From the NCBI GenBank assembly GCA_036323355.1, contig AP028876.1, positions 1,922,001 to 1,986,000 on the forward strand: 64,000 nt of DNA, in the 5' to 3' direction. This stretch comes from Gottschalkiaceae bacterium SANA. GTDB taxonomy: Bacteria > Bacillota > Clostridia > Tissierellales > GPF-1. The position numbers and the translations under genes are program-made. A model generated the notes under the pieces. It searched no databases. It was not told where the DNA came from and saw only the letters and a program-made list of their open reading frames with translations. Within the stretch, counting starts at the first letter, position 1. Each line of letters opens with the position of its first letter. Of this stretch, positions 1 to 64,000 are shown in pieces.

Positions 1-187
1 CCCGCTTTTTCATTTTCTTTTGACCAAAGGAAAAGGAAATCTCTTTTGATCCCCGACTCTGTTTGATCTCCAACGGCATAAGCTTCTGTTTTTCCAATTG
101 CAAGACTGCTGCATCATGGTTTTCAGCCGAGAGGACGCCTTCTATTACATTGCCATTCTGTAATGCACTATATTTAAAATTCGCCAT
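1..187 (-). CDS. pilC: Type IV pilus inner-membrane platform protein PilC, N-terminal part (cut by window edge)
   Basis: Only the first 62 codons are present; the gene runs off the left edge. The visible start, beginning MANFKYSALQNGNVIEGVLS, matches the typical PilC/GspF opening: an aromatic-rich strand, a glycine-centred turn, then an alanine/leucine helix before the first GspF domain. An SD-like GGGTGAG precedes the ATG. PilC is the inner-membrane platform on which the PilB and PilT motors act to extend and retract type IV pili. It lies 18 bp downstream of pilT in the order pilB-pilT-pilC, which is the main support. Later transmembrane segments cannot be seen, so the call rests on the N-terminus plus context. 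Confidence 0.82.
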   Translation of the reverse strand, partial: MANFKYSALQNGNVIEGVLSAENHDAAVLQLEKQKLMPLEIKQSRGSKEISFSFGQKKMKKR

Positions 188-205
188 AAGCTCACCCTTT
201 TCCCA

Positions 206-1234
206 TTAATCCATAAAGAACCGTTCGAAAGTTTCGCGATCAATTTTTCCACTTTGATTCATCTGAGTCAAATACTGATTAAACGTTTTCATCCCTAGTC
301 CCGCATTGGTTTGAATCATATTATTGATTTGATGCGTTTTCCCTTCACGGATTAGATTTCGAATTGCATTGTTTGCAATCATAATTTCCAAAGCTGGAAT
401 CAATCCATTATGTTGGGCATTGGGCAGCAAACGCTGCGAAATAACAGAGATCAATACATTGGCCAATTGAATTCGAATTTGCTGTTGTTGATCGGGAGGA
501 AATACATCCACAATCCGATCAATCGTTTTTGCTGATCCCATGGTATGCAAGGTGGAAAAAACCAAGTGACCCGTTTCAGCCGCTACAAGCGCGGTCGTAA
601 TGGTTTCCAAGTCACGCATCTCGCCAACAAGGATAACATCGGGGTCCTGACGAAGTGCAGCCCGCAAGCTATTTGCGAAACTAATTGTGTCATCTCCCAA
701 TTCCCTTTGGTTGACAATGCAGCTATGATGTTGATGAATATACTCAATAGGATCTTCAATGGTAACAATATGCCCACGTTTTTTATGATTGATAATATCA
801 ATCATTGATGCCAGAGAGGTTGACTTACCACTCCCAGTTGGTCCCGTAACAATAATCAGTCCCTGCTCTTTCATGCATAAATCCTCTAAAGTAGCTGGAA
901 GCGATAATTCGTCTAAGGACGGTATAGACGCATTCAACCTTCGAAGAGCAAACGCATATTTCGACTTCTGCTTGAAAGCATTAACACGATACCGCGTGCC
1001 TGATCGTGATGTGTGAGCAAAATCGCAATCGCCATTTTTTTCAAAGGTACGTTTATGCTTGTCGGATACAAAACTATTAAATAGTTCAAAGAGTAAATCG
1101 TCGTCAACAACACTTTCTGAAAGAGCCACAAGTTCTTTATTGACGCGAATTTTCGGTGGTGACCCAAAAGTAATATGCAGGTCAGATGCACGATATCGCT
1201 CAGTAAGTTCTAGTAATCGCTCAAGATAGTTCAT
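206..1234 (-). CDS. pilT: Type IV pilus retraction ATPase PilT
   Basis: A 342-residue protein of usual PilT length. It has the PilT N-terminal PAS-like region with a RASDLH motif near residue 15-20, a Walker A GPTGSGKST at about 131-139, an Asp box (TIEDPIEYIH), a Walker B region (DPDVILVGEMRD), and the His box (ETGHLVFSTLHT) typical of secretion hexamer ATPases. PilT powers pilus depolymerisation and twitching. It follows pilB by 11 bp and precedes pilC, so the three are one transcription unit. The absence of a cysteine zinc motif and of a long N-terminal MshEN domain separates it from PilB. Confidence 0.93.
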   Translation of the reverse strand: MNYLERLLELTERYRASDLHITFGSPPKIRVNKELVALSESVVDDDLLFELFNSFVSDKHKRTFEKNGDCDFAHTSRSGTRYRVNAFKQKSKYAFALRRLNASIPSLDELSLPATLEDLCMKEQGLIIVTGPTGSGKSTSLASMIDIINHKKRGHIVTIEDPIEYIHQHHSCIVNQRELGDDTISFANSLRAALRQDPDVILVGEMRDLETITTALVAAETGHLVFSTLHTMGSAKTIDRIVDVFPPDQQQQIRIQLANVLISVISQRLLPNAQHNGLIPALEIMIANNAIRNLIREGKTHQINNMIQTNAGLGMKTFNQYLTQMNQSGKIDRETFERFFMD

Positions 1235-1245
1235 TTGATCTCCTC

Positions 1246-2931
1246 CTACATACTTCCCAAGACACGGTTTAATTCATCGACACTTGTAATCCCTACTTTA
1301 ATCAGTTCAATACAGCTGTCCTTAAGGGTCAAATATCCCCTACGCTTCAATAAATTTAGCATTTCATCTTCCTGCATGCCGGTATAAACCAATGACCGTG
1401 CATACTCGTCCAATAAGAAAATTTCATAAACTGCCGTTCGGCCTTCGTAACCTGTACCACCGCATTCAAAGCATCCTTTTTTTCGATACAGGGTTCTTGG
1501 TTCATCCAATTCCAAAGAGCGTACCTCAAATTCACTACTCTCATATGCCTCTTTACAATGTGGACACAATCTTCGAACCAAACGTTGTGCGATAATCCCC
1601 TTCAAAGAAGAAGCTACCATATAGGATGGAATTCCCATGTCAGTCAAACGAGTAACCGTAGACAAAGCACTGTTGGTATGGATGGTTGACAAAACCAAGT
1701 GACCCGTGATCGCAGCTTTTATGGCTATTTCCGCAGTTTCATTGTCTCGAATTTCACCCACCATGATCGTGTCTGGATCCTGTCGCAAAATAGATCGGAG
1801 TCCTTTTGCAAAGGTCATTCCAGCCTTTTCATGAACCTGTACCTGATTGATTCCATGCAGCTTATATTCCACCGGATCTTCAAGAGTAACAATATTTTTT
1901 GAAGCCGTATTCAGTTCATTGAGTATCGCATACAAGGTCGTTGTTTTACCACTTCCAGTGGGACCAGTAACAAGAATAATTCCATTTTGTCCGCTGATTA
2001 AGCGGTGAAAAGAATTAACACTTTCTTCCATTAGACCAAGTTCTTCTACACTACGAAGACTGACCGATCGGTCTAGGATACGAATAACCACCTTTTCTCC
2101 ATATACAGTCGGCAGCGTCGATACACGTAGATCAATGCCCTTATTGTTGACAACCAACTCAATTCGGCCATCTTGAGGAATGCGGCGCTCTGCGATATCC
2201 ATGGATGACATAATCTTAATTCGTGCAACAATAGCAGGTAGCGAAGCCAGATCAGGATGCATAATTTCACGCAAAATTCCATCTACCCTCACTCGGACCC
2301 GGACTTCACTGGCATTAGGTTCGATATGAATGTCACTGGCTTTCAGGTTAACCGCTTGGGTAATCACCGTATTGACCAATCGTACAATTGGTGCATTATC
2401 AATTGAGTTTGCCAGATCTTCTGTACTCAAGCTCTCTTGTTTCACTTCTTCAACCGAAAACTCATCCACAATTTCATCGATTGCGGATTGTGCCGTGATA
2501 TTGGTGTACAATTGATTGATATACTTCATGATTTTTTCTTTTTTTGAAATTGCTACTTTAATCTCATATCCAGAAATAATATGAAGATCTTCGATTGCAA
2601 ATACATTAAGTGGATCTTCCATGGTAACCGTTAATTGATTTCCATCTTTTTTCAGAGCCAATACCGTGTATTTGCGGGCAATTTTCTCTGGCACAAAATA
2701 AACAACTTCCAAGTCAAATTTGTACTTGTCTAAATTAATATAGTCGATCCCTTGCTGATAAACCAAGGTATTAATGATCTCGTTTTCCGTCACAAATCCA
2801 AGATCCTGAAGTGTTTCTCCTAATTTACCACCATTCCGTTTTTGTGTCGACAGGGCATCTTTCAATTGATCATCCGTTATAATTCCATTTTCAATTAACA
2901 AATCACCTAATCTCAGCTTATGTACACTCAT
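1246..2931 (-). CDS. pilB: Type IV pilus assembly ATPase PilB (GspE/PulE family)
   Basis: A 561-residue extension ATPase. Residues 1 to about 110 form an MshEN (GspE N-terminal) domain, with the LGDLLIENGIIT and LGETLQDLGFV pattern. MshEN domains in related proteins bind cyclic di-GMP, but this is not shown here. The motor domain has LKASDIHIEP, Walker A GPTGSGKTTT, an Asp box (LEDPVEY), Walker B (DPDTIMVGEIRD) and a His box (TGHLVLSTIHT). A four-cysteine zinc site (CPHC and CFECGGTGYEGR) is present, as in PilB/GspE. The start ATG is preceded by GGGGGTGAG. Transcription probably starts at the strong promoter at 2987-3015 and passes a hairpin at 2949-2972. Confidence 0.94.
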   Translation of the reverse strand: MSVHKLRLGDLLIENGIITDDQLKDALSTQKRNGGKLGETLQDLGFVTENEIINTLVYQQGIDYINLDKYKFDLEVVYFVPEKIARKYTVLALKKDGNQLTVTMEDPLNVFAIEDLHIISGYEIKVAISKKEKIMKYINQLYTNITAQSAIDEIVDEFSVEEVKQESLSTEDLANSIDNAPIVRLVNTVITQAVNLKASDIHIEPNASEVRVRVRVDGILREIMHPDLASLPAIVARIKIMSSMDIAERRIPQDGRIELVVNNKGIDLRVSTLPTVYGEKVVIRILDRSVSLRSVEELGLMEESVNSFHRLISGQNGIILVTGPTGSGKTTTLYAILNELNTASKNIVTLEDPVEYKLHGINQVQVHEKAGMTFAKGLRSILRQDPDTIMVGEIRDNETAEIAIKAAITGHLVLSTIHTNSALSTVTRLTDMGIPSYMVASSLKGIIAQRLVRRLCPHCKEAYESSEFEVRSLELDEPRTLYRKKGCFECGGTGYEGRTAVYEIFLLDEYARSLVYTGMQEDEMLNLLKRRGYLTLKDSCIELIKVGITSVDELNRVLGSM

Positions 2932-2948
2932 TTTCTCACCCCCGTATT

Positions 2949-2972
2949 CAAAAAAACGGCCACAAGACCGCT
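2949..2972 (-). terminator. Terminator-like hairpin in the pilB leader
   Basis: Read on the minus strand, a 7-bp stem with two G-U pairs and a TTGT loop is followed at once by seven T residues. It lies between the stop of yqeG and the start of pilB, but downstream of the consensus promoter at 2987-3015. It could end read-through from yqeG, attenuate the pilB transcript, or both. The stem is of modest strength. Confidence 0.6.
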
Positions 2973-2986
2973 ATTTTGTTAGTTAC

Positions 2987-3015
2987 ATTATATTCCTTTA
3001 GGAAAACAGTGTCAA
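2987..3015 (-). promoter_or_regulatory. Consensus vegetative promoter upstream of pilB
   Basis: The minus strand shows TTGACA, a 17-bp spacer, then TATAAT: a perfect match to the housekeeping sigma consensus. It begins 2 bp after the yqeG stop codon. The spacer contains the inverted repeat TTCCT-AA-AGGAA, which could be an operator. The predicted transcript would start near 2980, about 10 nt upstream of the leader hairpin. Confidence 0.8.
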
Positions 3016-3016
3016 T

Positions 3017-3526
3017 TTACCAAGATTTGTTCTTTCCATAAAGGAAGTCTTTTCTCAGAAAGCCTTCTAACTTTCGATTGATTTTCGTCTTTAATAAATC
3101 GCCTTTGGCAACGGGGTCCACCAATACTGAAAGAAAACCCAATTGATTAGCCAGCCAAACATCGGTAAATACCTGGTCACCAATAAAGACAATTTGACTT
3201 GGCAATACACCTAATTCTTGGACGATTTGACCCGTTCGATAAGGCAAAGGCTTATAGAGCTTTGAAAAGCCAGTTAACTTTGCTTCTCTACAGAACTTTT
3301 CTACCCTTTCTTTCCCATTATTAGACAATATATAAATTTCCCAACCTTCTTTCTTTCGATTTTCAACCCAATCCAAGAAATCATCTACTGGAAGTGGCTT
3401 GTCAAAGGCTGAAACTGTATTGTCAAGATCACAAAAAAGAATACGATATCCCTTTTCCCAAAATTCCGAAAAGGGAAGTTCATAAATAGATTTCATACAT
3501 AGATGGGGTGTCCAGTTCTCCATCAT
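3017..3526 (-). CDS. yqeG: YqeG family HAD IIIA-type phosphatase
   Basis: A 169-residue HAD-superfamily protein. Motif I is DLDNT (about residues 32-36), motif II is the Ser of LSNNG, the conserved Lys falls in the YKPLP segment, and motif III is GDQVFTD, giving a complete catalytic set. The family is conserved in Firmicutes; in Bacillus subtilis yqeG sits beside the ribosome GTPase gene yqeH, and its substrate is not settled. Here it is the last gene of the mltG-trmR-U32-udk-yqeG run, starting 1 bp after the udk stop. Two adjacent ATG codons are possible starts; the first is used here. Confidence 0.88.
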   Translation of the reverse strand: MMENWTPHLCMKSIYELPFSEFWEKGYRILFCDLDNTVSAFDKPLPVDDFLDWVENRKKEGWEIYILSNNGKERVEKFCREAKLTGFSKLYKPLPYRTGQIVQELGVLPSQIVFIGDQVFTDVWLANQLGFLSVLVDPVAKGDLLKTKINRKLEGFLRKDFLYGKNKSW

Positions 3527-3527
3527 C

Positions 3528-4151
3528 CTATTTCCCTTCTATAATTGATTGCACTTTTGTTACCATTAAATCGATGGCGACTTTATTATAACCACCTTCT
3601 GGGATAATTAAATCCGCATATCTTTTACTCGGTTCGACAAACTGCAAATGGGCGGGCCGCACTGTCGTCATATATTGTTCAATCACTGAATCCAAGGATC
3701 GCCCCCGATATTTCATATCCCGTTGAATACGTCGGATTACACGAACATCTGGATCGGTATCAACAAATACCTTAATATCCAACAAGTCTCGAATGCGCGG
3801 ATCTTCATACAACAAAATTCCTTCTAGAATCACAATGTCCCTCGACTCAACAAGGATGGTTTCTTTTTTACGATTATGGATTTCAAAATCATAGATCGGT
3901 TTATTCACCGACTGACCCTCACTTAGCTGTTTTAAGTGTTGGATGAGCAAATCATTGTCAAAAGCCAAAGGATGGTCGTAATTGGTCTTTACGCGTTCCT
4001 CATAGGATAATTCTGATTGATCTCGATAATAAGAATCTTGCTCAATCACAGCAATGGAACTTGCTGGCATCGATTGAAATACTGCCCGTGCCACTGTGCT
4101 CTTCCCTGAGCCAGTTCCCCCGGCAATCCCAATAAAAACTGGTTTTCTCAT
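3528..4151 (-). CDS. udk: Uridine kinase
   Basis: A 207-residue P-loop kinase that phosphorylates uridine and cytidine to UMP and CMP in pyrimidine salvage. Walker A is GGTGSGKST near residues 11-19, and the family motif DSYYRDQS follows at about 40, then NYDHPLAFD and YDFEIHNRK in the nucleoside-binding region. Length and motifs match Udk of B. subtilis. The start overlaps the end of the U32 gene by 4 bp (ATGA type), indicating translational coupling. The same udk placement next to the U32/yrrM genes is seen in B. subtilis. Confidence 0.96.
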
Positions 4152-5380
4152 TCTGTCATCTCCTTTGGTTTTCTTAAAAAATCTCCCGATTGAAGCGGTT
4201 CTGAAGTTTCTAGACGAATTTTCTGCTTCGGGTGTGGAGCTGACGCCATTTCCTCTCCCGATTCATTCCATATTTTTGTAACCACAAATTGGCCTGCATG
4301 ATTTCCAGGGCCAAAATACTCTACCGTATCCCCTTGGGAAAACTTATTGCGCTGTTCCACCAAAACAGTGTGACCATCAAGTCTTTCAAGGACAATACCA
4401 ATAAAATCATGGGTTCGAATATAATGATTGTCTTGGTATAATTGCATCTCCTCGCCATCTTTCCCAAACAAAAATCCACTTGTGAAATCACGATGACTGA
4501 CTTTACGCAACTCATCCATCCATTCATCTTTACATTTATACCCAATTGGATCTGAAAGATACGCATCAATTGCCAGACGATAGGCGCGAACAATGGTTGC
4601 CACATAATATTGACTCTTCATTCTGCCCTCAATTTTCAAACTTGTCACACCTGCCTCAATATACTCCTTTAAGTAGGGCAAGAGACAAAGGTCTTTCGAG
4701 TTTAAAATATAGGTGCCCCGCTCGTCTTCTTCGACTGGAAAGTATTCATTGGGTCGCTGTTCTTCAACCAAATGATAACTCCAGCGACAAGCTTGTGCGC
4801 AGTTTCCTCGATTTGCATCTCGGCCTGTCATAAAGTTGCTCAAGAGACAACGACCAGAATATGCCATACACATGGCGCCATGAACAAAACTTTCAACTTC
4901 CATATCCTCTGGAAGTTGTTTGTTGATGCTTTTCATTTCTTCAAGCGTCACTTCTCTTGCAGTAACAATTCGTTTGACACCCTGTTGATGCCAAAATTTT
5001 GCCGCATAGGCATTCGTTGTGTTTGCCTGTGTCGATAAATGCACTTCCATTTCAGGAACACTCTGGCGAACCATCATCAAGATCCCAGGATCGGATACAA
5101 TTACTGCATCGACTTCAATTCGAGCAAGATCCAGAAGATAATCTTCCAGTCCTTCAAAATCATCTTGATGCGCATAGATATTCAAGGTGACATAGACCTT
5201 CGCCTGATGCTCATGGGCAAAGACAACCCCTTCACGCATCTCTTCAATAGAGAAATTCTTCGATTGGGCACGTAGTCCAAAGCGTTGACCGCCCATATAT
5301 ACAGCATCCGCGCCATAAAGGACGGCTGTTTTTAATTTTTCCAAGTTTCCTGCTGGTGCCAACAATTCTAAATTCTTCAT
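4148..5380 (-). CDS. trhP: U32 family peptidase-like protein, likely tRNA 5-hydroxyuridine synthesis (TrhP/YrrO type)
   Basis: A 410-residue U32 family protein, opening [17 protein letters not shown] as in YrrO/YegQ/RlhA. It has the family signature around [10 protein letters not shown]...[15 protein letters not shown], with conserved cysteines that are thought to hold an Fe-S cluster in this family. A C-terminal beta-barrel-like part covers roughly residues 330-400. U32 members once called collagenases are now linked to RNA hydroxylation: TrhP makes 5-hydroxyuridine at tRNA position 34 from prephenate. The gene lies 2 bp after trmR, whose product methylates that hydroxyuridine, which makes the TrhP role likely. 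B. subtilis carries two such genes (yrrN, yrrO); only one is present here. Confidence 0.85.
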
Positions 5381-5382
5381 AG

Positions 5383-6000
5383 TTATCCCCTTTTTACAGA
5401 TATCGAAATACCATCATCAATGGACAAGATTCTTGTTTCTAACTCTGGATGTTTCATCAAGGTTTCATGAAAAGCCCTCAGTTTCTTGATCATCGCTCGA
5501 TACCGTTTCGGAACCTCTTCTGCTTCAACAAATCCATGAAACAGCATATTATCACAAATTATGACCCCGCCCGGACCAAGCAATTTCATGGCATCTTCAA
5601 AAAATCTGCCGTATTGCCCCTTGGCGGCATCAATAAATACAAGATCATATTCCTGTGTCATTTCAGGAATCAACTCCAAGGCGTCTCCTTGGTGCAAAAA
5701 AATCTGCTCACACAAGTCGAAATGCTGAATATTTTCCCGCGCCTCTTTCGCCCGATCTAGATCCTTTTCGATCGTATCAATTTTTGAAATTGGGCTGACC
5801 AAAGCCATACGGATTGCTGAATACCCAACCGCAGCCCCAACTTCCAAAATTCGAGTGGGTTTTAGTAAAAGCAACCAGGAATCGATCATTCTTGCCGCAT
5901 CATCCAATATAATTGGTACGCGATCTGCCTTGGCCTTGTTATACAACTCTTGCATCATGAGCCGCTTGTTATCGTCCTTAATCCAATGAAAATTTTCCAC
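5383..6000 (-). CDS. trmR: tRNA 5-hydroxyuridine O-methyltransferase (YrrM family)
   Basis: A 205-residue class I SAM-dependent methyltransferase of the catechol-O-methyltransferase-like family. The SAM-binding motif EVGAAVGYSAIRMAL lies near residues 56-70, an acidic TIEKD follows at the end of strand 2, and DLVFIDAAKGQY is the metal-binding motif. In B. subtilis the orthologue YrrM (TrmR) converts 5-hydroxyuridine-34 of tRNA to 5-methoxyuridine. The gene order mltG-trmR-U32-udk matches that genome closely. Its start shares one base with the mltG stop, so translation is probably coupled. Confidence 0.85.
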   Translation of the reverse strand: MENFHWIKDDNKRLMMQELYNKAKADRVPIILDDAARMIDSWLLLLKPTRILEVGAAVGYSAIRMALVSPISKIDTIEKDLDRAKEARENIQHFDLCEQIFLHQGDALELIPEMTQEYDLVFIDAAKGQYGRFFEDAMKLLGPGGVIICDNMLFHGFVEAEEVPKRYRAMIKKLRAFHETLMKHPELETRILSIDDGISISVKRG

Positions 6001-7013
6001 TATTCCTCTCCTGCTTTCTTTCTCGCCGCGTGGGTTGCAGCCAAATGATCTTCGTAAGTCTCTGTAAATGTGTGACTCCCTGTTCCATCCAGATTAGAGG
6101 TGAAAAACAGATACGTGGTTTCAGCTGGAAATAAGGCAGCCAGAAGGGCTGTTTTACCCGGTGATCCAACAGGCCCCGGTGGAAATCCCGCATACATATA
6201 GGTATTATAAGGTGAATCAATTTCCAGATCAGCATTCAATAACCGCTCTTTTCGTTGGCCCAATACAAATTGAATCGTCGCGCAAGATTGAAGCGGCATC
6301 TTGATATCGGTGCGATTAAGAAAAACCGAAGCAATCAGAGGAAATTCCTCAGCCACTTTGCCTTCTCCTTGGATCATAGAAGCCAGTGTTGTCACCTGAT
6401 TAGCCTTCGTAAAATCATCATCCGCTAAAGCACCATAAACCTGAATAAACTGACCAATCATCTTTGTGAATATTTTTGCCTCCGAATCATCTGCGAAAAA
6501 CTCATAAGTTTCTGGAAACAAAATTCCTTCCAAAGAGTTGAATGCCTGCACTTCCTCTGGAAAGTCTTGACTCATCAACCATGATTCATCTCCAATAATT
6601 GCTTCATACCCTTCTTGATTGCCCAGATTATGATCCACTAAGACCTCAATGATCTCATCCAATGTGTAGCCTTCAGGAATTGTCACGCGAATCGTTTCCC
6701 GTAAAAGACCAGGTCCTTTTGTCAATCCTAGCATCAGAGCTTCTAAGGGTTGATCATTTCGCACCCGATAGGTGCCAGGGCGAAACTGACTCTCTAGACC
6801 CGTTTGCTTGGCAATATAACGAAAGGCGTATTGGCTGCGAATGATACCTGCACTTTCCAAATCCTGTGCAATTTTCACACCACCCGATCCCTCAGAAATC
6901 GTAAAGGCGGTTTCACTTCCGATTCCAGATGAAACAACAGGTTGAAATTGTAGATAAACATATCCGCCAACGCCAAGAACGATGAGCAATAAAAAAGCGA
7001 AACCCTTCTTCAT
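6000..7013 (-). CDS. mltG: Endolytic murein transglycosylase MltG
   Basis: A YceG-like protein that cuts nascent glycan strands and sets their length. I place the start at the ATG at 7013, giving 337 residues: it has a strong GGAGGAGAAGGAG upstream, whereas the longer frame would use a GTG lying over this SD. The N-terminus is then MKKGFAFLLLIVLGVGGYVY, a membrane anchor. The extracellular part has a LysM-like region (IPEGYTLDEI) and the catalytic segment ASMIQGEGKV, with the conserved Glu, followed by LQSCATIQF and SPYNTYMYAGFPPGPV. The order mltG-trmR-U32-udk is the B. subtilis yrrL-yrrM-yrrO-udk arrangement. Confidence 0.92.
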   Translation of the reverse strand: MKKGFAFLLLIVLGVGGYVYLQFQPVVSSGIGSETAFTISEGSGGVKIAQDLESAGIIRSQYAFRYIAKQTGLESQFRPGTYRVRNDQPLEALMLGLTKGPGLLRETIRVTIPEGYTLDEIIEVLVDHNLGNQEGYEAIIGDESWLMSQDFPEEVQAFNSLEGILFPETYEFFADDSEAKIFTKMIGQFIQVYGALADDDFTKANQVTTLASMIQGEGKVAEEFPLIASVFLNRTDIKMPLQSCATIQFVLGQRKERLLNADLEIDSPYNTYMYAGFPPGPVGSPGKTALLAALFPAETTYLFFTSNLDGTGSHTFTETYEDHLAATHAARKKAGEE

Positions 7014-7031
7014 CTCCTTCTCCTCCACATA

Positions 7032-7063
7032 GAAATAACCAGATAGCTACATCTGGTTATTTC
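7032..7063 (-). terminator. Perfect 13-bp hairpin between rnj and mltG
   Basis: A perfect 13-bp inverted repeat with a 6-nt loop lies just after the rnj stop and directly before the mltG SD. On the minus strand it is followed by a short, interrupted T-rich run (the stem ends in TTATTTC), so termination may be partial. No promoter could be identified between it and mltG, so read-through is likely to feed mltG. Confidence 0.6.
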
Positions 7064-7088
7064 TTCTATTTTTCTCTACTACCATTTC

Positions 7089-8753
7089 TTAAACATCCAT
7101 GATTACTGGTAAAATCATTGGATTTCTCTTGATCTTCTCATAAATATAGTTGCGAAGGCTCTCTTTGATCTTGGCTTTAATCGTTGACCAATCTGTAATT
7201 TTCTTCGCTTCACATTCCTTCAATACCTTTGAAACAGCTTTTCGCGCACCAACCATTAAATCTTCCGATTCACGCACGTAGACAAAGCCCCTTGATACAA
7301 TATCTGGACCCGAGACAGTTTTTGCCGTCTTCTTGTCTATCGTTACCACAACAACGATCAATCCATCTTCTGACAAATGTTTTCGATCCCGCAATACAAT
7401 ATTTCCAACATCACCAACACCAAGACCGTCAACAAGGATTTTCCCTGCCGTTACAGTCCCCGTCGTTTTCGCGCTTTTCTTTGTCAATTCCATAACGCTT
7501 CCGTTCACACCAGTTAAAATGTTTTCTTCTGGCATACCCATAGATATCGCCAAATCAGCATGCGCTTTCAAATGCACTTGTTCTCCATGAACTGGCATAA
7601 AAAACTTCGGTTGCAAGAGTGCTTGGATCAGCTTGCATTCCTCGCGGCATGCATGGCCGGAAACATGAATATCTGCATTGCGGTCATGAATAACGGTAAC
7701 CCCTTTTTCCACCAACAAATTAATAATTTTTGAAATTGGTTTTTCATTTCCTGGAATTGGGCTTGCACTTAGCATTACGGTATCACCAGGAATCAGCGAC
7801 ATATTGCGATGCATATTAGCTGCAAGGCGAGAAAGTGCCGACATCGGTTCTCCTTGACTACCCGTTGATATGACGCAAACTTCTTCATTCGGGTATTTAC
7901 CGATATCACGTAATTCGATCAGTGTGCCCTTAGGAATTTTCAAATAACCCAAGTCTATAGCAACCCCCGAAACATTTAGCATGCTTCTTCCAGAAAATGC
8001 CACCTTTCGATTAAAACGAACTGCGGCGTTAATAATTTGTTGAACCCGATGCACATTTGATGCAAAACTCGCAACAATAATTCGACCTTCAGCTTGCATG
8101 AACTGCGCTTCTAATGCCTTCCCAACCGTTGTTTCAGATTGAGTAAATCCCTCACGAATCGCATTCGTGCTATCAGCCATCAAAAGAGTAACCCCTTTTT
8201 TTCCTAGCTCAGCCAATCGAGCGAAATCCATGGGCTCGCCAATAATAGGCGTATAATCGATCTTAAAATCTCCAGTATGCACGATCACCCCTGCCGGTGT
8301 ATGCAAAGCAATGGCAAAAGCATCAGGAATACTATGATTAACATTGATGAATTCTGCTTTAAATGGACCAATTGCGATGGTATCGCCTGCATGAACTCGA
8401 TTCAATTCGACATCAGATAATCCATGTTCTTTTAATTTGTTTTCTACCAATCCAAGAGTCATTCTAGATCCAAAAATCGGTACGTTAATCTTCTTTAAAA
8501 AATACGGCAAAGCACCAATATGATCCTCATGACCGTGGGTCAATAAAATCCCCTTTACACGATGTTTATTTTGTTCCAAATAGGTGAAATCTGGAATAAC
8601 AACATCAATACCCAGCATTTCATCTTCTGGAAAAGTCATACCAACATCGATAATGACAATCTCATTTTTACACTCAAAAACCGTTAGGTTTTTTCCAATT
8701 TCATTCATTCCCCCCAAGGGAATAATCTTTACTTTTGTCAAATTTTTTCTCAC
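7089..8753 (-). CDS. rnj: Ribonuclease J
   Basis: A 554-residue metallo-beta-lactamase/beta-CASP ribonuclease with endo- and 5'-3' exonuclease activity, central to mRNA decay and rRNA maturation in Firmicutes. The metal site HGHEDHIGALPY lies at about residues 73-84, further ligands are seen in HTGDFKIDYTP and in VSGHACREE, and the C-terminal domain ends in the usual RNPMILPVIMDV. The start is GTG with AAGGAG eight bases upstream; there is only a 2-bp gap from fur. A single RNase J is encoded here; whether a second one exists elsewhere is not known. A hairpin follows the gene. Confidence 0.95.
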   Translation of the reverse strand: MRKNLTKVKIIPLGGMNEIGKNLTVFECKNEIVIIDVGMTFPEDEMLGIDVVIPDFTYLEQNKHRVKGILLTHGHEDHIGALPYFLKKINVPIFGSRMTLGLVENKLKEHGLSDVELNRVHAGDTIAIGPFKAEFINVNHSIPDAFAIALHTPAGVIVHTGDFKIDYTPIIGEPMDFARLAELGKKGVTLLMADSTNAIREGFTQSETTVGKALEAQFMQAEGRIIVASFASNVHRVQQIINAAVRFNRKVAFSGRSMLNVSGVAIDLGYLKIPKGTLIELRDIGKYPNEEVCVISTGSQGEPMSALSRLAANMHRNMSLIPGDTVMLSASPIPGNEKPISKIINLLVEKGVTVIHDRNADIHVSGHACREECKLIQALLQPKFFMPVHGEQVHLKAHADLAISMGMPEENILTGVNGSVMELTKKSAKTTGTVTAGKILVDGLGVGDVGNIVLRDRKHLSEDGLIVVVVTIDKKTAKTVSGPDIVSRGFVYVRESEDLMVGARKAVSKVLKECEAKKITDWSTIKAKIKESLRNYIYEKIKRNPMILPVIMDV

Positions 8754-8755
8754 GT

Positions 8756-9211
8756 TCAGTTCTCCTTTTTATTTGAACGGCTTTTCTGACAAGACTTGCA
8801 AATCCCAAAAAACTTTACGCTGTGATCTGTAATCTGAAACCCATTGTTTTTTTCGATTGATAATTCCAATCCTTCCAACAAATCAATTTCTACTTCCTCA
8901 ACCCGACCGCACTGTATACAGATAAGATGATGATGCTGATGCGCATTGCTTGAACACAATTCATAGCGGCTCAACCCATCATTAAAATTCATCTTATAGA
9001 CAATGCCTAAATCTTCCATTAGCTGTAGGGTGCGATAAATCGTCGCAAGCCCAATTTCAGGATATTTATCCTTCACCCGATCGTAAATTTCTTCAGGACT
9101 GGGGTGCTCGCAGGAGTCCTCATAAAGAACCTCAAAGATCACCCGTCTCTGTGTTGTCAGTTTATACCCGTTTTTTCTAAATATTTCTAGATAGCGTTCT
9201 TTATTGTCCAT
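8756..9211 (-). CDS. Fur family metal/redox-responsive repressor
   Basis: A 151-residue Fur-superfamily regulator. The winged helix covers about residues 1-80 (YKLTTQRRVIFEVL and EEIYDRVKDKYPEIGLATIYRTLQ). The dimer domain carries the metal-binding HQHHHLICIQCGRVEEVE and a C-terminal CKSCQ, so the structural zinc site is complete. Whether it senses iron, peroxide (PerR) or zinc (Zur) cannot be told from these motifs. It sits between yrzB and rnj with short gaps, so it is probably cotranscribed with rnj. No obvious Fur box was seen next to it. Confidence 0.9.
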   Translation of the reverse strand: MDNKERYLEIFRKNGYKLTTQRRVIFEVLYEDSCEHPSPEEIYDRVKDKYPEIGLATIYRTLQLMEDLGIVYKMNFNDGLSRYELCSSNAHQHHHLICIQCGRVEEVEIDLLEGLELSIEKNNGFQITDHSVKFFGICKSCQKSRSNKKEN

Positions 9212-9226
9212 TTCATCCTCAACTTC

Positions 9227-9454
9227 TTAAGAATCTAGGTCCATTAAAATGATATCGCGCACCTCTTGGTACTCGCTCTCTGTGTCGATTTGCTCTAAAA
9301 TCAATTCTTCATCATGCTCTTGTACCAAAAAAATAAAGGCTTCTCCTTCATCTTCGAACTGAACCAAAGCATACTTTTTATCCGAGTACTCATACATCTC
9401 AAGGATTTCCAAATCTTGTTTGACTCCCTGATCGTTTAAAAAACTTCCAATCAT
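9227..9454 (-). CDS. yrzB: DUF1292 family protein YrzB
   Basis: A small acidic protein of 75 residues with the DUF1292 pattern (LEILEMYEYSDKKYALVQF, EDEGEAFIFLV). The function is not established. The gene is nearly always found next to ruvX and ireB in Firmicutes, as here; its start overlaps the ruvX stop by 4 bp. The final residues are rich in Asp and Glu. No membrane segment or signal peptide is visible, so it should be cytoplasmic. Confidence 0.85.
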   Translation of the reverse strand: MIGSFLNDQGVKQDLEILEMYEYSDKKYALVQFEDEGEAFIFLVQEHDEELILEQIDTESEYQEVRDIILMDLDS

Positions 9455-9873
9455 GCCCTGCTCCTTTCCAAATCCAATACCGTTTGCAATATTTGAACGG
9501 CTGCCACTTGATCAACAAATTGTTTTCTGTTTTCTCGGCGAATACCGTTTTCAATCAAGATCTGTGTTGAGCGACTCGTTGTCAGTCGCTCATCGGCAAA
9601 CTCAACAAGAACATCGAATCTTTTTTTCAATCCTTCTCCAAAAGCGATGGCTTTTTCAGCCTGCAAGCCAATAGAATTATCCATGTTCTTTGGCAATCCT
9701 ACCACAATTTTTTCGATTTCTTGGGCGTTGAGTAATTCTGCGATAGCCGCATAATCTTTCTTTTTCCCAATTCGAATAATTGTTTTAACTGGCTGCGCCA
9801 TCCATTTCATTTCATCACTGATCGCAACGCCAATTGTTTTATCTCCAACATCCAACCCTAAATATCTACCCAT
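9451..9873 (-). CDS. ruvX: RuvX/YqgF family putative Holliday-junction resolvase
   Basis: A 140-residue RNase H-fold protein when started at the ATG at 9873. This gives the canonical start MGRYLGLDVGDKTIGVAIS, while the longer frame upstream lies over the end of the aldo/keto reductase gene and has no family character. Catalytic acidic residues are expected at the first Asp (DVGDKT), at the Glu of VVEFADERLTT, and near the C-terminal DQVAAVQIL, all of which are present. The family acts in DNA recombination and, in some bacteria, 16S rRNA end processing. The start is 1 bp after the upstream stop codon. Confidence 0.92.
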   Translation of the reverse strand: MGRYLGLDVGDKTIGVAISDEMKWMAQPVKTIIRIGKKKDYAAIAELLNAQEIEKIVVGLPKNMDNSIGLQAEKAIAFGEGLKKRFDVLVEFADERLTTSRSTQILIENGIRRENRKQFVDQVAAVQILQTVLDLERSRA

Positions 9874-9874
9874 T

Positions 9875-10831
9875 TTACACAACCTTAATACAGAATTCTT
9901 TGCAAGCTTTGGCACAATATCCACACCGAACACATTTGGATTGATCCAAAACAACGGCTTTACCGCCTTTTAGTCCCAATGCGTTTTGCTGGCATGCTTC
10001 AACACAAGCACCACAACCCACACACCAATCTGCTATTTTTAATTTTTTTTCCTGAAAATGAAAACGTTCTTCTTCATCCCGATCCCAAACTCGATCCACA
10101 ATGCTCCGAACGTTCAGATCAACTTCTGTCTTACTTTGCATACCGATTGCAATCACTGTTTCTGGAAATTCCTTTTGAAGATACGAAATTGCCCGAGGGT
10201 ATTCCTCTAGCAGGTGACCGCCACCCAAAGGTTTCATTAAATAGCAACCCATCCCACGATCAATTTGCTCGTGAATAGCTTGTTCCATCTCCATTCTCTC
10301 ACCGTCTGCAATACCAATGCCTCGTCGATTAATTAGAGGGAATACCACATCCATTAGCGGAACTGTCTCGGCCGCCTTAACTCCTTTAATAAAATGAGTC
10401 GAATAGCCAACACTACGTATTACCCCTTTTTCCTTCTGTTCCAAAAAATATTCAATCGCTTGACGATGTCCCCTTAAAGTATGTTCGCTTTCCTGTTCAT
10501 GAAGCATCATCAGATCGATATAATCCGTACCAACCTCCATCAAAGCTTTCTCCAAGCTTTGCTGTGCTGTTTTTCGGTCATAAGCATAACACTTTGTAGC
10601 CAACACAAACTCCTGGCGTTTCACTCGCTTGAGGAGAGCGCGAAAATGTGCATAGTTCCCATATAATTCCGCCGTGTCGAAAAAATTGATCTGGTGCTCT
10701 TGGATCGCATAGGCAAACAAGTCTGCCGCTTTTTCTGCAGTAAAGTTTTTTTGAAGCGCACTCGTAGTCAACGATCCAAAACAAATTTTCGAAACGCGAA
10801 TTCCTGTCCTTCCTAAATTGGTAAATTTCAT
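9875..10831 (-). CDS. Aldo/keto reductase with C-terminal double [4Fe-4S] ferredoxin domain
   Basis: A 318-residue fusion: an aldo/keto reductase TIM barrel (about 1-265) and a bacterial ferredoxin tail. The catalytic pattern is seen as FFDTAELYGNY (Asp and Tyr), ATKCY (Lys) and MMLHEQ (His). The tail has two C-x2-C-x2-C-x3-C motifs, CVGCGACVEAC and CVRCGYCAKAC, predicted to hold two [4Fe-4S] clusters. The start chosen is the ATG at 10831 behind AGAGGAA; a GTG further upstream lies over that SD. Such fusions occur in anaerobes; the substrate is unknown. It sits between ireB and ruvX, which are normally neighbours, suggesting insertion into a conserved operon. Confidence 0.88.
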   Translation of the reverse strand: MKFTNLGRTGIRVSKICFGSLTTSALQKNFTAEKAADLFAYAIQEHQINFFDTAELYGNYAHFRALLKRVKRQEFVLATKCYAYDRKTAQQSLEKALMEVGTDYIDLMMLHEQESEHTLRGHRQAIEYFLEQKEKGVIRSVGYSTHFIKGVKAAETVPLMDVVFPLINRRGIGIADGERMEMEQAIHEQIDRGMGCYLMKPLGGGHLLEEYPRAISYLQKEFPETVIAIGMQSKTEVDLNVRSIVDRVWDRDEEERFHFQEKKLKIADWCVGCGACVEACQQNALGLKGGKAVVLDQSKCVRCGYCAKACKEFCIKVV

Positions 10832-10847
10832 AAATTCCTCTTTCACT

Positions 10848-10880
10848 TAAAGAAAAGTACAGCAAATACGGCTGTACTTT
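10848..10880 (-). terminator. Intrinsic terminator after ireB
   Basis: The minus strand shows a perfect 10-bp stem (AAAGTACAGC with GCTGTACTTT), a 7-nt loop and a trailing TTTTCTTT. It lies between the ireB stop and the aldo/keto reductase start. No separate promoter is visible for the reductase, so the terminator may be partly leaky. Confidence 0.75.
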
Positions 10881-10886
10881 CTCCCC

Positions 10887-11165
10887 TTACTTGGTTACAT
10901 TGTTTTGAATATACTCTCGCAGAATTTCTTCCAATAATTCATCTCTCTCGATTCTGCGAATCAGGCTCCTGGCGTTGTTGTAGCTTGTGATATACGTTGG
11001 ATCTCCTGATAAGAAATAGCCGATCAGTTGATTGATTGAATGATACCCTTTCTCTTCAAGCGCTAAATAGACGTCACGCAAAATCTCTTTTGCATCATTT
11101 TTATCGTCAACCGCAACCTGTAAATGAATGGTATGATTTGAATCAACGGTTTTTTCTTCTGTCAT
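10887..11165 (-). CDS. ireB: IreB family regulatory phosphoprotein (UPF0297)
   Basis: A 92-residue protein when started at the ATG at 11165, which follows AAAGGAG; the longer frame needs a TTG and covers that SD. The conserved IreB core is seen as [34 protein letters not shown], ending RDELLEEIL. In Enterococcus faecalis IreB is phosphorylated on N-terminal threonines by the PASTA kinase IreK and modulates cephalosporin resistance. Threonines occur here at positions 2, 6 and 12. The cognate-type kinase and phosphatase (prkC, prpC) are encoded about 6 kb away. It follows alaS, as in most Firmicutes, but has its own promoter. Confidence 0.92.
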
Positions 11166-11189
11166 AATGGTATCACTCCTTTCTCTCAA

Positions 11190-11217
11190 ATTATACCACA
11201 GAAAGAAGATCCATCAA
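11190..11217 (-). promoter_or_regulatory. Promoter upstream of ireB
   Basis: The minus strand shows TTGATG, a 16-bp spacer and TATAAT, placed directly after the alaS stop codon and about 25 bp before the ireB ATG. This would let ireB be expressed independently of alaS. Confidence 0.7.
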
Positions 11218-11221
11218 AGAT

Positions 11222-13843
11222 TTATAAAAACTTCTTCGCCTCTTCTTTAGCAAAGGTTAAAATTTCATCTACTTTTTTCGTGTTAGGCGCACCTGCTTGT
11301 GCCATGTTGGGACGTCCGCCGCCGCCGCCGCCGGCTAATTTCGCCATGGCGCGAATCATATTTCCAGCATGGAAGCCTTTTTTCACAAGATCCTCACTAC
11401 CTGAAACTAGCAACAATAATTTACCTTTTGATTCCGTGACCCCGGCAAATAGATACGATGAAGATTGATTTTTCATGCGATCCATCAGACTCCGTAGTCC
11501 ATCCACATCTTGTCCTTCAAATGCAGCAATCAAAACCTGAGTATCGCCAACAAGCTCAACCGCATCAAAGATCGATTCAAACATCTGATTCCGCAATTGC
11601 GCCGTTGCTTGTTCCAACTCCTTTTTCAACTGTTTTTGTTCCGCAAGAAGATCAGAAACACGACCTTTTACATTTTCTTTCTTCGTACGCAGAATGGTTG
11701 CCAATTCCGCTTGTTCCTCTTCCAATTCATTCGTATAGGCATAGGCTGACTTACCTGTAACCGCTTCAATTCTTCGTACGCCCGCCGCAATACCACTTTC
11801 ATGAAGAATCTTGAAAATTCCAATATCACTAGAATGTGAAACATGGGTTCCACCGCAGAGTTCCTGGCTGTACCCTTCCACCGATACAACTCGTACCTTT
11901 TCGCCATACTTATCCGAGAATAAAGCGGTTGCTCCAGATTGAACGGCTTCCTCCATGGTCATTAAGTCTGTGACAACCTGATGATCTTCATAGATAATTT
12001 CATTAACACGCAACTCCACCGCTTTTAACTCCTCGTGAGAGATCGCCTCAAGGTGGGTGAAATCAAAGCGCAACCGATCCTGTGATACCAGGGATCCAGA
12101 TTGACGGACATGATCACCTAGCACCTCTTGAAGCGCCTTGTGAAGAAGATGGGTTGCGGTATGATTCCTGGCTGTTGATCGTCTTCGCGATCCTTCGTAA
12201 ACCACCTCAACCTTATCTCCAACAGATAGAAGACCTTGCTTCATCTTTACCTGATGAAGGAATGCACTGCCGTTCTTTTTGGTATCCGTAATCTGACCCT
12301 GACCAGTAGCCAATTGTATTTGGCCGTGATCACCAAGCTGTCCTCCACTTTCTCCGTATAGCGTGGTGCGGTCAACAATCACGATTCCTTTTTCATTTTC
12401 AGCCAAAGTATCAACCTTAACACCCTCTTGGAAAATCGCTAAAATCGTCGCTTCAGTCTGATCCAATTCATATCCAAGGAATTCCGTTTGATAGTCATTA
12501 AAGGTTTCAGCCGATCCCGCTAGCCAACTTTCTTGATCCTGAGCACTTCTTGCCGCTCGCGCTCGTTCTTGCTGTTGCTCCATGGCTTTTTGAAAACCCG
12601 TTTGATCCACAGTAAATCCTTTTTCTTCCAGGATCTCAATGGTCAAATCAAGCGGAAACCCAAAGGTATCATACAGACGGAATGCCGCTTGGCCTGGTAA
12701 TTCCATTTTCCCACTATCCTTCACTTCTTCTAAGAAGGTCTCTAGTTTCTGTAACCCCTGCTCTAAAGTCTCTAAAAATTTCTTCTCTTCATATTCCAAT
12801 ACCTTGTGAATCTGAGCCTGCTCCGACTCAAGGTTCTTGTAAAATTCTTTCCAATTGTCAATAACCACTTGGGAAAGATTGGCTAAGAACGGTTTCTCAA
12901 TACCAATCAGTTTTCCGTGGCGATACGCGCGTCGAATCAATCGACGCAGGACATATCCTCGCCCTTCATTGCTGGGAAGGACGCCATCAGAAATCATAAA
13001 GGTCGCCGCACGAAGATGATCTGTGATCACTCGAATGGACACATCAGTCTTCTGATCCTTCTTATAAGTCAGATTTGCTGTTTTTTCCACGGCTTCAATA
13101 ATTTTTACAATGGGATCAATCTCAAAGATATTCGCGCACTCGTTCAAAATGATCGTTAAACGTTCCAAGCCCATACCCGTATCGATATTTCGCTTGGCCA
13201 GAGGCAGGTACTCACCCGTTTCCTGTTTGTCAAATTGTGTGAATACAAGATTCCAAACCTCGACATAGCGGTCACATTCGCATCCTGGTTTGCAATCTGG
13301 GTCACCACAACCATATTTTTCTCCCCTGTCAATATAGATTTCAGAGCAAGGTCCGCAAGGACCGGTTCCATGCTCCCAATAATTATCCTCTTTACCCAAT
13401 CGTACAAGACGAGATTCAGGCACACCTACTACATCTCGCCAGATTTCATAGGCTTCATCGTCTTCCAAATAGACAGACGCCCATAGGGTTTCTGGATCGA
13501 CTTTCAACACATCCGTCATAAATTCCCACGCCCATTGAATCGCTTCTACCTTAAAATAATCACCAAAAGAGAAATTCCCCAGCATCTCAAAAAAAGTGCC
13601 ATGGCGATCTGTTTTTCCGACATTTTCAATATCACCAGTCCGAATGCATTTTTGGCAAGATGCCATTCTTACACTTGGCGGTGTTTGCGTTCCAACAAAA
13701 TATGATTTTAAGGGTGCCATTCCCGCATTAATCAATAGCAAACTCTTATCATTGATTGGCACCAATGGATAACTATTTATAATCTGATGTTCTTTTTCCT
13801 GAAAAAATTGCAAATATTTCTCTCGTAGTTCGTGTAAATTCAT
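11222..13843 (-). CDS. alaS: Alanine-tRNA ligase
   Basis: An 873-residue class II alanyl-tRNA synthetase. The aminoacylation domain opens with LREKYLQFFQEKEHQIINSYPLVP and contains GMAPLKSYF and RHGTFFEMLGNFSFGDYF. The editing domain carries the zinc ligands HTATHLL and CGGTHV. The glycine-rich C-Ala region (KLAGGGGGGRPNMAQAG) is intact. Length is normal. The start ATG has a GGAGG-like SD (TGGAGGCTTCCT). The leader is short, about 45 nt after a consensus-like promoter, so T-box control is unlikely. Confidence 0.98.
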   Translation of the reverse strand: MNLHELREKYLQFFQEKEHQIINSYPLVPINDKSLLLINAGMAPLKSYFVGTQTPPSVRMASCQKCIRTGDIENVGKTDRHGTFFEMLGNFSFGDYFKVEAIQWAWEFMTDVLKVDPETLWASVYLEDDEAYEIWRDVVGVPESRLVRLGKEDNYWEHGTGPCGPCSEIYIDRGEKYGCGDPDCKPGCECDRYVEVWNLVFTQFDKQETGEYLPLAKRNIDTGMGLERLTIILNECANIFEIDPIVKIIEAVEKTANLTYKKDQKTDVSIRVITDHLRAATFMISDGVLPSNEGRGYVLRRLIRRAYRHGKLIGIEKPFLANLSQVVIDNWKEFYKNLESEQAQIHKVLEYEEKKFLETLEQGLQKLETFLEEVKDSGKMELPGQAAFRLYDTFGFPLDLTIEILEEKGFTVDQTGFQKAMEQQQERARAARSAQDQESWLAGSAETFNDYQTEFLGYELDQTEATILAIFQEGVKVDTLAENEKGIVIVDRTTLYGESGGQLGDHGQIQLATGQGQITDTKKNGSAFLHQVKMKQGLLSVGDKVEVVYEGSRRRSTARNHTATHLLHKALQEVLGDHVRQSGSLVSQDRLRFDFTHLEAISHEELKAVELRVNEIIYEDHQVVTDLMTMEEAVQSGATALFSDKYGEKVRVVSVEGYSQELCGGTHVSHSSDIGIFKILHESGIAAGVRRIEAVTGKSAYAYTNELEEEQAELATILRTKKENVKGRVSDLLAEQKQLKKELEQATAQLRNQMFESIFDAVELVGDTQVLIAAFEGQDVDGLRSLMDRMKNQSSSYLFAGVTESKGKLLLLVSGSEDLVKKGFHAGNMIRAMAKLAGGGGGGRPNMAQAGAPNTKKVDEILTFAKEEAKKFL

Positions 13844-13895
13844 AGGAAGCCTCCATCTTAGTTTTGATGTTTGGTACTATTTTCTTCATTAAACA

Positions 13896-13924
13896 ATTCT
13901 ACTGAAATCGCGACGGTTTGTCAA
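13896..13924 (-). promoter_or_regulatory. Promoter of alaS
   Basis: The minus strand shows TTGACA, a 17-bp spacer and TAGAAT, just downstream of the thiN terminator and about 50 bp before the alaS start codon. Both hexamers are close to the housekeeping consensus. Confidence 0.8.
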
Positions 13925-13930
13925 TTGTAC

Positions 13931-13953
13931 AAAAAAACCGGCTTTCGCCGGTT
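13931..13953 (-). terminator. Intrinsic terminator of the thiT-thiN unit
   Basis: A 7-bp GC-rich stem (AACCGGC with GCCGGTT) closed by a GAAA tetraloop is followed on the minus strand by seven T residues. The thiN stop codon overlaps the 5' side of the stem. Confidence 0.92.
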
Positions 13954-14596
13954 AATCATTTGACAAGATCAAGAGTGCCACGCCCTCCATCACTTCAATT
14001 TTAATATCCTCTCCAATACTCTCATTGCTAACCCCGCGTGTCTGGCCGAACAACAAACGTTCTTGATCCAAAGGATACTTCACTCCGGTCTCAGAGACTA
14101 GAACCCCCCCCATGGAAAGAGGCAAAATAGACAGGTATCGATAACTTTCCACTTCTTCTTTTCGAATCGTCTGATGTGAAGACAATACCCGGGCTTGATT
14201 CTTCTCGTTGGCAAGTATAACCTGCAAGCCCAAATCATAAAAGCGCTTCAACATCAATAAATTCGAAAAGCTATGATCCCATCTTGTTCCGGTAGCACCA
14301 TATACGAACACCTCGTCCAAGTCCAGTTCCACACAAAGCGCTAAAGCCAGTTCTAAATCGGAAGCATTTTTTTCTGCAGGGAATTTGTGCAGACGATCTT
14401 TCGGAATCAAAGGAATGTCAGCAGAATCAATAGAATCAAGATCACCCAGATAGTAGTCGGCTTGCAACCCGATCCGTATAAATACAGAGATCCCTCGATC
14501 TACGCCAATGACAATGGTCCCGCCTTCCCGATTCTCTAAAATATCTTTCATGCCTGAATCCACGGTTCCCCCAGCGACTACAATACCCCGTTTCAT
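13952..14596 (-). CDS. thiN: Thiamine pyrophosphokinase
   Basis: A 214-residue thiamin diphosphokinase that transfers pyrophosphate from ATP to thiamin to give the active cofactor TPP. Family motifs are GVDRGISVFIRIGLQADYYLGDLDSID near residues 33-60 (GDLDS as the metal/ATP motif), KNASDLELAL, and VFVYGATGTRWDHSFSNLLML. The start overlaps the thiT stop by 4 bp, so the two are translationally coupled. Together with ThiT it forms a salvage pair under a TPP riboswitch. Confidence 0.93.
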   Translation of the reverse strand: MKRGIVVAGGTVDSGMKDILENREGGTIVIGVDRGISVFIRIGLQADYYLGDLDSIDSADIPLIPKDRLHKFPAEKNASDLELALALCVELDLDEVFVYGATGTRWDHSFSNLLMLKRFYDLGLQVILANEKNQARVLSSHQTIRKEEVESYRYLSILPLSMGGVLVSETGVKYPLDQERLLFGQTRGVSNESIGEDIKIEVMEGVALLILSND

Positions 14597-15144
14597 TTGA
14601 TCTTAGCGAGTGGTCGCAATAAAACGCTCAACAACAAGAAGGTGACCAAGATCTCAGGCAACATATATGAACCGTTATAGATAAATGAATAGAGCCAAGG
14701 ATTTTGTCCCTCTGGTGCATAGATTGCCCATACCGTTCCACCGGCAATAAAATGTGCCGCAAAACGACCAAGCATACCAAGAAGGATAGCCAGATAAAGG
14801 CTGATCTTCGCTTTTCCTCCATTTCGCATGGCATCAAAGCTTGTTTTGGCGATACCCGCTAGACCCAGTGCACCAAATGCCAAAGCATAATCCAAAAAGA
14901 TCTGAATCGGTGTCATTGCATAAGGTTCAAGAATCATTTGTATGATTCCATAGACAGCACCCATAAAAATACCGGGCTTTAATCCCCATCTCAATGAAAA
15001 AATCAAAATTGGAATCATACTACCTGCGGTAATGGAACCACCTTGTAGATTGATGGGTAATGAAATTTTAATTAAACTTAAAACTGTTGCCAATGCGATT
15101 AAAATTCCTGCTTCTGTGATCATTTGTGTCGATTTACTCTTCAT
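14593..15144 (-). CDS. thiT: Energy-coupled thiamin transporter ThiT (ECF S component)
   Basis: A 183-residue membrane protein with about six hydrophobic segments. The family pattern is visible: an early ALATVLSLIKISLP helix, GGSITAGSMIPILIFSLRWG, and GMLGRFAAHFIAGGTVWAIYAP, which contains the thiamin-binding loop of ThiT. As an S component it binds thiamin and needs the shared EcfA/A'/T module encoded elsewhere. It lies directly behind a TPP riboswitch with an intrinsic terminator and overlaps thiN by 4 bp, which supports the substrate assignment strongly. Confidence 0.93.
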   Translation of the reverse strand: MKSKSTQMITEAGILIALATVLSLIKISLPINLQGGSITAGSMIPILIFSLRWGLKPGIFMGAVYGIIQMILEPYAMTPIQIFLDYALAFGALGLAGIAKTSFDAMRNGGKAKISLYLAILLGMLGRFAAHFIAGGTVWAIYAPEGQNPWLYSFIYNGSYMLPEILVTFLLLSVLLRPLAKIK

Positions 15145-15156
15145 GTTTTCCTCCTC

Positions 15157-15187
15157 GAAAAAAAAGCCATTTTCAAGGAAAATGGCT
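15157..15187 (-). terminator. Riboswitch-controlled intrinsic terminator upstream of thiT
   Basis: A perfect 10-bp stem (AGCCATTTTC with GAAAATGGCT) and a 3-nt loop are followed on the minus strand by eight T residues, immediately before the thiT SD (GAGGAGG). It lies 3' of the TPP aptamer, as expected for a transcriptional OFF switch. The segment between aptamer and stem (GACTCTGAATATAGAG) could provide the anti-terminator strand. Confidence 0.9.
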
Positions 15188-15200
15188 CTATATTCAGAGT

Positions 15201-15283
15201 CACTTCCCTACGCTGGAATCACCCAGATCAGGTTATAAGGGTCGAAAGTCGCCTTTCTTCTCAGCCGTGAGGCTCCCCTAGTG
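15201..15283 (-). promoter_or_regulatory. TPP (THI-box) riboswitch aptamer
   Basis: On the minus strand the conserved THI elements occur in order: CTAGGGGAGCC at the 5' end, GGCTGAGA, GACCC, AACCTGATCTGG, and GCGTAGGGAAGT at the 3' end. The CUGAGA motif that contacts the pyrimidine ring and the 3' GGGAAG part of P1 are present. Binding of TPP should favour the downstream terminator and shut off thiT-thiN. Confidence 0.96.
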
Positions 15284-15304
15284 CATATGATTAATTTCGT
15301 GTTC

Positions 15305-15333
15305 AGTATAACAGGTTCTTTTAGCCCTGTAAA
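15305..15333 (-). promoter_or_regulatory. Promoter of the TPP riboswitch/thiT-thiN unit
   Basis: The minus strand shows TTTACA, a 17-bp spacer and TATACT. The -35 element lies inside the last codons of rpe and the rpe stop codon falls in the spacer. Transcription would begin about 15 nt upstream of the aptamer. Confidence 0.75.
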
Positions 15334-15983
15334 GCCAACATTTCCCGTACATCTTTTGTCGTTTGTTCTGGATTTTCACTATTGAATATGGCAGAACCCA
15401 TAACGAAAACATCGGCTCCAGCTGCCACTAATTCAAGAATATTCTCACGATTCACACCGCCATCGACTTGAATTTCAACCTGCAAGCCCATACGTGTCAC
15501 CAAGTCCCGCAAGACTTGGATCTTTGTTTTGATTTGAGGGATAAAACTCTGACCCCCAAAACCTGGGTTCACACTCATCAACAAGACCAAGTCAAGATCC
15601 GGCAATAAATATTCAATGGTATCCAAAGAGGTGCCAGGATTTAAAACAATTCCAGCCTTACATCCCTGAGCATGAATAGCCTGCAATACTCGATGGGCAT
15701 GAGGGGTGGCTTCTACATGAAAGGTGATTAGATCTGCGCCAGCCGCAGCAAACTCTTCGATATAACGTTCTGGTTTATCTATCATCAAATGAACATCCAA
15801 AAACATCTCCGTACAGGCTCGAATGGATTTAATGACAGGTGGTCCCATTGTGATATTGGGAACAAATTGCCCATCCATCACATCAATATGCAAATACTCA
15901 GCTCCACCACGTTCTACTTTTTCAATATCCTCAGCCAAATGTGCAAAGTCAGCCGATAAAATCGAGGGTGCAATTTTCGCCAT
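15321..15983 (-). CDS. rpe: Ribulose-phosphate 3-epimerase
   Basis: A 220-residue TIM-barrel epimerase that interconverts ribulose 5-phosphate and xylulose 5-phosphate in the pentose phosphate pathway. Motifs are IAPSILSADFAHL at the N-terminus, HIDVMDGQFVPNITMG, DVHLMI, MSVNPGFGGQ and VDGGV; the catalytic Asp residues and metal-binding His are all in place. It starts 1 bp after rsgA, and is the last gene of the long yicC-to-rpe operon. No terminator follows before the TPP riboswitch. Confidence 0.97.
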   Translation of the reverse strand: MAKIAPSILSADFAHLAEDIEKVERGGAEYLHIDVMDGQFVPNITMGPPVIKSIRACTEMFLDVHLMIDKPERYIEEFAAAGADLITFHVEATPHAHRVLQAIHAQGCKAGIVLNPGTSLDTIEYLLPDLDLVLLMSVNPGFGGQSFIPQIKTKIQVLRDLVTRMGLQVEIQVDGGVNRENILELVAAGADVFVMGSAIFNSENPEQTTKDVREMLALQG

Positions 15984-15984
15984 A

Positions 15985-16842
15985 TTAATACCTCCGTTTA
16001 TTCATAGTTTCATCTAATAGCAACAAATAATTCTCATATCGAATCGGATCAATCACGCCACGCACGGCACAACCCGGCTCGGTTCGATGCAAACAATCGT
16101 TGAATCGACACGACCCTGCCAGGTCTATCATTTCTGGATACCCCAGCTGAATATCCTGGGCGTCCAAGGAAGCCAGATCTAGGGCGCTAAAACCAGGAGT
16201 ATCGGCGACCGCTCCTCCGTTCCTCAAGAGCAAAAGCTCTGTATGGCGAGTCGTATGCTTGCCCCTCTGTGTCTTTTCGCTAACTTCCCCCGTTCGAAGT
16301 GCCAATCCCTCTTGCACCGCATTTAGCAAGGACGATTTTCCGACACCGGATGGACCGGCAAAAACTGAAATTCGATCGCGTAGAACATCTCTCAGCTCAT
16401 CAATCCCCGTCTTTGATTTTGCTGAAGTTACAAGCACCTGATAGCCAGCCTTTCGATAAAGCGCAGCCATCTCTTCCGTCGCCGCGTCCGATACCAAATC
16501 ACCCTTGTTCAAACAAATAATTGCATCAATGCCTCGCACTGCACTCATCACTAAAAATCGATCCAAAAGGTTCAAATGTGGATCGGGGGATTTGAGTGCA
16601 AAAACAATGATCGCACAATCCACATTGGCAATTACAGGTCGTAACAAAGCATTCCTTCGAGGCAAAATCTTTTCAATCATGGTATTTCCTTCTGGATCGA
16701 TGGACAAATCAACAAAATCTCCCACAGCAGGACGGACTTTTGACTTACGAAGTTTACCCCGTAGTCTGCCTTTCACAAGTTCCCCATCGGCCAAAATAAT
16801 ATAATTGCCTCCAACGCCCTTTACAATTCTCGCTTTACTCAT
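15985..16842 (-). CDS. rsgA: Ribosome small subunit-dependent GTPase RsgA
   Basis: A 285-residue circularly permuted GTPase that helps late 30S maturation. An N-terminal OB domain (about 1-65) is followed by the permuted G motifs: LNKGD (G4), SAKS (G5), GPSGVGKSSLLN (G1), a TTRH region (G2) and DTPGF (G3). The C-terminal zinc knuckle is seen as CRFNDCLHRTEPGC. Its start overlaps the prkC stop by 4 bp. The order prpC-prkC-rsgA-rpe-thiN is the B. subtilis arrangement, except that thiT with its riboswitch lies between rpe and thiN here. Confidence 0.96.
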   Translation of the reverse strand: MSKARIVKGVGGNYIILADGELVKGRLRGKLRKSKVRPAVGDFVDLSIDPEGNTMIEKILPRRNALLRPVIANVDCAIIVFALKSPDPHLNLLDRFLVMSAVRGIDAIICLNKGDLVSDAATEEMAALYRKAGYQVLVTSAKSKTGIDELRDVLRDRISVFAGPSGVGKSSLLNAVQEGLALRTGEVSEKTQRGKHTTRHTELLLLRNGGAVADTPGFSALDLASLDAQDIQLGYPEMIDLAGSCRFNDCLHRTEPGCAVRGVIDPIRYENYLLLLDETMNKRRY

Positions 16843-18776
16843 TCATTGCTCCCACCAAAAGTCACATTATAATCAATTAGATATTGATCATCATAATAAA
16901 TTTTATAGGTTTGCTGTCCCGTCCCTTTCAGGGCGATCGCTGCATTCCCTTGTTCAGTGCTTAGTACTTCCTCATATACGGTAATCTCTCCGCTTGGGCT
17001 GACCAAGGTAAGCTTGACCTTTACCGTCGGATTAGCTTGCGGCAGACGTAACGTGATCGTCTTTGAAACCTCTTTTGGACCTGCATCAGCACTTTCTTTG
17101 CTTACCTTCACACTGATTGCACTTCCAATAACAACATCCGCCCCTTCTGGATAACTTTGATATAAAATTTCACCAACAGGTTGGTCACTATTCTCGTAAA
17201 TGGTCTGGCCGATTGTGAAACCCAAGTCTTCAAGTTGTTTTGTTGCTTCTTCCAACTGAAGACCAATGATTGACGGCATAGCACGATACTCTTTTTCCAC
17301 ACCAGAACTCACAATATAATTAATTGGAGTCCCTTCAGCTACCTGCTCACCCGCTACAGGCTCCTGACGAATGATAATCCCATCCGGCTCTTCAGAAAAC
17401 TCATACACCAAACTGCCTTTGATCAATCCACTTCCACTTAACAAGACATCTATTGAATATGCGTAATTGTTAACAATATCTGGCACTTCCACCAGTTTTG
17501 CGCCCTTGCTTAAGGTGACCCCAACGGGAGATCGTTTAATCTTTCTACCTGCAGGAATCCCTTGCTCCACAATTACGCCCTTGTCATAAGAATTGCTGTA
17601 AATTTCTTTTTCCACATACAATTCAATACCAATGTCTTCAATTAGTGTTTGCGCTTGAGTCAAGGTCAATCCTTGCATATTCGGCACTTCCACCTCACTA
17701 ATATTGACGATATTATTCATGGACAATTGATAGGCGCCAAACAAGACCAATAAAAAAGCCAGAATTACTGCCGCACCTGAAATTGCCCATTTTTTAAGAC
17801 TTGAAACTTTCTTCTTTTTTGTCTTTTTTTTCGGCTGCTGTCGTTTCTGCTGCATGCTATTTCCATCCTCCGTCATTTTTCTTACCCGTTCTTTGACCCC
17901 CACAACATCCACTTCCGCTGTAGGTGAATCTGAAAATGTTTGTACGGCAATAGCTCCATTTTCAGGATCAATCTTCGCTTTCTTCAAATCAATAATCAAT
18001 TCACGAGCGGATTGATATCGATTTTCTGGCAATTTCTGAGTCAGTTTTCGTATGATACTTTGATAGCCACTGGGCACATCGTCATTTTCATGAAAACTCA
18101 ATTCCTCCTCTAAATGCTTCATCACCACAGAAATCGGAGTTTCACCCTTAAATGGCGCTCGCCCTGTCAACATTTCAAAAAAAACGATTCCTAATGAATA
18201 CAAATCGGATCGCTCATCACTGTAAACACCCTTGGCTTGCTCCGGTGACAAGTAGGCAACTGAACCCAACACCTTATCTGAAACCTGAAGAGTTTCTGAG
18301 GTTGTCGCTCTCGCTATCCCAAAATCCATGACCTTGATATTTCCAAGATGATTCACCATAATATTCTGCGGCTTTAAATCACGATGAATAATATGGCGTT
18401 CATGGGCAAATTCTACCGCGCTAGCAATCTGTGCAAAAAATCGAATTGCCTTTTCAGGACTTAATCGTTTCTGGTCGCGGATCACATCTTGCAGTGTTTT
18501 CCCTTCTATTAATTCCATGACGATATAGTACATGCCCTGATCAGCGCCAACATCAAAAACATTCACAATATTGGGATGGTTCAATCCGGCAGAAGCTTGC
18601 GCTTCAATCTTGAATTTTTGAACAAATTCATCATCTTTCATCAAGTCACTTTTCAAAATTTTCACAGCAACTTGTCGGTTCAGCAAATGACATTTTGCTT
18701 GATAGACTTCCGCCATGCCGCCTGAACCAATACATTCAAGCAGTTCATAACGATTCCCTAATAGTTTCCCCTTCAT
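16839..18776 (-). CDS. prkC: PASTA-domain Ser/Thr protein kinase (PrkC/Stk1/IreK type)
   Basis: A 645-residue membrane kinase that senses muropeptides or lipid II in related bacteria and controls growth and wall homeostasis. The kinase domain spans about 10-270, with the Gly loop IGSGGMAEVY, Lys in VAVKIL, HRDLKPQN at 131-138 and DFG at 151-153. A Lys-rich stretch (315-329) precedes one transmembrane helix (about 331-350). Outside are three PASTA repeats (about 360-570). A further C-terminal beta-rich part of about 75 residues resembles the Ig-like tail found in some clostridial homologues. It overlaps prpC and rsgA by 4 bp each. Confidence 0.96.
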   Translation of the reverse strand: MKGKLLGNRYELLECIGSGGMAEVYQAKCHLLNRQVAVKILKSDLMKDDEFVQKFKIEAQASAGLNHPNIVNVFDVGADQGMYYIVMELIEGKTLQDVIRDQKRLSPEKAIRFFAQIASAVEFAHERHIIHRDLKPQNIMVNHLGNIKVMDFGIARATTSETLQVSDKVLGSVAYLSPEQAKGVYSDERSDLYSLGIVFFEMLTGRAPFKGETPISVVMKHLEEELSFHENDDVPSGYQSIIRKLTQKLPENRYQSARELIIDLKKAKIDPENGAIAVQTFSDSPTAEVDVVGVKERVRKMTEDGNSMQQKRQQPKKKTKKKKVSSLKKWAISGAAVILAFLLVLFGAYQLSMNNIVNISEVEVPNMQGLTLTQAQTLIEDIGIELYVEKEIYSNSYDKGVIVEQGIPAGRKIKRSPVGVTLSKGAKLVEVPDIVNNYAYSIDVLLSGSGLIKGSLVYEFSEEPDGIIIRQEPVAGEQVAEGTPINYIVSSGVEKEYRAMPSIIGLQLEEATKQLEDLGFTIGQTIYENSDQPVGEILYQSYPEGADVVIGSAISVKVSKESADAGPKEVSKTITLRLPQANPTVKVKLTLVSPSGEITVYEEVLSTEQGNAAIALKGTGQQTYKIYYDDQYLIDYNVTFGGSNE

Positions 18777-19501
18777 GCCTTCACCCCTGTTTCCCCAATC
18801 TCAACCAATACCAGAGAGATATTATCTTCTCCCCCCCGTAGCAATGCCTCTTTAAGCAATTCCTTCCCTTTCTTTTCCAAAGAATTCTCGGATATCAGGA
18901 TGGATTCCAAATCCTTAAAGGGCAATTTATTGCTTAATCCATCGGAACAAAGCAAAAACAAATCCTTTATTTGAACAGGAAATTGTATCAAGTCAGCCTC
19001 TGCTTGGGCATGGGTTCCCAAAGCGCGCGTAATGATATTTCTGTTTGGATGAGAAAAAGCTTCTTCCCTGGTAATCTTTCCAGCATCGATCAGCTCTTCT
19101 ACATAGGAATGATCCTTTGTCAGCTGTTCCAGGCTGCTTTCCCGCACGCGATAAATCCGGCTGTCTCCAATATGACCGATCCAACCACTCTTGCAACTCG
19201 ATTCGATATACAAAAGAGAGGTAGTCGTCCCCATCAGCTTTTGCTCTTTGTTCTGTGCAGTTTCAAAAATTGTTCGATTAGCAAGCGTAAATCCCTCTAG
19301 CAAGATGGCACGATCCACCTCTTCACAATTTTTGATGCAGGTGGACAAAGTCTCAACGGCCAATTGACTCGCAATTTCACCCCCAAAATATCCACCCATA
19401 CCGTCCGCAACAATATACAATTGATCGGATTCACTGGCATAAACCGAATCCTCATTGATTTCTCTGATTTTCCCTCGATCAGTACACGAATAGATTTTCA
19501 T
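18773..19501 (-). CDS. prpC: PP2C-type Ser/Thr protein phosphatase (Stp1/PrpC)
   Basis: A 242-residue PPM-family phosphatase that reverses PrkC phosphorylation. Motifs are TDRGKIREINEDS at the N-terminus, VADGMGGYFGGE with metal-binding Asp, GHIGDSRIYR, LTKDHSYVEEL, FLLCSDGLSN and GGEDNISLVL, giving the full set of metal ligands. No membrane segment is present. It overlaps rlmN upstream and prkC downstream by 4 bp, consistent with tight kinase/phosphatase co-expression. Confidence 0.96.
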   Translation of the reverse strand: MKIYSCTDRGKIREINEDSVYASESDQLYIVADGMGGYFGGEIASQLAVETLSTCIKNCEEVDRAILLEGFTLANRTIFETAQNKEQKLMGTTTSLLYIESSCKSGWIGHIGDSRIYRVRESSLEQLTKDHSYVEELIDAGKITREEAFSHPNRNIITRALGTHAQAEADLIQFPVQIKDLFLLCSDGLSNKLPFKDLESILISENSLEKKGKELLKEALLRGGEDNISLVLVEIGETGVKA

Positions 19502-20541
19502 TGATTATCTTCCTCCTGTGCTGCAACGAACCGTTGTTTCAATTGGCCGCAAGCAGCAGAGATGTCAGTCCCAAGTTCTCTTCTTATTGTAACATTCATA
19601 ACCCCTGCATCTTGTAAATGTTTTTGAAACTTTCGTACAAAAACTTGTTTGGGCCGCTTGAAGCTTGGATCCACCGGATTGATGGGGATCAGGTTCAAGT
19701 GATAATTCTGATCGCGAAGGAGATCTTTTAACTGTCTCGCATCTTCAATTCGATCGTTCACACCCTCAATTAACGTATATTCAAAGGTCGTCCGTCGACC
19801 TGTTTTTTTCTGATGATTTTTTGTTGCCTTCATCAACTCCGGCAAATGATACCGCTTAGCGATGGGCATTAATTCCTCTCGTTTCTCCTGAAAAGGCTGA
19901 TGCAATGACACCGACAAGTTTACCGGAATCCCAGACTCCGCCATGGCATAGATATTCGGAACTACACCGGCTGTTGACAAAGTAATATGGCGATAACCCA
20001 TGCCCCGCCCTTCCGGATGATGGATAATTGTAAAAAATGTCTTAACTGCATCCCAATTGTCCAAGGGTTCTCCGGATCCCATCATCACAAGATTCGTTGA
20101 TTTTTCTCCAAGAATTTTTTCGATCATGACAACCTGTCCCAGAATTTCAGATGGAGTCAAATTGCGAATAAACCCTTCTTTACCCGTAGCACAAAATACA
20201 CACCCCATCTTACAACCAACTTGAGTCGATAGACACAGACTGATCCCATGTTGATAAAACATGGCAACCGATTCAACAATATGTCCATCGGATAATTGAA
20301 AGAGGAATTTGCGTGTCGGATCTATAAGCGACTGCATTTCATCCACGCATTTCGGTAAACGCAAGCTTCCCTTGGCATGTAAATCCTCTCGCATTTTTTT
20401 TGAAAAAACAGTAATTTCCTCCATATTTTCAATTGGTTGTTTATGAATCCATTGAAAAAATTGCTTGGCTCGAAATTTTGGATATCCAAATTCTCTTATT
20501 TGATTCTCTAATTCCTCATAGGACAAGTCTCGGTAATTCAT
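19498..20541 (-). CDS. rlmN: Dual-specificity 23S rRNA/tRNA adenine-C2 methyltransferase RlmN
   Basis: A 347-residue radical-SAM enzyme that methylates C2 of A2503 in 23S rRNA and A37 in some tRNAs. The [4Fe-4S] motif C-x3-C-x2-C is CKMGCVFC at residues 110-117. The N-terminal accessory domain (FRAKQFFQWIH) and the sequence MMGSGEPLDN are typical. The C-terminal cysteine needed for the covalent intermediate is in ISAACGQL. It overlaps rsmB and prpC by 4 bp. Confidence 0.97.
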   Translation of the reverse strand: MNYRDLSYEELENQIREFGYPKFRAKQFFQWIHKQPIENMEEITVFSKKMREDLHAKGSLRLPKCVDEMQSLIDPTRKFLFQLSDGHIVESVAMFYQHGISLCLSTQVGCKMGCVFCATGKEGFIRNLTPSEILGQVVMIEKILGEKSTNLVMMGSGEPLDNWDAVKTFFTIIHHPEGRGMGYRHITLSTAGVVPNIYAMAESGIPVNLSVSLHQPFQEKREELMPIAKRYHLPELMKATKNHQKKTGRRTTFEYTLIEGVNDRIEDARQLKDLLRDQNYHLNLIPINPVDPSFKRPKQVFVRKFQKHLQDAGVMNVTIRRELGTDISAACGQLKQRFVAAQEEDNQ

Positions 20542-21845
20542 ATGGGTTCCTTTCTCAAAACAGCAATAAAAAATCCATTTGTGCCATCCAAATGTGGCAT
20601 CAAGGTAATCATACCCGAGTTCTGTTCTAAAGAAATTCTAGAAACGGGAATCGGTTTGCCAATTTCTTGCAAAATCAAGTCGCTTTCCTCAAGTAACCAC
20701 GCCACCTGATTTTCGTTTTCTTTGCGATTCAAGGTACAGGTTGCGTAAACCAAGATTCCCCCGCGTTTCAAATAGCGAACCGCTTGTTTCAGAATACCTC
20801 TTTGGATCTCAATAATTTCATCCAAATCCTCAGGCTTTCGAAGCCTTTTTATTTCAGGCTTTCTCCCGATCAAACCAAGAGCTGAACATGGAGCGTCCAC
20901 CAAACAAACATCAAAATTTTCTATCCAATCTTCCTGCAATTTTCCTGCATCTCGAACGGTAAAAGAACAATTGTTAATACCCAAGCGCTTGGCTTCCTCT
21001 TCCATCCTTTCAATTTTTTTTTCAAAAATATCATTGGATACAATTTCACAATTCGGATATTTTTCAGCCAAATGAAAGCTCTTCCCGCCTGGTGCCGCGC
21101 AGAGATCCAGAATGCAGCCACGGTCGGGCAGATCAATCAAATCACCGACTAACATAGCACTCTCATCTTGAATAGAGAAGCGTCCCTTTCGATAAGCTTC
21201 ACTCTCCGACAGTTCGCTGGCACGTTCAATCCGCATGCCCGAAGAGGAATAGGAAAGAGGCGCAACTTCATACCCCGCTGTAACAAGGTCCTTGTGCAAG
21301 GATGAAATTGAGCCCGCCAGTTGATTGGAGCGGATCGACACACCCCTTTGCTGTCCCATGACTTCCATAAGTGAAAGAGCCGTTTGCTCATCGTATTGCT
21401 TTCTCCATAAATTTGCAATCCACTCAGGGAATCCCCAAAACAACGCTTTCTCCTGAAAATTTGCTTGAGAAAGATCCAATAATTCATCCCGACTTTCAAG
21501 AACCCTTCTTAAAACCGCGTTGATCATTGAGGAAGCACGACTGGTTTTTGCATGTTTTTTTGCCAGAGAAACCGTTTCAAATATAGCGGCATATTCTGGA
21601 ACCCAAGGCATAAAAAGAATTTGATATGCCCCCATCAATAGAAGCACGCGAACAGCCAACCGACTCTTTTTGAAAGGTTGATGCAGGTTCTTTTCTAAAA
21701 CATATTCTAAATATAACCGGCGTTCTGTAATACCCAATACCAGTTCTCGAACCATGCGCTGATCATCAGGAGTCACCTTTCCCGTTAAGCGCGCATTCAA
21801 TTCAATATTTAAATAGCGGTCCTCACGGATCGCAGTTTTCAACAA
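20538..21845 (-). CDS. rsmB: 16S rRNA (cytosine-967-C5)-methyltransferase RsmB
   Basis: A 435-residue protein with an N-terminal NusB-like RNA-binding domain (about 1-135) and a C-terminal Rossmann SAM domain. SAM motif I is ILDLCAAPGGKSFHLAEK, the motif IV cysteine is in VDAPCSALG, and the catalytic Cys is in VYATCTLNRKENENQV. The first codons MLKTAIREDRYLNIEL are slightly shorter than in many homologues, where more residues precede this segment. It lies 8 bp after fmt, as in B. subtilis (yloM). Confidence 0.95.
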   Translation of the reverse strand: MLKTAIREDRYLNIELNARLTGKVTPDDQRMVRELVLGITERRLYLEYVLEKNLHQPFKKSRLAVRVLLLMGAYQILFMPWVPEYAAIFETVSLAKKHAKTSRASSMINAVLRRVLESRDELLDLSQANFQEKALFWGFPEWIANLWRKQYDEQTALSLMEVMGQQRGVSIRSNQLAGSISSLHKDLVTAGYEVAPLSYSSSGMRIERASELSESEAYRKGRFSIQDESAMLVGDLIDLPDRGCILDLCAAPGGKSFHLAEKYPNCEIVSNDIFEKKIERMEEEAKRLGINNCSFTVRDAGKLQEDWIENFDVCLVDAPCSALGLIGRKPEIKRLRKPEDLDEIIEIQRGILKQAVRYLKRGGILVYATCTLNRKENENQVAWLLEESDLILQEIGKPIPVSRISLEQNSGMITLMPHLDGTNGFFIAVLRKEPI

Positions 21846-21853
21846 TTCAAAGG

Positions 21854-22804
21854 CTATGCCTCTTGCGTCTCTTCCTTCGATAGCAAAACAACACCTTTCT
21901 CCAATGTATTTCCCCGCAAGAAATCTTCAACGGTCATTCGGCGCTTACCCGGGGCTTGAATTTCTTGAATCAGCAAAGAACCCTCTCCCGTTTGAATCTG
22001 GATGCCAGCTCTTGAAACAGCCAAGATCTCGCCGGGCATGCCCGCCGTATCTTCCACCTGACAGACCGAAGCAAAAACCTTCAGCTTGGTTGTAGCTGCC
22101 CTTGTCCAAGCTCCCGGGAAGGGATCAAAAGCTCGGATCTGATTATGAATCATTTTCGCAGATTTTTTCCAATCAATCTCCGCTTCCGCTTTCGAAATTT
22201 TTGCAGCATAAGTCGCTTTTTCTTCATCTTGCTTCACCGCTTGTGTTTCTCCGCGCAATAAACCATCCAAGACATCTACAATCATACGCGAGCCCAATTC
22301 AGATAGCTCATCATGCAAACATTCCATCGTCATAGATTCAGAAATTGCAATGGATTCCGATCGATACATATCTCCAGTATCTAGACCTACATCCATTTTC
22401 ATAATGGTAATACCCGTCGCTGAATCTCCAGAAAGAATCGCTCGATGAATCGGTGCGGCACCCCGATACTTAGGCAATAGCGATGCATGGATATTGATAC
22501 AGCCAAAGGTTGGCGCATCCAAAATCTCTTTTGGTAGTATTTGTCCGTATGCGACAATAACCATCACGTCTGCCCCTGCATTCGTCACATGTTCAATGGC
22601 TTCTGGATCACGCAATCGATTGGGCTGATACACAGGAAGTCCTAACTCCACAGCTCTTTTTTTTACCGGTGAAGGGGTCACTTTTTTACCCCGTCCCCGC
22701 GCTCGGTCGGGTTGTGTAACAACCATCACAATTTCATGAAACTGATGGATTGCATTCAATGCCGAAACCGAAAAATCCGGAGTCCCCATAAAGACTACTT
22801 TCAT
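21854..22804 (-). CDS. fmt: Methionyl-tRNA formyltransferase
   Basis: A 316-residue enzyme that formylates initiator Met-tRNA with 10-formyl-THF. Motifs include VVFMGTPDFSVSAL at the start, the catalytic segment INIHASLLPKYRGAAPIHRAILSG (Asn, His) and the Asp in MKMDVGLDTGDM. The C-terminal OB-like tRNA-binding domain is present from about residue 210. It overlaps def by 4 bp, the usual def-fmt pair that adds and later removes the formyl group. Confidence 0.97.
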   Translation of the reverse strand: MKVVFMGTPDFSVSALNAIHQFHEIVMVVTQPDRARGRGKKVTPSPVKKRAVELGLPVYQPNRLRDPEAIEHVTNAGADVMVIVAYGQILPKEILDAPTFGCINIHASLLPKYRGAAPIHRAILSGDSATGITIMKMDVGLDTGDMYRSESIAISESMTMECLHDELSELGSRMIVDVLDGLLRGETQAVKQDEEKATYAAKISKAEAEIDWKKSAKMIHNQIRAFDPFPGAWTRAATTKLKVFASVCQVEDTAGMPGEILAVSRAGIQIQTGEGSLLIQEIQAPGKRRMTVEDFLRGNTLEKGVVLLSKEETQEA

Positions 22805-23265
22805 TCTTGAACCTCCAAAAGTTCTTCTTCAACACGATCAATATAAAGAATCCCGTTTAAATGGTCATTCTCATGGCAAATTGCACGGGCAAAATAGCCT
22901 TCCGCTTCTAGAATCTGTTCATTTCCCTCTAAATCCATATATTTTACTTTTAAATGATCCGGACGTTTCACCTTTCCCGTTTTTCCAGGTACCGACAAAC
23001 AACCTTCGTAGTCAATTTGTTGACCACTCTGGTCGAAAATTTCAGGATTGATCATGACATGCAGGCCATTCTCTTCAATTTCTACTACGAATATTCTTCG
23101 AAGAATGCCAATTTGTGGCGCCGCTAAGCCTACGCCCTGTTCCGCTCTCATGGTTTCAATCATATCCTTTACCAAGGTTCGAATTCGTTCCGTCACGGTG
23201 TCCACTGGACGGCTCACCTTTCTAAGCACTGCATCTCCATCGTATCGCATTTGTCTAATTGCCAT
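22801..23265 (-). CDS. def: Peptide deformylase
   Basis: A 154-residue iron-type metalloprotease that removes the N-formyl group from new proteins. All three family motifs are present: GVGLAAPQIG, EGCLSVPG and the HExxH metal site in CHENDHLNG. It lies between priA (14 bp gap) and fmt (4-bp overlap), the common arrangement priA-def-fmt-rsmB. Confidence 0.97.
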   Translation of the reverse strand: MAIRQMRYDGDAVLRKVSRPVDTVTERIRTLVKDMIETMRAEQGVGLAAPQIGILRRIFVVEIEENGLHVMINPEIFDQSGQQIDYEGCLSVPGKTGKVKRPDHLKVKYMDLEGNEQILEAEGYFARAICHENDHLNGILYIDRVEEELLEVQE

Positions 23266-23279
23266 TTCGACCTTCCTTT

Positions 23280-25583
23280 CTATGCTTCTTCATTCCATAA
23301 AACTGAGATTTGACACCCCTCAGACCGCAATCCGATTAGGGGTGTTTCTATTTTTTGAAAATATTGATCCCTGAATTCTTCAATTCTACCTACAGGGATT
23401 TGAATAATAAATTCTTTGCGAAAATATCCGTCCGCTTTTGATATTCTAGAGGGAATCGGTTCTCCAATTTGAATATTGTCAGCATGTTTCGCACCTACCT
23501 TTAAAAACAATTGTCTCGCACTTTGAATCCCTTGTTCCAATCGATCTTCCCTCCGCGAGGAACCGAATACCGTCAACAAATGACCAAATGGCGGAAATTT
23601 CAAAATTTGTCTGATGCCTTGTTCATTCTGATAAAACCAATCTGACGAGTGGTTTGCCACCGCCTCAATCGCATAATGGTGAGGAGAATAGGTCTGCAGC
23701 ACCACGTGACCGGCCTGTTGACCCCGGCCCGCTCGACCAGATACCTGATCCAACAATTGATAGGTTTGCTCCGCCGCGTCATAGTTACTGCCATACAAGG
23801 ATAAATCTGCCGCCAAAACACCAATCAATGTAACCTGCGGGAAATCCCATCCCTTGGCAATCATCTGGGTGCCAATCACGATATCACAATTGCCAGATTT
23901 AATCGTTTCATACATGTCCTGAAAACTTTCCTTAGAGCGGGTTGTGTCATAGTCCATTCGTACAATTTTCGATTGGGGAAATGTCTTTTGAACAATTCGC
24001 TCCAATTTTTGCGTTCCCGCTGAAAAGGGCTTTAACCATGTACTTCCACAGTCTGGACAGGTACGTACTTTTGGAAATCTTCGTCCGCACAAATGACACC
24101 GCAGTGATCCATCCTCATGATGATAGGTCAACGACACATCACAATGACTGCATTTTAATGCTTCGCCACAGGCTCTGCAAGAGATAAACCCTGAAAATCC
24201 CCTTCGGTTCAAGAACAAGATCACCTGTTCCTTTCGTGCAAGGGTTTCTTTCATTTCCGCATACAGACGACGACTGATCATACTTCGATTTCCCTGTTTC
24301 AATTCTTCGCGAAGATCAATAACTTCAACGCTTGGTAAAACCGCATCCTTTGCTCGCTCCCTTAAGGGGGTGTAATGATAGATCGCTGACTGTGCTGCCT
24401 GATATTGCTCAAAAGTCGGTGTTGCTGAACCCAAAATCACGGGAGCACCCAATTTCATTCCAAGCTTGACAGCTACTTGGTCAGCCCGAAATCGCGGCGC
24501 TGACTGTGAATGATAAGACCGGTCATGACACTCGTCAACAATAATTAACCCTAAATTCTGCATGGGCGAAAACAAGGCCGAACGTGTTCCCAAGACTAAT
24601 GAAACCTGACCTTTTGAAATTCGTTCCCAAGCAAGCTTTCTTTCCTTTACAGAGAGACGGCTATGCAAGACTGCGACAGAAACTTGAAATCTCTGTTGAA
24701 TTCTATCGATCATTTGTGGCGTTAGAGCGATCTCCGGGATCAGATAGCAAATGGTTTTTCCTTTTGCTAAAACCTGATCAATCAAATGAAAATAAATTTC
24801 AGTTTTACCGCTTCCTGTCACCCCGTGAAGGAGAATCGGTTTTTCACTTCCAAATTCCTGAATTTCTTCAAAAACAGCCTCTTGTGCATGAGTGAGCGCA
24901 AGAATTCGAATTGAAAAATCCGATGTTTGTTGGCTCTTCATGCAACGAAATTCGATCATTTCTTTTTCTCGCATCGCTTTTAACACGCTTGTGTTATCTA
25001 ATTTCAGAAACTTCATCAAAACTGAAACGCCAATCCAATCCCCCTGCTCCATCAAATACTGAAAAACTTGATTTTGCTTTTTGGCTTGACGGGATGGTGC
25101 AAGCAAGGGTTGTATTAATCTGATCTCCTGATCCCGAATCGAAAACTGTTTCTTTTTCACTTTCTCTTGAATGCGAAAAAGAAATTTTTCGGATTCAATC
25201 AATTGTTTAAATGGTTCATTCTCCTTAAATATATCGCCAGAGTGACAATGAATCAAGTCATAAGACGCAAAGGCATATTCCGGAAAAAAAAGCCTTGCCG
25301 CCTCATAAAAAGGTGAAAAATACTCTTTCCGAATCCATAGCAAAAGGGACAATCGTTCGCTCGATAAGGTCAGGCTCGATGGAAATCGACCAAGAATCGG
25401 TTTTATGGCATATTTGCCTTGATGCACTTCTTTTGTTTCAATCACCAATCCCTTTTTTAACCGATTGCCCTTCCCAAAAGGGAGTGCAACCAATTCTCCA
25501 GGGAAAAGTTTCTCCCCTGCCGGTACGGAATAGGTGAAAGCCTGATGCATCCCCAATTGAAAAACCAGCACCTCGGCAAACAC
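23280..25583 (-). CDS. priA: Primosomal replication restart helicase PriA
   Basis: A 767-residue superfamily 2 helicase that reloads the replisome at stalled forks. The N-terminal 3'-DNA-end binding domain occupies about residues 1-100. Helicase motifs include GVTGSGKTEIY (Walker A), DECHD (DEAH-like box), GSATPTFE and VSGRAGRG. The zinc-binding insertion has eight cysteines in four C-x2-C pairs (CRAC, CSHC, CHLC, CPDC). Length is typical. Its start overlaps the coaBC stop by 1 bp. Confidence 0.97.
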   Translation of the reverse strand: MFAEVLVFQLGMHQAFTYSVPAGEKLFPGELVALPFGKGNRLKKGLVIETKEVHQGKYAIKPILGRFPSSLTLSSERLSLLLWIRKEYFSPFYEAARLFFPEYAFASYDLIHCHSGDIFKENEPFKQLIESEKFLFRIQEKVKKKQFSIRDQEIRLIQPLLAPSRQAKKQNQVFQYLMEQGDWIGVSVLMKFLKLDNTSVLKAMREKEMIEFRCMKSQQTSDFSIRILALTHAQEAVFEEIQEFGSEKPILLHGVTGSGKTEIYFHLIDQVLAKGKTICYLIPEIALTPQMIDRIQQRFQVSVAVLHSRLSVKERKLAWERISKGQVSLVLGTRSALFSPMQNLGLIIVDECHDRSYHSQSAPRFRADQVAVKLGMKLGAPVILGSATPTFEQYQAAQSAIYHYTPLRERAKDAVLPSVEVIDLREELKQGNRSMISRRLYAEMKETLARKEQVILFLNRRGFSGFISCRACGEALKCSHCDVSLTYHHEDGSLRCHLCGRRFPKVRTCPDCGSTWLKPFSAGTQKLERIVQKTFPQSKIVRMDYDTTRSKESFQDMYETIKSGNCDIVIGTQMIAKGWDFPQVTLIGVLAADLSLYGSNYDAAEQTYQLLDQVSGRAGRGQQAGHVVLQTYSPHHYAIEAVANHSSDWFYQNEQGIRQILKFPPFGHLLTVFGSSRREDRLEQGIQSARQLFLKVGAKHADNIQIGEPIPSRISKADGYFRKEFIIQIPVGRIEEFRDQYFQKIETPLIGLRSEGCQISVLWNEEA

Positions 25584-26773
25584 TATTTTGACTCCCGAAT
25601 ACGCAAAAACCGATCGAGGATACGATCAGCGACTGATGCTTTTGTCATTTTAGGCAAGGCTTCTACACCGACCAAATCAACCAAGGAAACCTGATTTTCT
25701 TCGGACCCAAAACCAATATCCTGTCGGGAAATATCATTGGCAACTACCAAATCTAAAGATTTTTCCTTACATTTTTTCTTTGCATTTTCAATCAAATTCT
25801 GGCTCTCGGCAGCAAAACCGATAACAACTTGTTCCATTTGTCTTGGTGTTGTGCGTAAAATATCAACCGTTCTGACAAGGGTAAGTTGAAGATTGCCATC
25901 ACTTTTCTTAATTTTTTCTCTTTCTATCTGTTTAGGTTGATAGTCCAAGGGCGCTGCCGCCATAATCAATCCATTAGAATTTTTAAATGATTCAGCAACA
26001 GCAGTTGCCATATCACCAGTTGTTAGTATAGGGATCCAATTTACAACTCTTTGCAACTTTTCCGGACATGTTTTTGCAATCAGGTCCACTTTCGCTCCTC
26101 GTCGGCTGGCTTGTCTTGCCAACTCAAATCCCATTTTTCCTGTTGATCGATTGGTGATCAAACGGACCGGATCAATTGCGGCCTCTGTTGGTCCCGCCGT
26201 GATCGTCAAAGACAAGCCCGAAAAATCCGCTTTTGACAGACTCTTTTCCATGGCGAATACGATCTCTTCCACATCCAAAAGTTTCCCTTTTCCAACATCG
26301 CCACAAGCAAGTCTGCCTTCTGCTGTTTCCAAGACAAGCACGCCTCGCTTGCGCAAAGTTTCTATATTTTCTTGAACCGCAGGATGTTCAAACATCTTTG
26401 TATTCATTGCTGGCGCAATCATCACAGTTGCTGTCGTTGCTAAAAGTGCCGTACTCAAAAAATCATCAGCAATTCCATGGGCCATTTTTGCAATTATATT
26501 CGCCGTAGCGGGAACAATTGCAAAAAGGTCCGCTTTCTGAGATAAGGATATATGCGCCAATTCCCAACCCTTTGGCGTTTCAAACTGCTTGACGACAACA
26601 GGATTGCCCGATAGGGTTTGAAAGGTTAAGGGATTGATAAAAGAAGTAGCATGTTCAGTCATTACAACGTCGACATTTGCGCCAGCTTTAATCAATCGGC
26701 TGCATAAATCAGCCGCCTTATAGGCCGCAATCCCTCCACTTACCCCAAGAACAATATTCTTTCCCTTCATCAT
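25583..26773 (-). CDS. coaBC: Bifunctional phosphopantothenoylcysteine decarboxylase/phosphopantothenate-cysteine ligase CoaBC
   Basis: A 396-residue two-domain protein for coenzyme A synthesis. The CoaC flavoprotein part (about 1-185) has VLGVSGGIAAYKAADL, the catalytic His region and the PAMNTKMFEHPAVQ motif. The substrate clamp is in RLACGDVGKGKL. The CoaB part has the ITAGPTEAAIDPVRLITNRSTGKMG motif split around its nucleotide site, and FAAESQ and VANDIS downstream. It follows rpoZ by 12 bp. Confidence 0.97.
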   Translation of the reverse strand: MMKGKNIVLGVSGGIAAYKAADLCSRLIKAGANVDVVMTEHATSFINPLTFQTLSGNPVVVKQFETPKGWELAHISLSQKADLFAIVPATANIIAKMAHGIADDFLSTALLATTATVMIAPAMNTKMFEHPAVQENIETLRKRGVLVLETAEGRLACGDVGKGKLLDVEEIVFAMEKSLSKADFSGLSLTITAGPTEAAIDPVRLITNRSTGKMGFELARQASRRGAKVDLIAKTCPEKLQRVVNWIPILTTGDMATAVAESFKNSNGLIMAAAPLDYQPKQIEREKIKKSDGNLQLTLVRTVDILRTTPRQMEQVVIGFAAESQNLIENAKKKCKEKSLDLVVANDISRQDIGFGSEENQVSLVDLVGVEALPKMTKASVADRILDRFLRIRESK

Positions 26774-26785
26774 TGACCTCCGATC

Positions 26786-27055
26786 TTATTCGGTCGCTTG
26801 TCCTTCTTCGACTGTTGATGTAATTTCCTCAACAACCTCTTCAGGTTCCTCGATTGCATTAGGATCATACGCGGTATAATTCACCTTTCCTTCATAGAAC
26901 TCTTCAACAGCCATAGAAATTGGTTTCTTTGATTCAGTTTCTACCAAACATTCATTTTTTTCAATCAATTGGCGTGCACGTTTTGCAACCACCATCACCA
27001 AGGTATAGCGACTATCTACTTTCTCCATTAATTCGTCAATATTAGGCTTCAACAT
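26786..27055 (-). CDS. rpoZ: DNA-directed RNA polymerase omega subunit
   Basis: An 89-residue omega subunit. The conserved core is MLKPNIDELMEKVDSRYTLVMVVAKRARQL, continuing with the PISMAVEEFYEGKVNY segment. The tail is rich in glutamate, as in other Firmicutes. It overlaps gmk by 14 bp and precedes coaBC, the classic gmk-rpoZ-coaBC order. Omega helps fold the beta' subunit and stabilises the core polymerase. Confidence 0.95.
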   Translation of the reverse strand: MLKPNIDELMEKVDSRYTLVMVVAKRARQLIEKNECLVETESKKPISMAVEEFYEGKVNYTAYDPNAIEEPEEVVEEITSTVEEGQATE

Positions 27056-27665
27056 AAAACTCTTCCTCCCTGAAATTATGAATTCTCTTATGGTTTCTCT
27101 TAATCAAGCAACGCTCTGCCTTTAAAACAGCTTCCAGTTCTTCAACTGCCAGTTCAACTTGATCGTTTACAATGCAATATTCGTACTCAAATGCTTGCTC
27201 GATTTCTTGCAAGGCGGCTCCGAGTCGTTTTTTTAAAGACGCTTCCGTTTCGGTTCCCCGTGATGTGATTCTCTTTTGCAGTTCCTCCAAGGTTGGAGGT
27301 AAAATAAAGACAAAGACACCATCCGGGTATGCTTCCTTTACCTTCAAGGCGCCCTGAATATCGATCTCAAGCAAGACATCTTTTCCAGCTTCTAGGGAAT
27401 CAAGAACAAAATTCTTCGGTGTACCATAGTAATTTCCATATACTTCAGCATATTCTAAAAATCCGTTTTCGTTAATCTGCTCAATAAATTTTTCCTTTGC
27501 AAAGTAGTGATAACTCACCCCCGGCGTTTCCAGTTTTCTCGGCGCCCGTGTCGTTGCAGAAACAGATAATCTGATATTTGGTTGCTTGGCTAAAAGAGCC
27601 GAACATACCGTGCCTTTCCCGGCTCCAGAGGGTCCTGAAACCACAATTAATAATCCCTTTGACAT
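27042..27665 (-). CDS. gmk: Guanylate kinase
   Basis: A 207-residue enzyme that phosphorylates GMP to GDP. I place the start at the ATG at 27665, preceded by AGGAGG six bases upstream; the longer frame beginning at 27683 runs over this SD and over the end of remA. The protein then begins MSKGLLIVVSGPSGAGKGTV, with the P-loop near residues 11-18. GMP-binding residues are in SVSATTRAPR and YHYFAKEKF, and IDIQGALKV is the Asp motif. Confidence 0.96.
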   Translation of the reverse strand: MSKGLLIVVSGPSGAGKGTVCSALLAKQPNIRLSVSATTRAPRKLETPGVSYHYFAKEKFIEQINENGFLEYAEVYGNYYGTPKNFVLDSLEAGKDVLLEIDIQGALKVKEAYPDGVFVFILPPTLEELQKRITSRGTETEASLKKRLGAALQEIEQAFEYEYCIVNDQVELAVEELEAVLKAERCLIKRNHKRIHNFREEEFYVEA

Positions 27666-27675
27666 CGCAATCCTC

Positions 27676-27933
27676 CTAGGCATCCGCCGACTTGTGATCT
27701 TCCAGTCGATGTGCGACCGTTTCGGGCTGCACAGCTGAAAGGATAATATGATTGCTGTCTGCCACGATCACAGCTCTCGTTCGTCGACCATAAGTTGCGT
27801 CGATTAACCGATTCGCTTCTCTTGCTTCTTGAATCAACCTCTTGATCGGCGCAGATTCCGGGTTGACAATTGCAATGATTCGTTTTACTGGCACGATGTT
27901 TCCAAATCCAATATTAACAAACTTCGATTGCAT
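27676..27933 (-). CDS. remA: RemA-like extracellular matrix regulator (DUF370)
   Basis: An 85-residue protein of the DUF370/RemA family. The sequence [20 protein letters not shown] and the Arg-rich stretch [19 protein letters not shown] are characteristic. In B. subtilis RemA is a DNA-binding activator of biofilm matrix and osmoprotection genes. Its placement between yicC and gmk is conserved across Firmicutes (ylzA). It is probably expressed as part of this operon; its targets in this organism are unknown. Confidence 0.93.
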
Positions 27934-27942
27934 TCGCCCCTC

Positions 27943-28821
27943 CTATTCGATGTTTTGAACCTGTTCCCTAACCTTCTCCAAATAGCTTTTTATTTCAATG
28001 ACCGTCTCTGTAATCCCAACATCGTTGGATTTTGATCCAATCGTATTGGTTTCCCGATTCATTTCTTGAAGGATGAAGTCAAGCTTTCGTCCAATCGCCT
28101 CGTTTTTCTGAATCACATCGGTAAACTGCTTCATGTGACTATTCAATCGTGTAATTTCCTCGTTGATATCCGCGCGGTCTGCAAAAAAAGCGACCTCATT
28201 GGCAATTTTAGCTGGATCCAACTCGATTTTTTGATCCAAAAGTTCAATCAAACGTGTTTCCAGTTTCATTTTGTATTCCTTGACAACCAATGGTGCTCGG
28301 TCTGCAATTGTTTTCGTTAAGAGCGCCACTTCATCCAAATATCCTTGGATATCCGCTTGAAGGTGATTCCCTTCAATTCCACGCATTTCCGACAGGTTTT
28401 TTACCGCCGCCTCAGAGGCTTCTAGCAAGACTTCCTGCAACAACTCTTCCTCTGCTTGCGATTGCTCCACCTGAATAATATCATTAAATCGCAACAGATG
28501 ATCCAAGCGTGTTGCTTCTTCCATATTAAATCGTTCCTTTAAAGCCTCCAGGGCATAATAATAAGCATCTGCCAAAGTATTGTCGACAGAGACCTTTGTA
28601 AATGCTTCTGTGTCCATATCCATATTGATATAGGTCTCTATACGTCCTCGTTGCAAATGCTTTTTTATCGTTCGCTTCACCGATTCTTCCGCAAATTTCA
28701 ACATTCGCGGCATCTTAATGTTGGGATCCAAATAACGATTATTCACGCTTTTCATTTCCACAACAATTCGAATTCCGTTCTTTTCTGATTCTCCTCGTCC
28801 AAAACCAGTCATACTCTTCAT
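27943..28821 (-). CDS. yicC: YicC family endoribonuclease
   Basis: A 292-residue YicC/YloC family protein. The start chosen is the ATG at 28821, with GGAGGTG upstream, giving the canonical MKSMTGFGRGES; an ATG five codons earlier lies on top of that SD. The N-terminal YicC_N domain and the C-terminal DUF1732 domain (KLDFILQEMNRETNTIGSKS) are both intact. E. coli YicC and B. subtilis YloC act as RNases. It is the first gene of the long minus-strand operon and is divergent from rqcH. Confidence 0.95.
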   Translation of the reverse strand: MKSMTGFGRGESEKNGIRIVVEMKSVNNRYLDPNIKMPRMLKFAEESVKRTIKKHLQRGRIETYINMDMDTEAFTKVSVDNTLADAYYYALEALKERFNMEEATRLDHLLRFNDIIQVEQSQAEEELLQEVLLEASEAAVKNLSEMRGIEGNHLQADIQGYLDEVALLTKTIADRAPLVVKEYKMKLETRLIELLDQKIELDPAKIANEVAFFADRADINEEITRLNSHMKQFTDVIQKNEAIGRKLDFILQEMNRETNTIGSKSNDVGITETVIEIKSYLEKVREQVQNIE

Positions 28822-28946
28822 TTTTCGCACCTCCATACCTCTACTATACTATCATGTCATCACTCAGAACTCTATGGAATATGACGTTTTCTTAACATAT
28901 TTTCTTTCTGCTCTCCAGTACAATTAAATGATAAGGAGTGATCACT
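28822..28946. other. Divergent intergenic region between yicC and rqcH
   Basis: This region must hold promoters for both directions. For yicC the best candidate is an extended -10 (TGATAGTAT on the minus strand, near 28848-28856) without a good -35. For rqcH a TACAAT at 28919-28924 lacks a good -35 at the right distance. The rqcH SD AAGGAG lies at 28933-28938. No terminator or riboswitch was seen. Confidence 0.35.
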
Positions 28947-30668
28947 ATGGCTTATGACGGATTCCTCGTGAATCGTTTAGCAAGAGAATTACATGATCTG
29001 CTTAAAGGCAGACGAATCGACAAGGTCTTTCAACCCGAACACGACGAGATCCAACTCAGTATTCGAGGCATCAAAAAAGAGAGACTTTTGATCACGATCA
29101 ATGGCACTTTCCCGCGCATCCATATGACAACATACAGCAAGCCCAACCCAGCAAAGCCGCCCATGTTTTGCATGCTGATGCGTAAGCTCTTAGGTGGCGC
29201 ACAAATCGAATCCATTGAACAGGTTGGATTTGATCGCATCATACGAATTAATTGCATCCGAAAAACGGAACTATACGATCATGAAAAACTTTCCTTGATC
29301 ATTGAAATGATGGGCAAGCACAGCAATTGCATGTTAGTTGACCATGAAAATCGAATCTTAGAAGTTCTTAAGCGGGTATCTAACGATATGAGTTCCATTC
29401 GGCAAGTTATGCCAAATTTGCTCTATACCCTGCCACCGAATAAAAAAGCCTCTCCCTTCGATCTGGTGACAGCCGAAGCCTTTCAAGAAATTCGACCCGA
29501 TTCTCTATCGCGTTCTTATTTTCAATTGGTATCCGGAACAAGTTACGATATTGCAGATGAATTTGAATGGCGCGCGATAAACAATCACGCACAAACTTCC
29601 GATGATTATCTAGCGGTTCACTTATCCATGCTTAAGGAACTGACTGAGTCGGCAAAGCCGCTTCTATACAATTCAAATCCGGAACAAAAGCTAAAACGAA
29701 CGGTCAGCGCTCTGACCCTCACCCATCGAAAAGATGAACCCCTTTCTTTTTCTAGCTTTAGTCTTTTGATCGACGATTTCTTTTACTCTCAGGACAAGGC
29801 GCAGCGCACCCATCAAAAAACCAGCGATCTAACAAAATTGCTGTCCCAAAAAGTACATGGGCTAGAAAAAAAGATTGAAAAACTACATGCGGAACAAGAC
29901 AATGCCCAGAAAAGAGATATCTACCAAAAATACGGCGAACTCTTAATGGCAAATCTATATACCAAACAAACATCGCGTGACTCCATTGTTGTCGTGGATT
30001 ACTACACGGAAGACCAATCCACCCTAGAAATCCCACTGAATGATCAATGGAACCTCCAACGCAATGCGCAACATTACTTTAAACGCTATCAGAAGTTAAA
30101 AGCTGCAATGATCCACACAGAGGAACAAATGGAGATTGCTACACGAGAAAAAGACTATCTCGAGACGGTCCTGACAGCTTTAGAGTCCGTTGAAACTGAG
30201 GACGATATCGAAGGGATCCGCTTTGAACTTCAAGAAAATGGAATACTTCGAAAGCGACATACGAAAAAACAAAAGAAAATTCGACATATCCCCCTTCGCT
30301 ACAAAACCAGTGATGGATATGTTGTCTTAGTAGGAAAAAACAATTATCAAAATGAAGAAGTCACCTTTAAAAAAGCGGATCGCATGGACTGGTGGTTCCA
30401 TATCACGGCATATCCGGGTTCCCATGTAATCTTGATCACCAACGGTGATGAAATCCCGGATCGGAGCATGGAAGAGGCCGCTATGATTGCCGCTTACCAC
30501 AGTAAAGCCAGGGAATCCAGTCTCGTTTCTATTGATTATACACGTAGAAAACATATTAAAAAGCCGGCCCACAGTAAGCCCGGCATGGTGATCTATCATG
30601 AGTACTATTCCATGCATATCACTCCAGATTTGGAAAAAATTCAATCACTACGAGAAAAAGAGAAATAG
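28947..30668 (+). CDS. rqcH: Ribosome quality control protein RqcH (Rqc2/NFACT family)
   Basis: A 573-residue NFACT protein, one of only two plus-strand genes in the window. The start is the ATG at 28947, eight bases after AAGGAG, giving MAYDGFLVNRLARELHDLL. Domains in order are NFACT-N (about 1-210), HhH and a coiled coil (around residues 290-430), then NFACT-R (about 440-560) with WWFHITAYPGSHVILI. RqcH adds C-terminal alanine tails to peptides stalled on 50S subunits, marking them for degradation. It ends inside a bidirectional terminator shared with pyrR. Older records call such genes fibronectin-binding (FbpA). Confidence 0.95.
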   Translation: MAYDGFLVNRLARELHDLLKGRRIDKVFQPEHDEIQLSIRGIKKERLLITINGTFPRIHMTTYSKPNPAKPPMFCMLMRKLLGGAQIESIEQVGFDRIIRINCIRKTELYDHEKLSLIIEMMGKHSNCMLVDHENRILEVLKRVSNDMSSIRQVMPNLLYTLPPNKKASPFDLVTAEAFQEIRPDSLSRSYFQLVSGTSYDIADEFEWRAINNHAQTSDDYLAVHLSMLKELTESAKPLLYNSNPEQKLKRTVSALTLTHRKDEPLSFSSFSLLIDDFFYSQDKAQRTHQKTSDLTKLLSQKVHGLEKKIEKLHAEQDNAQKRDIYQKYGELLMANLYTKQTSRDSIVVVDYYTEDQSTLEIPLNDQWNLQRNAQHYFKRYQKLKAAMIHTEEQMEIATREKDYLETVLTALESVETEDDIEGIRFELQENGILRKRHTKKQKKIRHIPLRYKTSDGYVVLVGKNNYQNEEVTFKKADRMDWWFHITAYPGSHVILITNGDEIPDRSMEEAAMIAAYHSKARESSLVSIDYTRRKHIKKPAHSKPGMVIYHEYYSMHITPDLEKIQSLREKEK

Positions 30669-30691
30669 GCTTAGCCTATTTCTCTTTTTCT
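30653..30691. terminator. Bidirectional terminator shared by convergent rqcH and pyrR
   Basis: A perfect 18-bp stem with a TTA loop has an A-rich left flank and a T-rich right flank, so it can end transcripts from both strands. The stop codons of rqcH (30666-30668) and pyrR (30676-30678) both lie inside the hairpin, leaving only 7 bp between the genes. Confidence 0.93.
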
Positions 30692-31215
30692 AAAATGGTG
30701 ACAGAATCTTCTTGATCCGATTCTATGAACTTCACACTGATTATTTCATTTCTTGAAGTTGGTGCATTTTTTCCCACATAATCTGGGCGAATTGGCAATT
30801 CCCGGTGACCACGATCGATCATAACCGCTAATTGTATGCTTCGTGGACGTCCATGATCCACCAAGGCATCCAGTGCAGCCCGAACAGTCCGTCCCGTAAA
30901 AATAACATCATCAAAAAGAACAACATCCTTACCCTTTACATCGAAGTTAATGGCTTGATTGATTGTCGGTTGTTCATTGACCTCCGTCAAGTCATCACGA
31001 TAAAGTGTGATATCTAACATTTCGACAGAAACCTCAACACCCTCAATTTCCTCAATTTTCTTTGCTATCCGTTTTGCAAAAGGTACGCCACGTGTTTTAA
31101 CACCGACGAGCACCAAATGCTCCATACCATGGTTTTTTTCCAAAATTTCATGGGCAATACGTATCACAGCCCGTCCCATTGCTTTATCATCCATTAAACG
31201 TGCTTTGGTTTTCAT
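30676..31215 (-). CDS. pyrR: PyrR: pyr operon regulator/uracil phosphoribosyltransferase
   Basis: A 179-residue type I phosphoribosyltransferase. The PRPP-binding loop is [19 protein letters not shown]; other typical segments are [13 protein letters not shown] and [17 protein letters not shown]. PyrR binds leader RNA of pyr genes when UMP or UTP is high, causing attenuation, and also makes UMP from uracil and PRPP. It follows rluD with a 4-bp overlap, as in B. subtilis, but the pyr operon does not follow here; the transcript ends at the shared terminator. No PyrR-binding leader was seen in the window. Confidence 0.95.
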
Positions 31216-32126
31216 TGATTCCCCTCCTGATTTAAGATCCGCAAAATCCGTTGAAAAGATTCCGGCAATTCTGTTTCAAAATGCATCCATTCTCCTGTTC
31301 TCGGATGTTCAAATTCAATCTCTTTGGCATGCAAACACTGTCCATTGGTTTGAAATCGCTGTTTCTTATGGCCATAAGTCAAATCGCCCACCAATGGATG
31401 TTTAACCGAAGCCAAATGAACACGAATCTGATGAGTGCGTCCCGTTTCTAGCTCGCACTGCAATAAGGTTTGCTGAGAGAACAATTTAAGTACGCTATAA
31501 TGCGTAATGGCATGTCGTCCATCCGCTACAATCGCCATCCGTTTCCGATCCCTAGGATCCCGTGCTACAGGCTTGTCAATTGTGCCTCCATCCTTGATCC
31601 GGCCTTCAGCCAAGGCCCAATAGATCCTTTTAACTTCATGGCGTTTCAATCGGTCAGAAAAAAAATGATGGGCATGATCATTTTTCGCAATCACCAAGAG
31701 TCCCGATGTATCCTTGTCGATCCGATGCACAATGCCGGGTCTAATCACCCCATTAATGGATGACAAATGCTCCAAATGAAACAGAAGTGCATGCACCAGC
31801 GTACCGGTGCTATGCCCAGGTGCAGGGTGTACGACCATTCCTTCCGGTTTATTCACGACAGCCAGATCTTCATCCTCATAAATGATCTCAATGGGAATAT
31901 CTTCTGGTAAGAGAGCCAAGGGAATCGGATCTGGAATGGTACATATGACCATCTCTTCAAATTTCACTTTATAATTTGCCTTCCGACTTCTGCCCTTAAC
32001 CAAAATATGCCCTTCTCGAATCAATCGCTGCACGCTTGCGCGTGACTCACCACTCTTTTCAGCAACAAAAAGATCCAATCGTTTCCCAACATCATTCTCC
32101 GCTACTACATAGGTCTCATTCTTCAT
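31212..32126 (-). CDS. rluD: RluD-family large-subunit pseudouridine synthase
   Basis: A 304-residue RluA/RluD family enzyme. An S4 RNA-binding domain (about residues 8-70, [23 protein letters not shown]) precedes the catalytic domain, whose motif [15 protein letters not shown] carries the catalytic Asp. The start is the ATG at 32126 behind AGGAG, overlapping lspA by 11 bp; a GTG further upstream has weaker support. The substrate could be 23S rRNA positions 1911/1915/1917 by family, but specificity is not decided by sequence alone. Confidence 0.92.
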
Positions 32127-32580
32127 TAACAAAGATCTCCTCTTCACGGAATATCACCCAAATTGCAATCAGAATTGTAGAGACTACAATGCAAATATCC
32201 GCTATATTAAAAACGGGAAAATCATAAATTTGTCCAAATCGAACATCGAAAAAATCGACAACATACCCGCGAAACATACGGTCGATTAGGTTGCCTACTG
32301 CACCACCTGTTAATCCCATTACAAAAATCATAAATGGTGTGCGGAAGCGATACCGTTTCATGACATAAACAACCCCAGCAACAAAAGTTAGGGTTAAAAT
32401 TAAAAAAATCACCCGTTGATTTTGCAAAATTCCGAAGGCCGCACCGAAATTTCTCACATAACTCAATTGAAAAAATCCGGGAATCACTGGAATTGCCGGT
32501 TGTCCAGCAAGTGAAGTACTCGCCCATATCTTACTTAATTGATCGATTGCAATCAATGTGATTGCCAATAACCAGCCCAT
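32116..32580 (-). CDS. lspA: Lipoprotein signal peptidase (signal peptidase II)
   Basis: A 154-residue membrane aspartic protease with four predicted membrane helices. The start at 32580 has AAGGAGG six bases upstream and gives MGWLLAITLIAIDQLSKIW; the longer frame would add 15 residues unlike the family. Catalytic Asp residues are in GNLIDRMFRGYVVDFFDV and FNIADICIV. LspA cleaves lipoprotein signal peptides after Lgt has lipidated the cysteine; lgt itself is at 58.4 kb. The unit lspA-rluD-pyrR has its own promoter. Confidence 0.96.
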   Translation of the reverse strand: MGWLLAITLIAIDQLSKIWASTSLAGQPAIPVIPGFFQLSYVRNFGAAFGILQNQRVIFLILTLTFVAGVVYVMKRYRFRTPFMIFVMGLTGGAVGNLIDRMFRGYVVDFFDVRFGQIYDFPVFNIADICIVVSTILIAIWVIFREEEIFVNEE

Positions 32581-32669
32581 AGCTTCCTCCTTATTTGTAA
32601 ATGAATGGATTCCTCCATTCCACAATTCAATGAAAATATAAAATCACTCTTCGCGTTTTCATCATCTTC

Positions 32670-32698
32670 ATTATTCCTTTATTTGATCTCGTCGTCAA
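32670..32698 (-). promoter_or_regulatory. Promoter of the lspA-rluD-pyrR unit
   Basis: The minus strand shows TTGACG, a 17-bp spacer and AATAAT, 18 bp beyond the divIVA terminator and about 90 bp before lspA. The -35 is strong and the -10 is a weaker match. Confidence 0.6.
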
Positions 32699-32715
32699 GA
32701 TCTGCTGTATTGACA

Positions 32716-32760
32716 CAAAAAAGGCTTGTATCCCTAACCCAATTGGCATACAAACCTTTT
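32716..32760 (-). terminator. Terminator after divIVA
   Basis: A 13-bp stem with one G-U pair, read AAAAGGTTTGTAT and ATACAAGCCTTTT on the minus strand, ends in six consecutive T residues. The 16-nt loop contains a smaller inverted repeat, CCAATTGG. It closes the hlyD-yggS-sepF-ylmH-divIVA transcript. Confidence 0.88.
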
Positions 32761-32784
32761 GGCACTTTCGTCACTTTCTATTCT

Positions 32785-33258
32785 TTAATCAAAGAGTCCC
32801 GGTTCCTCTTGCAAAGCCCGAAGGTTCGATTTCAAAAAATCACTTTGATTCTGCAACAATTGTGTGAATTTTGCTTCAAATACGAAGACCTCTTTTTTTA
32901 ATAGATCTGACTTTTGTGTCAGCTCAACAGCTTTCATCCGCGCCTCATTGATAATCTTCTCCGCATCGCGTTGTGCTTCATTAATCACCATATCCGCTTT
33001 GTCTGTCGCCTGTACATTCAGCCGCTCAGATGTCTGCTGCGCAAGAACTAGCGTGTTTTTTAGGGTTAATTCAAGATCATCATACTTGGCGATCTGCTCC
33101 TGTAAAATCATGGTTCTTTCACGCAACTCGATATTTTCTTGATAAAGCCGTTCGTATCCGGCAATTACCTCTTCCAAAAAATCTTCCACTTCCGCTACTT
33201 TATACCCATTCAAAGCCTTTGAAAATGTCTTTTGTTCAAGATCCATCGGTGCCAGCAT
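32785..33258 (-). CDS. divIVA: Cell division initiation/septum placement protein DivIVA
   Basis: A 157-residue coiled-coil protein. The conserved N-terminal lipid-binding domain is seen as MLAPMDLEQKTFSKALNGYK and VAEVEDFLEEV, followed by a long coiled coil from about residue 30 to 145. DivIVA binds negatively curved membrane at poles and septa and recruits other division or wall proteins. It follows ylmH by 11 bp in the conserved yggS-sepF-ylmH-divIVA cluster and is followed by a clear terminator. Confidence 0.93.
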   Translation of the reverse strand: MLAPMDLEQKTFSKALNGYKVAEVEDFLEEVIAGYERLYQENIELRERTMILQEQIAKYDDLELTLKNTLVLAQQTSERLNVQATDKADMVINEAQRDAEKIINEARMKAVELTQKSDLLKKEVFVFEAKFTQLLQNQSDFLKSNLRALQEEPGLFD

Positions 33259-33269
33259 ATTTGTCCCCC

Positions 33270-34046
33270 CTAAAATTTTTCGATTTCACACTGAATTCTT
33301 CCTTTTTTTGATGTTTTCATATCCATTCCCAGTTGGAATCTTCCCGATTTTCGAATAGAAATTAGATCGCCTGGTGAAAGTTCATAGACGATTTTCTTTT
33401 CCATATGATGATTCACCTTCACCCGCTCCTGCCGAATTAAATCCTGCGCCTTCCCCCGACTTGTTGGCACAAGGGCTGAAACTACAGCATCCAGACGAAG
33501 GGAAGCAACAGAAATTCGTTTGATCGTTCCAGCTTCACGCTGATAATCAAATCCGTCGAGTGGAATCAATTCGCCTGAAATAGATTCCCGCCCAACTTCT
33601 ATCAATTGACTCCTCACGTAATTCGCAATATCTCCCTCTAGAAATACGAAAAACTGATTATCGCGTACCACAATATCACCAAATTTACTTCGATCGATCC
33701 CAAGTCCCATCAAACTCCCCAAAATCTCTCGATGCTCCGGCTGCCACGATTCTTGACCAAGGCCTCGATATAAAGAAATTTCTTGATCCTGGAGCCATTC
33801 CTTTTCACCATAGGTAAAAAGGATTTTTTTCCGTTCCGCTTCCTTGTAGCCCCCCGCCAATACATACGAAAGATTGGGCTCTTGCCGCATAATCGATTCT
33901 GCTACCTCAACTGTATAAGGATCAAGAAAATCAGTCGTCTCGATCCCTCCGTGATAACTTGCACGCCGCATTTGATCCATCAATCGACGAATAATCTGCC
34001 TGCAATTATCATCACGAATAAATTGCAAATTCATTTCTTTTACCAT
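33270..34046 (-). CDS. ylmH: YlmH-type S4-domain RNA-binding protein
   Basis: A 258-residue protein with the YlmH N-terminal domain (about 1-175) and a C-terminal S4 RNA-binding domain (about 180-240, TSRGKAQDLIRQERVKVN). In B. subtilis YlmH has been linked to division and, more recently, to rescue of stalled 50S-peptidyl-tRNA complexes, which would connect it with RqcH in this window. Its ATG overlaps the sepF stop. A second ATG four codons later is possible but has no better SD. Confidence 0.9.
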   Translation of the reverse strand: MVKEMNLQFIRDDNCRQIIRRLMDQMRRASYHGGIETTDFLDPYTVEVAESIMRQEPNLSYVLAGGYKEAERKKILFTYGEKEWLQDQEISLYRGLGQESWQPEHREILGSLMGLGIDRSKFGDIVVRDNQFFVFLEGDIANYVRSQLIEVGRESISGELIPLDGFDYQREAGTIKRISVASLRLDAVVSALVPTSRGKAQDLIRQERVKVNHHMEKKIVYELSPGDLISIRKSGRFQLGMDMKTSKKGRIQCEIEKF

Positions 34047-34531
34047 GTAAGTTTTAGATCATCCGACGACTCAATAGGCTCAGCTACAGTACCTGCCGTT
34101 GAAATTTTCACAGACTTTGGTGTAATGATAAAGATATTTGAATCAACCTTCTCAACATTTCCTTCCAAAGCATACACCGCTCCCAGCATAAAGTGGTAGG
34201 CGTTTTTCTTCCAATCACCCTTCAATTGTTTAAAATTGATGATCACAGTTTTTTCGTTTTTTAAGCGATCGATGGATCTTGTGATTTCATCATAATTGAC
34301 AGGCTCTTGAATAATAATGCTACCATCCTCTCCAAAGCTAGAGGCAAAATGGTTTGATTCCGATTCGCTAAATAAAATTTCTTTATTAATATCCAATGTA
34401 TCTGTCATTTTTTCGCTTCCTTCCTCAAAACCATCGTCCTGGAACAGATCTTCTTCAACTTCAATTCCTTGCTCTTGATTCATTCCGATTAAGTTCTTAA
34501 ACTTTGATGCGAAGGTTTCCTTTTCTTCCAT
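34040..34531 (-). CDS. sepF: Cell division protein SepF
   Basis: A 163-residue protein, started at the ATG at 34531 behind AAGGAGGAAATC. A short N-terminal amphipathic segment (ASKFKNLIGM) that could bind membrane is followed by an acidic linker and the SepF/DUF552 domain (about 80-155; RSIDRLKNEKTVIINFKQLK, YALEGNVEKVDSNIFIITP). SepF tethers FtsZ to the membrane and bundles it. This matters here because ftsA is missing from the division cluster. Upstream YggS overlaps only the extended, rejected frame of sepF. Confidence 0.93.
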   Translation of the reverse strand: MEEKETFASKFKNLIGMNQEQGIEVEEDLFQDDGFEEGSEKMTDTLDINKEILFSESESNHFASSFGEDGSIIIQEPVNYDEITRSIDRLKNEKTVIINFKQLKGDWKKNAYHFMLGAVYALEGNVEKVDSNIFIITPKSVKISTAGTVAEPIESSDDLKLTW

Positions 34532-34541
34532 GATTTCCTCC

Positions 34542-35222
34542 TTATGCTTGATAAATTGCACTACCTATGCGAACCATGGTCGCACCGGCTTGTATGGCTT
34601 CTTGATAATCATTGGACATCCCCATGGATAATTCTATCCAATCCTTTGCAAGAGGATGCGCCTTGGCTTGATTAAGCAAGTCTGAAAGCCTCTGAAACCA
34701 ATAACTATTTTCTTCCGCTGCACATCCATAGGGCAGAATCGTCATCAATCCACATATTTTTATATGTTGAAATTTTCCAATTTGATCCAAGGAATCTAAT
34801 AATTCTTTCTCGGTAAACCCGAACTTATTGGGATCTTCTCCAATATTGACTTGAAGGAGTCCCGCCTGTTGACACCCTTGCTTCTCACAGATTCCATCGA
34901 TCGTTTCAAGCAAACGAATGGAATCAATAGCATGGATCATTGCGACCTTCCCTACAATTTTTTTCGCTTTGTTTCGTTGCAAATGACCGATAAAATGCCA
35001 AGAAATATCCAAATCACCAAGTTCTTCGATTTTCTTTTCTAGCACAGGAACCCGATTTTCACCGAAATTCCGAATCCCAAGATTATATGTCTCACGAATT
35101 TTATCTGAATCAACGGTTTTTGACACGGCAACCATCGTAACCGTTTCCTGCTGGCCTAGCTCCTTTGAATTCCTAATATTCTCTTGAATCTCAAGAATCC
35201 GCTGTTTGATTTGACTGTCCAC
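34542..35222 (-). CDS. ylmE: YggS family PLP homeostasis protein (YlmE)
   Basis: A 227-residue PLP-binding protein without known catalytic activity, which buffers vitamin B6 and affects amino-acid balance. The PLP lysine lies in TMVAVSKTV. Other family segments are FGENRVPVLEKKIEEL, WHFIGHLQRNK and LSMGMSNDYQEAI. The start I choose is GTG at 35222, seven bases after AGGAGGA; the longer frame runs into the upstream gene. It therefore overlaps the 3' end of the HlyD-like gene by 32 bp. Confidence 0.93.
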   Translation of the reverse strand: MDSQIKQRILEIQENIRNSKELGQQETVTMVAVSKTVDSDKIRETYNLGIRNFGENRVPVLEKKIEELGDLDISWHFIGHLQRNKAKKIVGKVAMIHAIDSIRLLETIDGICEKQGCQQAGLLQVNIGEDPNKFGFTEKELLDSLDQIGKFQHIKICGLMTILPYGCAAEENSYWFQRLSDLLNQAKAHPLAKDWIELSMGMSNDYQEAIQAGATMVRIGSAIYQA

Positions 35223-36405
35223 TTTCTTCCTCCTGCAATTGTACTTCATCATATGCACGCAATTGATTTTCACCAATCGACTGCACAATCATTTTTTCTC
35301 GATTTTGATCCACAATGGTAACGGGTGTCCATACCACATCTTTGTTCAATCGAATGCGATCAACACCCCAAGAACCCTCTTGAAATCGCACCGCTTTCCG
35401 ATCCACTAAAACACCTTTAGGAATCCTCGACGGCCTAAGCGACATATTCAGATGTCGTATGTCATTAATCTCATAGAACCGTTCTTCTACTTGTAAAAGC
35501 CAATACTCGCCATCGTCCGTCTTGCTGACAAAGGACTTGGTCGCACGTACTGGAACCAGACACTCTTCGCATGTTAAAACAAATTGTCCACTTTCTCTAA
35601 AAAAGGGGCTGGCATCGTCTGGAACCCGAAAAAGCACATACCAGGCACTATTATCGGAAAGACGATAAATCGGCTGCATCCACTCCCGCTCCGGTTCAAT
35701 GGACAAACCCTCAAAAGGATCGTGAATATATCGATAGGCACGTTCCAAATCATTACGCACATTTTCGAATAAAAAATCCTCTTCATAAGAATCGAAAACA
35801 TAGGATACAATTCCAGCTATTGGTGCTTGATATTGTATCTTTCCGTCTTTCATCTTGTCCAATTCCCGTTTTGTCCGCTGCACTTTCGCCAATTGAATCC
35901 CTAAGACATTTTGCTCAGAAAATAAACCATCATAAGTTGTTTGATAAGCTTGGACCGACTCAGATACGGTTTGAAAATCATTTCTCTGGATGGAACGGCG
36001 GTAGGCCTCAAGGAAAACCTGGTTAGCTCCATCAATTTGTCCCCGAATTTTTTGAAGATCCACCCGAATATTATCGTAAGAAGAAAGCTCCGACATTGTC
36101 AATTCATATCGGCTCTCCACCTCTTTAAGTGACTCTTGCTCATCCCATACATAGAGACCCATTTCAGCACCTCGGCGTACCTTCTGCCCCTCTTCTTGAC
36201 CAGTAGTAAATCGTCCAGAAACTGGTGCGTAATATACAAATTCCTTACGAACAACAATCCCTTCTGCCTGAATTGTCAACGCTTGATCCACAGGTGCCGC
36301 ACTCGTTGTCAAATGTGATTGCTGCGGCAATATTTTGGAAAGAAAAAAGATGCTCATCACGATGCAGATCATCAATATTAATGTAAGTATTCGATTCGCC
36401 TTCAT
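35191..36405 (-). CDS. HlyD-like membrane fusion protein of unknown role
   Basis: A 404-residue protein starting MKANRILTLILMICIVMSIF, with a single membrane helix (about 6-23) and an extracellular remainder. A biotinyl/lipoyl-like half-motif (VRRGAEMGLYVWDEQES, later KIQYQAPIAGIVSYVFDSYEE) flanks a coiled coil of about 80-170, the layout of periplasmic adaptor proteins. No ABC transporter or outer-membrane partner is nearby. Related genes accompany yggS-sepF in some clostridia, but I know no defined function. The start ATG at 36405 is favoured over one four codons upstream because GAGGG precedes it. The C-terminus overlaps yggS. Confidence 0.78.
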   Translation of the reverse strand: MKANRILTLILMICIVMSIFFLSKILPQQSHLTTSAAPVDQALTIQAEGIVVRKEFVYYAPVSGRFTTGQEEGQKVRRGAEMGLYVWDEQESLKEVESRYELTMSELSSYDNIRVDLQKIRGQIDGANQVFLEAYRRSIQRNDFQTVSESVQAYQTTYDGLFSEQNVLGIQLAKVQRTKRELDKMKDGKIQYQAPIAGIVSYVFDSYEEDFLFENVRNDLERAYRYIHDPFEGLSIEPEREWMQPIYRLSDNSAWYVLFRVPDDASPFFRESGQFVLTCEECLVPVRATKSFVSKTDDGEYWLLQVEERFYEINDIRHLNMSLRPSRIPKGVLVDRKAVRFQEGSWGVDRIRLNKDVVWTPVTIVDQNREKMIVQSIGENQLRAYDEVQLQEEESGQSNQTADS

Positions 36406-36433
36406 TGTTACCCTCATTGATGAATTTTCTTCT

Positions 36434-36465
36434 ATTATATCATAAGTGAACCCTCATGAAAGAAG
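36434..36465 (-). promoter_or_regulatory. Promoter of the hlyD-yggS-sepF-ylmH-divIVA unit
   Basis: The minus strand shows an extended -10, TGATATAAT (36434-36442). The -35 region 17 bp upstream (CTTTCA) is weak and overlaps the T-tract of the gpsA terminator. An extended -10 can work without a good -35. Confidence 0.62.
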
Positions 36466-36496
36466 AAAACCGGAGGGTTAATCCCACTCCGGTTTT
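36461..36496 (-). terminator. Terminator after gpsA
   Basis: A perfect 10-bp stem (AAAACCGGAG with CTCCGGTTTT) and an 11-nt loop are followed on the minus strand by CTTCTTTC. The gpsA stop codon lies in the loop. The T-run is interrupted, so efficiency may be moderate. Confidence 0.8.
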
Positions 36497-37470
36497 GAAT
36501 CTCTCATCATTAATTTATAGACCGACCGAGAGACATCTTCCGTCCCGTACAAGACTTCATAAATCTCTTCTGTAATTGGCATTTCAATTTGGTATTGTCG
36601 TGCCAATTCAACAGCTGCTTTCACTGTTTCAGCACCTTCGACTGCCATGCCGATCTTGTGAATCGTTTCTTCAAGACTCATTCCCTTTGCTAACAAAATG
36701 CCCGCACGTCGATTTCGGCTGTGCTTGCTCATGCAAGTCACAATCAAATCACCCATTCCAGAAAGACCTAAAAAGGTATTCCTAAGAGCACCCATGGCTT
36801 CTCCGAGTCGAGTGATCTCAACAATGCCGCGATTCATCAAGGCTGCTTTTGTATTGTCACCGTAACCCAGTCCATCAGAAATTCCAGCGCCAATGGCAAT
36901 CACATTTTTCAGCGCACCACCCAATTCTACACCCGTCAAATCATCATTTCTATAAATTCTCAAAAATTCTGTTGTGAATGTTTCCTGAAGCAATTTTGCA
37001 AACCCTGAATCTACAGAGGCTACTGTAATTGTTGTCGGCATTTTTTTGGCCACTTCTTCCGCATGACTCGGACCCGACAAGATGCCATAAACAACTTCCG
37101 GCAACTCTTCTGTAAAAATCTCCGAGATCCGTAACAAGCTGCCATTTTCCAGGCCTTTTGCTACATTCACAAAATGATGTCCATGATTTGTTATTGGTTT
37201 CAATTGCTTTAATACCTTACGAATTTGTTGCGTTGGAACCGCCAACAAGGTAAAGGAAACACCTTCGATTGCATCCTGCAAGTTCGATGACAAAATAATA
37301 TTATCAGGCAAAAAACATCCCGGCAAATAATGATGATTTTCCCTTGTCTCCTGCAGCACATCTCGTTTTTCTGGATTTCGTACATAAAGCGTTACATCAA
37401 AATTCTTTTCGGCAAGTGTAATCGCCAAAGCTGTACCCCAAGAACCTGCACCAATGATGCCAATTTTCAT
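36478..37470 (-). CDS. gpsA: NAD(P)H-dependent glycerol-3-phosphate dehydrogenase
   Basis: A 330-residue enzyme that reduces dihydroxyacetone phosphate to sn-glycerol 3-phosphate for phospholipid synthesis. The N-terminal Rossmann motif is IGIIGAGSWGTALAI. Substrate and catalytic segments are NVAKGLENG, ILSGPSHAEEV, GGALKNVIAIGAGISDGLGYGDN (catalytic Lys) and NTKAALMNRG. It sits 2 bp after plsY, so the product feeds directly into the next lipid enzyme. Confidence 0.97.
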   Translation of the reverse strand: MKIGIIGAGSWGTALAITLAEKNFDVTLYVRNPEKRDVLQETRENHHYLPGCFLPDNIILSSNLQDAIEGVSFTLLAVPTQQIRKVLKQLKPITNHGHHFVNVAKGLENGSLLRISEIFTEELPEVVYGILSGPSHAEEVAKKMPTTITVASVDSGFAKLLQETFTTEFLRIYRNDDLTGVELGGALKNVIAIGAGISDGLGYGDNTKAALMNRGIVEITRLGEAMGALRNTFLGLSGMGDLIVTCMSKHSRNRRAGILLAKGMSLEETIHKIGMAVEGAETVKAAVELARQYQIEMPITEEIYEVLYGTEDVSRSVYKLMMRDSKPEWD

Positions 37471-37472
37471 GT

Positions 37473-38066
37473 TTACACCTTCTCTCCCAATTTTCGTTCA
37501 GTTCCATTAATCAATCGAACAATATTTGCGCGATGACGAAATACGGCCATCAAGCCCATTAAAACAGTCGCAGCAACTAAGGTTCCCGAGAAAGGTCGAT
37601 AAAATATCGCAATTAAAATCGGCAACAAAATAGCATTCACAACCGAACCCAAGGAAACATATTTGGTGACCCAAACAATCAAAGCCATGATTCCAACTTG
37701 AACCAATAAGAGGATTGGAGACAGGGCCAACAAAACACCCGCCGTCGTGGCGATGCCTTTGCCACCCTTGAATTTCAAAAAGACTGGATAATTGTGTCCA
37801 ATTACGACCGAAAGTGCTGCAATAGCCATCACGAGTTCACCGCCTAGGGCGAATCCGATTCGCGTTGCTAAAAATCCTTTTAGCATATCACCGGCCAAAG
37901 TCATCAAACCGATTTTGACGCCAAATACTCTCAATGCATTCGTGGCACCGGCATTTTTACTGCCGAATTCACGAATATCTGTTTTGCGTAACCATTTCCC
38001 CAATAAAAAACCGGTAGAAATATTCCCAAGTAAATAGGAAAGAACAATTACCAAGCCTATTTTCAT
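37473..38066 (-). CDS. plsY: Glycerol-3-phosphate acyltransferase PlsY
   Basis: A 197-residue integral membrane enzyme that transfers acyl groups from acyl-phosphate to glycerol 3-phosphate. Several hydrophobic helices and the three conserved loops are visible: [15 protein letters not shown] with [31 protein letters not shown], and the C-terminal [15 protein letters not shown]. It overlaps der by 4 bp and is followed by gpsA. Confidence 0.97.
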
Positions 38067-39388
38067 TTCTTAGTACTCCTTTCTCGAATGGTAAACCAAA
38101 TTGGTGTTCCTTTAAATCCAAATTGAGAGCGAATTTGATTTTCCAAATATCGTTGATATGAAAAGTGCATAAGTTCCTTGGAGTTGACAAAGATAACAAA
38201 ATGCGGTGGTTCCGTACTCCCTTGAGTCGCATAAAATATCTTCAATCGCTTACCCTTATCTGATGGAGGTTGATTCATTAGAATCGCATCCCCGATTATA
38301 TCATTTAAAACACCTGTTTTTACGCGAATGCGGCGTGTTTCATAAACCTTGTTAATCGCATCTAACATGGTATGGGCTCGCTGTCCTGTCAATGCTGAAA
38401 TGTAGACAATCGGTGCGTAGGCCATAAAAGCCAAGCCATTTCGCACATCCTTTTCAAAGTTTAGATAGGTTTTGCTGTCTTTCTCAATCAAGTCCCATTT
38501 GTTGACCACTATAATTGCACCTTTACCATTATCATGAGCAAAGCCAGCAATTTTCTTGTCCTGCTCGGTCAAACCCACGGTAGCATCAATCATAATCAAA
38601 CAGAGATCTGCTCGTTCTACTGCAGCAAGCGTACGAATAACACTATATCGCTCAATGCTTTCGTCTTCAATCTTTCCTTTTTTTCGCAATCCTGCTGTAT
38701 CGATAAAGACATATTTATTTTCACCAACTTCAAATGCTGTATCAATGGCATCTCTTGTTGTGCCAGGAATATCGCTTACAATAACCCGGTCTTCACCCAA
38801 AAGACGATTGACCAAAGACGACTTGCCAACATTGGGCTTGCCGACAAAAGCGACCTTAATAACATCTTCATCAGCTTCAGTTGATTTTCCTTCCGGGAAA
38901 AGCGCTACGACTTGATCCAGTAAATCGCCAAGACCCAGCCCTTGGGTCGCTGAAATGACATTGGGTTCTCCTAATCCAAGTTCGTAGAACTCATAAAAAG
39001 TATCAGGCATATTATTGGTGTCAATTTTGTTGACAACCAAAAGCACCCGTTTGTTGGCCTTAAAGAGCATCTGAGCAACCTCTCTATCCGTAGCGGTCAA
39101 TCCTTGAATCCCGTCTACCAATAGCATGATTACATCAGCCATTTCAATAGCCATTTCCGCCTGACGGCGCATTTGCTTCAAAATTTTGTCCTTGCTTGCG
39201 GGTTCAATTCCTCCCGTGTCAATCATGGTAAAATACTTGTTCAGCCATTCCGCTTCTGCAAAGATACGATCCCGTGTAACACCTGGTGTATCTTCTACAA
39301 TTGCTATTCTTTTTCCTGCTAATTTATTAAATAATGTAGACTTCCCGACATTCGGTCTGCCCACGATGGCGACTATTGGTTTTGCCAT
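38063..39388 (-). CDS. der: Ribosome biogenesis GTPase Der (EngA)
   Basis: A 441-residue protein with two tandem GTPase domains and a C-terminal KH-like domain. The first G1 is [12 protein letters not shown] with DTPG and NKID (about 1-165); the second is [12 protein letters not shown] with DTAG and NKWD (about 178-345). Der is needed for 50S subunit assembly. It follows the DUF512 gene by 11 bp and overlaps plsY by 4 bp, an arrangement common in clostridia. Confidence 0.98.
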
Positions 39389-39399
39389 GGTGTTCCTCC

Positions 39400-40725
39400 T
39401 TAAAAATAGCGAAAGAATTGATTTCCATCATTCTCCATAATAATAATATCTGTATTTAGACGAGCTTTCAAGTCCTCTAGTGACATATCGTCCAAAAATA
39501 CAGCTTCGTCTGATTTGAGTACATTCGCAGGCAAGAGCAAGGTCTTCCCTTTAACCTTCTGTGAAACCTGAGCAAATATATCCTGTGCGGTTAATAAACC
39601 GCTGACGGTAATACTGGAACCATAGAACTGATTCTCCACGGCAACCACTTCGATGGATATATTCAGCTTCTTTTCCATCAAAATTAAAGCTAGCTTGCCC
39701 ATAATTTCTTCCATAATGGTACCCGTCACCAGCACATATTCCTGTCGATCTCCGGCTGATGATGGTTGAAACTCTTCGCTGGCCTCCATAAATTCATGAA
39801 CAAATTTTGAAACCATTCCAACTCCGTCTTCCAACATATCAAAATCTTCATAGTGGTCTGCCCTTGGAAAATCTCGCCTGGCAACCAGATAAAATTCATC
39901 TCCAGCAAAAACAAAGCGGGTTCCAAGTCTATCCAGACACTCTTTCTGACGCTCTATCAATTGATCCAAGAATGCGGCTGCCTCCGATTCTTTAAACCCA
40001 TGAAGTTCCGCTAGTCCATCCCGGTGTTTGGTTAATCCGATGGGAACAATGGCAATAGAATGCACAGCAGGGTGCAATTCAGCTAATTCTCGAACGGTGC
40101 GATCCAAATGAGCTCCATCATTCAAGCCAGGGATCAATACAATCTGACAACTCATCTCGATCCCTGCATCTGCAAATCGCTTCATTAATGGAAGCAAGTT
40201 TCCAGCTTTTGGGTTCTTAAGCATTTTTACACGCAATTCTGGATCAGTCGTATGCACAGACACATTGATGGGTGAGATCCGATATCGAATGATTCGCTCA
40301 ATCTCTTCTTCCTCAATATTAGTGAGGGTAACAAAGTTTCCTTGTAAAAATGACAAACGACTGTCGTCATCTTTGAAGTACAAAGTTTTACGCATTCCTT
40401 TTGGATTTTGATCCACAAAACAAAAAAGACATTTATTCTTGCAATGATGCGCGCACCCTAGAAGTTGATTATGAAAAAGGATTCCTAAATCGTCATCGTA
40501 TTCTTTTTCCACTTCGATTTCCCATTGTTCACCGTTGACTTTTTCTATCAATACAAGGATCGACTCACCGGCGATTAAAAATCGATATTCAATAATGTCA
40601 TTGACTGCAACACCATTAATGGAAATCAATCGATCTCCGGACTGAATGCCAACTTCATCTGCAATGCTATTTGGTTCTACAAATTCGACGCAATTTTGCA
40701 ACGAACGTTCACTGTTTACTTCCAT
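39400..40725 (-). CDS. DUF512 radical-SAM-like protein with PDZ domain
   Basis: A 441-residue protein of the clostridial DUF512 family. An N-terminal PDZ-like domain (about 10-80, [19 protein letters not shown]) is followed by a radical-SAM-type core with the C-x3-C-x2-C motif CKNKCLFC, and a C-terminal DUF512 domain (about 220-430) containing FAGDEFYL and [13 protein letters not shown]. The reaction is unknown. It always seems to travel with der-plsY-gpsA in clostridia, suggesting a link to ribosome or membrane biogenesis, but this is inference from neighbourhood only. Confidence 0.9.
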
Positions 40726-40754
40726 AACAATCCTCTCAATTCTTTATCCTTCTA

Positions 40755-40783
40755 AGGATACATGCTTTCCTACTTTAAATCAA
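40755..40783 (-). promoter_or_regulatory. Possible promoter of the DUF512-der-plsY-gpsA unit, overlapped by an inverted repeat
   Basis: The minus strand shows TTGATT, a 17-bp spacer and TATCCT. The -10 is weak. It forms one arm of a 7-bp inverted repeat, TATCCTT-AG-AAGGATA (40745-40760), which could serve as an operator or a transcript 5' hairpin. Confidence 0.42.
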
Positions 40784-40805
40784 GAAAAAACGCCCAAAAG
40801 GGCGT
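40784..40805 (-). terminator. Terminator after glyA
   Basis: A 6-bp GC-rich stem (ACGCCC with GGGCGT) and a TTTT loop are followed on the minus strand by TTTTTTC. It lies 8 bp beyond the glyA stop. Confidence 0.9.
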
Positions 40806-40813
40806 GTTTTCAA

Positions 40814-42046
40814 CTATCGATATAATGGATACTTGGAGCAAAGCGAGTCAACCAATTTCTTTGCCTGCTCAGGATCCGCATTTTCTTTCAATGTCAATTC
40901 AAATATTTCAGCAATAACATCCATATCCGCTTCTGTAAACCCTCGAGTTGTAATCGCCGGTGTACCCAATCGAAGTCCGCTAGTCACAAATGGACTTTCT
41001 GGATCAAATGGAATGGTATTCTTGTTGGCAGTTATTCCGATTTCATCCAAAAGATGCTCGGCTACCTTTCCAGTCATATTCCGGTTTCGAACATCAACCA
41101 AGACCAAGTGATTATCCGTTCCCCCTGAAACAAGAGTAAATCCACGCTTTAACAAAGCTTGACTTAGAGCAGATGCATTGTCAATGATCTTTTGCTGATA
41201 CACTTTGAACTCTGGTGTCAAAGCTTCCTTGAAGCTGACCGCTTTTGCCGCAATCACATGCATCAAAGGACCGCCCTGGGTGCCTGGGAACATGGCTTTA
41301 TCAATCTTCTTCGCGTATTCTTGCTTGCAAAGAATGGCTCCGCCTCTTGGGCCGCGTAAAGTCTTATGGGTAGTTGTTGTAACAAAATCAGCATAGGCTA
41401 CCGGGTTTTGATGCAAGCCCGCTGCAACAAGTCCAGCAATATGCGCCATGTCAACCATCAAGTAAGCGCCAACAGCATCGGCAATCTCTTTAAATTTATC
41501 AAAATAAATTTCTCGTGGATAGGCACTCGCCCCAGCAACGATCAGTTTCGGCTTCACTTCTTTTGCCAACTCCATCACTGCGTCATAATCAATAACTTGC
41601 GTTTCTTTATCCACGCCGTAACTTACAAAATTAAAATATGTGCCGGAAATATTAACGGGACTGCCATGGGTCAAATGTCCACCATGGGACAAGTTCATGC
41701 CAAGAACCGTATCGCCAGGCTTTAAAATAGCAAAATAAACACCTAGATTTGCATTAGCTCCACAATGAGGTTGCACGTTGGCATGGTCTGCGCCAAATAA
41801 TTCCTTCATGCGATCTCGCGCGAGGTCTTCTACAACATCAACAAACTCACAGCCGCCATAGTATCGTTTCCCAGGATAGCCTTCAGCGTATTTGTTTGTC
41901 AAATAGCTTCCCATTGCCTCCATCACCGACTCAGAGACAAAATTCTCTGATGCGATCAATTCAATTTTATCGGATTGACGATTTTTTTCTAATTGTATCG
42001 CCTCATACACCTCTGGATCAGTTTTCATTACTTGTTCAAAATTCAT
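40814..42046 (-). CDS. glyA: Serine hydroxymethyltransferase
   Basis: A 410-residue PLP enzyme that interconverts serine and glycine with tetrahydrofolate, supplying one-carbon units. The PLP lysine is in [14 protein letters not shown]. Other motifs are [29 protein letters not shown] and [12 protein letters not shown]. The start ATG at 42046 follows GGGAGGTC; a longer frame with six extra codons lies over the SD. It is a single-gene unit with its own extended -10 promoter and a terminator. Confidence 0.98.
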
Positions 42047-42075
42047 GCGCGACCTCCCTCTCAAAATATACCGTT

Positions 42076-42084
42076 ATTATATCA
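42076..42084 (-). promoter_or_regulatory. Extended -10 promoter of glyA
   Basis: The minus strand shows TGATATAAT, an extended -10, about 30 bp before the glyA start codon. The -35 region is poor (GTAATC at 17 bp). The leader is too short for a riboswitch. Confidence 0.65.
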
Positions 42085-42107
42085 TAGCTTTCTGCAAAGA
42101 TTACGCA

Positions 42108-42398
42108 TTATTTCGAATATTTCACAACCAATTCCAACAAGTCTTTCAATAACTCTTCTTGATCCTCTTGATTGCCTGCTTTTAGCTGGCCCATCAGACA
42201 ATCTTCAATATATTCTTCCATAATCAATCCGCCAACTTTGTGAAGCGCCGCCTTAGCGGCTGAAATTTGAACCAAAATATCCTGGCAAACCTTCTCTTCG
42301 TCCACCATCTTTTGAATCCCTTTTACCTGGCCTTCAATTCGCCTCAATCGAAGAATTAAACTCGCCTTGTCTTTTCGGCTACAAGATTTTGTCGTCAT
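42108..42398 (-). CDS. CsoR/CstR-family transcriptional repressor with a His-to-Tyr ligand change
   Basis: A 96-residue all-helical DUF156 repressor, started at the ATG at 42398 behind GGGAGGAG. The DNA-binding patch LILRLRRIEGQVKGIQKM is intact. In copper-sensing CsoR proteins the ligands are Cys, His and Cys; here the aligned positions are Cys38, Tyr63 (in MEEYIEDC) and Cys67, so the His is lost. A C-x-C fingerprint without His is more like persulfide-sensing CstR proteins, although an unknown inducer is equally possible. An extra Cys6 is present. It overlaps the RseC-like gene by 20 bp, so the two are coupled. Confidence 0.88.
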   Translation of the reverse strand: MTTKSCSRKDKASLILRLRRIEGQVKGIQKMVDEEKVCQDILVQISAAKAALHKVGGLIMEEYIEDCLMGQLKAGNQEDQEELLKDLLELVVKYSK

Positions 42399-42813
42399 AT
42401 TGATCTCCTCCCAAAACACGTCCCATGGCCAATTTCTTTTTTTGTCGGCTAAAGACCTTTCGGTCCAAAATCCATAAAAAAACAAATGTCGCACTCATAA
42501 ACAAAAGCCCAAGGCCAAATGCTTTTACCTCGGATCCAAACCAAGTCGATCCCAAGAAAATTCCCGCAATCATACCGGCAGCAGGGATTCCATAAACAAT
42601 CAAACTCGATAGCAAAATAAATCGCGTATCAGAAACAATTTCTACATAATCCCCTTGACTTGCATCAAGTTCATTACTCAATTCAACCACAATAGAAGGA
42701 GCATCACATGATCCCCCACAAGATTTGCAATTCCCGCCACATGCGGAGATCCGTCTGACTTGAACCATTGCCAGATTTTCTTTCTTTTCAATGACATATC
42801 CTATTTGATCCAT
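42379..42813 (-). CDS. RseC/SoxR-reducing-system-like cysteine-rich membrane protein
   Basis: A 144-residue protein of the RseC/MucC family. An N-terminal cytoplasmic part holds four cysteines (Cys25, 29, 32 and 36; ACGGNCKSCGGSC), which resembles a metal- or cluster-binding site. Two transmembrane helices follow (about 65-85 and 90-112). In proteobacteria RseC belongs to the SoxR-reducing system with Rsx/Rnf; clostridial members often sit near rnf genes. Here it stands alone with a CsoR-family repressor. The start ATG at 42813 is favoured over a frame reaching into the promoter. Confidence 0.82.
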   Translation of the reverse strand: MDQIGYVIEKKENLAMVQVRRISACGGNCKSCGGSCDAPSIVVELSNELDASQGDYVEIVSDTRFILLSSLIVYGIPAAGMIAGIFLGSTWFGSEVKAFGLGLLFMSATFVFLWILDRKVFSRQKKKLAMGRVLGGDQYDDKIL

Positions 42814-42855
42814 ATTCTCATCCCTTCGGTACCCCTGTACGGTATTATATTCATT

Positions 42856-42883
42856 ATCATACCACAATTTATATCTTTTTCAA
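42856..42883 (-). promoter_or_regulatory. Promoter of the rseC-like/csoR-like unit with a possible operator
   Basis: The minus strand shows TTGAAA, a 16-bp spacer and TATGAT. Just downstream, at 42829-42840, is GTAC-N4-GTAC containing the half-site GGGGTA, which resembles half of the G-rich CsoR/CstR operators. This would allow autoregulation, but only one clear half-site is present. Confidence 0.6.
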
Positions 42884-42933
42884 GCAAAAATAGCTTCTAG
42901 ACCTTCTTGTCGTCTTATCCCTCTCTTGCAATC

Positions 42934-42956
42934 AAAAAGACGACCTTAGTCGTCTT
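42934..42956 (-). terminator. Terminator after rarA
   Basis: An 8-bp stem (AAGACGAC with GTCGTCTT) is followed on the minus strand by a short T-run. The rarA stop codon TAA lies in the loop. It ends the ftsZ-nrdR-rarA transcript. Confidence 0.85.
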
Positions 42957-44268
42957 CTCGCAAACTATTCAGATACATTTTCATCTTCTTCTCATAGCCC
43001 TGATCCGTAGGGGTATAAAACTCACTCTCATCCAAAGCCTTCGGTAAATAGTTTTGATCCACATAATGATTGGAATAAGCGTGAGGATACAGATATTTCA
43101 GTCCTTCATCCCCTTGATGGCGCGCCTTCATGCCACGAGCTGTTGCATCTTTTAGATGTTCAGGAACCGTCGCAATTTTCTCGGTTTTCACCTTTTCAAG
43201 AGCACGATTGATCCCCACATAAGAGGCATTACTCTTTGGGGCCGAAGCCAAATAGGTCGTCGCTTGTGCCAATAAGATTCTTCCCTCAGGCATACCGATC
43301 CGTTCAACACCTTGCGCAACCGCAACCGCCAATTGTATAGCTTGGGGATCCGCATTGCCAACATCTTCCGCTGCACTGATCATCAGACGCCTACATATAA
43401 ATTTCGGATCTTCTCCGGCTTCGATCATCAAAGCTAGCCAATATAGGGCTGCATTCGGATCTGAGCCACGAATACTTTTGATAAATGCAGAAATTACATC
43501 GTAATGAAAGTCTCCATTTTTTTCATAACGAATGGGTTTTTTCCTAGACGCGTCAGCAAGCAAAGAAAGAGAAATATTCATTTTTCCTTCTTTCGATTCT
43601 GCAAGCATGACACCCATTTCTAAAAGATTTAAAGCAACCCGCGCATCACCATTAGCGACTTGAACCATATAGTCCATGGCCTCGTCCTCAAGATACACTG
43701 GCAACTTACCAAATCCATTTTCTTGATCACAAATCGCACGCTGTACGATTTTTTCAATGGACTCATCATCCAATGGTGCGCATTCTAATACAATGGATCG
43801 TGAAATCAAGGCTTTATTTACTTCATAGTAGGGATTTTCCGTCGTTGCCCCAATCAAAATTACGGTTCCATTTTCTACGTAGGGAAGAAGAGCATCTTGC
43901 TGCGATTTGTTAAACCGATGAATTTCATCGATAAACAAAATCGTGCCAATCCCTTCAAACCGTTGAGAGGCCTTTGCTTTCTCAACTACTTCACGAATAT
44001 CTTTCACCCCTGAAGTCACGGCATTCAATCGAAAGAACGCTTTTTTTGTTTCTTTGGCCAGAATTCTTGCCAGGGTTGTCTTCCCTGTTCCCGGAGGTCC
44101 AAATAAAAGTAAAGAAAGCAATTGATCATGATCAATCGCTTTCTTTAATACTGAGTTATCACCAACCAAACGTTCCTGCCCCTGAAAATCAAGCAATCGA
44201 TTCGGGCGCATTCGCTCCGCTAAAGGTTGATAAACTTTTTTTTGTTCAGCAAATCCAAATAAATCCAT
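42946..44268 (-). CDS. rarA: Replication-associated recombination protein RarA (MgsA)
   Basis: A 440-residue AAA+ ATPase related to clamp loaders, acting at stalled replication forks. Walker A is GPPGTGKTTLA near residues 54-64, Walker B is LFIDEIHRF, sensor 1 is IGATTENPYYEV, and SRSIVLECAPL follows. The C-terminal MgsA domain (KSIRGSDPNAALYWLALMIEAG) is intact. It follows nrdR by 7 bp. Confidence 0.96.
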   Translation of the reverse strand: MDLFGFAEQKKVYQPLAERMRPNRLLDFQGQERLVGDNSVLKKAIDHDQLLSLLLFGPPGTGKTTLARILAKETKKAFFRLNAVTSGVKDIREVVEKAKASQRFEGIGTILFIDEIHRFNKSQQDALLPYVENGTVILIGATTENPYYEVNKALISRSIVLECAPLDDESIEKIVQRAICDQENGFGKLPVYLEDEAMDYMVQVANGDARVALNLLEMGVMLAESKEGKMNISLSLLADASRKKPIRYEKNGDFHYDVISAFIKSIRGSDPNAALYWLALMIEAGEDPKFICRRLMISAAEDVGNADPQAIQLAVAVAQGVERIGMPEGRILLAQATTYLASAPKSNASYVGINRALEKVKTEKIATVPEHLKDATARGMKARHQGDEGLKYLYPHAYSNHYVDQNYLPKALDESEFYTPTDQGYEKKMKMYLNSLREDD

Positions 44269-44275
44269 TTTTCTC

Positions 44276-44731
44276 CTACTTCTCGTGTAGCATCTTTTTC
44301 AACTCATCAAGAAAGGTGTTTAAATCCTTAAACTGACGATAAACAGATGCAAATCGAACATATGCAATTTCATCCAAATCTTTGAGTTGATTCATAACCA
44401 ATTCCCCAATCATGGTAGAAGAGATTTCACGTTTCAAAGAATTTTGCAAATTCTTTTCCACTTCATCTGCAATCAACTCCATCTGTTTCATGGACACGGG
44501 TCGCTTTTCACAAGCGCGAATCAGGCCATTAATGATTTTATCTCGATTATATTCCTGTCGAGTACCATCTTTCTTGATCACAACGATCGGAATATGTTCG
44601 ATTTTTTCATAGGTTGTAAAGCGCTGGTTGCACTTCACACACTCCCGGCGGCGACGAATCGAATGACCTTCCTCTGTCGGCCTCGAATCTACCACTTTTG
44701 TTTCATAATAATCACAAAAAGGACATTTCAT
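44276..44731 (-). CDS. nrdR: Transcriptional repressor NrdR
   Basis: A 151-residue repressor of ribonucleotide reductase genes. A zinc ribbon with CPFC and CVKC (Cys3, Cys6, Cys31 and Cys34) is followed by an ATP-cone domain (about 49-139, [21 protein letters not shown]) that senses dATP/ATP. It lies 17 bp after ftsZ and before rarA. No ribonucleotide reductase gene is in the window, so its targets must lie elsewhere. Confidence 0.97.
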
Positions 44732-44748
44732 TTTCGTCTCCCTCCCAC

Positions 44749-45936
44749 CTAAAAGTTTTGGCGTATAAACGTCGGAATATCCAGGGTATCTTCTTCCTGA
44801 CCTTCTTCTGTCGTTTTCTCTATTTTTTCTTCTGGCTCAACTGGTGCTTCCGCTGGCTTCGATTCAATCTCTTGATCTACTTCTTCCTTAACAACTTCAA
44901 CCGCTTCCACTTTGCTTGCAAGCTTTTCAACAACTCCTTCTGGCTTGCTTTCAACTACCACGGTCTTGACCGGAGCTATCTCTACCTTGTCATGATAACC
45001 GGTGGCAATAATGGTTACCTTGATCTCTCCGTTCAAGCTAGGATCTTCCGCAGCTCCAAAGATAATATTTGCATCGGCAGATGCAGCCTGCTGAACCAAA
45101 TCGGCAGCCTGTGTCACTTCCATCAAACTCAATTGATCTCCAGTGATATTCAACAATACACCAGAAACTCCATTGATAGTCGTTTCAAGCAGTGGACTCT
45201 CGATCGCTTTACGAACCGCTTCAATAGCCCGATTTTCTCCACTGGCAGAACCGATTCCCATATGTGCAACCCCTTGATTTTCCATAATGGTTTTAACATC
45301 GGCAAAATCCAAGTTAATCATACCTGGAACCACAATCAAATCTGAAATTCCTTTAATACCGGAATGCAAAACTTCATCAGCAATCCCAAAGGCTTCCATC
45401 ATTGTGGTATTCGCCTCTACAATATCCAACAATCGATCATTTGGAATCGTCACCAAGGTATCAACCGCCTCTTTCAAGGTATCGATCCCAGATGTGGCAA
45501 AACGCATTCTTCGAGAACCTTCAAATGTAAAAGGCTTCGTTACAACCGCCACTGTCAAAATACCCATTTCTCTTGCTATTCCTGCCACAACTGGAGCAGC
45601 ACCCGTACCGGTTCCACCGCCCATTCCAGCTGTAATAAAGACCATGTCAGCGCCTTCGATCGATTCCATAATCGTCTGTCGGCTTTCTTCAGCCGCTTGT
45701 CGTCCAATGTCTGGATTTGCTCCAGCACCCAAACCACGGGTCAGCTTTTCACCAATTTGAATGGTAAATTCGGCTTCTGAAGCCTTTAAAGCTTGCATAT
45801 CGGTATTAATGGCAACAAAATCAACACCTTGTAAATCCTTGGTGATCATTCGATTTACCGCATTGTTTCCGCCTCCACCGACGCCCACCACTTTAATTTT
45901 TGCATTTGAATCTTTTTCAAAATCTATCTGAAACAT
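44749..45936 (-). CDS. ftsZ: Cell division protein FtsZ
   Basis: A 395-residue tubulin homologue that forms the Z ring. The GTP-binding signature [16 protein letters not shown] is near residue 105; the T7 loop synergy region [11 protein letters not shown] supplies the catalytic Asp. An acidic/glutamate-rich linker (about 320-380) leads to the C-terminal peptide [13 protein letters not shown], which binds FtsA, SepF and other partners. The SD is GGAGGTGCGG. It has its own promoter and is not preceded by ftsA, unlike the usual ftsA-ftsZ pair. Confidence 0.98.
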
Positions 45937-46004
45937 TCCGCACCTCCGAAATCACGAGATCTAGTAGTTTATTAGCAGTAATATGAATATTAAAATCTAT
46001 ATAC

Positions 46005-46033
46005 AGTTTATCGTATTACAAAGAAAAGTACAA
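46005..46033 (-). promoter_or_regulatory. Promoter of the ftsZ-nrdR-rarA unit
   Basis: The minus strand shows TTGTAC, a 17-bp spacer and TAAACT, starting just after the sbp stop codon. The leader would be about 65 nt, A/T-rich, and ends in the strong ftsZ SD. Confidence 0.6.
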
Positions 46034-46038
46034 TCTTT

Positions 46039-46359
46039 CTATTCCGACAAGTTTTCAGCCCAGGACTGGATTCGCCCAAACATCCGTATGCAAATTGGTA
46101 GATAGGCACCCAAATACAACAAATTATTGAACTGATCCGCCAAAAATACAATACCGGTACAAAGAATGATCTCCATTCCCAGAGCTAGCAGGCTATGACT
46201 TTTTTTTGAGTCTTTTGCTTGTAAAACACTAGCTAGAATTCCATCAATAGAAAGCAAAATATAGGCCAACAAATAGGCAGAAAAATTCAAGGGCCAACCC
46301 AGAGGAATCAGATAGCCAATGACGCCTCCCGCGAGTATTCCTAGCATCAAATACTTCAT
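46039..46359 (-). CDS. sbp: Small basic protein Sbp family (DUF1290)
   Basis: A 106-residue membrane protein with about three to four hydrophobic helices. The sequence GGVIGYLIPLGWPLNFSAYLLAYI is typical of the small basic protein family (sbp in B. subtilis, located just before ftsA). The function is unknown. It is the last gene of the mraZ-led cluster and starts 1 bp before the stop of the DUF881 gene ends the previous frame. No ftsA follows it. Confidence 0.9.
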   Translation of the reverse strand: MKYLMLGILAGGVIGYLIPLGWPLNFSAYLLAYILLSIDGILASVLQAKDSKKSHSLLALGMEIILCTGIVFLADQFNNLLYLGAYLPICIRMFGRIQSWAENLSE

Positions 46360-47037
46360 TTATCTTCTCCTCTCATAACCTAAAATTTCTAAATTTTCAC
46401 TGACTAATACACGAACCTCCAGGTTGTATACAGAACGAAGTAGATCCGTATACGTATTGGGTGCCGTAACCGCTGCAAACAAAACTGAAGGATCTCCAAT
46501 CACTTTCATAACAAATGGAGCAGTTGTGCTCTCATCATTCACCCAGATAATCGGACCTCCGCATTGGATTTTCGATCCCCAAGTCACCCGTTCCCCTTCA
46601 ATGCTTATCGCTTCTGCACCTGCAGCTCGAAGATCGTTGACAATATTTAAAATATCCGTATTATGAACCAAGTCAAACATTTCTACCTGTTCTCCATCAT
46701 TGGACCGATCATTCACTTTAATCAGGATCCCAGGCCCCTTCACAGCTTGAGAACCAGAAAGAATCCTTTTTTCCTTCAAGTCTTCGCGTAAATACGCAAG
46801 GGTTTCTATTTCATCGGTTAGACTCTGATAGGTCTCGAGGATCTGAGCCCTCTCTATCAAGGAATCCTCTCGCGTTTGAATCTGTTCTGATAAAATTTCA
46901 ATTTGATTTTCCAAACGAATCAATTCTGATTTATCTGCTTCCTGAAGTCGACTCGATTGAACACGAGCAAGCCACAATAAACAAAATCCAAGAACCAGTG
47001 AAGCGATAAACAAGGTGAGTTTTCTCTTATCATTCAT
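46360..47037 (-). CDS. DUF881 family membrane protein, YlxX type (second of two)
   Basis: A 225-residue protein with one N-terminal membrane helix (about 5-22), a coiled coil (about 30-85) and an extracellular DUF881 domain with GPGILIKVND, LRAAGAEAISIEGERV and MKVIGDPSVLFAA. The start ATG at 47037 follows AAGGGGTG; a GTG three codons upstream is weaker. DUF881 proteins (YlxW/YlxX) are found in division clusters of Firmicutes, but their role is not known. It overlaps its paralogue by 8 bp. Confidence 0.88.
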   Translation of the reverse strand: MNDKRKLTLFIASLVLGFCLLWLARVQSSRLQEADKSELIRLENQIEILSEQIQTREDSLIERAQILETYQSLTDEIETLAYLREDLKEKRILSGSQAVKGPGILIKVNDRSNDGEQVEMFDLVHNTDILNIVNDLRAAGAEAISIEGERVTWGSKIQCGGPIIWVNDESTTAPFVMKVIGDPSVLFAAVTAPNTYTDLLRSVYNLEVRVLVSENLEILGYERRR

Positions 47038-47725
47038 TGTCAACACCCCTTATAAACCGACTGGATTTACGAGGAACTTGGCTTTTTAAGATCATTTTTT
47101 CTTGTTTGACAACCTCTACTTCCAAACCCAAATAATTCTCGATAGCAAAAACAATACCGCCCTTCAGGTCTAAAGCAGCGGCTAATTTATCAGGATCTCC
47201 GATAGCACGAATCACAATGGGGCTTCCAATGGAAATTCCATTGACATTAATATGTGAACCAACCTTAAGAATCTCAGTCCGCGCAGTATAGCGTTCCCCA
47301 TTGATCTCAATAGCTTCTGCGTCAGCAACATTCAAATAACTGATCACATCATGTAAAATCTCCGTATTATCTGCCAAAACGCTCATGTTTGGATATAGAT
47401 TGTCCTCTTGAATTCGAACTTCAACCCCGGGTCCTTGGGCCTGGGTATAACCTAATTTCATTTCAAGTTCATCGATAGTGTCAATATATCGATTTACGAT
47501 TTCATCACTAGACTTGGTTTGATCCCGCAAAAAATCGTTCTCCGTCTCCAACACCGCAATGGTTTCCGACTGGTGGTTCAACTCCTTTTTAAGGGTTTGA
47601 ATCTGCTGCAACAAAGCCTCATTGCCATAGGGATAGCGCTGTTCGATTTCCATTTGGGAAGCAACCCGAACCCCAACAACACAAATTACACCAATTATTA
47701 AGCCTTCAATCCATCGTTTTTTCAT
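47030..47725 (-). CDS. DUF881 family membrane protein, YlxW type (first of two)
   Basis: A 231-residue paralogue of the next gene. One N-terminal membrane helix (about 8-22), a coiled coil (about 35-95), and a DUF881 domain with GPGVEVRIQED, ADAEAIEINGERYTARTEIL and IRAIGDPDKLAAALDLKGG. It lies 8 bp after ftsQ. Tandem DUF881 genes here match the ylxW-ylxX order in B. subtilis and probably arose by duplication. Confidence 0.88.
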   Translation of the reverse strand: MKKRWIEGLIIGVICVVGVRVASQMEIEQRYPYGNEALLQQIQTLKKELNHQSETIAVLETENDFLRDQTKSSDEIVNRYIDTIDELEMKLGYTQAQGPGVEVRIQEDNLYPNMSVLADNTEILHDVISYLNVADAEAIEINGERYTARTEILKVGSHINVNGISIGSPIVIRAIGDPDKLAAALDLKGGIVFAIENYLGLEVEVVKQEKMILKSQVPRKSSRFIRGVDNE

Positions 47726-47733
47726 AGCCTCAC

Positions 47734-48468
47734 CTACTCTTCTTGCAAAAATCTAGCATCATAACCTGCTTCTAATTGAATGGTCCCTTCTGAAATCCCC
47801 TTACGAGACAAATCACTGACAATTCTCGCAAGCATATCCACAATATAGGGGCCATCTATCATATCCGACACTTCTACCTTCAAACGTTTTGTCAGCCAAA
47901 ACTCCATTTCTTGATCATTAAGCTTTGTCATACGAAATGCACGTTCGCCAACAAGCGTGTCTTTCCAATTCAAAATTTCCAGCAAGCAATCCCAACGTTC
48001 TTCTGAAACATTGCTAGGCTTCATTCCAAGTTCAACTTCCAATGGTACTTCAATCAATTCGGTATCGCCATCCCAAGAATCACTTGAATTTACATAATCC
48101 AAAAAGATTCCTTTTTCATCCATGACTACGATGCGTTTATCCATCAGTTGAAGCTGATATCGAGGGCTTCGTTCATCGATTACAATTTCCAATTGATTAG
48201 GCAAACTACGTTTAATTGAACTCGATTGAATCCAGGGCAAATTCTCAAGATTACGTTCAACTTGTTTCAAATTAATATTCCATAGCATCTGTTGCGATTC
48301 CACATGGGCTGCAGCTATTATTTCCTCTTCCGATAATTGGTCTTCTCCATGAACCACAATCGTGTCAACGCCAAAAACAAGGTATTGGTAGCTGAGCATA
48401 CCTAAAAGGCAGCAAAACACCATCCCCATCACAAGCCAACTCGACACTTCTTTGATTCTATTCACCAT
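47734..48468 (-). CDS. ftsQ: Cell division protein FtsQ/DivIB
   Basis: A 244-residue bitopic protein. One membrane helix (about 12-32) is followed by a POTRA domain (VFGVDTIVVHGEDQLSEEEI) and the FtsQ beta domain (about 105-235). With FtsL and its partners it regulates septal wall synthesis. It overlaps murG by 11 bp. FtsB/DivIC is not seen in the cluster and must be elsewhere. MurB, which often lies between murG and ftsQ, is also absent. Confidence 0.92.
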   Translation of the reverse strand: MVNRIKEVSSWLVMGMVFCCLLGMLSYQYLVFGVDTIVVHGEDQLSEEEIIAAAHVESQQMLWNINLKQVERNLENLPWIQSSSIKRSLPNQLEIVIDERSPRYQLQLMDKRIVVMDEKGIFLDYVNSSDSWDGDTELIEVPLEVELGMKPSNVSEERWDCLLEILNWKDTLVGERAFRMTKLNDQEMEFWLTKRLKVEVSDMIDGPYIVDMLARIVSDLSRKGISEGTIQLEAGYDARFLQEE

Positions 48469-49531
48469 GTTTCACACGCTCCCAAATTAATTGAAATATT
48501 TCTTGTGTCACCAATGGATTCGACATTTCACGGGACTGGCTCGCCATTTTCTTTCGCAAATCTGAATCAGATCGCAATTTCTCTACAGCATCCATCAGCC
48601 ATTGGCCCGTCAAATCCTTCTCTTCACACATCAAACTGGCCCCTGCATCCACCATGGCTTTGGCGTTAAAGAATTGATGGTATTCTGTTGTGTATGCCTT
48701 TGGTATCAAGATTGATGCTTTACCCAAAGCCTGCAATTCTGCGATGGTAATAGCTCCAGCACCCGTAACTACCAAATCTGCATCCACCATATCATCAAAA
48801 ATTTCCGGTAAATAGGCCCGCACTTGAACCTGGTCTGGAAGATTATCTATTTCACTGATAAAGGCTTCATAATGCCTAACTCCGGTCGCATGCGTCCATA
48901 TAAAATTAATTTTCGTTTCTTGTAAAAGTTCAAGAACAGCCTTATTTAAAGAGGTTTGCCCCCCGGATCCCCCAAAGGAAAGAACATGGAATTCTTTAGA
49001 TTTTTTTTCACTCACATCATAAAACGCCTTTCTAACAGGATTCCCAACCAATCGAATCTCCCTTGCTCGCTTCAGCCATTTATGACTCTCCTCAAACGCT
49101 GTAAACACGAGGTTTACCCGCCTGGATAGAATGCGGTTGGTAACTCCAGGATACGCATTTTGTTCTTGGATTGCTGTAAAGACACCCGGAAAAAATGTCC
49201 CCATCATCACGATCGGACCACTGACATACCCCCCGGTTCCTATCACAACGTCTGGTTTAAAGGACCGCATGACTGAAAAAGCACCAAAAATCCCCTTGAT
49301 CAACACAAAAACGGTCTTCAATGTCTCAATCGAAAATTTTCTTCTGAATCCCTGAACAGAAATTCCATAATAGGCGATTCCCTTTTCTTCAGCCAGCTTT
49401 TTTTCCAGCCCCTTAGGCGTACCCACATAAAGGATCTCAGCTTCCAAATCTTGCTTCTGAATCTCTTCTACAAGCGAAAGAGCCGGATAAATATGTCCGC
49501 CCGTCCCTCCGCCACTAATGATATAACGCAT
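48458..49531 (-). CDS. murG: UDP-GlcNAc:lipid I N-acetylglucosaminyltransferase MurG
   Basis: A 357-residue GT-B glycosyltransferase that converts lipid I to lipid II at the inner membrane face. The N-terminal motif is ISGGGTGGHIYPALSL; others are GTGGYVSGPIV, AIQEQNAYPGVTNRIL, SFGGSGGQTSLN and the donor site VVTGAGAITIAELQALGKASILIP. Length is normal. It starts 9 bp after ftsW. The SD GGGGGAACC is adequate. Confidence 0.97.
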   Translation of the reverse strand: MRYIISGGGTGGHIYPALSLVEEIQKQDLEAEILYVGTPKGLEKKLAEEKGIAYYGISVQGFRRKFSIETLKTVFVLIKGIFGAFSVMRSFKPDVVIGTGGYVSGPIVMMGTFFPGVFTAIQEQNAYPGVTNRILSRRVNLVFTAFEESHKWLKRAREIRLVGNPVRKAFYDVSEKKSKEFHVLSFGGSGGQTSLNKAVLELLQETKINFIWTHATGVRHYEAFISEIDNLPDQVQVRAYLPEIFDDMVDADLVVTGAGAITIAELQALGKASILIPKAYTTEYHQFFNAKAMVDAGASLMCEEKDLTGQWLMDAVEKLRSDSDLRKKMASQSREMSNPLVTQEIFQLIWERVKHGE

Positions 49532-49540
49532 GGTTCCCCC

Positions 49541-50650
49541 TTATTCACTGATGGAAATGCTGATTAAAATCCCTGCCATGGACAAGAAAGTAATCAATGC
49601 CGTTCCTCCATAACTAATTAATGGTAATACGACCCCCGTATTGGGCAACAAACCTGTTCCTACACCGATGTGGATAATAGTCTGAAAAGCATAGAGCGCA
49701 GTAATTCCAATCGCTAAAAGAGCTCCATATCGATTTTGTGTACGCATAGCTATTTTTAACCCCGCCCAAATAAAGAGACCATAAACAAAGATCGTGGATA
49801 TTGCACCAATAAACCCAAGCTCCTCGGCTAGAACAGAAAAAATGAAATCATTATAAGGATATGGCAAATAATAATATTTCTGTATCCCTTGCCCAAGACC
49901 AACGCCCGTTAAACTACCATGAGCATAGGCATATAAGGACTGCCGTAATTGAAAATTCAAGGTGCCCAAATACTCATCCTGATGCAGCCAAGCATCCACT
50001 CGTTTCCATTGATAGGAATTTGTAAGAAATGCCCGATAAAATACAGCTCCAACAGCCCCGCCCCCAACGATGACGGAAAGCAAGATCTCTGGCACTCTCA
50101 ATCCAGCACAGATCAACATAACAAACATGGTGGCCGCTACCGTCAAAGTACTACTCAAGTCATCCTGGACCAAGATCAGTCCAGCGGTTACGGCGATTAA
50201 CAAAAGTGCTGGTACAGCCTCTTTTAAAAATGACTTAAACTCACAGGTCGATAAAAATTTTGCATAGTAAAGAATAGCACCAACCTTAACGAACTCTACC
50301 GGCATCATGCGATAACCAAAGAGTTCTAAAAATCGCCTTGATCCATTCACTTCTTTTCCCATCGGGGAGAAAAGGGTTAAAAGAACAAGGGCAATCGAAG
50401 CTGCGTATAAGAGAATAGAAACCCGTTCATATACCCGATAATGAATGCGGCTTGCTATAAAAAACATGATAAATCCAAGAAACAAAAACTTCAAATGGCG
50501 AGAAATAAAGAAATATACATCTCCATTTTTTTGAATCAAAGCGGTCGGCACGCTAGCGCTATAAACCATAACAACCCCAAGTATCGAAAGAATTGCCACT
50601 AGGATGAAAATCATCCAATCCATTTTTTTTCTATTAATCAGTTTCTTCAA
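49541..50650 (-). CDS. ftsW: Septal peptidoglycan polymerase FtsW (SEDS family; could be SpoVE)
   Basis: A 369-residue SEDS protein with about ten membrane helices. Conserved features are VMVYSAS in the first helix, GKEVNGSRRFLEL in the large loop, and the C-terminal TGLLPNTGVVLPLISYGGTALI. It polymerises lipid II together with the class B PBP encoded at 54.5-56.5 kb. In sporulating Firmicutes the gene at this position is spoVE; the sequence does not separate the two. The start is a TTG with a weak SD, overlapping murD by 17 bp. Confidence 0.93.
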   Translation of the reverse strand: MKKLINRKKMDWMIFILVAILSILGVVMVYSASVPTALIQKNGDVYFFISRHLKFLFLGFIMFFIASRIHYRVYERVSILLYAASIALVLLTLFSPMGKEVNGSRRFLELFGYRMMPVEFVKVGAILYYAKFLSTCEFKSFLKEAVPALLLIAVTAGLILVQDDLSSTLTVAATMFVMLICAGLRVPEILLSVIVGGGAVGAVFYRAFLTNSYQWKRVDAWLHQDEYLGTLNFQLRQSLYAYAHGSLTGVGLGQGIQKYYYLPYPYNDFIFSVLAEELGFIGAISTIFVYGLFIWAGLKIAMRTQNRYGALLAIGITALYAFQTIIHIGVGTGLLPNTGVVLPLISYGGTALITFLSMAGILISISISE

Positions 50651-51968
50651 TTTTCATCACAACCTGACGGAATATTTCTCCTCGTTCTTCATAACTTTTA
50701 TATTGATCCCAACTTGCACAAGCCGGTGATAAAAGAATCCAATCATCTTCTTGAGAATTTTTTAAAGATAGCGCTACCGCCTCATTCAAATCCGATGCAT
50801 ATAAGATTTTCGAAATTCCTGCACTTTCTGCAGCCGCTTTCATCTTGCTAGCCGTTTGACCCATAAGTATGACCGTATGAACCTGATTGATGCGGCAAGC
50901 TTCAAAAAAATCGCCAAAAACCTCACCCTTGTCATATCCACCGCCAATCAAAACCTTTGGTCCTTCTACCGCCTGAACCGCTGCTACACTGGCTTCTGTG
51001 TTGGTTCCCTTTGAGTCATTAAAAAATCCACGTTTTCCGTGTTTTCCCAACCACTCAAAACGATGAGATATTCCTTGAAAGGAAAGAATTGTCTTTTGAA
51101 TAGCCTCAATCCCCACTCCTGCCTGAATACTCAAGGCAACAGCAACTGCAATATTTTGATAATTGTGGCGTCCCTTTAGCGGAATTTCATCCAGACTCGC
51201 AATGAATAACGTTTCTCCTTTTTCACGATACACCACAGCATCATCCAAAAGAAAACAGCCTTCCTCTAACTCTTTTTCTATGGAAAAACCAATGACTTTG
51301 GCCTTTGATTGTTTCCCCTCAGCCACAAGTTCAGGGTCATCTTGGTTCACGACAATGATGTCGTCCTCAGCTGCATTCATCCAGAGCCGCTTCTTTGCCG
51401 CCTTATAGGCTTCATATCCACCATGCCACTCCAAATGATCGGGCCGCAGATTAATAATCGTAGATACTTTAGGTTGAAAACGCACACAGGACTCCAATTG
51501 AAAACTACTCAATTCCAAAACAAACCAGGTATCCTTCTCTGCATGAACTGCACAGGGTAAAATTCCAATACCGATATTCCCGGCTACACAGGTTTCTTTT
51601 CCCCCCTGCCGTAAGATTTCTCCGACCAAAGTTGTTGTGGTGGTCTTTCCATTTGTCCCCGTAATTCCGATAACCGGAAAATCAAAGTGACGCTGAAAAA
51701 ATTCCACATCCGTCATAACCGGAATTTTAGCCCCAATCAAGCCTTGAATCAAAGGATGATCCATTCGGATACCCGGACTCTTGATTGCAAGTGTCAACCC
51801 CTCCGGAATCTGGTCGCCTGTCCAAACAGCGACAGAAGCTTCCTTGCCAAAACTAGACATCTGAATGTCATGATCATCGTAAACGACAACACGATAACCC
51901 ATATGAACCAGGGCTTCTACATTGCCTTGCCCATTTTTCCCATATCCAATTACTGCTATCTTTTCCAT
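50634..51968 (-). CDS. murD: UDP-N-acetylmuramoyl-L-alanine:D-glutamate ligase MurD
   Basis: A 444-residue Mur ligase adding D-Glu to the stem peptide. The N-terminal Rossmann part has VIGYGKNGQGNVEAL, the ATP site is ITGTNGKTTTTTLV near residues 108-121, and LRPDHLEWHG, NDSKGTNTEAS and GGYDKGEVF are family motifs. It follows mraY by 9 bp. The gene is of normal length and intact. Confidence 0.97.
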   Translation of the reverse strand: MEKIAVIGYGKNGQGNVEALVHMGYRVVVYDDHDIQMSSFGKEASVAVWTGDQIPEGLTLAIKSPGIRMDHPLIQGLIGAKIPVMTDVEFFQRHFDFPVIGITGTNGKTTTTTLVGEILRQGGKETCVAGNIGIGILPCAVHAEKDTWFVLELSSFQLESCVRFQPKVSTIINLRPDHLEWHGGYEAYKAAKKRLWMNAAEDDIIVVNQDDPELVAEGKQSKAKVIGFSIEKELEEGCFLLDDAVVYREKGETLFIASLDEIPLKGRHNYQNIAVAVALSIQAGVGIEAIQKTILSFQGISHRFEWLGKHGKRGFFNDSKGTNTEASVAAVQAVEGPKVLIGGGYDKGEVFGDFFEACRINQVHTVILMGQTASKMKAAAESAGISKILYASDLNEAVALSLKNSQEDDWILLSPACASWDQYKSYEERGEIFRQVVMKIEETD

Positions 51969-51977
51969 GTCAACCCC

Positions 51978-52940
51978 CTACAGAGCCCAGTATCCAATAA
52001 GACCTGCTAAAACTGTAATCATTGAAAATCGAACAACAATTTGATTTTCCGTCATACCTCCCAATTCGAAATGATGATGAATTGGACTCATCCGAAAGAC
52101 ACGCTTGCCCCGTGTCTTGAATGAAATGACTTGAATAATCACAGATAATGCTTCTGCAAAATAAATGCAGCCGACAATGGGAATCCACCACTGCAATCCC
52201 GATAAAAGCGCCAATACAAAAACCGCACCTCCCAGTCCCAAGGAACCAAGATCCCCCATAAACACCCGGGCCGGATAACGATTAAAGGCCAAAAATCCAA
52301 GAAGGCTGCCCACGGAGGCGATGGTCATAATCCCCAACTCTGAACCAAGGTTCAATTTAAGGCCCAATACATAGAAGGACAAGAAAACAAGGATAGTAAC
52401 GCTAGTTGAAAGCCCGTCCAAGCCATCTGTTAAATTCACGCTATTCACTGTAGCAAGACATACAAATACGGAAAATAGTACAAAGGATAAAAAGCCCATG
52501 TCCCAGATTCCGGTTATAAATGGTATTCTTACGGAAAAATCACCAATCGTTTTCGCATAAAGTAGTACAATGATCAATCCAACTGCGAATTGTAGTATTA
52601 TTTTCTGTTTTGCAGTCAAACCAAGATTTTGCTTTTTGATCACCTTTTGATAATCATCAAAAAATCCAATAGCAGAAAATCCAAAGACCCCAAGAAACAT
52701 TAAGATCCCTTCTACTCGTTGATGAAGTGCAGCCTCTATAAGCATAACGATTCCCATGGGAATCAAAAAGAAAAGGCCTCCCATGGTTGGGGTACCTGTC
52801 TTCTTCAAATGAGATTGTGGTCCATCTTCTCTAATATGTTGGCCAACTTTCAATCGAATCAGCCATGGTAACAAAAGCTTACCCGTTGCAAGCGCTCCGA
52901 TTAGCGCAAAACTCCCTATGATCCATTCACTCATTTCCAA
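51978..52940 (-). CDS. mraY: Phospho-N-acetylmuramoyl-pentapeptide transferase MraY
   Basis: A 320-residue membrane enzyme that makes lipid I from UDP-MurNAc-pentapeptide and undecaprenyl phosphate. Ten or so helices and the catalytic motifs are visible: KKTGTPTMGGLFFL, FFDDYQKVIKKQNLGL (Asp-Asp), NSVNLTDGLDGLS, FMGDLGSLGLGG and PIHHHFELGG. The start may be TTG at 52940 (five bases after GGAG) or ATG two codons later. It follows murE by 2 bp, with murF missing between them. Confidence 0.98.
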   Translation of the reverse strand: MEMSEWIIGSFALIGALATGKLLLPWLIRLKVGQHIREDGPQSHLKKTGTPTMGGLFFLIPMGIVMLIEAALHQRVEGILMFLGVFGFSAIGFFDDYQKVIKKQNLGLTAKQKIILQFAVGLIIVLLYAKTIGDFSVRIPFITGIWDMGFLSFVLFSVFVCLATVNSVNLTDGLDGLSTSVTILVFLSFYVLGLKLNLGSELGIMTIASVGSLLGFLAFNRYPARVFMGDLGSLGLGGAVFVLALLSGLQWWIPIVGCIYFAEALSVIIQVISFKTRGKRVFRMSPIHHHFELGGMTENQIVVRFSMITVLAGLIGYWAL

Positions 52941-52942
52941 TT

Positions 52943-54406
52943 TTACTCCTTCTCAAAATACGCTTGTACGATCTTTCGCTCATCCATTGGAATTTTTTTA
53001 CTTCCAATAATTTGATATCGTTCATGTCCCTTTCCAAGGAGCAAAATCAAATCGTTTTTTTCAGCCAACCGCAATGCTTCTTCCACCGCTTTTGTTCGAT
53101 CAGGTTGGCAGATATAATTCTGTTTTTCCGCTGAAATTCCCTCTTCAATTTGCGAGATAATAAAAAGTGGATCCTCAGTACGCATATTATCCGATGTAAT
53201 CACAAGCAAATCACTGCCTTCCGAAGCAATTCGCCCCATAATCGGACGCTTGGTCTGATCCCTATCGCCACCGCATCCAAAGACTGTAATTACTCTCCCT
53301 TTTGTGATTGCACGTGCTGCTTGTATGACCTTGTCCACACCATCAGGGGAATGGGCGTAGTCAATAACCACGGAATAGTCTGCTGGTGTTTCAACCAATT
53401 CAAATCGTCCGCATATCCCTTTCACTTGTGGAATTGCCCTACAGATTGCATCAAAATCCATACCCTCATGATAGGCGATTGCCGCTGCAGCAAGTAAATT
53501 GTAAATGGCAAACTCTCCCAATAGCTTGGTTTCAACACGAGCACGTTGTCCATAAACAATCAAATCAAAAGATGAACCCCGAATGCCAAGTTCTAGATTT
53601 TCGGCACGCAGATTCCACTTGCCATGTAAACCAAAAGAACAAGCCTCCATTTTATACTCTTCAAACAGTTGAAGACCATATGGATCATCGCAATTAATAA
53701 TACACTTCCCATCTGTTCGTTCAAATAATTTTTTCTTTTCTGAAAAATACTCTTCCATCGTATGATGAAAATCCAAATGATCCTGTGTCAAGTTTGTAAA
53801 GACCGCATGACGAAACCGGATGTCACCGACTCGTTCCAAGGCAAGAGAATGGGAAGAAACCTCCATCACACAACGTTTGGCTCCGGCATCAGCCATTTCT
53901 CGAAATGTATGTTGCAACTCAATTGCCTCAGGTGTCGTTACTGTTGTTATGGAAATTGGTAATTTCTTATCTCCCAAATGAATGCCCAAGGTGCCAATTA
54001 CTCCGATTTTCGAATCCAGTTTTGCAAGAATTTGTTGGGCAAAATAGCTGGTAGATGTTTTTCCATTGGTGCCTGTAATTCCCACAACACCCAATTCACG
54101 AGAGGGATTTTGATAAAAATTTGCTGCAATTGTAGCCATGGCAATTCGTGAGTCCTCCACCATGATGGCTGTCGTTCCCTCTTGATAAGCCAGCATACAT
54201 TCTTTCTCTGTCACAACCGCCGCAGCACCCCGCGCTATCGCTTCTCCGATATAGGCATGTCCGTCTACCTTAAAACCCGAAACAGCTATAAATAGCCCAT
54301 CTGAAGTGATTGAGCGCGAATCGTATGTCAGCCCGCCAATTTCTTTGTCTAAACTCCCTATAGAATTTAGAATCGTCACTCTATGTAGTAGATCTTTTAG
54401 TCTCAA
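52943..54406 (-). CDS. murE: UDP-N-acetylmuramoyl-tripeptide synthetase MurE
   Basis: A 487-residue ligase that adds the third stem residue. I place the start at TTG (54406), six bases after GGGAGG, giving MRLKDLLHRV; a GTG upstream overlies that SD. The ATP site is ITGTNGKTS at about 110-118; substrate motifs include TTPEA, MEVSSHSL and NLTQDHLDFH. The specificity motif reads DNMRTEDP instead of the DNPR usual for diaminopimelate enzymes; the key Arg remains, so diaminopimelate is still the likely residue. An internal promoter precedes the gene. Confidence 0.95.
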   Translation of the reverse strand: MRLKDLLHRVTILNSIGSLDKEIGGLTYDSRSITSDGLFIAVSGFKVDGHAYIGEAIARGAAAVVTEKECMLAYQEGTTAIMVEDSRIAMATIAANFYQNPSRELGVVGITGTNGKTSTSYFAQQILAKLDSKIGVIGTLGIHLGDKKLPISITTVTTPEAIELQHTFREMADAGAKRCVMEVSSHSLALERVGDIRFRHAVFTNLTQDHLDFHHTMEEYFSEKKKLFERTDGKCIINCDDPYGLQLFEEYKMEACSFGLHGKWNLRAENLELGIRGSSFDLIVYGQRARVETKLLGEFAIYNLLAAAAIAYHEGMDFDAICRAIPQVKGICGRFELVETPADYSVVIDYAHSPDGVDKVIQAARAITKGRVITVFGCGGDRDQTKRPIMGRIASEGSDLLVITSDNMRTEDPLFIISQIEEGISAEKQNYICQPDRTKAVEEALRLAEKNDLILLLGKGHERYQIIGSKKIPMDERKIVQAYFEKE

Positions 54407-54440
54407 ATTGATTCCTCCCACGCGCTAATCTGTTGTTACT

Positions 54441-54469
54441 ATCATACTTCTACCCCTCAAAAAAATCAA
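54441..54469 (-). promoter_or_regulatory. Internal promoter before murE
   Basis: The minus strand shows TTGATT, a 17-bp spacer and TATGAT in the 44-bp gap between the PBP gene and murE; the -35 overlaps the PBP stop codon. This is the largest gap in the cluster and may allow extra expression of the precursor genes. Confidence 0.55.
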
Positions 54470-56457
54470 CTTTCCTTTTCCGGTTTTTCGATATGAATTT
54501 CTATATAAAAACGCTCATCCAACTCTGTTCCCGGCTGTGGATACTGAGCCGTTACAAAACTGCCTAATTCCCGATCTCCAATAAAGCGATAAGGAAGACC
54601 TTCTTTTTTACAGGTCTCAATCGCCTCTTCCTTTGTTAATCCAATTAGGTTGGGAGCTGATACGGCTTCCCACTCTTCCGTCTGCTGATACCCATTCTTA
54701 TCCAATAAAAAAGCCAGCAAACGCGATGAAGCATAACCAGATGTGCTTCCACCACCCGTCAATTCCCCTTGCGGTTCATCAACAATGATCAAAACACTAT
54801 ATTTAGGAGCATCCATGGGTGCCGCAGCAATAAAAGATGCAATGACAGCGCCGTCTTCATAGCTGCCATTAATCAATTTTTGTGCCGTGCCCGTTTTCCC
54901 ACCAATTTGATAGCCCTTAAGGTCTGCACGTTTCCCTGTACCCTCTTCAACAACTTTTCGAAGCATCCATCGCAATTCATCGGAGGTTTCTCTCGACACT
55001 GCTTGTCGGAGAATATTCGGGTCGAAGGATTCAACCACCTTGCCCTCATTATTCGCGATTTTAGTCACCAAATGGGGCTCAATCAAATACCCACCATTCA
55101 AAATAGCGTTAAAACCCGTCAATAATTGCAGGGGTGTCAACTGAAATCCCTGCCCAAAAGACATGGTGGCCAACTCTACAGCATTAATATCCTCTGACTT
55201 TGCATAAATCCCTGCCTGTTCACCGCGTAAGTCAACCCCAGTCAAACGATTCAAACCAAACTGATCAAGATAGCGATAGAAGGTGTCAACCCCGAGTCTT
55301 TGACCAACCTCTACAAAGACTTCATTGCATGAATTTGCCAATCCATCCGAAAAGCTCTCCGCTCCATGGGGATGTTCCCAGCTCCAGCAACGAATATCAG
55401 CACCTCGAATCTGTCTGACAAAACCATCACAATAGAAACCCTCTTTTTGATTCACGCGCGCTTCCTCAAGGGCTGCTGCAGCAACTAGGGTTTTAAAAGT
55501 GGAGCCCGGTTCATAGCTGTCCATAATATAGGGTGTTCGCCACAATTGATAGACTTCTTCGCTGATTTCAGACCACGGTTTTTCATTCCATTCTTCAATT
55601 TTTTCCGCGTTTAAATCTGATGGCGCTTCCGGGTTCCATAAGAATGTCGTAGGCGCATTTACATCATAGTTAGGAAATGCAGCAGCCGACAAAATCTCAC
55701 CGCGGTTCACATCCATCACAAGAATCTGAACTTGTTTCGCTTGCGTTCGTTGCGCAATTGTTATTGCCTCATCTTCAGCCAACTCCTGCAATTCCATGTC
55801 CAAAGACGTGATTAAGTTTCGCCCATCTTCCGCTTGTATCGATCGGTCCAGGTTAAACAAAACATTATTGTTCCCTGCATCAGTCATTTTCATCACCCGG
55901 CCAGGTGTCCCGGTCAAGTAAGCATTGTAATACCGTTCCAATCCATACTGGCCCACCCCGTCATAATTAGTAAAGCCAAGAATATGGGCAGCAAATTCAT
56001 GATAGGGATAAAAACGTTTGTTTTTTTTGCGAATCTCAATTCCCGACAAATCACTAGACATTAAAACCTGCATTTCATCCAGGGTTAAATCCTCCCGCAA
56101 AATTACCTCAGAACGCTCCGTATCTAGCTTATTCAATACTTCAAGGGGATCCAGTTTCAAAAGTTCACTGAATACAGTTGCAAAAGTCGTCTTATCCTCA
56201 ATCATTTCTGGTGTTGCTATCACAGTTTGGGAAACAATATTTTCAGCCAAGACCTTGCCATCTCGATCGTATATTTCTCCTCGCTCCCCTTGCGTCCAAT
56301 AATCCTTTGTCCATTGGCCATATGCCTTTTCCGTCATATCACCACTGTCTATCAATTGTACTTGGCCGAGTTTAGCAACTACGGCAAAAAGCGCTCCATA
56401 AATAAGAAGCGCCATCACAAGTATTCTTCGATTCAATTTTAGTCTCTGTTTATTCAT
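54466..56457 (-). CDS. Class B penicillin-binding protein with C-terminal PASTA domain (PBP2B/SpoVD/FtsI type)
   Basis: A 663-residue transpeptidase. One membrane helix (about 10-28) is followed by a PBP dimerisation domain (about 55-220) and the transpeptidase domain (about 255-570). The three active-site motifs are STFK (in YEPGSTFKTLV), SCN (in ANSCNEVF) and KTGTA. A single PASTA domain (about 590-660) ends the protein. In sporulating relatives pbpB and spoVD stand in tandem here; only one gene is present, so it should serve as the septal PBP partner of FtsW, though a SpoVD role cannot be excluded. Confidence 0.94.
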   Translation of the reverse strand: MNKQRLKLNRRILVMALLIYGALFAVVAKLGQVQLIDSGDMTEKAYGQWTKDYWTQGERGEIYDRDGKVLAENIVSQTVIATPEMIEDKTTFATVFSELLKLDPLEVLNKLDTERSEVILREDLTLDEMQVLMSSDLSGIEIRKKNKRFYPYHEFAAHILGFTNYDGVGQYGLERYYNAYLTGTPGRVMKMTDAGNNNVLFNLDRSIQAEDGRNLITSLDMELQELAEDEAITIAQRTQAKQVQILVMDVNRGEILSAAAFPNYDVNAPTTFLWNPEAPSDLNAEKIEEWNEKPWSEISEEVYQLWRTPYIMDSYEPGSTFKTLVAAAALEEARVNQKEGFYCDGFVRQIRGADIRCWSWEHPHGAESFSDGLANSCNEVFVEVGQRLGVDTFYRYLDQFGLNRLTGVDLRGEQAGIYAKSEDINAVELATMSFGQGFQLTPLQLLTGFNAILNGGYLIEPHLVTKIANNEGKVVESFDPNILRQAVSRETSDELRWMLRKVVEEGTGKRADLKGYQIGGKTGTAQKLINGSYEDGAVIASFIAAAPMDAPKYSVLIIVDEPQGELTGGGSTSGYASSRLLAFLLDKNGYQQTEEWEAVSAPNLIGLTKEEAIETCKKEGLPYRFIGDRELGSFVTAQYPQPGTELDERFYIEIHIEKPEKES

Positions 56458-56462
56458 CGCAC

Positions 56463-56780
56463 CTATCTCCTAGAAGCAAGGACCACCCCATCGTATGCAG
56501 ATATTCCATCGTTTAAAGCCAAAACAATCTCCTGTTGTGAGCTGGGATAATCCATGGCGATTTTTTTTGCAACTCTCTCAAGGTCCATGGCCTTGGCAAT
56601 TCGATCGATCTCCACATCCAAAACCTTTTGATTTTCTGATAATTGTTGGATCTGGGTATCCATTGCACGAATTTCATTTTGAATCTTAATTTCTGCGCTT
56701 TGACAACATAAGGTAATCACGCCGAAGCTGAGTCCGAAGAAAATCGAAGTGATTATGATTGTGATTCCCCATTTTTTCAT
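56463..56780 (-). CDS. ftsL: Cell division protein FtsL
   Basis: A 105-residue bitopic protein: a membrane helix at about 5-25 and a coiled coil with leucine-like heptads (about 30-75; MDTQIQQLSENQKVLDVEID), ending in the short FtsL tail. Sequence conservation in this family is low, so the call leans on size, topology and position between rsmH and the PBP gene. Its start overlaps the rsmH stop by 4 bp. FtsL activates septal synthesis with FtsQ and DivIC. Confidence 0.88.
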   Translation of the reverse strand: MKKWGITIIITSIFFGLSFGVITLCCQSAEIKIQNEIRAMDTQIQQLSENQKVLDVEIDRIAKAMDLERVAKKIAMDYPSSQQEIVLALNDGISAYDGVVLASRR

Positions 56781-57718
56781 TTCTCGACCTCCATTTTTTC
56801 AGCAACCCTAAGTTTCGCGCTTCGTGATCGTCGATTCCCCTCAATTTCTGCGTCCGAAGGGATAATCGGTTTCCTTGTAATAATTTTCACCTCTTGTTGC
56901 TTGTCACATTTGCAAACTGGAAATTCCTTTGGACAAATACAATCTTGTTGCATGTATTTAAAGGTTTCCTTAACAATGCGATCCTCTAGCGAATGAAAGG
57001 TAATTACACAAATTCGGCCCCCGGGCTTTAAAACATCAACAATATTTTCAAGAGCTTGGCGCAAGAGGCCTAGTTCATTGTTTACTTCTATTCTCAGGGC
57101 TTGAAAGGTTCTTCTCGCGGGATGAATCTTGCTTCTTAAGGCCTGACCCGGCATAGCCGAACGGATTACCTCAACCAGAGCCAAGGTACTATCGATGGTC
57201 GCCTCTTGACGTCTCTCTACAATCCGTCTAGCAATCCGTCTCGCATAGCGTTCTTCTCCATATTGGAAAATCACATCTGCTAATCGACTCTCTTCATAGG
57301 TGTTGACAATATCCCATGCGCTCAATCCCGACTGAGACATACGCATATCTAATTTCGCATCATACATATATGAAAAGCCTCGATCTGTTGTATCGAATTG
57401 ATGAGAAGAAACACCCAAATCCAGAATCATACCATCAATTTTTTCAATACCTAATCGTTTCAAGACAATCTTGATATTTTTAAAATTGTTTTCAACGACA
57501 CAGATACGTCCATCATCTTCAATTCCCATTTCCTTAGCATTTCGAATGGCATCCGGATCCTGATCGACTCCGATGACTCGACCCGTCGTCAAACGCTTGG
57601 CAATTTCTCTGGTATGCCCCGCTCCGCCCATAGTCCCGTCAACATAAAGCCCATCCGGTTTAATATTCAATCCATCAATTGTTTCATTTAAAAGTACACT
57701 AATATGTGAAAATTCCAT
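56777..57718 (-). CDS. rsmH: 16S rRNA (cytosine-1402-N4)-methyltransferase RsmH
   Basis: A 313-residue SAM-dependent methyltransferase (MraW). Motifs are HISVLLNETIDGL at the start, YVDGTMGGAGHTREI and GVDQDPDAI in the SAM site, DLGVSSHQFDTTDRGFS, and the C-terminal ITFHSLEDRIVKETF. A cysteine-containing insertion (CICPKEFPVCKC) near residue 260 is common in Firmicutes. It lies 1 bp after mraZ, the conserved start of the division cluster. Confidence 0.98.
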   Translation of the reverse strand: MEFSHISVLLNETIDGLNIKPDGLYVDGTMGGAGHTREIAKRLTTGRVIGVDQDPDAIRNAKEMGIEDDGRICVVENNFKNIKIVLKRLGIEKIDGMILDLGVSSHQFDTTDRGFSYMYDAKLDMRMSQSGLSAWDIVNTYEESRLADVIFQYGEERYARRIARRIVERRQEATIDSTLALVEVIRSAMPGQALRSKIHPARRTFQALRIEVNNELGLLRQALENIVDVLKPGGRICVITFHSLEDRIVKETFKYMQQDCICPKEFPVCKCDKQQEVKIITRKPIIPSDAEIEGNRRSRSAKLRVAEKMEVEK

Positions 57719-57719
57719 T

Positions 57720-58151
57720 TTATATCCCCAATTCTTCCATTTTTAATGCGATGCTGTCAGAACTCAATAAGTCCGATTGATTATAGGCTTCCCAAGATTT
57801 CTTAGACCAAATTTCAACACGGTTTGCCACTCCAATGACCACGGCGTCTTTCTCTATCTCTGCATATTCCCTCAGGTTATTGGGAATTAAAATACGTCCC
57901 TGCTTATCAAATTCACATTCATTCGCTCCAGAAAAGAAAAATCGTGTGAAGGCGCGTGCATCCCTCTTTGTTAAAGGTAAAGCTTTTAATTTTTCCTCAA
58001 ATGTTTCCCATTCCTTCTTTGGATAGACAAACAGACATTGATCAAGACCTCGGGTAATGACAAAATGTTCATCCAGCGCAGCGCGAAATTTAGATGGAAT
58101 AATAATCCGCCCTTTTGCATCCAAACCATGCTGATATTCGCCAATAAACAT
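57720..58151 (-). CDS. mraZ: Transcriptional regulator MraZ
   Basis: A 143-residue protein made of two AbrB-like MraZ repeats, each with the DxxxR signature: [15 protein letters not shown] (about 10-24) and [16 protein letters not shown] (about 82-97). The start is the ATG at 58151, giving the canonical [11 protein letters not shown]; the longer frame reads through the operator repeats. MraZ binds direct repeats in its own promoter and represses or tunes the division cluster. Matching repeats are found at 58191-58215. Confidence 0.96.
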
Positions 58152-58190
58152 AAAAATCACCACTTCCCCTTGAACAATCTTCCATTTCGT

Positions 58191-58215
58191 GACACAATCT
58201 ACCACTTCTAACCAC
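58191..58215 (-). promoter_or_regulatory. MraZ-type operator: direct repeats overlapping the mraZ start site
   Basis: On the minus strand, immediately after the -10, are three pentamers spaced by exactly 5 nt: GTGGT, GTGGT and GTGTC (at 58211-58215, 58201-58205 and 58191-58195). Known MraZ operators are three or four such GTGG-type boxes with a 10-bp period. The position would block initiation by RNA polymerase and so fits autoregulation. The third box matches less well. Confidence 0.72.
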
Positions 58216-58244
58216 ATTATACTACTTTTCCTATTTCTTGTAAA
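58216..58244 (-). promoter_or_regulatory. Promoter of the mraZ-led division and cell-wall cluster
   Basis: The minus strand shows TTTACA, a 17-bp spacer and a perfect TATAAT, about 65 bp before the mraZ ATG. It abuts the MraZ-type operator repeats. Confidence 0.85.
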
Positions 58245-58257
58245 GGAATCTCGCGAT

Positions 58258-58273
58258 GAAAATTCGAATTTTC
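58258..58273. repeat. 16-bp perfect palindrome upstream of the mraZ promoter
   Basis: GAAAATTCGAATTTTC is a perfect inverted repeat with no spacer, lying 13 bp upstream of the mraZ -35 element. It could be a protein-binding site for activation or repression, or a chance A/T-rich palindrome. It is not followed by a T-run, so it is not a terminator. Confidence 0.5.
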
Positions 58274-58300
58274 AGAATACTCCACGTCTTGTTTTTTCAC

Positions 58301-58351
58301 AAAAAAAATAAGCAAGTGCTTTCAACCAAATCGGCCAAAGGCATTTGCTTA
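58301..58351 (-). terminator. Terminator after lgt
   Basis: An 11-bp stem with one internal mismatch (TAAGCAAATGC with GCACTTGCTTA on the minus strand) and a 21-nt loop is followed by eight T residues. It separates lgt from the mraZ promoter region. Confidence 0.82.
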
Positions 58352-58363
58352 TCCTGCGTCAAA

Positions 58364-59104
58364 TTATTTGATTTCCAACGATTTTTCTTTTCCTCTCACA
58401 TACAGAAAGACACCAAGGGCAATCATTCCAAACGAAACCAATTGTGCTACCCGAAACGGTCCAAGCATTAAACTATCCGTTCTCAAACCTTCAATCCAAA
58501 CACGGCCCAAAGAATATAATACCATATAGGCACCAATGGTTTGACCATTTCTTTTAAATACCCGATCACGCAGCAGAACCAAAATAAAAAATACGGCTAA
58601 ATTCCAAAACGACTCATACAAAAAAGTCGGATGCACACGCACCCCGTCAACCAAAATACCCCAAGGCAAATCCGTCGGTCCCCCGTGGGCTTCTTGGTTA
58701 ATAAAATTTCCCCAACGCCCAATCGCTTGAGCCAAGATTATGCTTGGCGCGGTAATATCCAATATTTCAAGAATCGAAATTTGCTTTCGCTTACAATAAA
58801 GCCATGCAACGAAAATTGCAGCAATCAAACCACCGTGAATGGCCAATCCACCACCACGCACATCTAGCATTTTTGCTAAATTTCCACGATACGCCGACCA
58901 ATTGAACACGACATAATAAATTCGCGCGCCCACGATTCCACTTGGGATTGCGATCAACAATACATTAAGCAAATCATCTTCCAGAAATCCAACTTTCTTT
59001 GCCCTTCGCAAGGCGAGCAAGATCCCCAATGCCATTCCGAATGCAATCAAAACACCATACCACATCACAGAAATTCCAAAAATTTCAAAGGCTATTCGGT
59101 CCAT
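58364..59104 (-). CDS. lgt: Prolipoprotein diacylglyceryl transferase
   Basis: A 246-residue membrane enzyme that attaches diacylglycerol to the lipobox cysteine of prolipoproteins. Conserved segments are VMWYGVLIAFGMALG, GGLAIHGGLIAA (catalytic His region), GRWGNFINQEAHGG and the C-terminal RVWIEGLRTDSL. Seven membrane helices are expected. The start is the ATG at 59104; a TTG one codon upstream is also possible. It is a single-gene unit with a consensus-like promoter, unusually placed beside the mraZ cluster. Confidence 0.96.
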   Translation of the reverse strand: MDRIAFEIFGISVMWYGVLIAFGMALGILLALRRAKKVGFLEDDLLNVLLIAIPSGIVGARIYYVVFNWSAYRGNLAKMLDVRGGGLAIHGGLIAAIFVAWLYCKRKQISILEILDITAPSIILAQAIGRWGNFINQEAHGGPTDLPWGILVDGVRVHPTFLYESFWNLAVFFILVLLRDRVFKRNGQTIGAYMVLYSLGRVWIEGLRTDSLMLGPFRVAQLVSFGMIALGVFLYVRGKEKSLEIK

Positions 59105-59130
59105 CAATTCATCTCCTTTTTGTCTCTCCT

Positions 59131-59159
59131 ATTATAGGGCCAGAAGAAAAAATAGTCAA
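59131..59159 (-). promoter_or_regulatory. Promoter of lgt
   Basis: The minus strand shows TTGACT, a 17-bp spacer and a perfect TATAAT, about 25 bp before lgt. Its -35 is only 4 bp from the -35 of the divergent ychF promoter. Confidence 0.82.
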
Positions 59160-59163
59160 ACCC

Positions 59164-59192
59164 TTGCCCTACCCAGCCGATTGCGATATAAT
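59164..59192 (+). promoter_or_regulatory. Promoter of ychF
   Basis: The plus strand shows TTGCCC, a 17-bp spacer and TATAAT, about 30 bp before the ychF TTG start. The -10 is perfect; the -35 is partial. Confidence 0.75.
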
Positions 59193-59221
59193 TCATCTGT
59201 TATAGACAAGGAGGAATTGGT

Positions 59222-60307
59222 TTGAAACTAGGAATTGTTGGCCTACCCAATGTAGGAAAGAGTACTTTATTTAATGCAATCACCGCCGCTGGCGCAGAAT
59301 CTGCAAATTATCCGTTTTGCACAATAGAACCCAATGTCGGAACCGTCGCAGTGCCCGATCCGCGACTGACAGTATTATCTGAGATCTATCAATCGAAAAA
59401 AATTGTACCAACGGCTATCGAATTTTACGATATTGCCGGTCTGGTAAAAGGGGCTAGCAACGGTGAGGGCCTTGGCAATAAATTTTTATCCCATATACGT
59501 GAAGTTGAGTCAATCGTCCATGTCGTACGTTGTTTCGAGGATGAAAATATAACCCATGTAGAAGGAAGCATCGATCCAATTCGTGACATTGAGATCATCG
59601 AATTAGAATTGATCTTGTCCGATTTGGAAATGATTGAACGACGTGTCACCAAGACTGAAAAATTAGCCAAATCCGATAAAAACTTGCTTGGTGAGCTGGA
59701 TCTTTTGAAACGAATTCAAGATACGCTTGCAGATGAGCAACCTGCACGTAGCCTGAACCTCGACGATGATGAAAGACTGAGTCTGCGTGGCTTTAATCTC
59801 CTCACATCAAAACCTGTTCTATATGTGTGTAATGTCTCGGAAGATGATTTGGCAGATGGCAATGCTTTTGTTCAATTGGTCCAAGACCGTGCGGCAAAAG
59901 AAAATGCTGAAGTCATTACGATCTGCGGCAAGATTGAATCAGAAATCGCAGAGTTGGACGAGGATGAAAAACATGAATTTTTAGAAGAGTTAGGGCTGGC
60001 AGAATCCGGTCTCGACAAATTGGTTCGTGCCAGTTATACACTTCTCGGTCTTATTTCCTACTTAACATCAGGTGTGCAAGAAACCCGTGCTTGGACCATC
60101 AAACGAGGCACCAAAGCACCACAGGCTGCCGGGAAAATTCATTCTGATATCGAACGTGGTTTTATTCGCGCCGAAATCATTCATTTTGACAAATTAGTCG
60201 AATGTGGATCAAGAGTGAAGGCCAAAGAACTTGGACTCTTGCAAGTTGAAGGAAAAGAATACGTAATGAAAGACGGCGATGTTGTTGAATTTCGATTCAA
60301 TGTATAA
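59222..60307 (+). CDS. ychF: Redox-regulated ATPase/GTPase YchF (OLA1 family)
   Basis: A 361-residue Obg-related NTPase. G1 is [15 protein letters not shown] near residue 7-21, G3 is YDIAGLVKGASNGEGLGNKFL (DxxG), and the G4 position is YVCNVS rather than NKxD, typical of YchF and linked to its preference for ATP. A coiled-coil insertion lies at about 130-190 and a C-terminal TGS domain at about 280-360. The start is TTG, seven bases after AGGAGG. It associates with ribosomes in other bacteria. One of two plus-strand genes in the window. Confidence 0.97.
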   Translation: MKLGIVGLPNVGKSTLFNAITAAGAESANYPFCTIEPNVGTVAVPDPRLTVLSEIYQSKKIVPTAIEFYDIAGLVKGASNGEGLGNKFLSHIREVESIVHVVRCFEDENITHVEGSIDPIRDIEIIELELILSDLEMIERRVTKTEKLAKSDKNLLGELDLLKRIQDTLADEQPARSLNLDDDERLSLRGFNLLTSKPVLYVCNVSEDDLADGNAFVQLVQDRAAKENAEVITICGKIESEIAELDEDEKHEFLEELGLAESGLDKLVRASYTLLGLISYLTSGVQETRAWTIKRGTKAPQAAGKIHSDIERGFIRAEIIHFDKLVECGSRVKAKELGLLQVEGKEYVMKDGDVVEFRFNV

Positions 60308-60353
60308 CAAAAAGCCGGGAGCCACATTTAATTGTGGCTCCCGGCTTTTTGTT
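60306..60353. terminator. Bidirectional terminator between ychF and the pyrophosphatase gene
   Basis: A perfect 21-bp stem with a 6-nt loop (TTTAAT) and A/T runs at both outer ends can terminate the plus-strand ychF transcript (GGCTTTTTGTTT) and the opposing pyrophosphatase transcript. It begins at the ychF stop codon. Confidence 0.93.
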
Positions 60354-60372
60354 TATATAGGCATATATTCTT

Positions 60373-61986
60373 TTATAATAAATGAATCGCTTGCAAGATC
60401 CTTGGTATAATCTGCTGCTTGCGAGACACCACCTCATCAAAGAACTCCCCCTGAGACGCAACCTCAAAAATTCCTTCGAAAGTATCCTGCGCCTTCTTCG
60501 AATAATATAGGTAACTGCCTCGTTTTGATATATCCGTCACCATCAAAATAGCCAAAACCAAATCCCGTTCCTTTGCCTTTTGATCCAGCGACTGAAGTAG
60601 GGCATCTCGATTTTTTTGAATCCCTTCATCATCCAAGGTGAAAACCTGGCTCACGCCAAAACGACCGATATCACATAAGAATTCCTTATAATCCTGCGAC
60701 AACATTTCGCTAGGATCATCCCCCATCTGCTGTGATGCCGCCAAAAACAGTTCATGAGAGAATGTTTCTAAATTCAAATGAAGCCTCTTATTAATTTCCT
60801 CGACCGTCTCAATATCCAACTCGGTTGTTGTTGGTGACTGTAACATGAGGGTGTCAGAAATAATTCCACTAATCATCAGGCCCAATACCCAGTCCGGCGG
60901 TTCAATCCGCTTTTCTTGGTACATCTGATACAAAATTGTATTTGTACTGCCAACCGTCATATTTCGAAAGTGGATGGGTTTCATGGTTGAGATATTTCCA
61001 ATTTTATGGTGATCAACAATCATCATAATCTCAGCCTGTTCAATCCCAGCAACGCTTTGTTCATATTCATTATGATCAACCAACACCACTCGTTTTCTTC
61101 CAGGATTAAATAAATGCTTGCGACTCAACATCCCTTTATAACGACCATCTTCCGCTACGACAGGAAAATTCGAATGCTTGGAGTGACTTAATGTTTCAGA
61201 AAAGTCATCCAAATAATCCGCTTCCGTAAACCGCATTATATGATTAGCCTTCATAATCGCTCCCACCGAGTTGCTTTGGTGAAGAACCGTACTTGTTCTA
61301 TAAGTATCGTAGGGCGTTACCAATAGATTTACAGAATGTTCTTCCGCCAAATCCACCAACTCTTTCGATATCGCTGCTCCTCCCGTGACAATCAAACAAA
61401 CCGGTTTGGCAATAATAGCCGCCTCGATCAGACGGTATCGGTCTCCAACCACAAGAATTTCATATTGACTGAGAAGCTTCGTCTGATAAATCGTCTCTTC
61501 TTCATAGGTTAAAATTCCCACACGACCTTGAATCTCCCTTAATTTCCCGGAAAGAACGTCGGCATCCAAATCAATCAAAAGATTGTTGATTGAGGTATTC
61601 AAAAAATCCATGCCACCATGAATTAAAGACATCGCTATATCTTTCATGGTGACAATACCCACTAAATGTTTATCTGAGTCAATAACTGGAAGGGTTTTAA
61701 TGGCTTCCTTCTCCATCTTTCTATAGGCGGCCAAAAGGGACTTTTCAGGCAAAATTCCCCGCGGACGATCGTAGGCTATATCGCGAATCTGAACGCGAAC
61801 ATCCGTAAGCAATTCAGGTTTTTCCACGCCGAAATATCCAAGTACAAAGGCTGTGTCCTTCTGAATTTCACCCAAACGATACGGCTTGGCTTTTTGTCCC
61901 GTTTGATTCAATAGATAAGCATGAACAATTGCTGCTGTAATTGTGTCTGTATCCGGATTAATGTGTCCAAAAACTTTTATACTCAT
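60373..61986 (-). CDS. Manganese-dependent family II inorganic pyrophosphatase with CBS and DRTGG regulatory domains
   Basis: A 537-residue CBS-PPase. The start ATG at 61986 follows GGAGGAAAT and gives MSIKVFGHINPDTDT, the first DHH metal motif. Regulatory inserts follow: a CBS domain (about 70-130), a DRTGG-like domain (about 140-240) and a second CBS domain (about 245-310). The DHH domain then resumes with VLVDHNEYEQ and VDHHKIGN, followed by a DHHA2 domain with SGIISDTLML. Related clostridial enzymes are inhibited by AMP or ADP and activated by ATP or diadenosine polyphosphates. The gene converges on ychF. Confidence 0.93.
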   Translation of the reverse strand: MSIKVFGHINPDTDTITAAIVHAYLLNQTGQKAKPYRLGEIQKDTAFVLGYFGVEKPELLTDVRVQIRDIAYDRPRGILPEKSLLAAYRKMEKEAIKTLPVIDSDKHLVGIVTMKDIAMSLIHGGMDFLNTSINNLLIDLDADVLSGKLREIQGRVGILTYEEETIYQTKLLSQYEILVVGDRYRLIEAAIIAKPVCLIVTGGAAISKELVDLAEEHSVNLLVTPYDTYRTSTVLHQSNSVGAIMKANHIMRFTEADYLDDFSETLSHSKHSNFPVVAEDGRYKGMLSRKHLFNPGRKRVVLVDHNEYEQSVAGIEQAEIMMIVDHHKIGNISTMKPIHFRNMTVGSTNTILYQMYQEKRIEPPDWVLGLMISGIISDTLMLQSPTTTELDIETVEEINKRLHLNLETFSHELFLAASQQMGDDPSEMLSQDYKEFLCDIGRFGVSQVFTLDDEGIQKNRDALLQSLDQKAKERDLVLAILMVTDISKRGSYLYYSKKAQDTFEGIFEVASQGEFFDEVVSRKQQIIPRILQAIHLL

Positions 61987-61995
61987 ATTTCCTCC

Positions 61996-62033
61996 AAAAA
62001 TAGAAGCAATCCTCTCCGAAGAAAGGATTGCTT
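61996..62033 (-). terminator. Terminator between the SLH protein gene and the pyrophosphatase gene
   Basis: A perfect 10-bp stem (AAGCAATCCT with AGGATTGCTT) and a 10-nt loop are followed on the minus strand by CTATTTTT. It lies directly upstream of the pyrophosphatase SD, and no promoter is visible between them. Confidence 0.8.
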
Positions 62034-62040
62034 TGATCAA

Positions 62041-63453
62041 CTATTTAATCTTACTTTCTACGATAGCTTCTTTTCCAAAGGCGTTGACCGCTCGTACAAC
62101 AATCACTTCATTTTCTGGTGCATCCGTTTCCAACAGATACTTCCAGTTGCCCAAGTAATCAACCCGTACCGATTCCCCGTTAACGGTTACAACCGGGCTC
62201 CGGTCAGATTCGTCATAAACATGCCCACTGACAATAAAGGCGCCACTGCTGGTTTCTTTGATATCGTCAATAGAAAGTTTTGGACTTCCAATTCGGAAAA
62301 CAATGGTTTTTTCAATTGAGGTTTTTAAACCATCAGGATCTTCAGCCTCAAATAAAATTGTATTACTGCCTTCTTCCAGGCTCACCTGCGCTTCGAAGTA
62401 TCCACTGCTGTCGACTTCCACGTATTCATTATTAATACGCGCCTTCATCAAGGCTGGACTATAAGCCATATTGGTGATGCGTGCCTTAGCTGTAATACGT
62501 GCTTTAGAGGTTTGTTCTGCAACGTAAAGTTCCATTTCTGGTTCTTCCGGTTCAAACGCAATAATCTTCTCGTATTCACTAGACTGATTGTATTTGTTTT
62601 TCACCTCAAACAAAATACGGTTTTTTCCAGGAACCAATCGAACCTTAACAGCAAATTCGCCATTGCTGTCTACCGCAATGATGTCGTCATTAACAACCAG
62701 AACTGGATCATCATCATTCAGATCCCGAACTTCTCCACGGATTTCAATGGTCTTACTTGTGACCACTTCCGGATATTCAGCAACCCCTACCAAGTCTGGC
62801 GCCGCAGGTTCAAATCGAATATATTTTCTTACACTTGTTGTTTTTCCATAATCATTTTCTGTAACAAAGTTCAAAACATTGTCACCAATATCTAACTGAT
62901 ATGGAAGTAAAAACGTTCCATCGGAACCAATTTGCATCTTGTAATCGTCAATATAAAGACGCGTCGGAACACCATTGGTTTCAACCTTACCTTGCAAGAA
63001 AATGGTTTGCTCATCGGAGACACTTTTAAATCGATAAAACTCGATATTTGCATTTTCTATCATATAATCTACGTATCGTGTTTCCGTTCGACTTCTCCCA
63101 TTTGAAGTAACAGCCTTTATCCGGAATTCATGAATACCCTCTTCATTCAAGAGAACCGTTTCTTCGAAGGATCCGCCATAAACATCCACAGGATCGTCAT
63201 TGATATAAACCCTTGTGCCTTCGTCAACACTTCCGGTAATCTCAAAAAGATTCTCATAGACTTCCTTATCCATTTTCACTTCAAGTTCAACCTTGCTGTT
63301 ATCAATGTAATTTTGTGTATATGATGATTTCAAGGAACGGTAAACTAAATTAATTGCAGTTTCCTTGTCCACATAACTGGTTCCCCTAAAATCTCCATCC
63401 GTATTGGTGGTAATCAGGTTGTATTCAATGGCCATTTCTACTTCATCCACCAA
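62041..63453 (-). CDS. SLH/Ig-like surface protein, C-terminal part (frame-shifted from the N-terminal part)
   Basis: An open frame of 470 codons without its own signal peptide or good SD. The first 50 residues (DEVEMAIEYNLITTNTDGDFRG and ETAINLVYRSL) complete an SLH domain that begins in the preceding gene. The rest is about five Ig-like repeats of 80-90 residues with the pattern V-x-V-N, G-x-F, and G-x-N-x-I-x-F (for example GDNVLNFVTENDYGKTT, GKNRILFEVKNKY, GSNTILFEAEDPDG), like glucodextranase B-type domains. The frame opens at a TTG inside the preceding gene; an ATG at 63435, 2 bp after its stop, could allow reinitiation. A single lost base is the simplest explanation. Confidence 0.8.
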   Translation of the reverse strand: MVDEVEMAIEYNLITTNTDGDFRGTSYVDKETAINLVYRSLKSSYTQNYIDNSKVELEVKMDKEVYENLFEITGSVDEGTRVYINDDPVDVYGGSFEETVLLNEEGIHEFRIKAVTSNGRSRTETRYVDYMIENANIEFYRFKSVSDEQTIFLQGKVETNGVPTRLYIDDYKMQIGSDGTFLLPYQLDIGDNVLNFVTENDYGKTTSVRKYIRFEPAAPDLVGVAEYPEVVTSKTIEIRGEVRDLNDDDPVLVVNDDIIAVDSNGEFAVKVRLVPGKNRILFEVKNKYNQSSEYEKIIAFEPEEPEMELYVAEQTSKARITAKARITNMAYSPALMKARINNEYVEVDSSGYFEAQVSLEEGSNTILFEAEDPDGLKTSIEKTIVFRIGSPKLSIDDIKETSSGAFIVSGHVYDESDRSPVVTVNGESVRVDYLGNWKYLLETDAPENEVIVVRAVNAFGKEAIVESKIK

Positions 63454-63959
63454 TTGAGGCGAACCGTATCAACATCGTTAATTGTAGATGAAGAGACCTC
63501 TGCATTTTCAGTTTCAATGCCCAATACACGCACCAAAGCTACTGCAACATCCTCTCGACGCATCCATTCGGTCGGCAAGTAAAAAGCTTCTCCATTTGGT
63601 GGAAAATACCCCGTCAAATAATCCTTCGATGATTCAACATATTGAAAAGACCAGTCTTCTGGTGTCACATCTGAAAATGTTGGTTCTACCACTTGCGGCG
63701 GTTGCAAATGAAAGGTCAAACTCAATAACTTCGCAAACTCCTCGCGAGTAATTTTTTCAGTCGTCGAGAACGATCGAACCATCATGTCCCACTGGTTCAT
63801 ATCAATAGAAAGTTTTTCATAGTTATGATTAACATAATCATCATAATTTGTAGTCGTTACAGCAAAACTCGCCCCTGACAACATAAATATGACCAAAATG
63901 CCGCCTATCCATCGCATTAATTTTCGTTTACTTTTACCGCTCGGGGAATTTTTCTTCAT
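63438..63959 (-). CDS. SLH/Ig-like surface protein, N-terminal part (frame-shifted)
   Basis: A 173-codon frame starting after AAGGAGATCAGG. It has a basic N-terminus and a signal peptide (about 15-33, ending LSGASFA), then two S-layer-homology motifs (about 70-130: TREEFAKLLSLTF and FSDVTPEDWSFQYVES; REDVAVALVRVLGI). Its third SLH motif starts at INDVDTVRL and is then broken: the frame reads into NWWMK and stops, while the -1 frame continues SLH-like as QLVDEVEMAIEY. SLH domains bind secondary wall polymers, so the intact protein would sit on the cell surface. A possible -10 (TATAAG) lies near the right edge. Confidence 0.78.
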   Translation of the reverse strand: MKKNSPSGKSKRKLMRWIGGILVIFMLSGASFAVTTTNYDDYVNHNYEKLSIDMNQWDMMVRSFSTTEKITREEFAKLLSLTFHLQPPQVVEPTFSDVTPEDWSFQYVESSKDYLTGYFPPNGEAFYLPTEWMRREDVAVALVRVLGIETENAEVSSSTINDVDTVRLNWWMK

Positions 63960-64000
63960 CCTGATCTCCTTGCATACGATTTTTCGACTCTCTTATAGCC

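What the first reader, a model, noticed from the sequence alone, without database searches (positions are those of the whole stretch)
42108..42883. Two-gene redox/metal unit: RseC-like Cys-rich membrane protein and a CsoR-family repressor lacking the copper His
The repressor keeps both ligand cysteines (Cys38, Cys67) but has Tyr63 where copper-sensing CsoR proteins have His. Loss of this His is also seen in CstR-type persulfide sensors. Its partner carries four clustered cysteines (25, 29, 32, 36) and two membrane helices of the RseC type, normally linked to Rnf/Rsx electron transfer. The genes overlap by 20 bp and share one promoter. A regulator of sulfur or redox state that controls an RseC-like protein is my inference; I know no described pair of this kind.
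Basis: partly seen in the sequence, partly recalled or inferred. Interest (0 to 1): 0.55.

Follow-up and report, generated by a model that had tools for sequence, protein, structure and literature searches.

The report
Repressor tied to membrane redox protein
A small gene switch from the copper-sensor family, with one copper-binding residue swapped, sits with a cysteine-rich membrane protein in many anaerobic bacteria and most likely senses sulfur or thiol stress rather than copper.

Summary
Both genes are real: RseC-family (42379-42813, -) and CsoR/DUF156 repressor (42108-42398, -), 20 bp overlap, Cys38/Tyr63/Cys67 as stated. The pair is conserved: 3 of 3 genomes of the genus, 28 of 140 RseC loci examined in the class, 35 of 80 named CsoR loci. 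It is part of an old housekeeping block, hemZ-hisS-aspS-[csoR-rseC-trxA]-glyA-rarA, in which csoR, rseC and trxA come and go.

Tyr63 is not fixed: 30 of 58 RseC-linked repressors have Tyr, 28 His; 47 of 47 copper-gene-linked ones have His. A CsoR-type operator (TACC-N-GGTA) lies at 42829-42844. Such sites precede 14 of 17 Tyr-type csoR-rseC operons against 3 of 323 control genes, and 0 of 50 rseC genes in the block without csoR. In relatives further sites precede glutaredoxin, ferredoxin, CcdA/DsbD and CoA-disulfide-reductase-like genes; three such genomes hold no other CsoR. I conclude: an autoregulated thiol/persulfide-type (CstR-like) repressor, not a copper sensor; effector unproven. Side find: two related species encode the first RseC motif cysteine as TGA, likely selenocysteine.

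The parts
42108..42398 (-). CsoR/DUF156-family repressor, 96 aa, Cys6-Cys38-Tyr63-Cys67 (W-X-Y-Z), Val37 at position A, Asp at position B
   Evidence: PF02583 87.1 bits; alignment positions; fold as 4m1p
42379..42813 (-). RseC/MucC-family membrane protein, 144 aa, C-x3-C-x2-C-x3-C motif (25, 29, 32, 36), two TM helices
   Evidence: PF04246 84.1 bits; three Cys invariant in 36 sequences; model
42829..42844 (-). CsoR-type operator TACCGTACAGGGGTAC, between the -10 box and rseC
   Evidence: only perfect match in the 3.49-Mb genome; 10 hits in all at up to 2 mismatches against 27 for the control pattern, so the other 9 mean nothing; family-wide enrichment. In the two other genomes of the genus the GGGGTACCG half is kept and the first half reads TACG, so they miss the strict pattern
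42856..42883 (-). sigma-70-type promoter TTGAAA-16-TATGAT
   Evidence: 10 of 12 consensus matches (4 found in region, 2.5 expected)
42937..42956 (.). hairpin at the 3' end of rarA followed by T-run, possible rarA terminator
   Evidence: inverted repeat I3; not called by the terminator scan (0 found)
40814..42046 (-). glyA (serine hydroxymethyltransferase), 61 bp after csoR, perhaps in the same transcript; part of the conserved block
   Evidence: PF00464; synteny; no terminator found between (which starts at 42050)
42946..44268 (-). rarA (MgsA-type AAA ATPase), upstream flank; part of the conserved block
   Evidence: PF12002; synteny

Best explanation
The repressor binds the TACC-N-GGTA operator between the -10 box and rseC and so represses its own transcript (rseC-csoR, perhaps glyA). 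Oxidation or persulfidation of Cys38 and Cys67' across the dimer (di- or trisulfide bridge, as in CstR) releases it, raising RseC. RseC, a membrane protein with a redox-active Cys motif, then supports Rnf-type electron transfer or keeps it reduced. In relatives the same kind of repressor controls thioredoxin, glutaredoxin, ferredoxin, CcdA/DsbD and a CoA-disulfide-reductase-like enzyme. Shown by sequence: genes, operator, conserved pairing, sites at these genes. Inferred: binding, the effector, the thiol chemistry and what RseC does.
For: A TACC-N(3-8)-GGTA site lies from -80 to +20 of csoR in 14 of 17 Tyr-type csoR-first rseC operons (17 of 17 with one mismatch) vs 3 of 323 (28 of 323) control genes of the same loci; 0 of 50 before rseC in the block without csoR and 0 of 23 before rseC in csoR-rseC operons; the window site is the only perfect match in its genome. 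Copper network broken: 0 of 55 Tyr-type repressors have copA or copZ found within 700 bp, and the full A-X-Y-Z-B fingerprint is kept by 44 of 47 copper-linked but 20 of 58 RseC-linked sequences. The window genome has a separate His-type csoR with copA and copZ. In ten genomes with a paired Tyr-type repressor an operator pattern gave 21 hits vs 5 for the control pattern; 8 are own promoters; of the other 13, three precede ferredoxin, two glutaredoxin, two CoA-disulfide-reductase-like genes, one a polyferredoxin, one a DUF1858-like gene. In G086, G222 and G021, each with a single CsoR of Tyr type linked to trxA, sites precede glutaredoxin (2) and CcdA/DsbD-type genes (2). E. faecalis CstR likewise controls a CoA persulfide reductase (PMC9405070, passages). 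TGA at the first motif Cys of RseC in two species argues for a redox-active residue.
Against: No binding or effector data. The looser regulon search was not enriched overall: 42 hits vs 38 for the control; of 30 loci looked at, 19 are not at such genes. Nine of the ten genomes hold 2-3 CsoR, so paralogues could use those sites; the tenth, G036, has one CsoR and its only hit lies inside an ORF (L390). 28 of 58 RseC-linked repressors keep His and 20 of 58 the full copper fingerprint. His-type csoR-first rseC operons have the site in 2 of 23; rseC-first operons in 0 of 18, the window's own being missed there because of its longer ORF start, and in 1 of 5, the window. In the window genome no second operator was found, so the wider regulon is carried over from relatives. 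The CoA-disulfide-reductase and DUF1858 matches are below the models' curated cut-offs. One csoR-rseC pair lies in a copper operon (L239).
Confidence: 0.5

Rival explanations
1. A Cu(I) sensor that uses Cys38-Cys67 without His and turns on RseC (and thioredoxin in others) to protect or rebuild Fe-S electron transfer under copper stress.
For: Sequence and fold nearest to copper CsoR (4m1p: 65.1 bits against 44.5 for 7mq1, the S. pneumoniae CstR chain). L239: copA-csoR-rseC-copZ. 20 of 58 RseC-linked and 9 of 17 trxA-linked repressors keep the full Cu fingerprint.
Against: The window protein lacks the Y-position His and the A-position Tyr; the genome has another CsoR, with His, beside copA and copZ; none of 55 Tyr-type repressors has copA or copZ found within 700 bp; regulon sites in relatives are at thiol and Fe-S genes. 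Recalled, not from a call: His61 mutants of M. tuberculosis CsoR still bind Cu(I) but lose allostery.
Confidence: 0.2
2. The two genes are neighbours only by inherited synteny; the repressor regulates itself and other targets, and RseC is a passenger.
For: csoR and rseC each occur in the block without the other (52 of 140 RseC loci without csoR; 17 trxA-linked and 19 other block csoR without rseC among 166). In the rseC-csoR order outside the window's genus no strict operator was found before rseC (0 of 4).
Against: In the window the only operator lies directly before rseC, with csoR second and overlapping by 20 bp, an arrangement kept in the 2 other genomes of the genus; pairing occurs in both gene orders and outside the block (L239).
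Confidence: 0.2
3. Another effector of the family: Ni/Co/Zn (Cys6 supplies a W ligand) or formaldehyde (glyA neighbour).
For: Cys at W in 3 of 3 genomes of the genus; family members with these effectors exist (PMC5016687, passages).
Against: No His at Y; no metal exporter or formaldehyde dehydrogenase seen among the ORFs of 36-50 kb (read by eye); the FrmR N-terminal Pro2 is absent (sequence: Met-Thr-Thr).
Confidence: 0.1

Closest known systems
CsoR (copper-sensing DUF156 repressor; G. thermodenitrificans 4m1p, B. subtilis, M. tuberculosis)
   Same: Family, fold, two ligand cysteines, G-rich TACC/GGTA-type operator, likely autoregulation
   Different: Tyr63 for His, Val37 for the A-position Tyr, no copper genes beside it
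CstR / YrkD (persulfide-sensing DUF156 repressors)
   Same: Two cysteines without the His ligand; in relatives, sites at thiol-reducing genes including a CoA-disulfide-reductase-like gene with a rhodanese domain (CstR of E. faecalis controls CoAPR, PMC9405070, passages; YrkD, PMC9918477, passages)
   Different: Sequence nearer CsoR; no rhodanese, sulfite exporter or sulfide:quinone reductase seen beside it (by eye); Tyr at the Y position
TTHA1953 of Thermus thermophilus (CsoR-family, thiol-modulated, sulfur oxidation)
   Same: Cysteine redox controls DNA binding; sulfur genes (PMC10318464, passages)
   Different: Operator TACNNTACNNNNGTANNGTA without G-run; distant targets, Sox system
RseC of E. 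coli and C. ljungdahlii
   Same: Family, two TM helices, three conserved cysteines; link to Rsx/Rnf (PMC11729352, abstract and one section; PMC9124969, passages)
   Different: A CsoR-type regulator was not seen in what I read: 'csor' has 0 hits in PMC9124969; of PMC11729352 only abstract and one section were read. Motif here C-x3-C-x2-C-x3-C, found in 2 of 28 paired loci
RexT (ArsR/SmtB family, controls thioredoxin)
   Same: A metal-sensor scaffold turned redox regulator of a thioredoxin gene (PMC8960804, search listing only)
   Different: Different protein family

Membership tests
DUF156 / CsoR-RcnR superfamily | PF02583 match over cut-off and three-helix fold | tested here: met
   87.1 vs 22.8 bits; best PDB match 4m1p
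DUF156 / CsoR-RcnR superfamily | G-rich pseudo-palindromic operator in its own promoter | tested here: met
   TACCGTACAGGGGTAC at 42829-42844; binding not shown
Copper-sensing CsoR | Cys-His-Cys (X-Y-Z) with Tyr/Glu second shell (A, B) | tested here: not met
   Cys38-Tyr63-Cys67, Val37, Asp at B
Copper-sensing CsoR | copA/copZ in the same locus | tested here: not met
   Neighbours rarA, rseC, glyA; copA and copZ lie with the paralogue in L001
CstR persulfide sensor | X and Z cysteines without Y-position His | tested here: met
CstR persulfide sensor | cst-type neighbours (rhodanese, TauE, SQR) | tested here: not met
   None recognised among the ORFs of 36-50 kb (read by eye, not all searched)
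CstR persulfide sensor | Closer in sequence to CstR than to CsoR | tested here: not met
   44.5 bits to 7mq1 (S. pneumoniae CstR) against 65.1 to 4m1p; S. aureus and E. faecalis CstR were not compared
CstR persulfide sensor | Di/trisulfide formation with persulfides | not testable with these tools
   Needs purified protein and mass spectrometry
RseC/MucC | PF04246 match, two TM helices, three conserved cysteines | tested here: met
   84.1 bits, model, Cys25/29/32 invariant in 36 sequences
RseC/MucC | Fe-S cluster or Rnf dependence | not testable with these tools
   Only co-occurrence with rnfA-type genes was tested: 160 of 170

The most novel reading that the evidence does not exclude
A recurring His-to-Tyr branch of CsoR is a new class of thiol/persulfide sensor in Clostridia. 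It commands a reductive regulon (thioredoxin, glutaredoxin, CcdA/DsbD, ferredoxin, CoA-disulfide reductase) of which RseC is a member, and RseC itself is a thiol-redox (in some species seleno-) protein linking the thiol pool to Rnf, not merely a regulator of Rnf genes.
Probability: 0.35. Interest if true: 0.75.

Novelty: new variant of a known kind. Interest (0 to 1): 0.58.

Why it matters
What RseC does for Rnf is open: C. ljungdahlii needs it to grow on gas, and how rseC itself is controlled is left to future work there (PMC9124969, passages). A conserved neighbouring repressor with a mapped operator gives a direct handle on the signal that calls for RseC. The Tyr-for-His branch also offers natural variants for asking what makes one DUF156 scaffold read copper and another read sulfur.

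Tried and rejected
Copper sensing as the main reading: kept as a rival because of L239 and the His-type members. Tyr63 as a mark of the pair: rejected, His in 28 of 58. Pair as a self-standing unit: rejected. The independent-pairs test of A-Tyr against Y-His gave only 2 supported pairs and no result. A second operator in the own genome: none beyond control level; a longer combined pattern found only the window site, with 3 mismatches, and nothing in the two relatives. The looser regulon pattern was not enriched overall. RseC fold search: no match with E below 0.001. A bacterial SECIS for the TGA-bearing RseC genes: no significant z-score, no Rfam match, though a CUUC-loop-GAAG hairpin about 20 nt downstream is present in both sequences. 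Paper searches: RseC with CsoR (2 papers, listing only, neither on the pair); CsoR family with tyrosine and Clostridia (none); CsoR with thioredoxin and Clostridia (38 papers, 20 listed; two opened, PMC3519856 and PMC6311696, passages: a copAZ-csoR operon and an author name); CsoR with difficile and copper (21 papers, 12 listed; one opened, PMC12574912, passages). None of these showed the pair; most hits were seen as listings only and the library lacks most subscription journals, so this is no proof that it is unpublished.

Selection to keep in mind: the 166 repressors are not a random sample. They come from 28 RseC-paired loci, 80 named loci picked by likeness to the paired set, 60 class hits chosen by me from the score list (28 from its top part not already held, 32 from lower down) and six loci of the own genus; identical sequences were dropped (174 to 166). 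Context labels rest on BLAST with one query per gene. RseC loci: one search listed 150 places; 140 were examined, 10 not fetched, unlisted ones not seen. In one search, 50 of the 52 block loci without csoR could be read.

Full report
WHAT IS THERE. On the minus strand between rarA and glyA lie two overlapping genes, rseC (ATG 42813, 144 aa) and a DUF156 repressor (ATG 42398, 96 aa). In the published fingerprint of the family (W-X-Y-Z and A-B; PMC4235346, passages) the window protein reads W Cys6, X Cys38, Y Tyr63, Z Cys67, A Val37, B Asp. The same genome has a second CsoR with Cys-His-Cys beside copA and copZ, so copper sensing has its own candidate there, and only one RseC match.

THE PAIR IS CONSERVED. 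The 3 genomes held of the genus keep rarA-rseC-csoR-glyA with Cys6 and Tyr63 and the 20-bp overlap. In 341 genomes of the class RseC is found in 170 and CsoR in 205. Of 140 RseC loci examined 28 have a CsoR within 500 bp on the same strand, 23 with csoR first and 5 with rseC first. Of 80 named loci found by likeness to paired repressors, 35 are paired, in Tissierella, Romboutsia, Tepidibacter, Clostridioides, Lutispora and others; two of the 35 (L210, L211) are the two other genomes of the own genus.

IT BELONGS TO A LARGER BLOCK. Neighbours repeat across these genomes: hemZ, hisS, aspS, a ThiF-family gene, csoR, rseC, trxA, glyA, rarA (thioredoxin and ThiF checked, glyA and rarA, the others named by eye). 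Of 140 RseC loci 28 have csoR, 52 have at least one block gene within 4.5 kb and no csoR (46 of them two or more), 9 lie at rnf genes and 51 elsewhere. Where rseC is missing, csoR is often followed directly by trxA or glyA; 11 of the 13 unpaired Tyr-type loci lie in this block. RseC and rnfA-type genes co-occur: 160 genomes with both, 10 RseC only, 88 rnfA only, 83 neither (the genomes are not independent).

TYR OR HIS. Among 166 distinct repressors, His is found in 47 of 47 next to copper genes (one of them also next to rseC); Tyr in 30 of 58 next to rseC, 4 of 17 next to trxA, 18 of 19 in the block with neither, and 3 of 25 elsewhere (sample not random). The full copper fingerprint is kept by 44 of 47 copper-linked and 30 of 94 block-linked sequences. 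Eighty-four rows (42 rseC, 18 block, 13 trxA, 11 other, no copper) form one group (SH-aLRT 93, 'quick' tree), but 16 RseC-linked rows, the window's three among them, fall outside it. The tree needs at least 11 His/Tyr changes, many forks unsupported. So Tyr seems to have arisen often, outside the copper-linked set.

THE OPERATOR. Before rseC lies TTGAAA-16-TATGAT and then TACCGTACAGGGGTAC at 42829-42844, the only perfect match in the genome. In Tyr-type csoR-first rseC operons a TACC-N(3-8)-GGTA site lies between -80 and +20 of csoR in 14 of 17 (17 of 17 with one mismatch), in trxA-linked ones in 9 of 17, in copper-linked ones in 10 of 46, and at control genes of the same loci in 3 of 323 (28 of 323 with one mismatch). 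Before rseC it is absent in 50 of 50 block loci without csoR (1 of 50 with one mismatch), in 9 of 9 rnf loci (2 with one mismatch), in 50 of 50 other loci (10 with one mismatch), and in 23 of 23 csoR-rseC operons. Against the reading: His-type csoR-first rseC operons have it in only 2 of 23 (5 with one mismatch); operons with rseC first in 0 of 18, where the window's site was missed because of its longer ORF start, and in 1 of 5 (the window). Related sequences count more than once in all these figures. The Tyr-type repressors with csoR first are thus very likely working, self-regulating DNA binders, and the window's has the same kind of site.

WHAT ELSE CARRIES THE SITE. In ten genomes with a paired Tyr-type repressor a stricter pattern gave 21 hits against 5 for its control. 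Eight are the csoR-rseC promoters. Of the other 13, three precede ferredoxin genes (L392, L409, L410; in L410 a glutaredoxin-like gene follows), two glutaredoxin (L399, L405 at 155 bp), two CoA-disulfide-reductase-like genes (L404 at 27 bp with a rhodanese domain, L403 at 188 bp; best model TIGR03385, both below its cut-off and both cut by the locus end), one a polyferredoxin (L394), one a short DUF1858-like frame (L401, below the cut-off), one is unclear (L407) and three lie inside or beside unrelated ORFs (L406, L408, L390). A looser pattern in 14 more genomes was not enriched overall (42 against 38), and 19 of 30 loci looked at are inside ORFs or at genes that I did not class as redox (read by eye, not all searched); but four are csoR promoters, six precede glutaredoxin (L413, L435), ferredoxin (L423; L431, a ferredoxin-like fragment with glutaredoxin behind it) or CcdA/DsbD-type genes (L427, L420), and one copA (L428). 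Twelve hits of that call had no locus. Three of these genomes, G086, G222 and G021, hold a single CsoR, Tyr-type and trxA-linked. Of their 12 hits four are at glutaredoxin (2) or CcdA/DsbD (2), two are the own csoR promoters, four are inside ORFs or without a near gene, two were not examined. Those four can hardly belong to a copper paralogue. Two genomes of the same family whose single CsoR is not in the block (G199, G292) had 5 hits, none at such genes, one at copA.

READING. CstR, the persulfide sensor of this family, has the two cysteines (bridged Cys-S(n)-Cys when modified) and in E. faecalis controls a CoA persulfide reductase (PMC9405070, passages); TTHA1953 is another thiol-modulated member (PMC10318464, passages). 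The window repressor works, most likely, like CstR, but by sequence and neighbours it is not filed as one. RseC's motif binds an oxygen-sensitive Fe-S cluster in the E. coli fragment (PMC11729352, abstract and one section) and rseC is needed for autotrophy in C. ljungdahlii, with lower rnf expression in its absence (PMC9124969, passages).

A SIDE FIND THAT BEARS ON IT. In two species of one genus (G122, G169) the RseC frame has a single in-frame TGA exactly at the first motif cysteine, where three sister species have TGT; no other locus among L064-L289 showed this. TGA ends another gene in one of the two loci (L120). This looks like selenocysteine and would mark that residue as redox-active. 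No SECIS could be proved, the Sec machinery could not be searched, and no selenoprotein model matched. Neither locus has csoR and neither genome is among the 205 with CsoR.

VERDICT. Observation confirmed; interpretation right in direction, wrong in scope. New variant of a known kind.

Noticed in passing
L120:4965-5426 (-), L135:4971-5423 (-): RseC genes with in-frame TGA at the first motif cysteine (SA-U-A-x-CGKC), in 2 of 5 sister species examined: a likely selenocysteine RseC; no NCBIfam selenoprotein model matched.
   Followed up: partly
L401:1288-1456 (-), approximately: DUF1858-like (hybrid-cluster-protein-associated redox disulfide) frame 17 bp from an operator site reads ...SIKCFG-TGA-GG... 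and goes on in frame to the next stop: perhaps another selenocysteine at a disulfide motif.
   Followed up: no
L239:2024-5571 (+): Candidatus Frackibacter sp. WG13: copA - csoR (Cys-His-Cys) - rseC - copZ, an RseC gene inside a copper operon.
   Followed up: partly
L399, L405, L410, L413, L431, L435: CsoR-type operator upstream of glutaredoxin genes in six genomes (in L410 and L431 behind a ferredoxin-like frame; L410's glutaredoxin named by eye, the other five by Pfam).
   Followed up: partly
RseC loci: RseC comes in motif subtypes: C-x2-C-x2-C (26 of 28 csoR-paired) and C-x3-C-x2-C-x2/3-C (the window and L081 among the paired; 46 of 50 copies outside block and rnf). The window pairs a Tyr-type repressor with the subtype that is rare among pairs.
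   Followed up: partly
G000:C1:1354176 and others: The window's genome has 4 matches to the rnfA model (which also catches rnfE), hence perhaps two Rnf-like sets; the one listed place lies about 610 kb from rseC.
   Followed up: no
L261, L267, L283, L288: Desulfitobacterium, Desulfosporosinus, Gracilibacter and Moorella loci have csoR (Cys-His-Cys) directly followed by trxA, without rseC, in the same hisS-aspS neighbourhood.
   Followed up: no
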